Source of the DNA: Patescibacteria group bacterium
Lineage (GTDB): Bacteria; Patescibacteriota; Minisyncoccia; Phycocordibacterales; JANLHH01
DNA: 38,910 bases
Direction of reading: 5' to 3'
NCBI GenBank assembly: GCA_038063375.1
Contig: JBBTVG010000011.1
Span: forward strand, 1 to 38,910
Of this stretch, positions 1 to 38,910 are shown in pieces (the first letter of the stretch is position 1; each line of letters opens with the position of its first letter). The translations under genes and the position numbers were made by a program. The notes under the pieces are model-generated. The model worked only from the letters and a program-made list of their open reading frames with translations, was not told the DNA's origin and ran no database searches.

Positions 1-262
1 GAAGCGGTGCTGACTTGCCGGCAAGCACTGTTCCTGTGTATTTTGCCATCATCGCATCGCCTTCTTTTTCCATCATGGCACCTTCTTCTTTCTTCATTGT
101 TGCATCGCTTTCTTTTTCCATCATTGCCTCGCCGTCCTTCTTCATACTCTCCGATTCAGGCTTGCTGTTAAAATATAGGGCGCCACCCGCTACGAAGACG
201 AGTGCCAAGAGCGCTAAGACTATCGGTGTGATAAATCCTTTTTGTGTGTCTTTGTTCATCAT
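1..262 (-). CDS. Secreted/anchored protein with MM-K-E repeats, N-terminal part only (cut by window edge)
   Basis: The reading frame starts at a double ATG (262 or 259) and runs off the left edge, so only about 87 residues are visible. Residues 10-30 form one hydrophobic segment (PIVLALLALVFVAGGALYF), a signal peptide or membrane anchor. It is followed by a charged stretch built from an imperfect repeat of the type K-x-G-x-A-MM-E-K-E, repeated about four times, then KYTGTVLAGKSAPL. From memory, similar repeats followed by a (Y)xGxVLAGxxxPLL motif precede thioredoxin-like domains in parcubacterial proteins; this is inference because the domain lies outside the window. There is no clear Shine-Dalgarno site. 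A good promoter lies at 297-325. Confidence 0.6.
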   Translation of the reverse strand, partial: MMNKDTQKGFITPIVLALLALVFVAGGALYFNSKPESESMKKDGEAMMEKESDATMKKEEGAMMEKEGDAMMAKYTGTVLAGKSAPL

Positions 263-296
263 AAATAATCTTTAAAAAATATTGAGTAATGAAATG

Positions 297-325
297 AGTA
301 TACACACAAAGAAAAGAGATGTAAA
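297..325 (-). promoter_or_regulatory. Promoter of the edge-truncated gene
   Basis: Minus strand: TTTACA (320-325), 17-base spacer, TATACT (297-302). The -35 box is inside the hairpin that ends the upstream operon, so terminator and promoter overlap. The predicted transcript starts near 290 and leaves a leader of about 28 bases. Confidence 0.6.
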
Positions 326-344
326 GCGTACTTTACATCTCTTT
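313..344 (-). terminator. Perfect 14-bp hairpin after the XRE/DUF2178 operon
   Basis: Arms at 313-326 and 331-344 (AAAGAGATGTAAAG and its complement) with a 4-base loop. On the minus strand the stem is followed by TCTTTG, a weak U-rich tail. It separates the stop codon at 382 from the next minus-strand gene. Confidence 0.6.
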
Positions 345-381
345 GTGGATAAAAGGAAAACAGGCTTTCTTTACAATACTT

Positions 382-762
382 TTAACTGCGCCTCCGGCCG
401 TATATATGGCCTGCGATCTTTCCGATGATCATGGCGCCAAGCACGGCAATGAGCCACGGATCCACGTGTGACATAACACTCTCCACCACCACACCAGAGA
501 CCAGCACCGCAACGCCCGCGAGATAACCAACGCGCCCCGCTATCATTTTATGCAATTGTTCACGTTCGTCTTGCGCTTGTTCTTTCCAGATGAAGCTTGC
601 GAAAAGCGCGAATGAAACAACAAGCCCCCCAATCATCATGTAGAGAAGCATACCGGGCATCCAAAAATCAAAAGGATTCAAGAACAAGAAAAGGAGAACA
701 ATAAAGACGACTGAAATAACGGTTTCTTGTATGTTTTGTTTGTATTCCATATTATTTAACAT
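382..762 (-). CDS. DUF2178-like four-helix membrane protein
   Basis: The 126-residue product is almost all membrane: hydrophobic segments lie near residues 13-30, 37-58, 75-95 and 102-120, with a charged cytoplasmic patch ([15 protein letters not shown]) after the second helix. This pattern resembles DUF2178-type proteins, which commonly sit beside a small XRE regulator, as here. The start overlaps the regulator gene by 11 bases; an in-frame ATG at 750 just after the regulator stop codon is an alternative start. Neither has a Shine-Dalgarno site. Function is unknown; the pair may be a self-contained membrane stress module, which is inference. Confidence 0.7.
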
Positions 763-964
763 TTTTAATGGAAAATACTTCTTCCACGGGTCTTTTAAAA
801 AAATGAGCGATCTTGAGTGCTAAAAGCACCGAGGGGACGTAGTTCCCTTTTTCAATCGCAATGATGGTTTGGCGCGTCACTCCGACCGCTTCCGCCAACT
901 GTTCTTGGGTGGCTCCCGCATTGCTTCGGAGCGCATATACTTTATTTGTAACGGTTTCTTTCAT
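752..964 (-). CDS. Small XRE-family (HTH_3) transcriptional regulator
   Basis: The 70-residue protein is a single Cro/CI-type helix-turn-helix domain. [22 protein letters not shown] (residues 19-40) is the helix-turn-helix, and [24 protein letters not shown] completes the five-helix fold. This is the YozG/YgzD-like minimal form without an effector domain. It is the first gene of a two-gene operon with the DUF2178-like membrane protein, and it probably controls its own promoter at 991-1020; autoregulation is inferred from family habit. It is divergent from the DoxX-like gene at 1031, so one operator region could serve both. Confidence 0.9.
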
Positions 965-990
965 ATGAGATACTGGTATGAAGCATTTCC

Positions 991-1020
991 ACTATACCAC
1001 GGGAAATACTGTAAGGTCAA
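991..1020 (-). promoter_or_regulatory. Promoter of the XRE regulator operon
   Basis: Minus strand: TTGACC (1015-1020), 18-base spacer, TATAGT (991-996). The short dyad ATACTGGTAT at 969-978, between promoter and start codon, is a possible operator half but is too small to be sure. Confidence 0.6.
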
Positions 1021-1030
1021 CTTAACATCT

Positions 1031-1399
1031 ATGCGCCAAAAAACCCTGCTCTCTTTCATTCTCCGCGCCGGTCTCGCATTCTCTTTTCTATACCCGGCGA
1101 TTGATTCATTTTTTCACCCCGACACGTGGATAGGATTTTTCCCCGGATGGCTCATCGCCATAAGTCCCGTTGATATCGCTACCCTTAGTCTCCTCTTCGC
1201 GGGTCTGGAGATCGTAATCGCCCTCGGCATACTCTTCGCACGCGATCCTTTTTACCCGACATCGGCCGCTGTTGTCGTGCTTGCAAGTATTGTGGTGTTC
1301 AACTGGAGCGCGCTTGATATCATATTCAGAGACATTTCAATCATAAGCATGGCAATTGCGCTCATTCTCTTGCGCGATCAGAAAAGTATATTACAATGA
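1031..1399 (+). CDS. DoxX-like membrane protein
   Basis: The 122-residue protein has four hydrophobic segments and the N-terminal pattern RAGLAFSFLYPAIDSFFHPDTWIGFFP, which resembles DoxX/SURF4-type proteins (a helix, then a conserved F-x-x-P-x-x-W loop, then three helices). Longer upstream extension of the frame would run into the divergent regulator gene, so the ATG at 1031 is taken as the start; no Shine-Dalgarno site is present. DoxX-like proteins are loosely linked to redox and quinone metabolism, and the cupredoxin gene follows 31 bases later, which fits a redox context. The assignment rests on topology and one motif, so the family is probable rather than certain. Confidence 0.65.
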   Translation: MRQKTLLSFILRAGLAFSFLYPAIDSFFHPDTWIGFFPGWLIAISPVDIATLSLLFAGLEIVIALGILFARDPFYPTSAAVVVLASIVVFNWSALDIIFRDISIISMAIALILLRDQKSILQ

Positions 1400-1430
1400 A
1401 CATGTTTAGACATTAACAAATAAGCACGCC

Positions 1431-2192
1431 ATGAAAAAGGGACTCTATTTTATCATTGTAGTTATCGTACTCGCAGTCACGGGAATCGTTATGCTTGGTA
1501 ATCGCGCGAACGACCCTGCCACGGAAAGTATGGAAGAAAGTAGCCATCAGAGCGAATCGCTAAAAAACGAGCTGTTCGCCGCCACTCAATCTCCCGGACG
1601 AGAGGTGAGTATTAGAGAGGTTCACCTTACACAAAACGCGTACGTGGTGATCCACAAGGAAGCGGATGGAAAGCCGGGAAAGGTCGTCGGCACCTCTCTC
1701 TCACTCCTGCCGGGTGAAAACCATTGGGTACGCATCGCGCTTACGGAAGATTTAAAAGACGGGGAGCGTATCTTTGCCATGCTTCATAGTGATGATGGAA
1801 ACGGAGTATATGAATTCCCGGGTGGAGATGCGCCGCTCAAAGACGAGACGGGGGCGATTGTCATGATAGAGCTTTTGGTAAAGAAAGCGGATATTTCTCC
1901 TGTCACGGAAAATAGTAAGGCGAAAGTATTTGCCGTAGAAGGCACCAACTTTGCGTTTTCTCAAAAGGAGATTCGCGTGAAAAAAGGCGACACGGTGCGC
2001 ATCAATCTCACAAGTAAGGACGGTTTCCATGACTTTGTCATAGACGAATTCAATGCCGCCACTGACGGCGTGCAGACCGGTGAGAGTGTTTCGGTGGAAT
2101 TTGTCGCCGACAAAGCGGGGTCATTTGAGTACTACTGTTCCATCGGCTCACACCGACAGCTCGGCATGAAAGGAACGCTTATTGTTGAGTAG
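1431..2192 (+). CDS. Membrane-anchored cupredoxin with an N-terminal DUF7282-like domain
   Basis: The 253-residue protein starts with a signal anchor (residues 4-24). A middle domain (about 60-150, ending PLKDETGAIVMIELLV) resembles DUF7282, a beta-sandwich seen in archaeal and bacterial surface proteins. The C-terminal domain (about 163-253) is a plastocyanin-like cupredoxin with a complete type 1 copper site: His200 (GFHDF), Cys236, His241 and Met246 in the C-x4-H-x4-M order. It should bind copper outside the membrane and carry electrons or buffer copper. It follows the DoxX-like gene by 31 bases and ends in its own terminator, so the two genes are probably one transcript. Confidence 0.85.
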   Translation: MKKGLYFIIVVIVLAVTGIVMLGNRANDPATESMEESSHQSESLKNELFAATQSPGREVSIREVHLTQNAYVVIHKEADGKPGKVVGTSLSLLPGENHWVRIALTEDLKDGERIFAMLHSDDGNGVYEFPGGDAPLKDETGAIVMIELLVKKADISPVTENSKAKVFAVEGTNFAFSQKEIRVKKGDTVRINLTSKDGFHDFVIDEFNAATDGVQTGESVSVEFVADKAGSFEYYCSIGSHRQLGMKGTLIVE

Positions 2193-2211
2193 ATACACCA
2201 CTCTTGCAAGC

Positions 2212-2243
2212 AAAATGTCCGCTTAGCGGGCATTTTCTTTTTG
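2212..2243 (+). terminator. Intrinsic terminator after the cupredoxin gene
   Basis: Arms AAAATG-t-CCGC and GCGG-g-CATTTT with a TTA loop, followed by CTTTTT. It lies 20 bases after the stop codon and directly before the recG -10 box. Confidence 0.75.
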
Positions 2244-2246
2244 CGG

Positions 2247-2252
2247 TACAAT
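2247..2252 (+). promoter_or_regulatory. Extended or isolated -10 box of recG
   Basis: TACAAT lies 7 bases before the recG ATG, so transcription would begin at or next to the start codon (leaderless mRNA). No convincing -35 hexamer is visible. Confidence 0.4.
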
Positions 2253-2259
2253 AAAAGCC

Positions 2260-4416
2260 ATGCATCCGGATTCTCTGCTGGAAAAAACGTTCCGCCTCAA
2301 CCCACCCCACAAGCAGGCGCTTGGAAAATTGGGGCTTAAAAGCGTACACGACCTTCTCTATTACTTCCCCGCGCGATACAACACTATCTCCGAGATCAAG
2401 AAAATTGCGGGGCTTTGTAGTGGTGACACGGCGGTCATTTACGGAAGAGTGCTGTCCGCCAAAACGAGCAGGGCTTTTAAAAAAAAGATCCCTATCGGCG
2501 AAGTCGTGGTGGAAGATGACACCGGCAAAATAAAAGCGACATGGTTTCATCAGGCGTATGCCGCAAAGATGGTGAAAAAAGGCGACCTGGTAAAACTTGC
2601 CGGCCGTGTCACCGCGAAAAAAAATGGCGAACTCTATCTCGCCAATCCCGAGTTTGAACGCACGGGAGAACTCCCCATTGATATCGGCGACTCGCTCTTC
2701 GCGGGAAAGATGCTTGAATCATTCGCGTATGCCATCTATCCGGAGTCTCGCGGCGTAACGTCGCGATGGCTCTATCACGCAATCCAAAAAATACTTGCAA
2801 GTGGTGCGTTGGACGAACTGAAGGACCCGATCCCCGAGCACATACTGAAAAAATATCATCTTCCGGGTCTCAAGACTTCTTTGATATGGATACATTCACC
2901 AAAAAAAGATGCCGACGCGCAAGCGGCGCGCAAGCGTTTTGCGTTTGAAGAAATATTTTTCATTCAGTTGGAACGTCAGCGCGCGCGGCATGCCTATAAA
3001 CAAAACCCGTCGTTTAAGGTAGAAACCTCGCAAGACTTGGTGGCGCGATTTATAGGGCGTTTCTCTTTTGATCCAACAGCGGCACAGAAGCGCGCCATAG
3101 AGGACATCTTAAGCGACATGAAAAAAGATTCGCCGATGTCGCGACTCCTTGAAGGAGATGTCGGTTCGGGGAAAACCGCCGTCGCGGCGACCACCGCCTA
3201 TGCCGCGCTTACCACGCGCCCGCACGGACAAGATTTTGGAAATCTCCAAGTTGCCTACATGGCGCCGACAGAAATACTTGCCGAACAGCATTTCCAATCG
3301 TTCATTGGATACTTCAAGCACCTCCCCATCAACATCGGGCTCATTACGGGGAGTGGCTGTAAAAAATTCCCCTCAAAGGTGGACCCCACAGGGACAACCG
3401 CCATTTCGCGCGCGCAACTGTTGAAGTGGGCGGCGAATGGCGAGATCGCTATTTTGATTGGCACCCATTCACTGATCCAAAAAACGGTAAAATTTAAAGA
3501 ACTGGCATACGTCATTATTGATGAACAGCACCGCTTCGGCACGATGCAACGAGGAACATTGGTGCGCAAAGACCACCGCGCGCCGCATCTGCTTAGCATG
3601 ACCGCCACCCCCATCCCGCGAACACTCGCGCTCACCATCTACGGCGACCTTGATTTGACTCTTCTTGATGAAATGCCGAAGGGACGGAAGGAGGTACTCA
3701 CAGAGATTGTTGTGCCCGGCAAACGCGAGGAGGTCTACGAAAAAGTGAGGCAGGAATTAAGAGACGGCAGACAAGCGTATGTTATCTGTCCGCGCATTGA
3801 TGAAGCCGACCCCGATAAAGCATCGGCCCTGCGGGTGAAGTCCGTCAAAGAGGAAGCGGCGCGACTGAAGAAAAATATTTTTCCCGAATATGAGATTGAT
3901 GTTTTACACGGGAAGCTCCTGCCAAAAGAAAAAGAAGAGGTCATGAGACGATTCGCAAACCATGAAACGGATATCTTGGTGGCGACCTCTGTCGTTGAAG
4001 TCGGCGTGAATGTGCAAAACGCCACCGTCATCATCATTGAAGGCGCGGAGCGTTTCGGTTTAGCACAGCTCCATCAATTGCGCGGGCGCGTGCTTCGCAG
4101 TACGCACCAGGCATATTGCTACTGCTTTGCCGACAGCAAGACCAAGCAATCATTAGACCGGCTCAAAGCGCTCAAGACGGCAAAGAACGGATTTGAACTC
4201 TCCGAGTTGGATCTCTCTCTCCGAGGAACGGGGGCGCTCTCTGGCACCAAGCAGTGGGGCATCTCCGACCTCGGCATGGAAGCCATTAAGAACATCAAGA
4301 TGGTGGAAGCCGCTCGCACGGAAGCACTCGCTCTTTTAGAGAGCGACCCCAAGCTCGCGGCACATCCGCTCCTCTCTCTGCGCCTTGCCTCGCAAACCGA
4401 TATTCATTTTGAGTAA
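2260..4416 (+). CDS. recG: ATP-dependent DNA helicase RecG
   Basis: The 718-residue product matches RecG in length and domain order. A wedge/OB domain at about 50-150 has the LLYYFPARY motif. The superfamily 2 helicase core has Walker A GDVGSGKT (299-306), Walker B DEQH (421-424), motif III MTATPIPRT, and a C-terminal half with TSVVEVGVNV and HQLRGRV (motifs V and VI). The RecG-specific TRG-like region follows. RecG remodels stalled replication forks and Holliday junctions. The gene stands alone between two terminator or RNA regions. Its start codon follows a -10 box by 7 bases, so it may be translated leaderless. Confidence 0.97.
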   Translation: MHPDSLLEKTFRLNPPHKQALGKLGLKSVHDLLYYFPARYNTISEIKKIAGLCSGDTAVIYGRVLSAKTSRAFKKKIPIGEVVVEDDTGKIKATWFHQAYAAKMVKKGDLVKLAGRVTAKKNGELYLANPEFERTGELPIDIGDSLFAGKMLESFAYAIYPESRGVTSRWLYHAIQKILASGALDELKDPIPEHILKKYHLPGLKTSLIWIHSPKKDADAQAARKRFAFEEIFFIQLERQRARHAYKQNPSFKVETSQDLVARFIGRFSFDPTAAQKRAIEDILSDMKKDSPMSRLLEGDVGSGKTAVAATTAYAALTTRPHGQDFGNLQVAYMAPTEILAEQHFQSFIGYFKHLPINIGLITGSGCKKFPSKVDPTGTTAISRAQLLKWAANGEIAILIGTHSLIQKTVKFKELAYVIIDEQHRFGTMQRGTLVRKDHRAPHLLSMTATPIPRTLALTIYGDLDLTLLDEMPKGRKEVLTEIVVPGKREEVYEKVRQELRDGRQAYVICPRIDEADPDKASALRVKSVKEEAARLKKNIFPEYEIDVLHGKLLPKEKEEVMRRFANHETDILVATSVVEVGVNVQNATVIIIEGAERFGLAQLHQLRGRVLRSTHQAYCYCFADSKTKQSLDRLKALKTAKNGFELSELDLSLRGTGALSGTKQWGISDLGMEAIKNIKMVEAARTEALALLESDPKLAAHPLLSLRLASQTDIHFE

Positions 4417-4436
4417 GTAAAAACTGATAAACACTG

Positions 4437-4698
4437 TGCGCCCTAAAGGCACTCGAAGCCTTTCACCGCGGAGATATATCTTTCCGATATAAAATGATCA
4501 TTCAGACGAAATGAAAATATGAATTTAAAATAAGCCCTGTGTCCGCCCTCCAGGACTCGAACCTGGGACCGCGGAGATATAAGCTCCGTGCTCTAACCAA
4601 CTGAGCTAAGGGCGGACACAACTCTTATTATTCATATTTTCAATCGTCTTCACTCCATTTTATAAGCTCCGTGCTCTAACCAACTGAGCTATGGGCGC
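4437..4698 (-). other. Outer tRNA-Ile(UAU)-like gene interrupted in the anticodon loop by a hairpin carrying a second tRNA
   Basis: The two ends of this segment are the two halves of a tRNA. The 5' half (4698 to about 4660) has acceptor GCGCCCA, a normal D arm and the 5' anticodon stem CGGAG with CTTATA of the loop. The 3' half (about 4478 to 4437) has CTCCG, a T arm with loop TTCGAGT, and acceptor AGGGCGC plus A. Position 7/66 is an A-A mismatch (or one A is bulged), so the outer copy may be decayed. Between the halves, arms at about 4616-4667 and 4484-4541 are complementary in long blocks and hold the complete inner tRNA at their tip. No CCA is encoded. Total length is 262 bases. Confidence 0.6.
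4542..4615 (-). tRNA. tRNA-Ile, anticodon UAU
   Basis: All parts are present: acceptor CCGCCCT/AGGGCGG, D arm GCTC...GAGC, anticodon stem CGGAG/CTCCG with loop CTTATAT (anticodon UAU, + strand 4579-4581), 5-base variable loop, T arm CCAGG-TTCGAGT-CCTGG, and discriminator A. CCA is not encoded. The anticodon reads AUA directly; most bacteria instead use a CAU tRNA modified to lysidine by TilS. The acceptor stem is extended by five more pairs (TGTGT/ACACA), which continue into the enclosing hairpin. It shares 31 identical bases with the outer tRNA-like 5' half from the D arm through the anticodon. Confidence 0.9.
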
Positions 4699-4718
4699 AA
4701 AAACGTTTGCACTACTAG

Positions 4719-4747
4719 ATAGTAATCGGTAACGAGGCGAATGTAAA
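4719..4747 (-). promoter_or_regulatory. Promoter of the nested tRNA locus
   Basis: Minus strand: TTTACA (4742-4747), 17-base spacer, TACTAT (4719-4724). The start site is predicted near 4712, about 13 bases before the outer tRNA 5' end, so outer half, hairpin, inner tRNA and outer 3' half would be one transcript. Confidence 0.65.
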
Positions 4748-4838
4748 TATCATTGGTATACATACCCTATGTGCTTCTTGACACCATTCCCCAAAAAGTA
4801 CAAAGTAGCGATAGGTTCATTCCAAAGAGAGGTGTGCT

Positions 4839-5306
4839 GTGAATATCATCCGGAAAATACGCTGGTGGATCTCTCATACGTCCTACATTAATTCCCGCCT
4901 CGGTGACATATTCCTCAAAATCGCTTTTGTCTGCGCCGTAGGCGCCGTCTTAAGCAATAACGCGAATGTTATTGCAATAGCCGCAAACGAAGGGAGGATG
5001 CCGGTTATTGTTGAGACGGAATATGATTATAATATAACTGAGCGCCATGTTCTCGCAAATGATACGACCAATCTAAGATTTCTCAGTGATTGGATTGCTA
5101 TCAATCAGAAAGGAACTTTCACCGAGCGTGATACGCCCTTCATAAAGTTCGCGGGCAAGCTGCTGAATTTCCCGCCCGGAAAAAATATTGTTGCGAGTCC
5201 CGGAGATGTCGGCATGTGGATATTTCTGATCACAAGCATCTTGGCAATTCTCCTGTCCTTCATGTGTGCGCTCTGGCACTACGCCAAAAAAATACGGTTC
5301 ATGTAA
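4839..5306 (+). CDS. Unknown small membrane protein with two transmembrane segments
   Basis: A 155-residue protein that I do not recognise. It starts at GTG (4839) with a good Shine-Dalgarno site AGAGAGG six bases upstream, one of the few in the window. Residues about 25-50 (IAFVCAVGAVLSNNANVIAIAA) and 126-148 (MWIFLITSILAILLSFMCALW) are membrane helices; the 75-residue loop between them holds no Cys and no known motif, and is probably extracytoplasmic. It is transcribed alone: the tRNA locus is divergent and a strong terminator follows 10 bases after the stop codon. Confidence 0.75.
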   Translation: MNIIRKIRWWISHTSYINSRLGDIFLKIAFVCAVGAVLSNNANVIAIAANEGRMPVIVETEYDYNITERHVLANDTTNLRFLSDWIAINQKGTFTERDTPFIKFAGKLLNFPPGKNIVASPGDVGMWIFLITSILAILLSFMCALWHYAKKIRFM

Positions 5307-5315
5307 GTACTTGCA

Positions 5316-5349
5316 AGCCGTCCTGATGTAATCGGGACGGCTTTTTCTT
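5316..5349 (+). terminator. Intrinsic terminator after the unknown membrane protein
   Basis: Arms AGCCGTCC (5316-5323) and GGACGGCT (5335-5342), then TTTTCTTTTC. Confidence 0.85.
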
Positions 5350-5382
5350 TTCTCTTTTTTCCTTCTTTTACACTACCCTTCC

Positions 5383-5928
5383 TTAGACCTCAATACCTTC
5401 TTTAGCCTTTACATATTTTGCCAATACGACACTTTGCACAACGATGAAGAGGAGCGTGAGCCCTAAGATGCCGAAAAGTTTGAAGGTAACCCACGTGTCC
5501 GTTGAGAAGCGATTTGCCACAAACAAATTGAGTACGCCCATGAGGCCAAAGAATATCGCCCAATAGAGATTCAACCTGCCCCATGTTTTCTCTGGCATGG
5601 AGAGATTCTGCCCCATCATTCCTTGAATAATATTTTTTTTGAAAAATATCCTGGATATCAAGAGAGTGCCGGCAAATGCCCAGTATAAAACGGTTGGCTT
5701 CAATTTGATGAACGTCTCATCTTGAAGAAGGATGGTCGCTCCCCCGAAGAGAGTGATGATGGCGAGGTTCACCCAAAGAATATTTTCCACCTTTCGCTTC
5801 CGAAACCACACAAAGGCAACCTGAAAGAGTGTCGCGGTTATCGCTGTGGCGGTCGCTATGAATATGCCGAAAAATTTGAACGCGACAAAAAAGAGTACGA
5901 TGGGGAAAAAATCAAAGAGCAGTTTCAT
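5383..5928 (-). CDS. yciB: YciB/IspZ-type inner membrane septation protein A
   Basis: The 181-residue protein has the YciB signature at the N-terminus (MKLLFDFFPIVLFFVAFK) and the conserved motif KPTVLYW with WGRLNLYWAIFFGLMGVLNLFVA later on, in a chain of about five membrane helices. E. coli YciB is of nearly the same size and links envelope synthesis and division. The start is set at 5928 because homologues begin at this MK-LFDFFP; a longer frame with nine more residues exists. The upstream bases AACGGG are a poor Shine-Dalgarno site. It is transcribed toward recG and convergent with the small membrane gene. Confidence 0.9.
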   Translation of the reverse strand: MKLLFDFFPIVLFFVAFKFFGIFIATATAITATLFQVAFVWFRKRKVENILWVNLAIITLFGGATILLQDETFIKLKPTVLYWAFAGTLLISRIFFKKNIIQGMMGQNLSMPEKTWGRLNLYWAIFFGLMGVLNLFVANRFSTDTWVTFKLFGILGLTLLFIVVQSVVLAKYVKAKEGIEV

Positions 5929-6027
5929 CCCGTTTAGAGATAGGCCACGACACATGTCGTAGACGCTACGTTTATTATTGATTGGTAAATATTTCTCATG
6001 TTCTTATGCAGGTTCGTGGTCGTGATC

Positions 6028-6051
6028 TCTAACGGGATTCATCCCGTTAGA
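6028..6051. other. Perfect 11-bp hairpin between ftsH and yciB
   Basis: Arms TCTAACGGGAT (6028-6038) and its complement (6041-6051) with a 2-base loop and no U tract on either side. The minus-strand version of one arm (CTAACGGGATGAA) nearly matches the bases around the yciB start codon (CTAAACGGGATGAA). The remaining bases of this 160-base gap show nothing else. Confidence 0.6.
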
Positions 6052-6089
6052 AATTGTTATACGGCTTATAATTTCTCATTTGTTTTTTG

Positions 6090-8009
6090 CTATACCGTAA
6101 GATTCATCTCTTCTCGCTTCTTCGGCATGATGCCATTTGCTATCAGGAGTTTTTCAAAATCTTCGCGCTCGATCGTTTCAACTTCCACGAGTCGTTCTGC
6201 GATCGCCGTAAATGCTTTTTTGTGATCCACCAAGGTCTTTCGCGCTTTCGCGAACGCGTCATTCATGATCTTGGAAACTTCTCCATCGATTTTGGCGCCA
6301 ACCTCTTCGGAATATTCTTTATCGCCAACCCCACGCCCAAAGAGCGTTCTTCCACCCATTCCCTCAAGCGCCATCGGTCCCATGGTCTCTGACATGCCAT
6401 ATTTCGTTACCATATCGCGGGCAAGCGCGGTCGCCACCTGCAGATCATTTGAAGGACCTGTGGTAATGTCATTAAAAATCATTTGCTCGGCAACATACCC
6501 GCCCAGTGAGACAGCGATATCATCAAGAAATTCTTTCTTTGATTGCAGTCTGCGTTCTTCCAGAGGAAGTTTCAATGTATAGCCGCCCGCGTGTCCGCGC
6601 GCCACAATAGAGATCTTGTGGACGGGATCGGCGTACGGCAAAACAGAAGCAATGACCGCGTGCCCCGCTTCATGGTACGCAGTGATCTCTTTCTCTTTCT
6701 TGGAGAGAATGTGGCTTTTGCGCTCGGGACCGAGCATCACTTTTTCAATGGAGCGGATAAGATCGTATTGCGATACTTTTTTTCTATCCTCGCGCGCGGC
6801 AAGAATGGCAGACTCATTCATAAGAGAATAAAGGTCGGCTCCGGAAAATCCCGGAGTACGCTCGGCGACTACTCGGAGATTCACGTCTTCGGCAAACGGT
6901 TTTTTCCCCGCATGAATTTTCAATATCTCTTCTCTGTCGTCACGGTCGGGCAGGTCAAGCACTACGCGCCGGTCAAAGCGCCCCGGGCGTGAGAGTGCGG
7001 GATCTAGGACGTCGGGCCTGTTGGTTGCCGCAAGCACGATCACTTTTTCATGCGGTTCAAAGCCATCCATTTCTACCAGGATTTGGTTTAATGTTTGCTC
7101 TCGCTCGTCGTTGCCTCCTCCGATGCCGGTGCCGCGCACACGGCCCACCGCATCAATTTCGTCCACAAAAATAATGGCGGGTGCGGCTTTCTTTGCAAGC
7201 TTGAAAAGATCACGCACGCGCGATGCTCCCACACCCACGAACATCTCCACGAATTCAGAACCGGAAATAAGGAAGAAAGGCACACCCGCCTCCCCCGCAA
7301 CCGCGCGTGCGAGCAAGGTCTTCCCTGTTCCCGGCGCACCCATCAAGAGGACGCCCTTGGGAATGCGCGCGCCGATATCAATGAATTTTTTCGGGTTCTT
7401 CAAAAAATCAACGATCTCTTTGAGCTCTTCTTTCGCTTCTTTCACTCCCGCAACATCTTTGAATGTGACTTTCTGGCTTTTATCGTCAGGATAAATAATG
7501 CGCGCCTTGGACTGCCCGAATGAGAACGCCTGCATTCCGGCTCCCTTTACTTGCCGCGAGATCATCCAGAAAAGCAGAACAATGAAGATCACCGGTATGA
7601 GGAACGGCAAAATATTGAGCGCCCAGAAACCGAAACCTGTTTCATTTTTTATTTCAATGCTCACCACGGCAAGCTGTTCGGAGGTAACGCCATAATTTGA
7701 GAGTGTCTCGGAAAGTGACGCTTCCGTCTCCTTTTTTGAAATCTTTTCTTCCCCGTCCACCGTCTTAATGTTGAGCTTGTCACCCTCCACAACGATCGTT
7801 GAAACCTTGCCTTGGGAGATCTGGGTCGCCAGCTCGGAAAGCGGGATCTCGGCAACGTCCTTCTTGTTGTCGCTCAAGAAAGAATAGGCCACGATAATGA
7901 CCATAAATATGAGGATTGCGCTCAGAATGTTGCTCACAAACTGCTGGGAGACCGGCGTCTTTTTCTTCTCGTTTTTATCCTCTTTTTCGTTTTCGTCGTT
8001 ATCAAACAT
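6090..8009 (-). CDS. ftsH: ATP-dependent zinc metalloprotease FtsH
   Basis: The 639-residue protein has the full FtsH plan: an acidic N-terminus, membrane helices at about 26-45 and 132-149 around an extracytoplasmic domain, an AAA+ module with Walker A GAPGTGKT (224-231), Walker B IIFVDEID, the [13 protein letters not shown] pore loop region and the second region of homology [16 protein letters not shown], then the protease with HEAGH (446-450). It degrades membrane and misfolded proteins, and in well-studied bacteria also tmRNA-tagged ones, which fits its place next to smpB-ssrA. It is divergent from smpB. The start at 8009 lacks a Shine-Dalgarno site. Confidence 0.98.
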
Positions 8010-8120
8010 ATATCCCGAAGTTGATGAATATCGTCCCTATACAATACAATATGACACGCAAAAGTAAAGGAGAGTGCCTCTCTGCGGTGTCTCTCTAAAA
8101 AAGACTTGTCGTGAGCTCTT

Positions 8121-8149
8121 TTGTCAAAGAGCGCTCTGGTTGCTATGAT
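8121..8149 (+). promoter_or_regulatory. smpB promoter giving a leaderless mRNA
   Basis: TTGTCA (8121-8126), 17-base spacer, TATGAT (8144-8149), then only GAGTCC before the ATG at 8156. The expected start site coincides with the A of the start codon. Confidence 0.7.
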
Positions 8150-8155
8150 GAGTCC

Positions 8156-8605
8156 ATGACTCAATTGGTCTACAATAAAAAAGCGCGCTTCAACTACGAG
8201 ATCCTGGATACCTTTGAAGCGGGCATTGAATTATTCGGTTTTGAAGTGAAGGCTCTCAAGAAAAAGCAGGGCTCTTTTGAAGGCGCCCATGTGGTGATTC
8301 GCGGCGGCGAGGCGTTTCTCGTGGGTGCCAACATTCCTCCTTACCAGACGGCAAATACGCCGAAAAGTTACGACCCCGAAAGGACGCGGCGTCTCTTGCT
8401 CACCAAAAAAGAGCTCGCGGAACTGGCAGGGAGGGAGAACAAAAAGGGCTTGACAATAGTGCCTATTTCAGTGTATAGTAAACATAACAAATTAAAGATT
8501 GAGATCGGCGTCGCGCGAGGAAAAAAGAAATACGACAAACGCGAGACCATCAAAAAAAGAGATACTGAACGAGAAGTGCGAAGAGAGATGGGAGAGCGCT
8601 CATAG
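8156..8605 (+). CDS. smpB: SsrA-binding protein SmpB
   Basis: The 149-residue protein matches SmpB throughout: N-terminal NKKARFNYEILDTFEAGIEL, the central FEVKALKKKQGSFEGAHV, GANIPPY and the C-terminal basic tail with KKKYDKRETIKKRD. SmpB binds the tRNA-like end of tmRNA and takes the place of a codon-anticodon helix on stalled ribosomes. The start at 8156 fits the family and follows a promoter with no room for a leader; a longer frame from 8111 would cross the promoter. The partner RNA gene ssrA begins 39 bases after the stop codon, an unusually direct pairing. Confidence 0.97.
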   Translation: MTQLVYNKKARFNYEILDTFEAGIELFGFEVKALKKKQGSFEGAHVVIRGGEAFLVGANIPPYQTANTPKSYDPERTRRLLLTKKELAELAGRENKKGLTIVPISVYSKHNKLKIEIGVARGKKKYDKRETIKKRDTEREVRREMGERS

Positions 8606-8644
8606 TCGTGACCTGTGATGTTTTCCGAAAATATCGTAGGTCAC

Positions 8645-9021
8645 GGGGATGATCGGCCTAGACAGGTGATTTTCTCTCATAGGTGCAAAGGAGAGCTGTG
8701 GTAACTCTTAAAAAGGCCATACACCGATAGGTGCAAACTTATCACAGAAAGCAAAGTCAGTGGTTTCACCGTATTTTGCTCCAGTTCACGCTTTAGCGTA
8801 AACCGGCGTCTCATCTTCTGAAGTCTGAGAGGAAGAATGGGGTGTAATATTTTCGGACTAGGAATTGCGAATTTTCTGGCGCTCTTCCGAAACACAAGGA
8901 ATCGGGTATTAGGGACTTTTGCTTGTTTCCTACCCTACTCCTTAAATCCCAAAACAAGCTACCCTTTGTAGAGTCATATGAGAACATTGTCTGCACGCGG
9001 GTTCGATTCCCGCCATCTCCA
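8645..9021 (+). ncRNA. ssrA: Transfer-messenger RNA (tmRNA)
   Basis: The 5' end GGGGATGATCGGCCTAGACA and 3' end (T arm CGGG-TTCGATT-CCCG, acceptor CATCTCC, discriminator A at 9021) are typical tmRNA ends and pair with each other as an acceptor stem (GGGGATG/CATCTCC with one G-U). The tag frame begins at GCA (8751) and encodes AKSVVSPYFAPVHALA before TAA (8799-8801), ending in the usual ALA degron. CCA is not encoded. Just upstream, GTGACCT/AGGTCAC repeats (about 8610-8644) could pair as a leader hairpin. Length is 377 bases. Confidence 0.95.
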
Positions 9022-9254
9022 CAGCCAAAACGAACCGCTCCATTTGGGGCGGTTTTCGTTTTGCGCTGTAGAGATGAGCGAGGCAACTGCTTGCCTCGCG
9101 TGCGGGAATCGAAAAGGTTCTCCCTTATTTTTGAAGAGCTCTGCTCTGAGAAAATGGGAAACCTGTACTGCTCCTGTAAGGAGAGTTTCCCGCCACAACT
9201 GAAACGAACAAAAAATATTGATGTGAGCTGACCCCGATTCCCGCCATCTCCACA
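9004..9254 (+). repeat. 20-bp direct repeat of the ssrA 3' end (att-like) bounding a 211-bp insert
   Basis: CGATTCCCGCCATCTCCACA occurs at 9004-9023 inside ssrA and again, exactly, at 9235-9254. The second copy lacks the 5' T-stem strand and cannot be a tmRNA end. An inverted piece of the same motif (GCGGGAATCGA) is at 9102-9112. Between the copies lie the ssrA terminator hairpin and a second hairpin (GCGAGGCAA/TTGCCTCGC near 9076-9098) but no gene. This is what remains when a mobile element uses the ssrA 3' end as attachment site; that reading is inference. Confidence 0.6.
9027..9062 (+). terminator. Terminator-like hairpin after ssrA
   Basis: AAAACGAACCGC (9027-9038) pairs with GCGGTTTTCGTTTT (9049-9062), ending in a T-rich arm. 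It is the first structure after the mature tmRNA end. Confidence 0.6.
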
Positions 9255-9283
9255 ATTCTGAATTTGAAGAAACATTGACAAAT

Positions 9284-9345
9284 AACGTAATAAAGGGTAT
9301 TCTTATGCCAGTATCTGGTTCTTATACAACCCTTTGTTTCAAGGC
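9284..9345 (+). repeat. Possible partial copy of the AAAGGGT/ACCCTTT structured repeat
   Basis: AATAAAGGGTAT ... ATACAACCCTTTGTTTCAA has the same opening hairpin as the full elements upstream of ndk and tuf, but the second half of the element is missing. It would form part of the leader of the gene at 9362. Confidence 0.35.
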
Positions 9346-9361
9346 AAAAAGGAGACAGGCC

Positions 9362-10015
9362 ATGCAACGCAAGCATCTGACGGAAGGACTTCCGCCAAAT
9401 ATGCACGATGAACACAGCGCTAAACTGCTTCAATTTCCGAAGTTTCTCATTCGCGTTACTGCTGAAAGCATCAAGATGGCAAATCACGAGATGCTGCAAT
9501 TTTCGGAGAACAGACTGAAGGGCGAGTACGGCGCTTTCGGGTGGGAAACGATCCTCGCCGCGCAGGGAGAGGGAAAGTTTTGGAGTCAGTGGAGCTACGC
9601 ACTCACGCATTCTCTTTTCAAAAAAGTCAGAGAAAGGTGGCATGTCACCATTGAAGATGTTGAAGACATGTATCGGGTACGCCAAGCATTGACCCTTGTA
9701 TTTGGTCCGTTGTATTTTCATCACAGCAACCAAATGCCGGCACTTTCCAAAAAGAAACTCGTGGCAAATATACGGGAAATGAAAGTGGATAAGGTAGGCT
9801 CTTATGAACGCGAAGTATTCGCCTTCATGCTTCTCGTGAATCGTGACTGGTGTGTACATTTCGGAGCGATAGTAAATAACTACTTCCCGAACAAGGATTC
9901 ATACCATCGATATCTGGTCTTCCTCCTGGCGAAAACGCTTTTTGACAGCCTCCGCGAGGTGTGTGTTCACCGGTCACAAACCCGTGACGCTTCCGGCAAG
10001 ACATTCGCTCGTTAG
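9362..10015 (+). CDS. Unknown soluble protein of 217 residues
   Basis: I do not recognise a family. The start at ATG 9362 is supported by a strong Shine-Dalgarno site (AGGAGA, 9350-9355, six bases away). The protein has no signal peptide or membrane helix, is rich in aromatic and basic residues, and looks alpha-helical (LLQFPKFLIRVTAESIKMANHE; WSQWSYALTHSLFKKVRERW; DVEDMYRVRQALTLVFG). Two Cys (WCVHF and REVCVH) are not arranged as a metal site. It follows the ssrA attachment-like repeat, is transcribed alone and ends in a strong terminator, so it may be cargo of an old integrated element. Confidence 0.75.
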   Translation: MQRKHLTEGLPPNMHDEHSAKLLQFPKFLIRVTAESIKMANHEMLQFSENRLKGEYGAFGWETILAAQGEGKFWSQWSYALTHSLFKKVRERWHVTIEDVEDMYRVRQALTLVFGPLYFHHSNQMPALSKKKLVANIREMKVDKVGSYEREVFAFMLLVNRDWCVHFGAIVNNYFPNKDSYHRYLVFLLAKTLFDSLREVCVHRSQTRDASGKTFAR

Positions 10016-10030
10016 GCAACGGCGCTCTAC

Positions 10031-10063
10031 GCCCCCCGATTAAGCATCGGGGGGATTTTTTTT
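10031..10063 (+). terminator. Strong intrinsic terminator
   Basis: CCCCCCGAT (10032-10040) and ATCGGGGGG (10046-10054) with a 5-base loop, followed by A and eight or nine T. Confidence 0.92.
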
Positions 10064-10128
10064 ATCATCGGTACGGCGTACAATGTTTAGACAAATACTC
10101 TTCCCTGTTGTAGAGTTAGCATCATTCC

Positions 10129-11409
10129 ATGAAAACAATCACCCCAACATACGACCTTATCGTCATCGGCGGAGGGCCTTCCGGCATGATGGCGGCGGGA
10201 CGCGCGGCAGAACTTGGCGCGCGCGTGCTTTTGCTGGAAAAAAACAGGCACCTGGGCGAAAAGCTGAAAATAACCGGCGGCGGCCGGTGCAACATCACCA
10301 ACGCGGAGTTCAATGTGAGGACGTTCCTTGAGAGTTTTCCGCAGTCCAAAGAATTCCTCTTCTCCCCTTTCTCAAAATTCTCCACAAAAGATACGTTCAC
10401 ATTCTTTGAAGGAAAAGGGTTGCCCCTTATCATTGAGGCACGAAAAAGAGCGTTCCCCGCGTCCCAAAAAGCTTTTGATGTCTTTCTTGTTATGGAAAAG
10501 TACATACGGACGCATCGGGTGGAAGTGGAAAAAAACGCCCGAGTTTCTTCTCTCAAAAAGAAAGACGGAAAAATTGTTTCGGTGAAGCTCTCCAGCGGGA
10601 AAGAATACTCCGCTCATTATTTTGCGCTCGCGACGGGTGGCACAGCCGCTCCGGAGACCGGCTCCACGGGCGATGGTTTCAAAATGCTCTCAAAATTGGG
10701 ACACACCATTGCCAAGCCGAATCCGAACATTGTCCCTCTGAAAACAAGCGCGAAATGGGTCCACGGTCTCTCCGGCACGACGCTCTCTTTCATGACCATT
10801 CGCTTCAAACAAAACGACAAAGCCAAGATCAAGAAAACCGGAAAAGTCCTCTTCACGCATTTTGGCATCTCCGGACCATTGATACTCAATTCTTCCTATG
10901 AGGTCAGAGGGCTGCTTAAGGAAGGCCCGGTGGAAGCTTCTATTGACCTGTTTCCCGACACGGAGGAAAACGATCTTGACCGCAGGATACGCAATCTTTT
11001 TGAGAAGAACAAAAATAAAAAGTTAAAGAATGTCTTTTCGGAGCTTCTGCCGAAAGCTTTGGCGGAGGCGATCGTGGACCTCCCGGAACTGAAGCTTGCG
11101 CAAAAAACGATCAACTCCATCACCAAAGAGGAGCGGAAAAAACTGGTCAAAAAACTGAAAGACCTCTCATTTCCCATTACCGGCACATTGGGTTTTGACA
11201 AGGCGATCATTGCTGATGGCGGTGTGATATTGGAGGAAGTGAACTTTAAAAACATGACTTCAAAGCTCTATACCAATCTCTATTTGCTCGGGGACACCTT
11301 GAGTATCAACCGCCCTTCCGGCGGGTTCTCCCTGCAGATGTGCTGGACGACCGGCTTTGTCGCAGGCACGGACGTGGGAGAAAAAGTGGCCGCTCCGTCA
11401 CAGGGTTGA
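10129..11409 (+). CDS. BaiN/YhiN (HI0933-type) FAD-dependent oxidoreductase
   Basis: The 426-residue flavoprotein begins with a Rossmann dinucleotide fold (DLIVIGGGPSGMMAAG, glycines 14-19) and has the family hallmark EKLKITGGGRCNITNAE soon after. Later motifs are ALATGGTAAPETGSTGDGF and FTHFGISGPLIL, and the C-terminus NRPSGGFSLQMCWTTGFVAG closes the FAD site. The HI0933/YhiN family is annotated as NAD(P)/FAD oxidoreductase; its member BaiN acts on bile acid intermediates, but the substrate here is unknown. The TGA stop codon overlaps the TTGA flank of a MITE-like element that begins at 11410, so the element landed exactly at the end of the gene. Confidence 0.93.
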   Translation: MKTITPTYDLIVIGGGPSGMMAAGRAAELGARVLLLEKNRHLGEKLKITGGGRCNITNAEFNVRTFLESFPQSKEFLFSPFSKFSTKDTFTFFEGKGLPLIIEARKRAFPASQKAFDVFLVMEKYIRTHRVEVEKNARVSSLKKKDGKIVSVKLSSGKEYSAHYFALATGGTAAPETGSTGDGFKMLSKLGHTIAKPNPNIVPLKTSAKWVHGLSGTTLSFMTIRFKQNDKAKIKKTGKVLFTHFGISGPLILNSSYEVRGLLKEGPVEASIDLFPDTEENDLDRRIRNLFEKNKNKKLKNVFSELLPKALAEAIVDLPELKLAQKTINSITKEERKKLVKKLKDLSFPITGTLGFDKAIIADGGVILEEVNFKNMTSKLYTNLYLLGDTLSINRPSGGFSLQMCWTTGFVAGTDVGEKVAAPSQG

Positions 11410-11512
11410 CCGAGCACCACTTTTACCTTTGAAACAAAGGAGTTTTTGGCGAATAATGTAATCATTATTTTTGAAGATATCCAATAGAGAAGTTAGTAAA
11501 AGTGGTGCTCGG
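11410..11512 (+). mobile_element. 103-bp MITE-like element, copy A
   Basis: Inverted ends CCGAGCACCACTTTTAC at both sides, flanked by TTGA (11406-11409 and 11513-11516). The internal part matches copies B and C in the same orientation. The left flank overlaps the stop codon of the flavoprotein gene, and infC starts 65 bases after the right end. Confidence 0.85.
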
Positions 11513-11576
11513 TTGACTTCTTGCGCCAGAGCAGATAGAATGGTGCAACTTGCTGGGAGGCAGGTTTTACATACCC

Positions 11577-12098
11577 TTGAAAGAAAAAGTACGCATAAAC
11601 AACCAAATACGAGCTCGAGAACTGCGCGTGCTTGATAGCGATGGTTCAAATCTAGGGATTATCTCTTTAGAAGAGGCGCTCAAAAAAGCACAAGCGCAAA
11701 CACTTGATCTCATTGAGGTTTCTCCGAACGCGGTCCCTCCTGTTGCTAAGATCATGGATTACGGGAAGTTCCAGTACGAGGAGAAAAAAAAGCAGAAGGA
11801 AGCAAAGTCAAAATCACACATAACGGAGACCAAGACACTGCAGATAAAGATTGGAACCGGTGAACATGATCTTGAACTCAAGGCAAAAAATGCCTCAAAG
11901 TGGCTTCGCGAGGGACATAGGATCAAGTTGGATCTCTTCCTTGCCGGACGGGCAAAGTACATGAGACCGGAATTTCTGAAAGAGCGCATGGATAGGATCC
12001 TGGTGCTCATCACCGAAGAGTATAAGATCGCTGACGGCCCAAGGAAGAGCACCAAGGGATTAACGATTGTCTTGGAGCGAACAGGTAAAAAACAGTAA
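11577..12098 (+). CDS. infC: Translation initiation factor IF-3
   Basis: The 173-residue product matches IF-3: N-terminal KEKVRINNQIRARELRVLDSDG, linker EEKKKQKEAKSK, and the C-terminal domain with KTLQIKIGTGEHDLELKAKNASKWL and GRAKYM. IF-3 binds the 30S subunit and checks the initiator tRNA and start codon. No ATG or GTG lies in frame before the conserved region. TTG at 11577 gives the usual family start; ATA at 11571, ten bases after the GGGAGG motif (11555-11560), and TTG at 11550 are alternatives. A rare start codon is expected because IF-3 limits its own synthesis that way in E. coli. It begins the conserved infC-rpmI-rplT operon. Confidence 0.93.
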   Translation: MKEKVRINNQIRARELRVLDSDGSNLGIISLEEALKKAQAQTLDLIEVSPNAVPPVAKIMDYGKFQYEEKKKQKEAKSKSHITETKTLQIKIGTGEHDLELKAKNASKWLREGHRIKLDLFLAGRAKYMRPEFLKERMDRILVLITEEYKIADGPRKSTKGLTIVLERTGKKQ

Positions 12099-12124
12099 TA
12101 TCAAAGATAGTCTCTCTATTGACC

Positions 12125-12310
12125 ATGAAAACAAATAAGTCATTTTCGAAAAGAATAAAGATAACGGGAACGGGAAAGCTTATTGCCCGCAAGCCCGGTT
12201 TTGGTCATTTTAACGCCAAGCAATCAAGAACCAAACAACTCAAGGGAAGAAAGGGGGTTGCCTTTATCATGAGCAATAAAGACAGGAGTCGATTTTTACC
12301 AAATTATTAA
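12125..12310 (+). CDS. rpmI: 50S ribosomal protein bL35
   Basis: The 61-residue basic protein has the bL35 pattern: MKTNKSFSKRIKITGTGKL at the start, ARKPGFGHFNAKQSRTKQLKGRKG in the middle and a final FLPNY. It is part of the large subunit near the exit of the tRNA path and always travels with infC and rplT. The ATG at 12125 lies 26 bases after the infC stop codon. There is no clear Shine-Dalgarno site, so translation may be coupled to infC. Confidence 0.95.
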   Translation: MKTNKSFSKRIKITGTGKLIARKPGFGHFNAKQSRTKQLKGRKGVAFIMSNKDRSRFLPNY

Positions 12311-12382
12311 GAGCATCTCTCGGGGCTCGCCCTCTTCGTCTTTTGGGCGGAGTATGTAAAAGAGAGAGAAGAAATACCAAAC

Positions 12383-12727
12383 ATGACCAGAGTTAAAAGA
12401 GGAACGACATCACTGAAACGAAGGCATAATGTCTTAAAAGCCACCAAAGGATATCGCATCGGCAGGAGCAAGAAGGAGCGCCTGGCAAGAGAAGCGATCG
12501 CTCATGCCGGAGTCCATGCCTTCAATCACCGAAGAGACAAGAAAGGAGATTTTAGACGCATCTGGCAGATAAAAATCGGTGCGGCGGTTAAAAACATGGA
12601 TCTCTCGTACAGCACGTTCATACATACGCTCAAGAAAAAGGGTATCGGACTCGACAGGAAAGTATTGGCGGATCTTGCTGAAAATAATCCGGAGGTATTT
12701 GAACGAATCGTAAAAGAAATAGTCTAA
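12383..12727 (+). CDS. rplT: 50S ribosomal protein bL20
   Basis: The 114-residue protein is bL20: MTRVKRGTTSLKRRHNVLKATKGYRIGRSK at the N-terminus, AHAGVHAFNHRRDKKGDFRRIWQIKI in the middle and LDRKVLADLAENNPEVFERIV at the end. It is an early 23S rRNA assembly protein and in E. coli represses rpmI by binding its leader. The 72-base gap from rpmI contains a hairpin (CGCCC/GGGCG), but I see no clear copy of a bL20 site. A purine-rich stretch (AGAGAGAGAAGAAA) before the ATG can serve as ribosome binding site. Confidence 0.97.
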   Translation: MTRVKRGTTSLKRRHNVLKATKGYRIGRSKKERLAREAIAHAGVHAFNHRRDKKGDFRRIWQIKIGAAVKNMDLSYSTFIHTLKKKGIGLDRKVLADLAENNPEVFERIVKEIV

Positions 12728-12730
12728 AAA

Positions 12731-12758
12731 AATTCCGCCGTCGGGCGGAATTTTTTAT
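12731..12758 (+). terminator. Terminator of infC-rpmI-rplT
   Basis: AATTCCGCC and GGCGGAATT around a 4-base loop, followed by TTTTTATT, directly after the rplT stop codon. Confidence 0.92.
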
Positions 12759-12768
12759 TCCTTGGTAC

Positions 12769-12797
12769 TTTACAAAATCTTATAGGTATGCTATTAA
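12769..12797 (+). promoter_or_regulatory. Promoter of the putative non-coding RNA
   Basis: TTTACA (12769-12774), 17-base spacer, TATTAA (12792-12797). The start is predicted at about 12802-12805, at the first bases of GGGAG. Confidence 0.55.
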
Positions 12798-12802
12798 TGT
12801 AG

Positions 12803-12979
12803 GGAGTGTTCGTGTTTTCATTCGCCTTTTCCCTCTTGCTCGTGGGTCATTGGGCGGTGCAAACGGGTATCCACGGGTTCTTGGTGTCCTCCCTCATCAA
12901 TGACTCGTCCGCATGCAATTGCCGCCACCCCCTGCTGTGATCATCCGCCAATCGGATAGGTCGCGCAGGGGATTTTTTA
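12803..12979 (+). ncRNA. Putative structured non-coding RNA, about 175 bases
   Basis: No credible ORF exists on either strand between rplT and the glycosylase gene, yet the stretch has a promoter, internal pairing and a terminator. GGGTCATTG (12844-12852) pairs with CAATGACTC (12898-12906) with one G-U. GGCGG-tg-CAA (12853-12862) pairs with TTGCCGCC (12919-12926), which crosses the first helix and would make a pseudoknot. GGGAG at the 5' end can pair with CTCCC at 12889-12893. The 3' end is the terminator at 12929-12979. It does not carry the SRP RNA signature; a 6S-like or lineage-specific RNA is possible. Confidence 0.5.
12929..12979 (+). terminator. Terminator of the putative RNA
   Basis: CCCCTGC (12929-12935) pairs with GCAGGGG (12965-12971) around an inner ATCCG/CGGAT hairpin, followed by ATTTTTT. 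Confidence 0.7.
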
Positions 12980-12994
12980 TGCTTGATACGAATA

Positions 12995-13603
12995 CTAAGA
13001 CGAAAGCGTCTTAAGAATCCGTGGTATCTTTTTAAAATCCTTCATGAGAATACCTCTCATGCCTCCGTTATATAATGCGGCGGCAGGGTGATATTGTGGC
13101 AAGACATTAAACATTTTGCCTGATGTGGGGCTTTTGAGCCGGAATAATTTCCCGTGCACAACGCTTATTTTCTTATCGGCGGGAATAAAGCGATGCATGG
13201 CATGCCGGCCAAGCGTGATCAATATTTTTGGGTTGATAATTTCAAGTTGGCGCCAAAGATAATTTTCCGTACATATGCGTACTTCATCCGGCTCCGGATC
13301 ACGGTTCTCGGGAGGACGACACTTTACGATATTGGTGATGAAAACAGAATCCCGCTTTAAACCGATCTCCGCAAGCATCTCGTCTAAGAGTTTTCCCGCC
13401 GCTCCCACAAAAGGTTTCCCTCTCTTATCTTCCTCCCTACCCGGTCCTTCTCCGATAAACACAATACCGCTCTCGCTACTACCTTCACCGGGTACCGCGT
13501 GGAGCCGCCCGAGAAAGAGGGGGCATTTTTCACAACCTTGTATTTCTTTTGCTATGTCCAGAAGAGAGGAGTCGGTATTGTGTTTTGAAGCTCTCTTTTC
13601 CAT
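12995..13603 (-). CDS. Family 4 (type IV) uracil-DNA glycosylase with an iron-sulfur cluster
   Basis: The 202-residue enzyme has the family 4 motif 1 GEGPGREEDKRGKPFVGAAG (residues 51-70), four Cys that ligate the 4Fe-4S cluster (Cys24, Cys27, Cys95, Cys111), NIVKCRPPENRDP, and a C-terminal QYHPAAAL loop. It removes uracil from DNA to start base excision repair. It lies six bases after the LOG-like gene and is the last gene of a minus-strand run, so it is probably cotranscribed. It ends 16 bases from the terminator of the putative RNA on the other strand. Confidence 0.95.
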   Translation of the reverse strand: MEKRASKHNTDSSLLDIAKEIQGCEKCPLFLGRLHAVPGEGSSESGIVFIGEGPGREEDKRGKPFVGAAGKLLDEMLAEIGLKRDSVFITNIVKCRPPENRDPEPDEVRICTENYLWRQLEIINPKILITLGRHAMHRFIPADKKISVVHGKLFRLKSPTSGKMFNVLPQYHPAAALYNGGMRGILMKDFKKIPRILKTLSS

Positions 13604-13609
13604 GGCAGT

Positions 13610-14212
13610 CTAAAGTGCGCCTTTTTTGCCGTGATTGAACCTGTCCTCTACTTTATCCTTTTTCACAAGTTCAATGACCTTCTCCACCAGCCGTTTAGGG
13701 TCTGAATCAAAGACGATCTTATTGTTTGTTCGTCTTCCTTTTTCTATGATGGTTTTCAAAACTTCATCAGTCTCCCAATCGCCATTCAAAATGCCGATCG
13801 GCTTGCCATCCTCAAACGCAATGGTAAATTCATTGATGGTCCCGATCCTCCCGCACCCCACAAACACCGCATCGGACGAGCGCGTCAGGAGGAGGTTTCT
13901 GCCGGAGTATCCAAATCCCGTGTAGATGATCAAATCCAGATAATCAAGCGGGAGACGATATACTTCCGAATGCTCTACTTCGGTTGAAGCCGGCGAGATT
14001 CCGACCGAAAGACCGCCTTCCTCTTTGGCACCCATTGTCGACCACATCGGAAAACCGGTCGTGGCGCCTGTCACCAAAATGCCTCCTTGGCGGACGATCT
14101 CGCGTCCTAATTCTTTTGCTTTTTCAAGCGCGTCAGGCCCGCAATGACCGGTCTCCGCGGCTCCCGAGACGCATAGTTTTATTTTGAGATGTGTATGCTT
14201 TTGTTCATTCAT
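13610..14212 (-). CDS. LOG/SLOG-family Rossmann protein
   Basis: The 200-residue protein has the nucleotide-binding fold of the LOG and DprA-like group: KIKLCVSGAAETG at the N-terminus, GGILVTGATTGFP, GISPASTEVEH, and GCGRIGTINEFTIAFEDGKPIGIL, which is the G-x-GT-x-x-E catalytic or ligand motif. LOG enzymes cleave ribose from nucleoside 5'-monophosphates; other SLOG members only bind ligands, so the reaction here is open. The start at 14212 (MNEQKH) was preferred to an upstream ATG because the ten extra residues (VEWYIIIY) look like read-through of leader sequence. It lies 51 bases after the nuclease gene. Confidence 0.85.
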   Translation of the reverse strand: MNEQKHTHLKIKLCVSGAAETGHCGPDALEKAKELGREIVRQGGILVTGATTGFPMWSTMGAKEEGGLSVGISPASTEVEHSEVYRLPLDYLDLIIYTGFGYSGRNLLLTRSSDAVFVGCGRIGTINEFTIAFEDGKPIGILNGDWETDEVLKTIIEKGRRTNNKIVFDSDPKRLVEKVIELVKKDKVEDRFNHGKKGAL

Positions 14213-14263
14213 ATATATGATTATATACCATTCGACCCGCATTCCAATTGATGCAGGCCTCTT

Positions 14264-15637
14264 TTAGAGATTGATCTCTACAGATTCGTCTTTTTGGGGC
14301 ACCGTCGCATTGACTCCCAAGTGATCGCGCAAACGCTGCGCGAGAAACATTTCCGCCTTTGGTTCGCCCATGACAACAAAGACTTGTTCAATTCCGTCAT
14401 CAGCGGTACGAACAAAATCAACCAACGCGTCCGAGTCCTTGTGCGCCGAATATCCCCTGATCTTTGCGATACGCGCCAACACCGGCACAGAATCTCCCAT
14501 AATAGTGACGTTTTTCGCCCCTTCCTGAAGCGCCCTTCCCATTGTTCCAACCGACTGATATCCAATAAGCAAGATGGTGCTTTTGGGATCCGGGAGATAA
14601 TGCTTTTCGTGATGGATGATGCGTCCGCCGTTTGACATGCCGGATCCCGCAATGATGACTTTTGGGTTGGGGGCCTCCTTGATCGCCTTTGACTCTTCCG
14701 TTTCCATCGTAAATTTTAAGCGAGGAAAATTAAATATGTCGTCTCCGCTTTTTATCACATCATTGGCATTGTGGTTGAAGTTGCCATTACTGTTTTTGTA
14801 TATACGCGTCACCTTGATGGCGAGTGGTGAATCCACAAAAACCGGCACGGCGGGAATTCTACCGTGTTCCACCAGGTCATTGATCTCAAAAAGAAGTTCT
14901 TGGGTGCGCTCCAAAGAAAAAGCGGGCACCACAAGCGCTCCCCCTTTCTTGATGGTATCCTCAATGACATCTTCAAGCATTTGTTTTCTGTCCGCACGCG
15001 ATTCATGATTCCTGTCCCCATACACGCTTTCCATGACCACATACTGCACATTGCCGAGCGGCTCCGTATCGCGAAGCAGTGGCGCGGGAGAATTACCAAG
15101 ATCACCCGTAAACACAAGGGTGCGCCCATCGCGCACAAACACCACTTGCGCGGAACCTAAAATATGCCCCGCGTCTTTAAGTGTTACTTGAAAACCTCCT
15201 TTGAGATTTATCGGGGTATGGTAGGGTACACCCTGCCACAGGTTCATAGTTTTTTCTACATCTTCCCGTTCATACATGGGAGGCAGATGGTCTTCCTTTG
15301 CCTCTTTCCCTAAAATACCCATACTGTCGGTCAGCATGAGCTCTGCGATTTCTTTCGTTGCGGGCGTAGAGTAAATGACGCCCCGAAACCCGTCGCGCAC
15401 CAGTTTTGGAATACGACCGATGTGGTCAATATGCGCATGAGTAACAAAGAGAACGTCAATGGATGTCGGATCATAGGGAAACGGATCGCGGTTGATATCC
15501 TCACCAACTTTGCGTCCCTGAAAGAAACCGCAATCCACTAATATTTTTGCGCCGCTTTCCTTATCCTCAAGCAGGAAATTTGCGCCCGTCACTGATCCCG
15601 CTCCTCCGTGAAATGTCAGTTTTGATGTATGTTTCAT
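14264..15637 (-). CDS. MBL-fold beta-CASP RNA nuclease (CPSF73-like)
   Basis: The 457-residue protein begins with a metallo-beta-lactamase domain: THAHIDH (His67, His69, Asp71, His72), DAGHILGSAQ and FTGDLGNSPAP are the metal-binding motifs. The beta-CASP insert follows (SVYGDRNHESR, VPAFSLERTQELLFEIN), and the end has SGMSNGGRIIHHEKHYL and GYSAHKDSDAL, the RNA-specificity motifs. This is the bacterial and archaeal Ysh1/CPSF73 type of RNase rather than RNase J. It should act in RNA processing or decay. The start at 15637 overlaps the stop of the preceding gene (ATGA), so the two are translationally coupled. Confidence 0.93.
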   Translation of the reverse strand: MKHTSKLTFHGGAGSVTGANFLLEDKESGAKILVDCGFFQGRKVGEDINRDPFPYDPTSIDVLFVTHAHIDHIGRIPKLVRDGFRGVIYSTPATKEIAELMLTDSMGILGKEAKEDHLPPMYEREDVEKTMNLWQGVPYHTPINLKGGFQVTLKDAGHILGSAQVVFVRDGRTLVFTGDLGNSPAPLLRDTEPLGNVQYVVMESVYGDRNHESRADRKQMLEDVIEDTIKKGGALVVPAFSLERTQELLFEINDLVEHGRIPAVPVFVDSPLAIKVTRIYKNSNGNFNHNANDVIKSGDDIFNFPRLKFTMETEESKAIKEAPNPKVIIAGSGMSNGGRIIHHEKHYLPDPKSTILLIGYQSVGTMGRALQEGAKNVTIMGDSVPVLARIAKIRGYSAHKDSDALVDFVRTADDGIEQVFVVMGEPKAEMFLAQRLRDHLGVNATVPQKDESVEINL

Positions 15638-16095
15638 ATTTTTATGCGCACAGCGCTTTCTTGCTCTCCTGTAATATTCTGACCGAAGTATATCGGGGAC
15701 CACCGCGCTCTTGTCACATAGAATGCCGCGGCTTGCGCCCCTACTATGTCCATACCCAAATCACTCATGGTGTCCACCAGATCATTCTGTTGAAATATAA
15801 TGAACGTATCCAAACTAAATTCAAACAGCTCCCATGACAGTCCGATCAAAAAAGTGATGCCAAGCACCATAAAGTACGCGTGACTCCTTCGTACCGGATG
15901 AAATACTTTCATGCTCTCTGAAAAGAAATATGCCCAAAGCACCATGCCGCCAACCCAGAGTCCGGCTAGAAAATGCATCATGATATCGTACCACCAATAA
16001 CTCCAGTACCAAAAAAAATACAGCGCCAACGTTTGTAAGGCTGCAACTATATAGAGGAGAAGTGAAAGCGATATGAAAAGTTTCTTCTTGGTCAT
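15634..16095 (-). CDS. YjdF/DUF2238-like membrane protein
   Basis: The 153-residue protein has about five membrane helices and the motif set of the DUF2238 group: YDIMMHFLAGLWVGG, GLSWELFEF and DLVDTMSDLGMDIVGA, which place charged residues (His, Glu, Asp) inside the membrane. The family function is unknown. It is the first gene of a run with the nuclease, LOG-like and glycosylase genes, with a 4-base overlap to the nuclease gene. Its start codon lies only eight bases from a structured repeat (16104-16197), which would therefore form the 5' leader. No Shine-Dalgarno site is seen. Confidence 0.8.
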   Translation of the reverse strand: MTKKKLFISLSLLLYIVAALQTLALYFFWYWSYWWYDIMMHFLAGLWVGGMVLWAYFFSESMKVFHPVRRSHAYFMVLGITFLIGLSWELFEFSLDTFIIFQQNDLVDTMSDLGMDIVGAQAAAFYVTRARWSPIYFGQNITGEQESAVRIKI

Positions 16096-16103
16096 CTGTG
16101 GGC

Positions 16104-16197
16104 ATTATTGCCTAGCGAGTGAGTGAAGTGAAAAAGTTTCTCTTTATTCACTTCCGAACGAGCGACGGCAACAAAGGGTTTAACGCCCTTTATTATA
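16104..16197 (-). repeat. Structured repeat P1 (inverted partner of P2)
   Basis: Read on the minus strand: AAAGGGCGTTAAACCCTTT hairpin, then an outer stem TTGCC/GGCAA that encloses GTCGCTCGTTCG on one side, an inner stem GAAGTGAA/TTCACTTC, and CACTCGCTA on the other. It is a near-complete inverted copy of P2 at 16962-17057, on the other side of ndk. It lies directly upstream of the YjdF-like gene. Confidence 0.8.
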
Positions 16198-16229
16198 CCA
16201 GAAAAGAGCGCCTCTACACCATTGGGGGC

Positions 16230-16256
16230 AAAAAAACTCCCAGCGCATTGCTGGGG
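16230..16256 (-). terminator. Terminator downstream of ndk
   Basis: Minus strand: CCCAGC-aatgc-GCTGGG followed by AGTTTTTTT. It lies about 220 bases after the ndk stop codon. A second hairpin, CCTAGC-ataat-GCTAGG (16284-16300), precedes it without a U tract. I see no gene between 16257 and 16478. Confidence 0.75.
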
Positions 16257-16478
16257 ATCTTTTTCGGGGCTACTCGGTTCTTACCTAGCATAATGCTAGG
16301 GGGGTGTTCTGATCACTATACCAATGGAATAGTAAAACATCGAACTCCCGGAAAATATTATTTGACCTAGATAATACCTCGAGTAACCCTGTACCTATTG
16401 TAACCCCTCTCAAAACATGAAAGCAACATTGACCGCAATGAGAGATCGTTTTTAAATGTTTTACCCGCAATAAAACCT

Positions 16479-16961
16479 TTATTCTTCGCTTGCTTCGTCG
16501 GAATGTACAAAGTCAAAATCATTCCTCTTGTAGTCAAAAAGTTCGTCACTGGTAAAAAACCGCTTAATCTCCTTCTCGGCCGATTCTCCCGAGTCCGAGG
16601 CATGCACGATATTAGATTGTCCGCTCAAGGAAAAATCGCCGCGGATACTCCCCGCATCGGCTTCGTGGCCTCGGGTCGGCCCCACAATAAGACGCGTCGC
16701 TCCGATCGCATTGATACCTGAAAGCACGGCCACCACCACGGGAGACGCTTTCATGAATTTTTTTAATCCCGGGAAGAACGGTTTTTCTTTGTGGTGAGCA
16801 TAGTGCTCCTCCACGAGGACATCTCCCAATTGCATCATCTTGAGTCCGACGATCTTCAGTCCTTTCCGTTCAAAACGATGAATGATTTCCCCCAAGAGAT
16901 TTCTCTGGAGAGCATCGGGTTTCATGATGATGAGGGTTTGCTCTTCTTTTGCATGCGCCAT
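16479..16961 (-). CDS. ndk: Nucleoside diphosphate kinase
   Basis: The 160-residue enzyme has the whole NDK fold: QTLIIMKPDALQRNLLGEII at the start, the Kpn-loop region, GATRLIVGPTRGHEADAGSIRGDF, and the active-site motif NIVHASDS with the phosphorylated His120. The C-terminal tail (FFTSDELFDYKRNDFDFVHSDEASEE) is about 15 residues longer than in many bacteria. It balances NTP pools by passing phosphate from ATP to other NDPs. The structured repeat P2 abuts its start codon, and the inverted repeat P1 lies 280 bases past its end. Confidence 0.97.
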   Translation of the reverse strand: MAHAKEEQTLIIMKPDALQRNLLGEIIHRFERKGLKIVGLKMMQLGDVLVEEHYAHHKEKPFFPGLKKFMKASPVVVAVLSGINAIGATRLIVGPTRGHEADAGSIRGDFSLSGQSNIVHASDSGESAEKEIKRFFTSDELFDYKRNDFDFVHSDEASEE

Positions 16962-17057
16962 ATAAATAAAGGGTATTAAACCCTTTGTTGCCGTCGCTCG
17001 TTCGGGAGAGAAAAAGAAGATACTTTTTCTCTCCGCTCACTCGCTAGGCAATAATTG
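16962..17057 (+). repeat. Structured repeat P2, abutting the ndk start codon
   Basis: Hairpin AAAGGGT/ACCCTTT, then outer stem TTGCC/GGCAA, inner stem GAGAGAAAAAG/CTTTTTCTCTC, and the flanking single strands GTCGCTCGTTCGG and CGCTCACTCGCTA. The outer stem equals that of P1 but the inner stem differs and still pairs. In the ndk mRNA it would be the antisense orientation and would reach the ATG without a gap. Confidence 0.8.
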
Positions 17058-17077
17058 TTAGCTATTAGAACGAATAT

Positions 17078-17100
17078 AGGTTGGCTTATCATACCAACCT
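17078..17100. repeat. Small hairpin next to MITE copy B
   Basis: AGGTTGG (17078-17084) and CCAACCT (17094-17100) with a 9-base loop. No U tract. Confidence 0.5.
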
Positions 17101-17116
17101 TGGACCGACAAATCAA

Positions 17117-17219
17117 CCGAGCACCACTTTTACTTTTGAAACAAAGGTGTTTTTGGCGAATAATGCAATCATTGTTTTTGAAGATGTCCAATAGAGAAGT
17201 TAGTAAAAGTGGTGCTCGG
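17117..17219 (+). mobile_element. 103-bp MITE-like element, copy B
   Basis: Same 17-bp inverted ends as copy A, flanked by TCAA at 17113-17116 and 17220-17223. The internal sequence differs from copy A at only a few positions. It lies 25 bases past the stop codon of the TraG-like gene. Confidence 0.85.
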
Positions 17220-17244
17220 TCAACTATGTGTCATGCGTTTGTCT

Positions 17245-20010
17245 CTACACACTTTTCCGATACTTCGCCATGATTTCCGCTTCCACCTCCGCCCGGTCCC
17301 GGCCGTACCGGCTATATGAAAGCTCCTTTATGCTCTCGGTAACGGCAGGGTCGCCTTTCGCTCCCGAGCGTGTCTCTATGCTAAAAGGCTTGGCTGGCTG
17401 GCCATTCACCAAGAGTTTGAGGTATGCGTTGTAATTGTCCAGATTCATGATATCCGATGGAGTAAAAACCGGTTCAAATTGGCTCTTTACATATTCGGCA
17501 TCTTGCGCTCCAACACGAAATACCGCGAGAGAACCGACATTGCCGAACACGGCGTCTTTGGTGCGGTCATCAAGCTGAGCGATAAATTGATGCGCGAGAT
17601 TGAGAGAAAGCCCGTACTTGCGCGCCTCGGATAAAATAGTCGCGATGGAATCGGTTGTGATGTTTTGGAACTCATCTATATACAGATAGAAATCGGGGAG
17701 CTTCCCTCCCCCCACAGCGTCAACGCGGGAGAGCGCGGCCATCAAAATCTTTCCGACGAGAATGAGCCCGATCAAATGCGCGTTGATGTCGCCCAAGCGG
17801 CCTTTAGAAAGATTGACGAGAAGAATTTTACGCTCATCCATGACCTTTCTAAAATTGAACGCCGAGGTGCTCTGCGCAATGATCGGTCGCATGATCTCAT
17901 TTGCCAAAAACACATCAAATTTGCTCGTGATATACGGCACTATATTGGCGAGAGCGGACTCGCCGCCGGCCTTCCCGGCGATATCGCGCCAAAACTGCAG
18001 AACAACCGGGTTTTTGCACCGGGACAATTTAAACTCCCGAAACTCCGCGTCTGAAAGAACGCGCGAAACATCCAGAAGCGTATTCCCCGATGACGGGTCG
18101 TCAATGACGAGAAGTGTCGCGTTGCGAAAATACTGCTCAAACATCGGCCCGCCGGCCACTTTCATGTCAAACAATTTGTTGAAAATAGATAACAGCTCAT
18201 CAACCACAAAGGTCTTCTGTTCAGGGTAGCGCGTATCATACTCAAGCATATTGAGCCCCATGGGACGCTCTGTGTACGATGGATCAAAATAGATGACGTC
18301 TCTCATGCGCTCTTTCGGAATATTGGCAAGCACGTCCACGATATCGGTTCCATGCGGGTCAATCATGCACACCCCCTCGCCGCGTGCGATATCCTGTATG
18401 ATCATGTTCTTGAGAAGCGTTGTTTTGCCCGTGCCGGTCTGTCCGATCGTGTAGAAGTGGCGCAACCGGTCTTCTTTTTTCATATAGACTTCGGTTGCAA
18501 CATTGTGATATTTGTTAACCCCGAGAAGCGTTCCCTCTTTAGGTAGATCAAGAGGCGAGGGCGCGCTGCCTGCCTTAGCCTGACGTAACCCCTCCGCGTG
18601 CGTTTCCTTCACGGGGAAATGCAGGATGGTCGTCAGTTCCTTCAGATTAAGAGGGAGGCTTTCTTCGTCCACAAAAGTTCTATAGGAAAATTCCTGGAAC
18701 ACCCGCAGAAGTTTCCTGCCTTTTATTTCAGTAAAGGAGATCCCGTTGCCTTGCGTATTCCCAAACTGGTTGAATGCCGACTCTATGTCACTCAATATTT
18801 CGCGGGCGCGGTGCTCCGTTTCTGCGGACGCAATGATCCGGATGTTGGTATTAAAGATAGTACTGCTGATCTTTTGTGTGATGCCCAAGGTGATCGCTTC
18901 ATCAATGCCGGGCAAATTTGCACTCGCGTCATTTTTTCCTTTGTGCGCGCCGGAAGCAAAGAACAATTCTCCTACGGCTTCCGTAAATCCTCCGGTGAAA
19001 GTTTCGGGGGTGTTGATCGCCTTTTTGGCAGGAACCCCTTTGCGTATCTTATCAAGCACCAGTCCGTAACGCTTGATGAACTGATCTCCTGCGGGCGAAA
19101 TAACGATCTGCAGGGCTGCCCCTTCGCCCTTGTTCTCCAGCTTGGAAAAAGCGTTGAGTATGCTATTGAGAGGATCATGCTCAAACTGGTCATATGTCTT
19201 AATAGGGAATAAGGGACTCTCCGAAGAAGAAGCAAGGGAGCCCACCGATGCGCCATCTTCATTGAATACATTGTAGTCGTCTTTCACCGCCGAGAGCTTG
19301 GCGTGAGGGAATGTGGCGTGAAGGTGCTTTTCCAACAAACTCTCCTTGCCTGCGGGCACGGCAACATAAAACACCACTTCATTGCCGATGTTTGCGTTCG
19401 CGATCTCAAGGGTGAAGTTATTCCTGCCCGGAAGATTATCCTTCCCATCGGAAATAGACAGCATCCCTGCGTAAAATTGCTCCATGACGGCGATCATTTC
19501 TTTGAACGTCTTCTCGCGATTCTCGCTTGATACCGCGCTCGGCAGGGCAATCTCATAGAGCTTCATGTGAAGCGCTTTGAATATTTGGCTGCCGGGCTTG
19601 AGACCGGAGAGCTCGGGGTCGTGGTGGATATACTGCACCAGAAACCGATGAAAATCATCGGTTATGTGCGGATTATCCATTTTTTCCAGCACGGAGAGTG
19701 TGTTCTTGAGCCCTTGTTCTTGCAGTATGCCAAGCAGTTCTTCCATCGTCTCGTCATGCTCCTCCGGAGAGAGCTCAAGAACGATTTTTTCAACCTCGCG
19801 CTCTTTGGCGCGATACGATTCTTCAAGAACCTCTTCGGGCTCCCTTGCTTGATATTCCCCGATAGTTTCCTCTGTGAGACGTTCGCGCTCCGGAGTGGTA
19901 GGCATGTGTTCAAGTGAGCGCTCTTTTTCTTTGAGCCTCTCACGCAAAAACCGGATTTCCTCTTCGGGATTTTTGAACTTGGGTGTTTCTGTAAATCGGA
20001 TACTTTCCAT
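17245..20010 (-). CDS. VirD4/TraG-like (T4SS coupling-type) ATPase with coiled-coil N-terminus
   Basis: The 921-residue protein opens with about 90 highly charged residues that predict a coiled coil (EEIRFLRERLKEKERSLEHM). A middle region of about 400 residues has no motif I know. The ATPase has Walker A GQTGTGKTT (523-531), CMIDPHGTDIVD, and Walker B LYIDEFQNI (Asp779, Glu780), then LSEARKYGLSLNLAHQF and FRVGAQDAEYV, all typical of VirD4/TraG and HerA-type DNA or protein pumps. It lacks an N-terminal membrane segment. This type is widespread in CPR genomes without a full conjugation system, so a role in DNA import, pili or chromosome movement is inference. It lies 20 bases after map. Confidence 0.9.
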   Translation of the reverse strand: MESIRFTETPKFKNPEEEIRFLRERLKEKERSLEHMPTTPERERLTEETIGEYQAREPEEVLEESYRAKEREVEKIVLELSPEEHDETMEELLGILQEQGLKNTLSVLEKMDNPHITDDFHRFLVQYIHHDPELSGLKPGSQIFKALHMKLYEIALPSAVSSENREKTFKEMIAVMEQFYAGMLSISDGKDNLPGRNNFTLEIANANIGNEVVFYVAVPAGKESLLEKHLHATFPHAKLSAVKDDYNVFNEDGASVGSLASSSESPLFPIKTYDQFEHDPLNSILNAFSKLENKGEGAALQIVISPAGDQFIKRYGLVLDKIRKGVPAKKAINTPETFTGGFTEAVGELFFASGAHKGKNDASANLPGIDEAITLGITQKISSTIFNTNIRIIASAETEHRAREILSDIESAFNQFGNTQGNGISFTEIKGRKLLRVFQEFSYRTFVDEESLPLNLKELTTILHFPVKETHAEGLRQAKAGSAPSPLDLPKEGTLLGVNKYHNVATEVYMKKEDRLRHFYTIGQTGTGKTTLLKNMIIQDIARGEGVCMIDPHGTDIVDVLANIPKERMRDVIYFDPSYTERPMGLNMLEYDTRYPEQKTFVVDELLSIFNKLFDMKVAGGPMFEQYFRNATLLVIDDPSSGNTLLDVSRVLSDAEFREFKLSRCKNPVVLQFWRDIAGKAGGESALANIVPYITSKFDVFLANEIMRPIIAQSTSAFNFRKVMDERKILLVNLSKGRLGDINAHLIGLILVGKILMAALSRVDAVGGGKLPDFYLYIDEFQNITTDSIATILSEARKYGLSLNLAHQFIAQLDDRTKDAVFGNVGSLAVFRVGAQDAEYVKSQFEPVFTPSDIMNLDNYNAYLKLLVNGQPAKPFSIETRSGAKGDPAVTESIKELSYSRYGRDRAEVEAEIMAKYRKSV

Positions 20011-20030
20011 TACTACCCATTATATAACAA

Positions 20031-20795
20031 TTAAAGCTTCGTTAAAATCTCCGGTTCTCCTGAAGTGACAAGAATGGTATGTTCAAAATGCGCGCTCCGT
20101 TTGTCATCTGCCGTTTTGAACGTGTACCCATCATCATCCAGATACACTTCTTTGCTCCCTTCGTTTAGCATTGGTTCAAGCGCAAGCACTTGTCCCGGTT
20201 TCAATATCGGCCCGGTTCCCTTTCGGCCAACGTTGGGAATGTAAGGATCTTCGTGCACCTTATGCCCCACACCGTGTCCGCCAAGGACCTCGATTACTCC
20301 ATAGCCATGTGGCTTAACGAACGTTTCAATCGCTTCTCCGATATCTCCCACTCGCGCGCCACCGCGCGCGGCGGCAATACCAACCACAAGCGCTTCGCGC
20401 GTTACGTCAATAAGTTTTTTTGTCGCTTCGTCTATTGCGCCGACTGGCACAGTGACAGCCATGTCGGTTACCAGACCTTTGTGGGTAATACCGAGATCAA
20501 GGCCGACAATGTCCCCTTCTTCAAGCACCCGCGGCCCCGGTATGCCGTGCACCACTTCGTTATTTACCGAAACACAGAGAGAACGAGGGTAGGGGAAGCG
20601 CGCGCCTTCCGGTTTGTAATGCAAAAACGAAGGCGTATCTCCATATTGTCGTATCAGGCGTTCGGCTATGTGATCGAGTTCGAGAGTCGTAATGCCCGGG
20701 CGCACCGATTGCGCCACTTCATGCAAAACAGAAGCAAGGCGCCTGCCTCCTTCTCGCAACAATACAATCTCTTCTGCTGTGTAAACAGTGCTCAT
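20031..20795 (-). CDS. map: Type I methionine aminopeptidase
   Basis: The 254-residue enzyme has all five metal ligands of the family: Asp100, Asp111, His174, Glu207 and Glu238, plus the catalytic His83 (NNEVVHGIP) and His181. There is no N-terminal zinc-binding extension. It removes the first Met from nascent proteins after deformylation. It overlaps adk by four bases and follows secY in the order usual for the spc operon end. In most bacteria infA, rpmJ and the rpsM-rpsK-rpsD-rpoA-rplQ block come next; here the TraG-like gene follows instead. Confidence 0.97.
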   Translation of the reverse strand: MSTVYTAEEIVLLREGGRRLASVLHEVAQSVRPGITTLELDHIAERLIRQYGDTPSFLHYKPEGARFPYPRSLCVSVNNEVVHGIPGPRVLEEGDIVGLDLGITHKGLVTDMAVTVPVGAIDEATKKLIDVTREALVVGIAAARGGARVGDIGEAIETFVKPHGYGVIEVLGGHGVGHKVHEDPYIPNVGRKGTGPILKPGQVLALEPMLNEGSKEVYLDDDGYTFKTADDKRSAHFEHTILVTSGEPEILTKL

Positions 20796-21385
20796 TGTTT
20801 GGTTGTCTGTCTGATGATCTCTTGGTGGACATCTTCAATGTCCTGTTTGCCGGGTATTTCAATAAAGGTGTAGTTTGGGTTCTGTTTGAAATAATCGAGC
20901 GCGGGAACAACCTCTTTCTCAAACCAATCAAGGCGGTTGTTGATATACGTATCCGTGTCGTCTTTTCTCCCGCGCCCCTTCATGAGTGCGAACGCATATT
21001 CACGCGGCACATCAAGATGTAGGACGAACGGGCGTTCCCGCTTGTAAAAACGAAGCGCCGAATCAAGCACGTATGATTCGTCTAAATGGCGCGCGAGTCC
21101 ATCAAGTATGAGGTGCTCTTCACCGGTAAAATTTTTAATCAAGTAATCCGCCCATGTCCAAATAGGGAGAAACTCCGGCAGTAGTTCTCCTCTCTCTATC
21201 GTTTCTTTGGTCAGCTTGTTCGTAAAACCACTCCCTGTCATGAACTCACGAAATTGGGATCCGGTCTCAATATAAAGCACTTTGCGGTCCGTGCTTTCTT
21301 GTAAGTGTTTCAGGAGAAGGCGCGCCTGAGTTCCTTTCCCTGACCCGGAACGGCCGAAGAATATGAAAGTTTTGGGCTGTTCCAT
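20792..21385 (-). CDS. adk: Adenylate kinase-type nucleoside monophosphate kinase
   Basis: The 197-residue protein has the P-loop GRSGSGKGT (residues 11-19), an NMP-binding segment (YIETGSQFREFM, then LILDGLARHLDES) and a short LID (GRGRKDDTDTYINNRLDWF) without the zinc-binding Cys set. The usual DGFPR motif appears as DGLAR. Position after secY and before map supports adk, which interconverts AMP, ATP and ADP; the altered NMP motif leaves room for another NMP substrate. It overlaps map by four bases and is cut off from secY by a terminator, so it needs its own promoter. Two TATACT boxes lie upstream at about 21393-21420. Confidence 0.85.
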   Translation of the reverse strand: MEQPKTFIFFGRSGSGKGTQARLLLKHLQESTDRKVLYIETGSQFREFMTGSGFTNKLTKETIERGELLPEFLPIWTWADYLIKNFTGEEHLILDGLARHLDESYVLDSALRFYKRERPFVLHLDVPREYAFALMKGRGRKDDTDTYINNRLDWFEKEVVPALDYFKQNPNYTFIEIPGKQDIEDVHQEIIRQTTKQ

Positions 21386-21447
21386 ATTTTGTCAGTATAC
21401 CGTATTTTGCTTGAAAGTATAGCATTTTGCTTGAAGGTACGGGGCGC

Positions 21448-21480
21448 AAAAAACGCCCCGATATTATCGGGGCGTTTTTA
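21448..21480 (-). terminator. Terminator between secY and adk
   Basis: AACGCCCCGAT and ATCGGGGCGTT (21452-21462, 21466-21476) with a 3-base loop and T runs on both strands. On the minus strand the stem ends in TTTTTTG. It closes the spc-type transcript after secY. Confidence 0.88.
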
Positions 21481-21508
21481 AAAACATGAAAGAGCTTTTC
21501 TTTCAAGA

Positions 21509-22780
21509 TTAATATTCTCGGAGAGATACCTGCGCATCGATCTTCTTCATGAGGTCTAGCACCACCGCAACCGCGATCAAAAGTGCGGTTCCTCCGATCG
21601 CAAGCGCCGTAATACCCGTGATCGCCTGCACAGTAAGGGGTAATACGGCAATCAACCCGAGGAAGAATGCGCCCACGAACGTAATGCGAGTCAATATTTT
21701 GCCAATATAAAGTTCGGTTGACTTGCCGGGCCGTACACCGGGAATAAATGCTCCGCTTTTTTGGAGGTTTGTGGCGATGGATTCCGGGTCAAACGTAACG
21801 GCGGTGTAAAAGTAAGTGAAAAGAAACACTAACAAAAAGTAGAAGATGGAATAAAACCATCCATTATTAAGAAAGGCGAGCACCGCGTTTGAGACGGTCT
21901 GGACGATCGCGCTGTCAACATTGGCGATAAAATTCACGATCATTTGCGGCAATAGCAAAATGGAGAGCGCAAAAATGATCGGAATAACTCCCGCCTGATT
22001 TACTCGGAGTGGCAAATACGTTGAAACGCCGCCATATACTTTCATGCCGCGCACTCGCTTGGCATACGTTATCGGTATCGGTCGTTCCGCCTCGGTAATA
22101 ATAACGACACCGGCAATAATGGCGACAGCCGCGATCAAAAATCCGAGATAGAGCGGTATTTGTGAGATATCAAAGGAGAAGACGAGTTGACTGACTGTTG
22201 TCGGAATAGCCGCAACGATACCCGCAAAAATGATGATGGACACGCCATTCCCGATACCAAACTCGGAAATAAGCTCCCCGATCCACATAAGAAACAGTGA
22301 CCCTGCCGTCACGATAATAATATTCTCAATGCGGTCAAACATGGTAAGCGACCCCAAAATACCCTGTCGCTCCAATATCAAAAGCAGACCAAACCCCTGA
22401 ATGACGGCCAAGGGCACCGACAGGAAGCGTGAATATTGGGAAAACTTTTTCTTTCCTGCTTCTCCTTCCTCGTGGTACAAAGCCTTCAGCCTTTCAGACA
22501 TGATCGTCATCAACTGCATGATGATGGACGCAGTGATGTATGGCGCCACGCCAAGCATCACGATAGAGAGATTGGAAAGACCCCCTCCGGAGAAAATATT
22601 CAAAAGTCCGAGAAATTGGTTGTTCGCAAGGAATTCCTGAAGGCGCGCCACATCAATGCCGGGAATCGGTATTGACGCAAGCGCGCGAAACACCACAAGG
22701 GCGACAAAAATAAACACAATCCTGTTGCGCAAGCCCTTGTCCCTAAAAATAAGTTTTATTTTTGTCCAGAAATTTTGCAT
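21509..22780 (-). CDS. secY: Protein translocase subunit SecY
   Basis: The 423-residue protein has ten hydrophobic helices and SecY landmarks: the plug and TM2 region FSGGGLSNLSIVMLGVAPYITASIIMQL, the loop ITEAERPIPITYAKR, QAGVIPIIFA, and the loop DPESIATNLQKSGAFIPGVRPG. It forms the Sec channel in the inner membrane with SecE and SecG. It follows rplO by six bases, as in the spc operon of most bacteria, and a strong terminator follows its stop codon. The start ATG at 22780 lies directly before MQNFWTKIKLIFRDK, the usual beginning. Confidence 0.98.
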   Translation of the reverse strand: MQNFWTKIKLIFRDKGLRNRIVFIFVALVVFRALASIPIPGIDVARLQEFLANNQFLGLLNIFSGGGLSNLSIVMLGVAPYITASIIMQLMTIMSERLKALYHEEGEAGKKKFSQYSRFLSVPLAVIQGFGLLLILERQGILGSLTMFDRIENIIIVTAGSLFLMWIGELISEFGIGNGVSIIIFAGIVAAIPTTVSQLVFSFDISQIPLYLGFLIAAVAIIAGVVIITEAERPIPITYAKRVRGMKVYGGVSTYLPLRVNQAGVIPIIFALSILLLPQMIVNFIANVDSAIVQTVSNAVLAFLNNGWFYSIFYFLLVFLFTYFYTAVTFDPESIATNLQKSGAFIPGVRPGKSTELYIGKILTRITFVGAFFLGLIAVLPLTVQAITGITALAIGGTALLIAVAVVLDLMKKIDAQVSLREY

Positions 22781-22786
22781 ACGCTT

Positions 22787-23218
22787 TTATTCTATGCTCC
22801 CGCCCGATTTTTCAATTTTTTCTTTCGCGCTGGAAGAAAAAAGGCAGCCGGAGACCGTGATTTTTTTAGTGAATGTGCCGTTACCCAGGAGCTTGATCCG
22901 GGGAATTTTCCCTTTCTTCTTTTTTACGATACCCTTTTGTACCAACACAGCGGGAGTTACCGCTTCACCGTTCCCAAAGCGCTCTTCAAGGGCTCCGAGA
23001 TTTACCACTACCGGCTTTTCCTGAATGGAAGCAAAACGATATCCTCGCAACTTCGGCAGCCTCTTGATGATGTCGCGCATTTCAGGACGCAATTTCCCTC
23101 CGGCACGCGCTTTTTGGCCTTTGGTGCCTCGTCCGGAAGTCTTGCCACGCTTGCCGCCACGGCCAACACGCCGACTTTTTTTGTTTGGTATATTTCGTTG
23201 TAATTGATGAATTTGCAT
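22787..23218 (-). CDS. rplO: 50S ribosomal protein uL15
   Basis: The 143-residue protein has the glycine- and arginine-rich start RRVGRGGKRGKTSGRGTKGQKARAG, a KLPKLRGY-like motif (KRLPKLRGYRF), and the C-terminal globular half ending in SSSAKEKIEKSGGSIE. It is a late assembly protein of the large subunit. It follows rpsE directly; in most bacteria rpmD (uL30) lies between them, and here the 11-base gap leaves no room for it. Confidence 0.97.
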   Translation of the reverse strand: MQIHQLQRNIPNKKSRRVGRGGKRGKTSGRGTKGQKARAGGKLRPEMRDIIKRLPKLRGYRFASIQEKPVVVNLGALEERFGNGEAVTPAVLVQKGIVKKKKGKIPRIKLLGNGTFTKKITVSGCLFSSSAKEKIEKSGGSIE

Positions 23219-23229
23219 GAACGAGAAGT

Positions 23230-23811
23230 TTATACTTTAAAAACTTGGAGTGCTTGAAGCGCTGCGCGCGCGTTGTTGAGCTTGTTTTTGCTGCGTGAAA
23301 AGATCTTTGCGCCAACATCCTTGGCCCCTAAAAGATCCAGTACGGTTCGCACGGAACTTCCCGCAACAATACCGCGGCCAGGAGCGGGCAAAAGCATTAA
23401 TCGCGCGCTGTTCAATTTTATTTCCACTTCGTGCGGTATGGACATGTTCTTGGTTAACTTCACCTTTACCATGTTCTTCTTTGCATTTTTGAATGCTTTT
23501 TCAATCGCAAGCGAAGTGTCTCCGGCCTTCCCTGTGCCGATACCGACACGGCCCTTTCGGTCTCCGGCAACAACGGCAACGCTGAAACTAAATCTTCGTC
23601 CTCCCGTAACTACGCGCGCCACGCGTCTGATATCAATGATCTTCTGATCAAATTCAGGTTTTGCGCGCTCAGGCCGCGGTCCTCGCCTCTGCTTGCCGCC
23701 ACCACCGCCGCCGCCCGATCTGCTGCCTCCTTTTCGAAACGGAGTTTTGCCCGCTCTTTTTTCGCCCGGCATGTTCGGGTCTTTATTTGTTTGTGCTTTT
23801 TCTTCTACCAT
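23230..23811 (-). CDS. rpsE: 30S ribosomal protein uS5
   Basis: The 193-residue protein has the double-stranded RNA-binding domain of uS5 (EFDQKIIDIRRVARVVTGGRRFSFSVAVVAGD) and the C-terminal domain with LLPAPGRGIVAGSSVRTVLDLLGAKDVGAK. Before them is a non-standard extension of about 50 residues rich in Gly, Lys and Arg (residues 20-48 include seven Gly in a row). uS5 guards decoding accuracy and the mRNA entry channel. The upstream bases are A/T-rich (TATAAATAT) without a Shine-Dalgarno site. Confidence 0.97.
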   Translation of the reverse strand: MVEEKAQTNKDPNMPGEKRAGKTPFRKGGSRSGGGGGGGKQRRGPRPERAKPEFDQKIIDIRRVARVVTGGRRFSFSVAVVAGDRKGRVGIGTGKAGDTSLAIEKAFKNAKKNMVKVKLTKNMSIPHEVEIKLNSARLMLLPAPGRGIVAGSSVRTVLDLLGAKDVGAKIFSRSKNKLNNARAALQALQVFKV

Positions 23812-23831
23812 ATATTTATACTAGTACACAA

Positions 23832-24176
23832 TTAGAACTTAAGTCCTCCTTCGCGTGCTCCCTCGGCCAATGCTTTTACTCGACCGGTAAAAATAAACCC
23901 TCCGCGATCAAATACCACTTTGGCTATCTTCTTTGTCTGTGCATTCTTTGCCAATTCACGCCCGGCATCTCTTGCGCGTTCCGTCTTTGTCTTTCCCTTT
24001 GCCTCCTTATCTGAAACTGCGACAAGCGTATTGCCTTTGTTGTCATCTATGATCTGCGCGTACAGATATTTATTTGACTTAAACACCGAAAGACGCGGCA
24101 CTGCTTTTGTGCCCACCACCTTGGCGCGGATGCGCTTATGACGTCGTATTCGTTTTTGTGTTTTGATGTTTTTCAT
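23832..24176 (-). CDS. rplR: 50S ribosomal protein uL18
   Basis: The 114-residue protein has the 5S rRNA-binding pattern of uL18: [37 protein letters not shown], and [28 protein letters not shown] at the end. With uL5 it carries 5S rRNA into the large subunit. It lies 20 bases after both neighbours (rplF upstream, rpsE downstream) in the spc order. The start codon follows AAAAAG, which is not a real Shine-Dalgarno site. Confidence 0.97.
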
Positions 24177-24196
24177 CTTTTTATGTTGCCGCGCTC

Positions 24197-24730
24197 TTAC
24201 GTGGACTTCTTACCCTGTTTTCTCCTGACCACTTCTCCGACGTAACGAATACCTTTTCCTTTATACGGTTCCGGTTTTTTGAGCGCTCTTAGTTTTGCGG
24301 TAAACTGCCCCACCTGTTCCTTATCAATACCGGAAATGGTAATCGTGTTCTTTTCGGTAGTGACGTGTAATCCTTCGGGTATGACAACTTTTATCGGGTG
24401 AGAAAAACCAAGCGCAAAATTCAAATCCTTTCCTTTCAATTCAACTTTAAATCCAATTCCTTCTATTAAAAGCTTTTTTTCATAGGGTGTGTTGACCCCT
24501 TTCACCATGTTTATCAAATGGGATGCGTACGTACCCCAGAGTGCGACAGTGTCGGGTGAGATCTCTTTCGGTACGAGCTTGATCTCTTTTTCTGAAATGT
24601 TAATGTCAATCGTATCCTTAAACTCCCGCTTTAATTCGCCGAGCGGCCCTTTTACGACGATAAAACCGTCACTTTTTGTGACTTCTGTTTTCTCCGGGAT
24701 CATAATGATTTGTTTTCCTACTCGGCTCAT
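24197..24730 (-). CDS. rplF: 50S ribosomal protein uL6
   Basis: The 177-residue protein shows both uL6 repeats: [21 protein letters not shown] and [11 protein letters not shown] in the first, and [56 protein letters not shown] in the second, which holds the rRNA-binding signature near residues 152-166. The C-terminus ends in RRKQGKKST. It lies next to the sarcin-ricin loop and the factor-binding site. No Shine-Dalgarno site precedes the ATG. Confidence 0.97.
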
Positions 24731-24764
24731 GTGAATTTTGTTGGTGAGTTACTTATACTTGCCC

Positions 24765-25157
24765 TTACCATATCTTAAACAACGCTTCGCCGCCAACATG
24801 CTCTTTCCGCGCCTCTTTATCGGTCATGATACCCTTTGGGGTGGAAAGTACCAGCAGTCCGTATCCGTGACGCACCGGTTTGATGTCACCAACCCCCATA
24901 TACACACGACGAGACGGCTTTGAAACGCGCGCCGCATCGGCAATGCGCGGCTTTTTGTTGGTATAGGCAATGCTTACCTCAATGACCTTCTTCGCCTTTT
25001 TCCCTTTCTTGCTGACTGATCCGATATATCCCTCTTTTTGTAAAAGACTCACAATCTCAAACTTTAATTGTGAATAGGGAATAATTGTGGACGGCAGTCC
25101 CGTGTTTCCCGCATTCTTAATGCGCACCAATAAATCTGCAATAGGGTCTGTTACCAT
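24765..25157 (-). CDS. rpsH: 30S ribosomal protein uS8
   Basis: The 130-residue protein has [17 protein letters not shown] at the N-terminus and [33 protein letters not shown] at the end, the signature of uS8. It binds helix 21 of 16S rRNA and nucleates the platform; in E. coli it also represses the spc operon by binding near rplE. It overlaps rpsN by seven bases. I see no copy of the 16S-like repressor site near rplE here, but that region holds an inserted element. Confidence 0.97.
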
Positions 25158-25336
25158 GATGATTTCTTAATTCCCGGAATCTTTCCCTCGTTGGCAAGTT
25201 CCCGAAAACAGATACGACAAAGATCAAAGTCACGCATATATCCGCGCTTTCTTCCGCAACGAAAACAACGACGCACCTCCCGAGTGCTGTATTTTGGTTT
25301 CTTTTGCGATCGCGCAATGACTGATGTTTTTGCCAT
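25151..25336 (-). CDS. rpsN: 30S ribosomal protein uS14, zinc-binding type
   Basis: The 61-residue protein is the short type Z uS14: Cys24-x2-Cys27 and Cys40-x2-Cys43 form a zinc ribbon, followed by the conserved [18 protein letters not shown]. It binds the head of the small subunit. Its start lies almost 300 bases after rplE, a gap that holds a terminator and a MITE-like element, so its transcription may not come from the upstream genes. It overlaps rpsH by seven bases. No Shine-Dalgarno site is present. Confidence 0.96.
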
Positions 25337-25468
25337 ACAAAAAATTAATTATGCGTTTATGTTTCAAAACGCCGAGACAGTTTCCTGCCAATGTCACACT
25401 TTTATTCTTCTGTGCCCCCCTAAGGGTGGTTCAGAAGGAGAAAAGCGGATTGAGCAGGTAATTATCAA

Positions 25469-25490
25469 ACAAAAAAGCTCATGCGAGCTT
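25469..25490 (-). terminator. Intrinsic terminator between rplE and rpsN
   Basis: Minus strand: AAGCTC-gcat-GAGCTT followed by TTTTG (T run at 25471-25476). The rest of the 25337-25525 gap holds a small palindrome (CCACCCTTAGGGGGGC) and no gene; I could not find a convincing promoter for rpsN. Confidence 0.7.
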
Positions 25491-25525
25491 GGATTACATA
25501 CTATCAGACTATTGTGTATTGTCAA

Positions 25526-25627
25526 CCGAGCACCACTTTTACCATTGAAACAAAGTGATTTTTGGCCTATAGCGCATCATTGTTTCTGTAGATACTCAAT
25601 GGAGAAATTGGTAAAAGCGGTGCTCGG
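25526..25627 (+). mobile_element. 102-bp MITE-like element, copy C
   Basis: Left end CCGAGCACCACTTTTAC, right end with one change in the inverted copy. The left flank is TCAA (25522-25525); the right flank is TTTA, so this duplication has decayed. It is the most divergent copy. The insertion lies five bases after the rplE stop codon, inside the spc gene order. Confidence 0.82.
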
Positions 25628-25632
25628 TTTAA

Positions 25633-26178
25633 CTACTTCTCCTCTCTCTTTTTGAACGGGACACCGATATGTTCAAAGAATGTTTCTGCCTCCTTCTTGT
25701 TGTGCACATTGGACACGACGGTGATCGCCATGCCAAACACATCCTTGAGCTCTTCGTCGGAAGTTTCCGGGAAGATTGTGTGTTCTTTGATGCCGATGGT
25801 AAGATTTCCCATCTCATCAATGGCGCCTCGGCTAATACCCTTGAAGTCGCGGGTTCTTGGGATCGCGATGTTGATAAGCTTGTCCAAGAACGCGTGCATG
25901 CGCGCTCCGCGCAACGTCACCGTATGGCCAACCGTATCTCCTTGGCGCACTTTAAACGTCGCAATGGATTTTTTGGCGCCTCGCGCAGACGGTTTTTGTC
26001 CGGTGATCTTTGCCAATCGGTCGGGAATCAATCCGATTTTGTTCTTATCTTTGATTGATCCGATACCCGTGTTGACCACCACCTTAATGACTTTGGGTGA
26101 TTGCATCTTGTTCACATATCCAAACGCGCCTTTCAGTGCGTCAAATGCTTTCAATTGTTTTTCTTTTATCGTTTCCAT
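25633..26178 (-). CDS. rplE: 50S ribosomal protein uL5
   Basis: The 181-residue protein has the uL5 pattern: SPKVIKVVVNTGIGSIKDKNKI, TGQKPSARGAKKSIATFKVRQGDTVGHTVTLRGARMHAFLDKLINIAIPRTRDFKG, and GIKEHTIFPE. It binds 5S rRNA and contacts the P-site tRNA. It follows rplX by 23 bases. Its stop codon (TAG at 25633) is immediately followed by the MITE-like element C and then by a terminator. Confidence 0.97.
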   Translation of the reverse strand: METIKEKQLKAFDALKGAFGYVNKMQSPKVIKVVVNTGIGSIKDKNKIGLIPDRLAKITGQKPSARGAKKSIATFKVRQGDTVGHTVTLRGARMHAFLDKLINIAIPRTRDFKGISRGAIDEMGNLTIGIKEHTIFPETSDEELKDVFGMAITVVSNVHNKKEAETFFEHIGVPFKKREEK

Positions 26179-26201
26179 GATATTGCTCTACCTATTCCCA
26201 T

Positions 26202-26507
26202 TTACAGTATTGAACCGCTCTTCTGGGCAACTCTCAATTTCTTTTTTCCGTCAACCCTCACCCCAATCCGTGTCGGCTTCCCTGTCTTTGGGTCTTTAAG
26301 GCTCACGTTTGAAACATGCATGGGTGCCGCAAACTCCACGATCTGCCCTTTCTGTCCCTGGCGTCGAGCGCGCTGGTGCTTTTTCTTGAGGTTCATACCC
26401 TCCACGATCACCTGGGTACGCACAGGAAAAGAACGAACAACTTTTCCTTCCTTGCCCTTGTCTTTGCCCGTAATTATTACCACCGTGTCTCCTTTTTTGA
26501 TCTTCAT
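26202..26507 (-). CDS. rplX: 50S ribosomal protein uL24
   Basis: The 101-residue protein begins with a KOW motif (MKIKKGDTVVIITGKDKGKEGKVVRSFP) and continues with VIVEGMNLKKKHQRARRQGQKGQIVEFAAPMHVSNVSL. uL24 is the main initiator of large-subunit assembly and sits at the tunnel exit. It lies five bases after rplN. A GGAG within the end of rplN is 14 bases before the start, too far to be a normal ribosome binding site. Confidence 0.97.
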   Translation of the reverse strand: MKIKKGDTVVIITGKDKGKEGKVVRSFPVRTQVIVEGMNLKKKHQRARRQGQKGQIVEFAAPMHVSNVSLKDPKTGKPTRIGVRVDGKKKLRVAQKSGSIL

Positions 26508-26512
26508 GATAT

Positions 26513-26884
26513 TTATATGATCTCCGGTGCCAATGAAACGATTTTCTGGTACCCCAATTCACCGATCTCGCGGGGAATAGGGCCGAATATTCGTCCGGCC
26601 ACCGGCTCCTTTTTGCCCTTCTCCAATATAACAACCGCATTCTCATTGAAACTGATGTATGAACCGTCCTTTCTTCGAAACGGTTTCACTTGGCGCACCA
26701 CTACCGCTTGCACCACATCTTTCTGTTTGACCGTCTTGCGCGGCTCTGCAACCCTCACCGAGAGCACCACGATATCGCCGATGCGCGCATAGCGTCTTTT
26801 TGAGCCTCCGAGTATCTTGAACACGTTCCCGATCTTGCCGCCGGAATTATCAGCTATTTTTACTTGTGTGAGTGCTTGTATCAT
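26513..26884 (-). CDS. rplN: 50S ribosomal protein uL14
   Basis: The 123-residue protein shows MIQALTQVKIADNSGGKIGNVFKILGGSKRRYARIGDIVV and the basic RKTVKQKDVVQAVVVRQVKPFRRKDGSYISFNENAVVI, followed by GRIFGPIPREI. uL14 lies at the subunit interface and takes part in the bridge to 16S rRNA. It follows rpsQ by 32 bases in the usual order rpsQ-rplN-rplX. Confidence 0.97.
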   Translation of the reverse strand: MIQALTQVKIADNSGGKIGNVFKILGGSKRRYARIGDIVVLSVRVAEPRKTVKQKDVVQAVVVRQVKPFRRKDGSYISFNENAVVILEKGKKEPVAGRIFGPIPREIGELGYQKIVSLAPEII

Positions 26885-26916
26885 GTTTCTTTTATTGCGT
26901 GTGCATCTCTTGCAAA

Positions 26917-27168
26917 CTATTGAATAGCTATCACCCTAAATGACTTATCTTTTGAGATCGGCTTACATTCCTCAATGGTTACCTTGTCGCCGATCTTGCA
27001 CGTGTTGTCCGCGTCATGCGCTTTATATTTCTTGCTGATCTTCTGATATTTTCCATATTTGGGGTGCTTCACGAAACGATCAACCAAAACAACGATGGTT
27101 TTGTCCATTTTGTCTGATACTACGCTGCCGCGTAATTTCTTCGGTGTTTTTTTGATTGTTTGGTCCAT
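26917..27168 (-). CDS. rpsQ: 30S ribosomal protein uS17
   Basis: The 83-residue OB-fold protein has [42 protein letters not shown] and [21 protein letters not shown], the uS17 signature. It binds the 5' domain of 16S rRNA early in assembly. It lies 23 bases after rpmC and starts without a Shine-Dalgarno site. Confidence 0.96.
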
Positions 27169-27191
27169 ATGAAAATTAAAAATTGGGCGTT

Positions 27192-27404
27192 TTACTTTGA
27201 CGCTCGGCTCTGTTCCGCGGAAGAGCTTCGCTTATTTATTTCAGTCAAAAGAGACGCGACGCCTTTCCTGAGATTCCTTCCTTCTCTCATGTTCTTGATC
27301 TTGCTCCCTGAGATCCCGAATCGAAAAGCGCGGAGAGCTTCTCTTTTCTCTCGCAGTTCCTTTTGGAGATCTTTTTCTGATTTATTGTGGGTGTCTAAAG
27401 ACAT
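27192..27404 (-). CDS. rpmC: 50S ribosomal protein uL29
   Basis: The 70-residue, mostly helical protein contains [48 protein letters not shown], which matches uL29 (two helices, with the R-F-x4-G turn). It lies at the tunnel exit near uL23 and is a docking site for trigger factor and SRP. It ends with a Ser-rich tail. It follows rplP by 56 bases. Confidence 0.93.
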
Positions 27405-27460
27405 GCTTAATGATATTACTTATCTTTATGGGGAAAGTCAATGATGGATTTTACGCCTGT

Positions 27461-27889
27461 TTATCTCGCTTCACGAGAAATAATACGTGTTTTTACCGGA
27501 AGTTTGGTGCCCGCCTTTCGGAGCGCTTCCCTGGCCACAGCCTCTACCGCGCCGTCAACTTCAAAAATAACGTGGCCGGGATGCACCTCAAACACATACC
27601 CCTGCAAATCGCCTTTCCCCTTTCCCATCCCCACTTCTGCCGCCTTTTGTGTGTAAGGCCTGTCGGGGAAAATGCGAATCCATACTTTTCCCGTCTTGGA
27701 GAGCGCGCGAGAAAGAGTTTTTCTGGCAGCTTCAATCTGATTGGACCGCACGCGCGCGGCTCCTTGCGATTTCAAACCAAAAGAGCCGAAAGCAAGAGTC
27801 GTACCGCGGGTGGCAGGCAATATAAGCTTGGCAGGATTTCTCCTTCCGGTTTGCCATTTTCTGTGTTTTACTTTTTTGGGAAACAACAT
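27461..27889 (-). CDS. rplP: 50S ribosomal protein uL16
   Basis: The 142-residue protein has LFPKKVKHRKWQTGR, RVRSNQIEAARKTLSRAL and WIRIFPDRPYTQKAAEVGMGKGKGDLQGYVFEV. uL16 shapes the A site and the peptidyl transferase neighbourhood. In E. coli the residue before MGxGKG is the Arg81 that is hydroxylated; here this residue is Gly, so that modification cannot occur. It lies 14 bases after rpsC. Confidence 0.96.
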   Translation of the reverse strand: MLFPKKVKHRKWQTGRRNPAKLILPATRGTTLAFGSFGLKSQGAARVRSNQIEAARKTLSRALSKTGKVWIRIFPDRPYTQKAAEVGMGKGKGDLQGYVFEVHPGHVIFEVDGAVEAVAREALRKAGTKLPVKTRIISREAR

Positions 27890-27903
27890 GATGTGTTAAA
27901 TAC

Positions 27904-28584
27904 TTATTGATTACTTTTAGTCTGACCCTTCGTGTCAAAAATCTCTCCTTTGTATATCCATACTTTGATACCAATCACCCCGTATGGCAACCGGGCACGC
28001 TCTCGTGCAAAACTGATATCAGCACGGAATGTCTGGAGAGGAATCCCCCCTTTTTTGATCTGCTCTCGTCTGCTCATTTCAGCGCCGCCAAGTCTTCCCG
28101 AAAGCGCAATACGCGCGCCCTTCACATCCTTGTTCGCCATCACCTTTTCAATGGTCTGTTTTACCACCCTACGGAATGGCATGCGTTTTTCAAGCGCTTC
28201 CGCTATCATCTGGCTAACGATCGCCGCGTCAGATTCGGGGGATGACACCTCTTCAATGTCAATCTTGAGGTCTGTAGGTGCGGCAATCTTCAATTTGCGG
28301 AACATTCCCAAAACATCATTGCGTAATTTGGTCATACCCTCACCTGACCGTCCGATGATCATACCCGGTCGCGAGGTCTTGATGATAATGCGAAACATTT
28401 TTTCGCTGCGCTCCATCTCAATTGACGCAATATAAAATCCGCGGAGGCGCTTTTCAAGATATTCCCGGATCAACACATCGCCGCGCAAAAATTCCTGATA
28501 CCTCCCTGACGTACCAAACCAGCGGGATTGCCAATCCTTAATAATACCTAACCTATGCGCATACGGGTGAACGGTGTGTGTCAT
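27904..28584 (-). CDS. rpsC: 30S ribosomal protein uS3
   Basis: The 226-residue protein has a type II KH domain with the loop IIGRSGEG (G-x-x-G) around residue 78 and a C-terminal domain with ARIALSGRLGGAEMSRREQIKKGGIPLQTFRADI and YGVIGIKVWIYKGE. uS3 forms the mRNA entry site and helps to unwind mRNA. It begins one base after the rplV stop codon, so translation is probably coupled. Confidence 0.97.
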   Translation of the reverse strand: MTHTVHPYAHRLGIIKDWQSRWFGTSGRYQEFLRGDVLIREYLEKRLRGFYIASIEMERSEKMFRIIIKTSRPGMIIGRSGEGMTKLRNDVLGMFRKLKIAAPTDLKIDIEEVSSPESDAAIVSQMIAEALEKRMPFRRVVKQTIEKVMANKDVKGARIALSGRLGGAEMSRREQIKKGGIPLQTFRADISFARERARLPYGVIGIKVWIYKGEIFDTKGQTKSNQ

Positions 28585-28585
28585 G

Positions 28586-29107
28586 TTATGATTTCTTTAT
28601 CTTGTTTGATTGTTTGGCTTGCAGATGTCTCGCCTCCTTTTTCGGCTTTACCTCCTTCTTGCTTCCAGGAGCCTTCTTGGCGTCTTCCTTGGGCACTACC
28701 ACTTTCTCCTCCTCTCTCAAAGATGCTTCTTTGCCTTTTGTTTCGGCTACTTCTTTCATTTTCTCTCCACCATGTTTTTTATCCACTATGTCCAATATGA
28801 TGGAGACATGGCTTGAATGCTTGTGTATGGCGGATGCGCGTCCGAACGCGCGCGGTAGGGACCGCTTGAGCGTAAGACCTTTGTTTACCTGTATCTCTTT
28901 GATCATGAGGTCTTCTTTTTCAATGCCAAAATTCTCCTTTGCGTTCGCAACCGCTGATTCTATAAGCTTTCTCAGCGGAGGAGCGGCTCGCTTGCTCAGA
29001 AAATTGACCTCTCGAAGCGCCAGACTAACCTTTTTCCCGCGCAAAAAATCGGCAACCAAGCGTACCTTGCGGGGAGACTGTCTATAGTTTTTCAGTATTG
29101 CTTTCAT
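28586..29107 (-). CDS. rplV: 50S ribosomal protein uL22 with a long basic C-terminal tail
   Basis: The first 110 residues of this 173-residue protein are standard uL22: MKAILKNYRQSPRKVRLVADFLRGKK at the start and the loop RSLPRAFGRASAIHKHSSHVSIIL, which in this family reaches into the exit tunnel. The last about 60 residues are a Lys/Glu-rich tail (VPKEDAKKAPGSKKEVKPKKEAR) with no known counterpart in model bacteria. The start at 29107 fits the family; an ATG at 29140 would add 11 residues and would overlap a 13-bp inverted repeat. No Shine-Dalgarno site precedes either. Confidence 0.95.
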   Translation of the reverse strand: MKAILKNYRQSPRKVRLVADFLRGKKVSLALREVNFLSKRAAPPLRKLIESAVANAKENFGIEKEDLMIKEIQVNKGLTLKRSLPRAFGRASAIHKHSSHVSIILDIVDKKHGGEKMKEVAETKGKEASLREEEKVVVPKEDAKKAPGSKKEVKPKKEARHLQAKQSNKIKKS

Positions 29108-29118
29108 ATATTGACTGA

Positions 29119-29165
29119 ATAGTTTACGCGTTGCATTCACTTCCGCTCTCTCACGCGTAAACTAT
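29119..29165 (-). repeat. 13-bp perfect inverted repeat between rpsS and rplV
   Basis: ATAGTTTACGCGT (29119-29131) and its complement (29153-29165) with a 21-base loop. The distal arm includes the rpsS stop codon, and the structure ends 11 bases before the rplV ATG. No U tract follows, so it is not an ordinary terminator. Confidence 0.75.
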
Positions 29166-29503
29166 TTCTTGGTTTCAACGGTCGCCTTGGCTGATTGAGC
29201 TGCGGCAATTTCTCCTTCTTTTTTCTTCTGTTCCAGTTCTTTTTGCATCTTACCGCCATGTCTGAAGAACTTCTTCGTGGGAGAAAATTCACCCAATCGA
29301 TGTCCTACCATCTCTTCTGATACGAGTACGGGAATGTGTTCTTTGCCATTGTGTACGCCGAACGTAAAACCAACCATCTCGGGAGATATCTGGCTTGCGC
29401 GTTTCCACGTCTTAATAACGCCAGTTGTCCCTGACTTTTTTCCTTCAATCTTCTTCAGCAGTCTTTCATCCACGTAGGGACCTTTTTTAAGTGAGCGTGT
29501 CAT
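29162..29503 (-). CDS. rpsS: 30S ribosomal protein uS19
   Basis: The 113-residue protein starts at [20 protein letters not shown] and includes [48 protein letters not shown], the uS19 signature. A tail of about 25 residues ([24 protein letters not shown]) extends it. uS19 lies in the head of the small subunit beside uS13. It is the first gene after a terminator and a promoter, so it heads the rpsS-to-rplE transcript. Confidence 0.96.
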
Positions 29504-29550
29504 ATAAAAATAGCAAAAACAAAAGCCCGTTTTGTGAGAGCTTATGAGGT

Positions 29551-29578
29551 ATCTTATCAGATTGCCCAATATTGTCAA
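29551..29578 (-). promoter_or_regulatory. Internal promoter of the ribosomal cluster, upstream of rpsS
   Basis: Minus strand: TTGACA (29573-29578), 16-base spacer, TAAGAT (29551-29556). The -35 box is a perfect consensus. The predicted leader to the rpsS ATG is about 40 bases. Confidence 0.65.
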
Positions 29579-29655
29579 ACGTCTAATTTTGACATAGCGC
29601 GCAGCGCCAAGATTCACTAGCGGGGTCGCAAACTCCAGACATGTCGATATGTGTC

Positions 29656-29685
29656 AAAAAACCCGCGCATAGTGCCGGGTTTTTC
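29656..29685 (-). terminator. Intrinsic terminator after rplB
   Basis: Minus strand: AAAAACCCG and CGGGTTTTT around an 11-base loop, then a T run, immediately after the rplB stop codon. It splits the S10-type gene order. Confidence 0.8.
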
Positions 29686-29687
29686 TG

Positions 29688-30530
29688 CTACTTCTTTTTG
29701 CCTACCTTGCGGCGCTCCATAATAAATTTGTTTGAGTATTTCTTTGCTCGGCGTGTTTTTTGGCCTTTTCCGGTTGGCTTACCCCATGCTGACACGGCAC
29801 GCCTACGTCCACGGCCTTGTCGCCCTTCACCACCACCATGCGGGTGGTCAACGGGGTTCATGGCAGAACCACGCACAGTCGGACGAATGCCCAGCCATCG
29901 TGATCGTCCCGCTTTTCCGATATTGCGCAGTTTATGCTCTTCGTTTGATACGGCGCCGATGGATGCCCATGCCGTTCCAATGATCTTGCGGATCTCTCCT
30001 GACGGCATTCTTATCTGCGCGTATCCGGCGTCGTGCGCCGCAACCTCCGCGAATGAACCCGCTCCACGAGCGATACGCGCTCCGTTATTGGGCTTTAACT
30101 CTATATTGTAAACAAGCGTACCTGAAGGGATGTTTTTCAGCGGAAGCCGATTGCCTGTCACGATATCCGCTTTTTCAGAAACAACGAACGTACTGCCCAC
30201 CTTCATGGAGGCAGGAGCGAGCACATACCTTCGTTCCCCATCGGCATACAGCACCAGAGCAATAAATCCCGATCTGCTTGGGTCATATTCTATCGTCTCA
30301 ACCTTAGCCGGTATGTCTATTTTGTTATACGTAAAATCAACGTCGCGGAAAAGGCGTTTATGGCCTCCTCCTTTATGGCGTACGGTGATACGCCCCGCAT
30401 TATTTCTCCCCACGGCGCGCTTACCGCCCCTTACCAAAGACTTCTTTGGTTGGGACGCCGTCAAAACACCCCTATAAGAAACGGTTGTCATGTGTCGGCG
30501 TGATGGTGTTATGGGTCTATATTTCTTCAT
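29688..30530 (-). CDS. rplB: 50S ribosomal protein uL2
   Basis: The 280-residue protein has the uL2 landmarks: KKYRPITPSRRHMTTVSY at the start, GGKRAVGRNNAGRITVRHKGGGHKRLFRDVDF, and the catalytic-core region WLGIRPTVRGSAMNPVDHPHGGGEGRQGRGRR with the conserved His of HPHGGGEG. It is needed for subunit joining and peptidyl transfer. It follows rplW by nine bases and ends at a terminator. Confidence 0.98.
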   Translation of the reverse strand: MKKYRPITPSRRHMTTVSYRGVLTASQPKKSLVRGGKRAVGRNNAGRITVRHKGGGHKRLFRDVDFTYNKIDIPAKVETIEYDPSRSGFIALVLYADGERRYVLAPASMKVGSTFVVSEKADIVTGNRLPLKNIPSGTLVYNIELKPNNGARIARGAGSFAEVAAHDAGYAQIRMPSGEIRKIIGTAWASIGAVSNEEHKLRNIGKAGRSRWLGIRPTVRGSAMNPVDHPHGGGEGRQGRGRRRAVSAWGKPTGKGQKTRRAKKYSNKFIMERRKVGKKK

Positions 30531-30539
30531 GATGATTTT

Positions 30540-30938
30540 TTACACGAATTCTATGCTGTCCCCCTCTTTCAAATATATGACTGCCTTTTTCCCGCCTGAT
30601 TTTATTCCCCTTTTCCCGCGAGAAAAAACTTTCTTTGCAGGAAGCACCATGGTATTCACCTTGATGGGATTCACCCCGTAAAGATGAAGAACCGCTTGTC
30701 GTATCTCTTCTTTGTTTGAGCGAGGGTCTACTTCAAAGATGTAGGTGTTCTTCATCGCTTCATCGGTCGCCTTTTCCGTCACACGCGGCCGCAAGAGCAC
30801 GTGAGAGAATGCGGACCTCCCGGTGACTACAGCCACGCCCTCTTTAGGCGCAGTCTTTGTTGTCTTCTTCTCTTCCACTCCCTTCTTTGCCGCAAAGCCT
30901 GCCACCTCGTCTTTTGTTTTTTTATTAAAAATCGCCAT
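30540..30938 (-). CDS. rplW: 50S ribosomal protein uL23
   Basis: The last about 90 of 132 residues are uL23: LLRPRVTEKATDEAMKNTYIFEVDPRSNKEEIRQAVLHLYGVNPIKVNTMVLPAK. The first about 40 residues (MAIFNKKTKDEVAGF...KKTTKTAPKEGVAV) are a Lys-rich extension. uL23 is the docking site of trigger factor and SRP at the tunnel exit. It lies seven bases after rplD. Confidence 0.95.
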   Translation of the reverse strand: MAIFNKKTKDEVAGFAAKKGVEEKKTTKTAPKEGVAVVTGRSAFSHVLLRPRVTEKATDEAMKNTYIFEVDPRSNKEEIRQAVLHLYGVNPIKVNTMVLPAKKVFSRGKRGIKSGGKKAVIYLKEGDSIEFV

Positions 30939-30945
30939 ATTATTT

Positions 30946-31668
30946 TTACGCCGTAACTGCTACCGTTCGTTTTGTCTTTTTCTCTTTTTCTTTTTCTTTC
31001 TGCTTGATCATCTTTCCCTCCAGAAAGTCCATGCTTTCTTTTGGTCCGACCATCACCAGGTATTTGTAGTTCAAGATATCAAGAGGGTTCAAGTTGTACA
31101 CTTCCTCGATCGCAATATTGCCGAAATTACCAAAGCTCTTGTATATTTTTTGATCTTTAGCGGTCGTCGTGATGAGAGTGGAATTGTTCTTTTTGTTTAA
31201 GACCCCATCAAACCCTTGAATACCTCCGAGCGCCGAGAGCACCCCGCGCGCTTGTGCTGTTTTTATTGCGTCAAAAACAAGCTTATCAACAAAGAGAATC
31301 TCATTGCTTCGCAGTTTTGCGGACAATACCGTATAAAGAGCTTTCGCCCTCATTTTCTTAGTGGTCTTTTTTGCGTAATTTTTCTCCTTTCGGGGACCGT
31401 GCGCAACACCGCCGCCAACCCAGATCGGGGAGCGAATAGAACCATGACGCGCTTGGCCGGTTCCTTTTTGCTTCCATGGTTTCTTACCGCCTCCGGAAAC
31501 CTCGCTTCTGTCTTTCGCATGCGCGACAGGCGTGCGCGCGTTTGATTGCATCGCCAATACCACCTGGTGCACCAAGTCACCGTTCCAAGACAGACCGAAC
31601 ACACTCTCGGGTAGCGCCACCTTTCCAACTTCGTCTCCTTTTTGGTTGTATACTTTTGCGTCCATCAT
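30946..31668 (-). CDS. rplD: 50S ribosomal protein uL4
   Basis: The protein (240 residues from the chosen start) has MDAKVYNQKGDEVGKVALPESVFG, the extended rRNA-binding loop with RSEVSGGGKKPWKQKGTGQARHGSIRSPIWVGGGVAHGP, and KKMRAKALYTVLSAKL. uL4 lines the exit tunnel with uL22 and in E. coli represses its own operon. A Lys/Glu-rich tail (MIKQKEKEKEKKTKR) closes it. ATG codons at 31680, 31668 and 31665 are all possible starts; 31668 or 31665 fit the family. I see no E. coli-type S10 leader. Confidence 0.95.
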   Translation of the reverse strand: MMDAKVYNQKGDEVGKVALPESVFGLSWNGDLVHQVVLAMQSNARTPVAHAKDRSEVSGGGKKPWKQKGTGQARHGSIRSPIWVGGGVAHGPRKEKNYAKKTTKKMRAKALYTVLSAKLRSNEILFVDKLVFDAIKTAQARGVLSALGGIQGFDGVLNKKNNSTLITTTAKDQKIYKSFGNFGNIAIEEVYNLNPLDILNYKYLVMVGPKESMDFLEGKMIKQKEKEKEKKTKRTVAVTA

Positions 31669-31688
31669 ACTGTATTGCACCGGGACAA

Positions 31689-32294
31689 TTATCCGGTTAT
31701 CTCAATGACTGTTCCTCGGCGACCCGGAATGGCTCCTGATACCGCCATCACGTTGTTTTCTTTATCAATGGCAACCACCTTCAGACGCTTAACCGTCACA
31801 CGATCGGCTCCCATTCGTCCTCCCATCCTTGTTCCTTTAAACACTCTCTGCGGGCCGGTTGCGCCGATAGAACCCGGTTCACGCTCGGAGTGTTTTTGGC
31901 CATGAGTACGCGGACCTCCGTGGAAACCATGACGCTTCACCACTCCTTGAAATCCTTTTCCTTTGCTCACTCCGCTGACCTCCACCACGTCGCCCGGCTC
32001 AAATGAAGACACATCAAACGAATCTCCGACTTTCATTTCACCAGGAGCGGTGCGGAATTCCTTGACGTATCGGAAGTTGCCGAGGCCTTTGAAATGCCCC
32101 TTTTCTGCTTTGTTGATGTTGCGAGGGTTTTTGGCACCATAGCCAACCTGCACCGCCTCGTAGCCGTCTTTTTCACCTGTCTTTACCTGGGTCACCACTA
32201 CGGGGCCAGCCGAAAGCAGTGTAACGGGAATGGCAGTACCATCTTCCGTAAATATCTGCGACATTTCTTCTTTTGTGCCTAAGATAAATTTCAT
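31689..32294 (-). CDS. rplC: 50S ribosomal protein uL3
   Basis: The 201-residue protein starts MKFILGTKEEMSQIFTEDGTAIPVTLLSAGP and includes VKRHGFHGGPRTHGQKHSEREPGSIGATGPQRVFKGTRMGGRMG, the uL3 core that reaches toward the peptidyl transferase centre. Gln in the GxQ-like position that is methylated in E. coli is not obvious here. The start at 32294 fits homologues; an ATG at 32312 would add six residues and has an AGAAG stretch seven bases before it. It lies about 100 bases after rpsJ. Confidence 0.95.
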   Translation of the reverse strand: MKFILGTKEEMSQIFTEDGTAIPVTLLSAGPVVVTQVKTGEKDGYEAVQVGYGAKNPRNINKAEKGHFKGLGNFRYVKEFRTAPGEMKVGDSFDVSSFEPGDVVEVSGVSKGKGFQGVVKRHGFHGGPRTHGQKHSEREPGSIGATGPQRVFKGTRMGGRMGADRVTVKRLKVVAIDKENNVMAVSGAIPGRRGTVIEITG

Positions 32295-32399
32295 AGAATG
32301 CAATTGGTTCATTTCGCTTCTCTGTATACGCGACGGGACAATACGAAATCCCTACGTCTACTACCCTATCTTGTTTTAGGCAATATCCGTCGTAGTACT

Positions 32400-32819
32400 T
32401 TACACCATTTTGACGTCAACGTTAACCCCCGAAGGAAGATTGAGATTGGTGAGGGCCTCAATGACCTTTGGCGACGGATTCAGTATGTCAATCAACCTTT
32501 TATGAGTTCTCATCTCAAATTGTTCTCGCGCATTCTTGTAAACGAACGCAGCTCGGTTGACGGTGTACTTTTTAATTTCCGTAGGAAGGGGTATCGGACC
32601 CACTACCTCTGCGTCATATCGGAGTGCCGTATCAATGATCTGCTTTACCGACGCGTCGAGCACTTTGTGCTCATACGCACGCACCCGTATGCGCAACTTT
32701 GACACTAACTCTTTTTTGGAAGACGCTTTGATCGTCTTTACTTTTTTCTCCGCATGTTTCTCTTTTGATTTTGCGGAAACGGCGGGTTTTTTCTTTGTTG
32801 TTTTTTCTGCTGTAGACAT
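32400..32819 (-). CDS. rpsJ: 30S ribosomal protein uS10 with a basic N-terminal extension
   Basis: Residues about 40-139 are uS10: [73 protein letters not shown]. The first about 38 residues ([20 protein letters not shown]) are Lys/Ala-rich and not part of the usual 100-residue protein. uS10 (NusE) lies in the head of the small subunit and also joins antitermination complexes. It starts the S10-type gene block after tuf, with a promoter candidate directly upstream. Confidence 0.95.
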
Positions 32820-32828
32820 AATGTATTA

Positions 32829-32856
32829 CCTATACCCCTTGGGTGTCTCATTGCAA
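32829..32856 (-). promoter_or_regulatory. Promoter candidate upstream of rpsJ
   Basis: Minus strand: TTGCAA (32851-32856), 16-base spacer, TATAGG (32829-32834). Only nine bases separate the -10 box from the rpsJ ATG, so the leader would be 2-3 bases. Confidence 0.4.
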
Positions 32857-32872
32857 CTGGTAAAATACGTAG

Positions 32873-32907
32873 GTTGTGGCAAGAAGCTTCGCTTCTTCGT
32901 CACAACC
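32873..32907 (-). terminator. Hairpin after tuf, terminator or processing site
   Basis: GTTGTG..AGAAG and CTTCTT..CACAAC pair across a 5-base loop. The downstream minus-strand bases (CTACGTATTTTACC) are only weakly U-rich, so termination may be partial. Confidence 0.5.
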
Positions 32908-32912
32908 ACAAA

Positions 32913-34106
32913 CTAGGCGATAACCTTTGTGACCACTCCCGCACCAACGGTTTTGCCGCCTTCTCGCACGGCGAAACGCTGTTGGTCCTCAAGGGCGATC
33001 GGAGCAACCAATTTTACATTAAAGGTAACAGTGTCGCCCGGCATCACCATTTCAGTACCCTCCGCCAATGTCACATCTCCGGTCACATCGGTCGTTCGGA
33101 TGTAGAACTGGGGCTTGTATCCGCTGAAGAATGGGGTGTGTCGGCCTCCTTCATCTTTCGTCAAGATATATACTTCTGCGGTAAACTCGGTGTGAGGGGT
33201 TACGGATCCCGGTGCCGCGAGCACCTGACCGCGAGTCACATCCTCTTTCTTAGTACCACGGAGAAGAATACCCGCGTTGTCTCCCGCCATACCCTTATCA
33301 AGGGATTTGTTGAACATTTCAATACCGGTTACCGTAGTTTTCGTGGTCGGTCTAATGCCGACGATCTCTATGTCACCGCCAACCTTGACCTCTCCGCGTT
33401 CGATCCTGCCGGTTACCACCGTTCCACGGCCTTCAATTGAGAAAACGTCTTCAATTGGCATCAAGAATGGTTTTTCAATATCACGTTCCGGTAATGGGAT
33501 GTAGGTATCAAGCGCGTCCATAAGTTCAAGGACCTTCTTTACCCATGGATCTTCTACTGACGTTGCCTCTGTGGCTTTGAGTCCCGAACCCCTGATAATG
33601 GGGGTGTTCGCACCGTCATATTTATACTTCGTTAAGATCTCGCGAACTTCTTCTTCCACCAGATCCACAAGATCAGGGTCGTCAACCATATCAACTTTGT
33701 TGATAAAGACAACGATTTTCGGAACACCTACCTGCTTTGCAAGCAAAATGTGCTCACGGGTCTGGGGCATCACGCCGTCAGTAGCCGCGACTACTAAAAT
33801 CGCACCGTCCATCTGCGCGGCGCCGGTGATCATATTCTTGATATAGTCTGCGTGACCAGGCGCATCGATATGCGCATAGTGGCGGGCATCCGTTTCATAT
33901 TCACTGTGGTGAAGAGAAATGGTGATACCTCGTGCTTTTTCTTCCGGAGCGTTGTCAATGTCGTCGACTTTCTCCAATTTTACCTTTTTTCCGGCCAAGT
34001 GGAGGGAATTCAAAATACCCGCCGTAAGCGTAGTCTTTCCATGGTCAACGTGCCCGATGGTTCCTACGTTTACATGTGGCTTGGACCTGTCAAATGCTTC
34101 TGCCAT
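32913..34106 (-). CDS. tuf: Elongation factor Tu
   Basis: The 397-residue GTPase begins [26 protein letters not shown], with the P-loop at 18-25, then DAPGHADY (Ala replaces the usual Cys before PGHADY), NKVDMVDD, and a GSGLKA motif. Domains 2 and 3 are intact ([48 protein letters not shown]). It brings aminoacyl-tRNA to the ribosome. The start at 34106 fits the family. It is separated from fusA by the NUDIX gene and by more than 600 bases of repeats, so it needs its own promoter; an inverted repeat (AGTATTGAG, 34128-34136 and 34153-34161) lies in its leader. Confidence 0.98.
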
Positions 34107-34187
34107 ATGATTTTTTGTCTGACAATAAGTATTGAGTGCGCGAGAACATGGCCTCAATACTAACTACCAGATCTATTACAAATTAAT

Positions 34188-34279
34188 AAATAAAGGGTAT
34201 TAAACCCTTTGTTTCGTCTTCGCTCGGACGAAATGTAAAATCAGAATTTTCCATTTCGCTCCTCGCTAGCCGAAATAAA
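34188..34279 (+). repeat. Structured repeat P3, upstream of tuf
   Basis: Hairpin AAAGGGT/ACCCTTT as in P2, then outer stem TTTCG/CGAAA and inner stem CGAAAT-gt-AAAAT/ATTTT-cc-ATTTCG, with TCTTCGCTCGGA and CTCCTCGCTAGC between the stems. Both stems differ in sequence from P1 and P2 but stay paired. It lies 81 bases before the tuf ATG. Confidence 0.75.
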
Positions 34280-34298
34280 AAGGATCCGTATCCTTTTT
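34277..34298. terminator. Bidirectional terminator-like hairpin
   Basis: AAAAAGGAT (34277-34285) and ATCCTTTTT (34290-34298) around CCGT, with T-rich ends on both strands. It could stop read-through from the NUDIX gene toward tuf. Confidence 0.65.
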
Positions 34299-34299
34299 T

Positions 34300-34328
34300 C
34301 GTTCGTCTGCCGGCGGCAGGCACGAACG
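34300..34328. repeat. REP-like palindrome with CTGCCGGCGGCAG core
   Basis: Outer arms CGTTCGT/ACGAACG enclose CTGCCG/CGGCAG. The core resembles the second palindrome at 34389-34409. Confidence 0.7.
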
Positions 34329-34330
34329 CA

Positions 34331-34446
34331 AATAAAGGGCAAAAAAAGTACACCCTTTGTTTCAACGTCACTCGGACGCCGTATAAAACCTGCCTTGCCG
34401 GTAGGCAGGTCAGAGTTTTCCACGCGCTCCTCGTTTGTTGAAATAA
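34331..34446 (+). repeat. Structured repeat P4 with a palindrome inserted at its tip
   Basis: Same plan as P3: AAAGGG ... ACCCTTT hairpin (longer loop), outer stem TTTCAAC/GTTGAAA, inner stem CGTATAAAAC/GTTTTCCACG, and CACTCGGA and CTCCTCG between the stems. The tip of the inner stem holds the CCTGCC...GGCAGG palindrome at 34389-34409. Confidence 0.7.
34389..34409. repeat. REP-like palindrome inside P4
   Basis: CCTGCC (34389-34394) and GGCAGG (34404-34409) around TTGCCGGTA. It has replaced the 4-base loop that P3 shows at this place. Confidence 0.7.
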
Positions 34447-34500
34447 AAAACAACGCGAAATGCGGTGTACCTATACTAACAAATCGTAAAAAGAAGTCAA

Positions 34501-34603
34501 CCGAGCACTACTTTTACTAACTTCTCCATTGGGTATCTGTGGAAACAATAATTACATTATGCACCAAAAACCCCTTTGTTTCAATAGTAAAAGTGGTGCT
34601 CGG
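34501..34603 (-). mobile_element. 103-bp MITE-like element, copy D (inverted orientation)
   Basis: 17-bp inverted ends (one change in the left end), flanked by TCAA at 34497-34500 and 34604-34607. Its internal sequence is the reverse complement of copies A-C. The remaining bases to 34749 hold two GGGGTGACA motifs and nothing else I can name. Confidence 0.85.
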
Positions 34604-34749
34604 TCAACCCGGCGTACAGTTAACCTTATGGGGTGACAGTTTAGATGGATTGGGGTGACAAAGGGTAACCGTCCTTAAAACACGATATTCTGGCAAACAA
34701 AAATCAGCAATTGGCGTATTCCCCAAAGTCTAGCAGGATAAAGAGTTTT

Positions 34750-35286
34750 TTAGTCATTCTTTTGTCTAAAAATTTCCGCAAAAAAGAGTTGGTCCCTCAC
34801 TATGTTAAATGCAGTATTATAAAAACCCACTTCCCCATTTTTTACTTTCAGAACCTGCTCTTTTAAAATTTTCTGAGCATCTTTACTGTTAAGCCAGACA
34901 ACAGATAGATCATTCTTTTTTTCATCTTCCGTTCTCGTGTCTTCGCCCGTTTTTTTTATCACTTTGACAACAAAACACACTGTCTCGTATTCCTTTGCTT
35001 CCCTGTTCCTATACTCATGCACTCTCCCAATCTCTCCAAGGACTTCAACTTCAAAGTTTATTTCCTCATCGCACTCCCGCTTTATTTCTTTTTCAAAATC
35101 ATTGCTCTCCGCCCCGCCGCCTGCAAGTAAATAGAATCCGTGAACGGGATTGGTGACAAACCCAAACTTTCCCTCATTATCTATAACAACAGCTTTCACT
35201 GTCGTTCTTTTTTCAAAAACAGCCGGTTTCTCAAATTCCGGGTGCTCGAAAATATCTTCGTCTTTGATAGTCTTCAAGTATTCCAT
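34750..35286 (-). CDS. NUDIX hydrolase
   Basis: The 178-residue protein has a NUDIX fold: TTVKAVVIDNEGKFGFV strand region, then GGGAESNDFEKEIKRECDEEINFEV, where REC-DEE (residues 70-75) is the metal-binding REXXEE core; the Glu usually found seven positions before it is Asn. Substrate is unknown; the family hydrolyses nucleoside diphosphates linked to another group. The start at 35286 is chosen because TATAAT lies only six bases upstream; a longer frame from 35400 would cross this box. It is more A/T-rich than the genes around it and interrupts the fusA-tuf order, so it was probably acquired. Confidence 0.88.
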   Translation of the reverse strand: MEYLKTIKDEDIFEHPEFEKPAVFEKRTTVKAVVIDNEGKFGFVTNPVHGFYLLAGGGAESNDFEKEIKRECDEEINFEVEVLGEIGRVHEYRNREAKEYETVCFVVKVIKKTGEDTRTEDEKKNDLSVVWLNSKDAQKILKEQVLKVKNGEVGFYNTAFNIVRDQLFFAEIFRQKND

Positions 35287-35292
35287 TGTTTG

Positions 35293-35298
35293 ATTATA
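35293..35298 (-). promoter_or_regulatory. -10 box of the NUDIX gene
   Basis: Minus strand TATAAT followed by CAAACA and the ATG, the same 6-base spacing as at smpB, which implies a leaderless mRNA. No clear -35 box. Confidence 0.5.
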
Positions 35299-35431
35299 CA
35301 ACAAAAAGCCCCAAGCTCTTGATTCTTTTACAATCGTCAGTGTACCCGGGTGGGGACTTACCGTCAGCTTTTGCTTCAGTTGTCGGATCAGCTCCTGCAC
35401 CCGAAAAAGAAGGTGGGGGGGTTATGAGACG

Positions 35432-37576
35432 TTACTTTCTTGACGCAATAATAGTCTCCGCCACATTCTGCGGTACAATAGCGTAATGAGAGAATTCCAT
35501 CGTGAAACTTGCGCGTCCCTCGGTCATGGAACGCAGGGTTGTGATGTAACCAAACATCTCCGAGAGAGGCACGGTCGCTTTTATCGCCTTGCTCATGCCG
35601 CGTTCTTCCATACCTTCCACCTGACCCCGCCTTGAGGACAGATTGCCGGTAACGTCGCCCATGAATTGTTCCGGTGTCACCACTTCAACCTTCATCACCG
35701 GTTCAAGCAGTACGGCGCGTGCTTTCTTTGCCGCGTCCTGGAAGGACATGGAAGCCGCTATCTTGAATGCTATTTCCGATGAGTCCACTTCGTGAAACGA
35801 ACCGTCATAGAGATCCGCGGAAATATCAACCATAGGGAAACCGGCAACCACACCCTTCGCCATCGCTTCTTTGATGCCTTTTTCTACGGCGGGAATATAT
35901 TCCTGCGGAATGGCGCCTCCCTTAATACTGTTGACGAATTCAAATCCTTCACTGCGCTTCACGCTTTTCGGCAGATCCTCCACATCCACATTCTTGTCCA
36001 TCGGCTTCACTCTGATCTTCACGTGACCATACTGGCCGCGCCCGCCGGTTTGCTTCACATACTTTGTTTCCGCCGATGCTTCATTGGTGATCGTCTCTCG
36101 ATAGGCAACCTGCGGCTTTCCGACATTTGCTCCAACCCCGAATTCGCGCTTCATGCGGTCAACAAGCACTTCAAGGTGCAGTTCGCCCATTCCCCAAATA
36201 ACAGTCTCCGATGTTTCCGGATCGCTTGTTACTTTAAATGTCGGGTCCTCTGCAGAGAGACGGTTAAGCGCCATACCCATCTTTTCCTGATCGGCTTTTG
36301 TTTTCGGTTCAATTTTCAACGATACCACCGGCTCCGGGAAGTCAATTGCTTCCAGGGTGATCGGGTGCTCGTCGTCGCAGAGCGTGTCTGAAGTAACCGT
36401 GTTCTTGAGACCTATCGCGGCTGCAATTTCTCCCGCGTACACCTTCTTCACTTCTTCCCGCTCATTGGCGTGCATGCGCAAGATTCGCCCGATACGCTCT
36501 CTGTCTCCGGTACGCGCGTTATAGACATATGAACCCGCTTCAAGAGTTCCGGAATAGACGCGGAAATAGGTAAGCTGTCCTACGAACGGATCGGTTTGAA
36601 GCTTGAATGCCAGCGCGGTAAAAGGTTCATCGTCTGACGCGTGTCGCACGATCTCTTCTCCGGTTTTTGGATCAACTCCTTTTACCGGAGGAATGTCTAG
36701 CGGAGAAGGCAAGTAATCCACTACGGCATCAAGCACGAGTTGAACACCCTTGTTCTTCAACGCGGAACCGGTAAACACGGGAACAAGCGTATTCCCAATA
36801 ACCGCCTTGCGAGTGATCGCTTTCAACTGCTCAAGGGGAATTTCCTTTCCTTCCAGAAAATCATTCATCGCCTGTTCGTCATTTTCCACGATCTTTTCAA
36901 TGAGTTCAGCGTGGAATTTCTCCGCGTCAGCTTTCAAATATTCGGGGATCTCTTTTTCCACCACTTTACTGCCCATGTCTCCTTCAAAATAATAGGCTTT
37001 CATGCGGAGCAGGTCTATCACGCCTTCGTGTTTTTCTTCTTCCCCGATGGGGATCTGAAACCGTACGGCGCTTTTGGTGAGGCGATCCAAAATTGTTTTG
37101 TATGAATGTTCAAATGAAGCGCCTGTTCTATCCAGTTTATTGATGAAGCAAATGCGGGGTACATGATACTTGTCCGCCTGACGCCACACGGTTTCCGATT
37201 GCGGCTCTACGCCGGCAACGCCGTCAAATACCACCACGCCGCCATCGAGTACCTTCAAAGAACGTTCAACCTCAACGGTAAAATCAACGTGTCCGGGTGT
37301 ATCAATAATATTGAACCGGTGTTTAGCTTCTGTATTGGAATGATCGGCATAGGTTGGAGTCCAGAAAGCGGTCGTTGCGGCTGAGGTAATGGTGATGCCG
37401 CGTTCCTGCTCTTGTTCCATCCAGTCCATGATCGCCGTGCCTTCGTGCACCTCGCCGATCTTGTGCGAAACACCGGTATAAAACAACACGCGCTCGGAAG
37501 TCGTCGTCTTTCCGGCGTCAATGTGGGCGATAATCCCGATATTTCGTACTCTTTCTAAAGGATAGTCTCGTTGCAT
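35432..37576 (-). CDS. fusA: Elongation factor G
   Basis: The 714-residue GTPase starts [35 protein letters not shown], with the P-loop AHIDAGKT (17-24), switch region [18 protein letters not shown] and NKLDRTG. Domain IV has [13 protein letters not shown] and ends with [14 protein letters not shown]-type sequence ([15 protein letters not shown]), the EF-G mark that separates it from other translational GTPases. It drives translocation and, with RRF, ribosome recycling. A 45-base longer frame exists but its first residues do not fit. It follows rpsG by 157 bases. Confidence 0.98.
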
Positions 37577-37733
37577 GAAAAATCTAAATAATAAATAAAA
37601 ATTCTGCTTAAAAACTTTCAAAATGAGATGCGTGGCGAGGCGACAAAGAAAAAATGTATGAGTTGTGTGGATACACTACGATTACATTTTTTCTGCAGAC
37701 AACGAAGTCATGTGTTCATTTTGGAAGTTTTTT

Positions 37734-38204
37734 CTACCAAGCAAAGTGCGCAAATGCTTTGTTTGCTTCGGCCATCTTGTGGGTGTTCTCCCTCTTTCTG
37801 ATCGCCTCACCTTCGTTGTTACTTGCCGCGATAAGTTCTTCGGCGAGCCGTTCGTGCATCGGTTTGCCTTTCTTTGCTCGTGCCGCATCAATGATCCATC
37901 GGTACGCAAGCGCGATGCGCCGTTCGGGGCGCACTTCGCGCGGAACTTGATAGTTTGCACCGCCGATACGGCGTGAGCGCACTTCCATGAGCGGTCCCAC
38001 GTTCTTGATCGCGGCATCAAATATCTCCACCGGGTTCTCTTTCTTGGTTTTTTCCTTGATGATCGCAAAAGAATCATACACGATATCACGCGCGGTGTTC
38101 TTTTTGCCTCCCATCATGAGGTAATTGATGAACTGGCCTACTTTCTGGGAATTGTAGACATAGTCAGGGGAAGCCGGTATTCGATTTTTTACTGCTCGTC
38201 GCAT
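37734..38204 (-). CDS. rpsG: 30S ribosomal protein uS7
   Basis: The 156-residue protein has SQKVGQFINYLMMGGKKNTARDIVYDSFAII, IFDAAIKNVGPLMEVRSRRIGGANYQVPREVRPERRIALAYRWII and ANKAFAHFAW at the end, the uS7 signature. It nucleates the head of the small subunit and lies at the E site. In E. coli it represses the str operon by binding the rpsL-rpsG gap; here that gap is only 27 bases. Confidence 0.97.
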   Translation of the reverse strand: MRRAVKNRIPASPDYVYNSQKVGQFINYLMMGGKKNTARDIVYDSFAIIKEKTKKENPVEIFDAAIKNVGPLMEVRSRRIGGANYQVPREVRPERRIALAYRWIIDAARAKKGKPMHERLAEELIAASNNEGEAIRKRENTHKMAEANKAFAHFAW

Positions 38205-38231
38205 TGTTTAATTAAATTTAAAAACTATGTT

Positions 38232-38642
38232 TTACTTTGGAGCTTTGGCGCCGTAACGGCTGCGTGATTTCTTCCTGTTCTCAACACCCGATGCGTCCAA
38301 CATGCCTCGTACGATCGTATACCGTACGCCGGTAAGATCCTTCACGCGGCCACCGCGCAGTAATACCACCGAGTGTTCCTGCAGATTATGCCCCATGCCC
38401 GGAATATACGCGGTGACCTCCATACCGTTGGTAAGACGCACTCTGGCTATCTTTCGCAACGCTGAGTTCGGTTTTTTAGGCGTGGTGGTTGAAACCTTTA
38501 CGCATACCCCTCTCTTGAACGGAGACGGGTACCATACCGGCTTGTTCTCAATCGTGTTAAAACCGCGCGTCAAAGCGACGGTTTTACTCTTTCTTGTTCC
38601 TTTGCTTCGTCTTCGTTTTGTTAACTGATTGATTGTAGGCAT
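38232..38642 (-). CDS. rpsL: 30S ribosomal protein uS12
   Basis: The 136-residue protein starts [21 protein letters not shown] and has [60 protein letters not shown]. The decoding loops with the two key Lys (PKKPNS and GGRVKD) are intact; the usual PGVRYH appears as TGVRYT. The start at 38642 fits the family and not the longer frame that begins at 38720. It is the first gene of the str block. An insert of about ten residues compared with E. coli lies near [20 protein letters not shown]. Confidence 0.97.
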
Positions 38643-38753
38643 ATGTGAGATAAAGGGATAAGGGCCTGGTACTTGTTTGCGCATGTCGCAATATTTCGCT
38701 CTCAAACAAAAACAAGGCATTTGCCCGTAGGCATTACTTTAATACGTTCCCAT

Positions 38754-38840
38754 AAAAAATGCAAGCCCGGTAGTAGAAAAAGGTATGGTCTCACCACAGG
38801 TGGGACGCGCAAGGCGCTATACCTTTTTTCACTACCGGGC
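38754..38840 (-). terminator. Long hairpin terminator upstream of rpsL
   Basis: Arms of about 22 bp (GCCCGGTAGT-GAAAAAGGTAT on each side, one mismatch) enclose two small hairpins (CTCACC/GGTGGGA and GCGC/GGCGC). On the minus strand the stem is followed by TTGCATTTTTT. It ends the transcript that enters from the right edge. Confidence 0.8.
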
Positions 38841-38855
38841 AAGCCTCCCTATTCT

Positions 38856-38910
38856 TTAGAAACTAAAGCCTGCGCCGGTAATGAACGAAAAGAGGAAAAA
38901 CACGAGGGGG
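38856..38910 (-). CDS. C-terminal end of a gene that enters from the right edge (unknown)
   Basis: A minus-strand frame is open from the window edge to a TAA at 38856 and would end in PLVFFLFSFITGAGFSF. The visible part is hydrophobic. The strong terminator 16 bases later supports a gene end here, but 18 codons are not enough to name it. Confidence 0.35.
   Translation of the reverse strand, partial: PLVFFLFSFITGAGFSF

Follow-up and report, generated by a model that had tools for sequence, protein, structure and literature searches.

How can a complete tRNA gene come to lie inside the anticodon loop of another tRNA gene of the same kind? The question is raised by a 38,910 nt stretch of a Patescibacteria genome (hereafter the window), in which an entire tRNA-Ile(UAU), recognized by ARAGORN and by Rfam at 68.1 bits, lies within a hairpin that splits a second tRNA-Ile(UAU) (Table 1). 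The split falls between positions 36 and 37 of the outer gene, and the insert is 186 nt long. When the two outer halves were joined by a script, ARAGORN called the product as tRNA-Ile(UAU), confirming the nesting reported in the preliminary description of this DNA. The 5' and 3' outer halves gave match scores of 31 and 20, whereas sequence farther away in the same locus scored 8 and 11.

The thermodynamic fold that had been proposed there, of positions 4437-4711, gave -111.4 kcal/mol (z -8.5) as RNA, a value equalled by 0 of 200 shuffles. As single-stranded DNA, the insert adopts a long hairpin that carries the inner cloverleaf at its apex (z -10.9). The locus does, then, fold as a tRNA with a giant arm topped by another tRNA. 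The promoter, said to have good -35 and -10 boxes just before the outer 5' end, fared less well: the candidate TTTACA-17-TACTAT is a single 9/12 match, where 1.3 are expected by chance. As for the defects noted in the outer copy, the A-A mismatch at 7/66 and the T arm with six pairs are real, but in G001, a genome of the same genus, the outer T arm is canonical, with T at position 66. G001 retains the inner 3' part, the right arm and the outer 3' half at 93% identity to the window locus; its contig begins within the palindrome, with the 5' half outside view.

Table 1. Parts of the nested locus, its surroundings and candidate element copies in the window
Feature	Position	Strand	Remarks
Outer tRNA-Ile(UAU), 5' half	4662-4698	-	positions 1-36, G1 to U36
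Outer tRNA-Ile(UAU), 3' half	4437-4475	-	positions 37-73, A37 to discriminator
Hairpin 1, left arm	4616-4661	-	stem 1 extends exon TTATA; internal loop GAGTGAA (4649-4655); then stem 2
Inner tRNA-Ile(UAU), complete	4541-4615	-	apical loop of hairpin 1; ARAGORN and Rfam
Hairpin 1, right arm	4487-4540	-	stem 2'; internal loop TGAATGAT (4497-4504); stem 1' CATTTTATAT (4487-4496)
Hairpin 2 (ATATCGGAAAGATAT) and element right end	4476-4490	-	ends in ATAT; left ATAT common to stem 1'
Weak promoter-like site TTTACA-17-TACTAT	4719-4747	-	upstream of outer half; chance level
recG, convergent neighbour	2260-4416	+	marks conserved tRNA-Ile(UAU) gene position
Dispersed hairpin 1 copy, no tRNA	34212-34275	-	E 0.00014
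Likely dispersed element copy, no tRNA	16973-17057	-	E 0.035
Weaker candidate hairpin 1 copy	16108-16171	+	core AGCGAG / CGAGCGA; E 0.12
Weaker candidate hairpin 1 copy	34360-34443	-	conserved core; E 0.15

We searched related genomes for the same nesting, as had also been proposed, and found it at about 35 loci; by the tool's labels these represent at least 19 families of this Patescibacteria order, and three-level dolls are among them. The order-level search, together with fetched loci, yielded 81 loci with a complete tRNA-Ile(UAU), 30 of which passed the cut for matching halves. One of these proved to be a false nest (L136) and another keeps the 5' half only (L017), leaving 28 with both junctions readable; the total of about 35 also takes in L007, L026, L105, L217 and L233. 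That total is not a prevalence, because the 81-locus sample favours close matches. Spacing is regular across 28 or more of the nested tRNA-Ile(UAU) loci among the 81 examined. The position of the recG-side tRNA-Ile(UAU) locus is conserved, nested and un-nested species occur within one genus, and the same nesting is also found in tRNA-Ile(GAU).

A pattern scan for one nested geometry across 84,980 species of bacteria returned 56 stretches. Among the matches listed, 10 were judged by eye to be nested, all of them in Patescibacteria (Nomurabacteria and Yonathbacteria, for example); the others, again by eye, were ordinary tRNA surroundings or chance, L066 having been checked separately. No nested case was seen by eye when viral contigs were scanned with the same pattern. 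The intron mode of ARAGORN left the outer copies unreported as long as the inner copy was present. The preliminary description had known of no described case, and our search of the open-access literature likewise found no description of a nested tRNA arrangement. The arrangement may be undescribed, with parts that resemble known kinds.

Because the sequence of the tRNA is known, the empty site is known too. The element enters at an identical bond in all cases, between positions 36 and 37 of tRNA-Ile(UAU) (CTTAT^A). The left junction reads TTAT in 16 of the 28 loci and TTAC in 4 (20 of 28 together), part of this boundary motif having already been in the search model; the right end is ATAT in 26 of 28, with no target duplication. 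The element thus lies 3' of (C/T)TAT and ends in ATAT, and the empty site given by the tRNA exons reveals a fixed left tetranucleotide with no target-site duplication. Where units stand in tandem they meet at the right end, in a site of this same kind: L017 has three copies, and in L015, L063 and L105 a tRNA-bearing unit comes after an empty one. In L217 (genome G034) a first unit is followed by a second with an identical hairpin 1, and the inner tRNA equals the outer. In the tRNA-Ile(GAU) of G231 (L218) the element lies antisense, on the strand where the anticodon loop reads TTAT, and we read the tRNA-Ile(GAU) of G085 (L173) as holding an antisense element too. A DNA element is the simplest explanation, since it works on either strand of the tRNA gene. 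At the right end of contig C1 of G000 (L160/L002), a tRNA-Ile(GAU) has three successive 3' halves, and the contig breaks within the innermost tRNA.

Stripped of its tRNA, the element is about 70-80 nt long and consists of hairpin 1 and a small hairpin 2 at the right end. In hairpin 1 a variable stem, paired at its foot with the exon TTAT, is followed by an internal loop (N-A-R-Y-G-A / G-A-R-Y-G) and a second stem; hairpin 2 is ATAT-loop-ATAT. The inner tRNA occupies the apical loop of hairpin 1 in the window, L013, L014, L036, L089, L094 and others, and the loop of hairpin 2 in L022, L023, L038, L115 and L119. In the hairpin 1 class the arms measure about 26-34 nt on the left and 41-50 nt on the right (46 and 65 nt in the window), and some motifs of the inner arms (TTGAAAATATG.GTCC) are seen again from family to family.

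In a MAFFT alignment of 27 copies, from some rows of which the tRNA had been removed by hand, all 11 of 11 consensus pairs were changed on both sides. In 70 copies fitted to a covariance model, an alignment that leans towards the model, 95% of the cells of the core hairpin were paired. Covariation there was 0.56, against 0.17 (sd 0.012) in shuffled alignments, 0 of 500 of which reached it, and 0.04-0.09 when the alignment was slid. The tandem G-A positions are near-invariant (69-70 of 70 copies). Imperfect hairpins thus stand at both ends of the element: hairpin 1 is strongly supported by covariation, and what speaks for the short hairpin 2 is its near-invariant ATAT pair. The covariation between arms that the preliminary description had proposed to look for is present. 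It had also reasoned that unconserved arm pairing in relatives would make the outer halves a random duplicate, and the result ran the opposite way. Folded alone as DNA, the 75-nt unit of L217 is not unusually stable (z -0.97).

The element is not confined to tRNA-Ile. Within the window itself there is one further clear copy, besides as many as three weaker ones. With the covariance model at E 0.05 we counted 9 copies in G043, 11 in G114, 6 in G283 and 5 each in G055 and G000. At E 0.001 the element is present in 73 of the 297 genomes of the order, with a maximum of 16 copies per genome; a phylum-wide sample gave a match in 7 of 287 genomes, four of the seven belonging to this order. Most of the 31 copies fetched lie outside tRNA-Ile and they are mostly intergenic. 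Several stand 3' of the T-runs of terminator-like hairpins, an association judged by eye, and some copies directly adjoin tRNA-Gly, -Trp, -Ala or -Thr at the 5' end, on the opposite strand. In four such cases (L172, L175, L181, L191), stem 1 uses the tRNA end and holds an inverted copy of it. Comparison of G001 with G000 at a dispersed copy showed a complex indel and no clean empty-site pair.

Other repeats share these genomes. A repeat of about 105 bp occurs in the window at 25525-25629, 11406-11517, 34496-34607 and 17116-17220, and is also found in the congener G001 (L011). In the window's genome, a copy of the tRNA 3' end lies 40-180 nt downstream of many tRNA genes (L144, L145, L146, L149, L155, L159), with a partly inverted copy and hairpins in between. 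These 3'-end repeats look like a second family of small tRNA-targeting elements.

Which of the two tRNAs is the older? Genus g85 allows a comparison between a nested genome, G269, and an un-nested one, G217. What lies upstream of the tRNA in G217, namely the end of recG and the promoter region, aligns with the flank of the outer half at a score of 10.5 and with the inner flank at -20.5. Because the un-nested flank matches the outer and not the inner one, the older gene in this genus is the one represented by the outer halves. Decay affects the outer copies; the inner ones stay intact. The outer copies span a range from identical to the inner (L217) and intact (L094, L022), through changed in the anticodon (L024, L119, L198, L208, all TTAC), to broken, in some cases by other palindromic inserts (L015, L063); L029 has no recognisable outer 5' half and L017 no 3' half. 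This range reads as a probable succession of insertion, decay and loss. Where the outer anticodon has gone from TTAT to TTAC, a matching change in the hairpin is seen at least in L024 and L119. The decayed outers of L015, L023, L063 and L013 carry short palindromes (of CGAATCAGCTGATTCG type) in their D and T arms.

In 11 of the 16 loci with alignable outers, the inner tRNA is closest to its own outer (identity 0.88 within loci versus 0.78 between; permutation p 5e-5), a likeness to which genome relatedness contributes because the 16 loci are not phylogenetically independent. In L135, L122 and L131 the inner is closer to others than to its own outer. Since the inner is usually most like its own outer, local copying likely supplied the inner tRNA in most loci, with import in some. 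In L036, L198 and L199 the acceptor stems of inner and outer differ in several pairs, all still paired, and the D and anticodon arms are nearly identical, which suggests replacement of the whole stem.

The consequences of such an insertion depend on whether the tRNA is dispensable. In the tRNA-bearing regions of G000, ARAGORN found a single UAU tRNA besides two CAU tRNAs, the latter taken from their appearance to be initiator and elongator Met; TilS was not found in this genome, which is 98.7% complete. The inner copy is the only intact tRNA-Ile(UAU) found in the window's genome. Because the UAU tRNA is single-copy, both CAU tRNAs appear to be Met and no TilS was found, AUA is probably read by no other tRNA, and the UAU tRNA is probably essential. 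A strict pattern for a tRNA-Ile(UAU) split by an empty element of 58-88 nt detected none in 297 genomes; the search gave 20 matches in 18 genomes, and those among the matches listed were all nested loci. With a single-copy tRNA and no TilS found, we infer that only inserts with a whole tRNA survive and that empty insertions die.

Taken together, these data lead us to regard the insert as a likely member of a family of small DNA elements, built of two hairpins, that with a tRNA as cargo re-nests the host tRNA. Of the readings put forward in the preliminary description, a tRNA-bearing palindrome that had landed in its own homologue is the one that the dispersed family, the ancestral position of the outer gene and the fixed bond best support. 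Copying by replication slippage or template switching at palindromes, which would have placed the tRNA in its own loop with the arms as by-products and no mobile element involved, is an unlikely account of the whole. It would fit the closeness of inner to own outer, the stem changes that are compensated even in loci without the outer anticodon (L024, L119) and the abundance of inverted repeats around tRNAs in these genomes. Yet it does not predict one insertion bond and one ATAT end across some 19 families, and it is insufficient alone because the non-Watson-Crick core, which homogenising switches should erase, is conserved and because the same hairpin occurs without a tRNA at many unrelated sites. 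What stands of it is that local copying probably provided the tRNA.

That the insert is an RNA intron, spliced from the outer tRNA by a ribozyme or an enzyme with the inner tRNA as passenger and both tRNAs made, is improbable. The site beside the anticodon is that of tRNA introns, the exon pairs with the insert, the fold is conserved, and ARAGORN still calls the joined outer as tRNA-Ile(UAU) in 12 loci. Against it, the element lies antisense in tRNA-Ile(GAU), the splicing enzymes EndA (PF01974, 0 of 297 genomes) and RtcB (PF01139, 2 of 297) are essentially absent from the order, and outers have decayed: some are broken, and those of L198, L024, L119 and L036 have Val(UAC) or Gly(UCC) anticodons once joined. 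Moreover, with the pattern used no tRNA-Ile(UAU) containing the element only was found in the 297 genomes, most element copies are outside tRNAs, and Rfam models other than tRNA, the group I core included, were unmatched at the gathering score in the window and at E 1 in eight related loci, where further sub-threshold matches are probably chance. Self-splicing of the RNA at intact loci is conceivable. A single ancestral nesting, kept or lost since, would fit the conserved recG-side locus and the motifs recurring between families, but an inner tRNA identical to the outer in L217 and 99% identical in L094, the mixture of nested and un-nested species in one genus and the placement of the tRNA in either hairpin make so old a relic very improbable. 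An assembly artefact at palindromes can practically be dismissed: such sites do interrupt contigs in G000 and G001, but the same geometry recurs in dozens of separate assemblies, in some on contigs of hundreds of kilobases (L036, L194).

How might the DNA element work? Its single-stranded DNA would fold into two hairpins, the left one imperfect, beside a fixed tetranucleotide and insert, with no target duplication, 3' of (C/T)TAT, a sequence that tRNA-Ile(UAU) presents as its own anticodon (CTTAT^A, 36/37). Mobility would be at the DNA level, as for a non-autonomous IS200/IS605 or REP element; given the pair of hairpins, the tetranucleotide and the absence of target duplication, a single-strand-DNA pathway of this type is the most likely by analogy. 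Insertion would break the essential single-copy tRNA, and the cell would survive only if the hairpin loop brought a whole tRNA-Ile. The inner copy would become the working gene, freed presumably by ordinary end processing; the outer halves could decay freely, and the inner copy would offer a fresh target for repeated nesting.

We tentatively extend this, with somewhat less than even confidence, to a self-nesting tRNA treadmill, in which a mobile single-stranded DNA hairpin element has an essential tRNA as both cargo and target. If true, each insertion swaps the working gene for a copy inside the old one, so that the gene lineage moves inward and an essential gene is serially replaced from within its own anticodon. 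A parasitic element could then hit an essential single-copy target without host death, and the outer copies would be fossils, a readable record of successive events. On the practical side, the hairpin family defined here is annotated by no tool that we used, and tRNA callers give the inner gene only, which is a warning for annotation. The palindromic tRNA loci also suggest a possible reason for the fragmented assemblies of these bacteria.

Several known systems share parts of this arrangement. Integrative elements and phages restore one end of the tRNA that they enter by recombination at its 3' half. The element resembles them in its tRNA target and in restoring function by carried sequence, but it places a whole second tRNA inside the split first and has no integrase gene, for which 186 nt is too short. 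Rickettsia-type palindromic elements, which are likewise small and palindromic and enter genes, including those for RNA, are set apart by their description; neither tRNA cargo nor a single insertion bond is a known feature of theirs. Group I introns in bacterial tRNA anticodon loops and archaeal BHB introns also enter the anticodon loop (PMC4090602), whereas the element is about 75 nt without its tRNA, lies antisense in another tRNA, has no Rfam intron match and resides in genomes in which EndA and RtcB are essentially absent.

The closest comparison is with the ends of IS200/IS605 elements and with REP/REPIN sequences and their TnpA-REP (RAYT), which share small imperfect DNA hairpins, a fixed flanking tetranucleotide, pairing of element with target, dispersal between genes and occasional tandem copies (PMC6006769). 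Of 24 genomes searched for Y1 transposase genes, 17 have them, among these the genome of the window; the covariance model detected no element copies beside Y1/HUH transposase genes at 30 Y1 loci. The guide tetranucleotide of IS200/IS605 lies just 5' of the hairpin foot (PMC6006769), whereas in our element the strand at the foot that pairs with the target belongs to the 3' side of hairpin 1, and the consensus of 70 copies has no GTAG/GTGG foot. Because of the missing GTAG foot, the 3'-side pairing and the lack of a Y1-adjacent copy, we liken the element to IS200/IS605 and REP and do not file it among them. What further distinguishes it from both is its conserved tandem G-A core and, in some copies, the whole tRNA that it holds.
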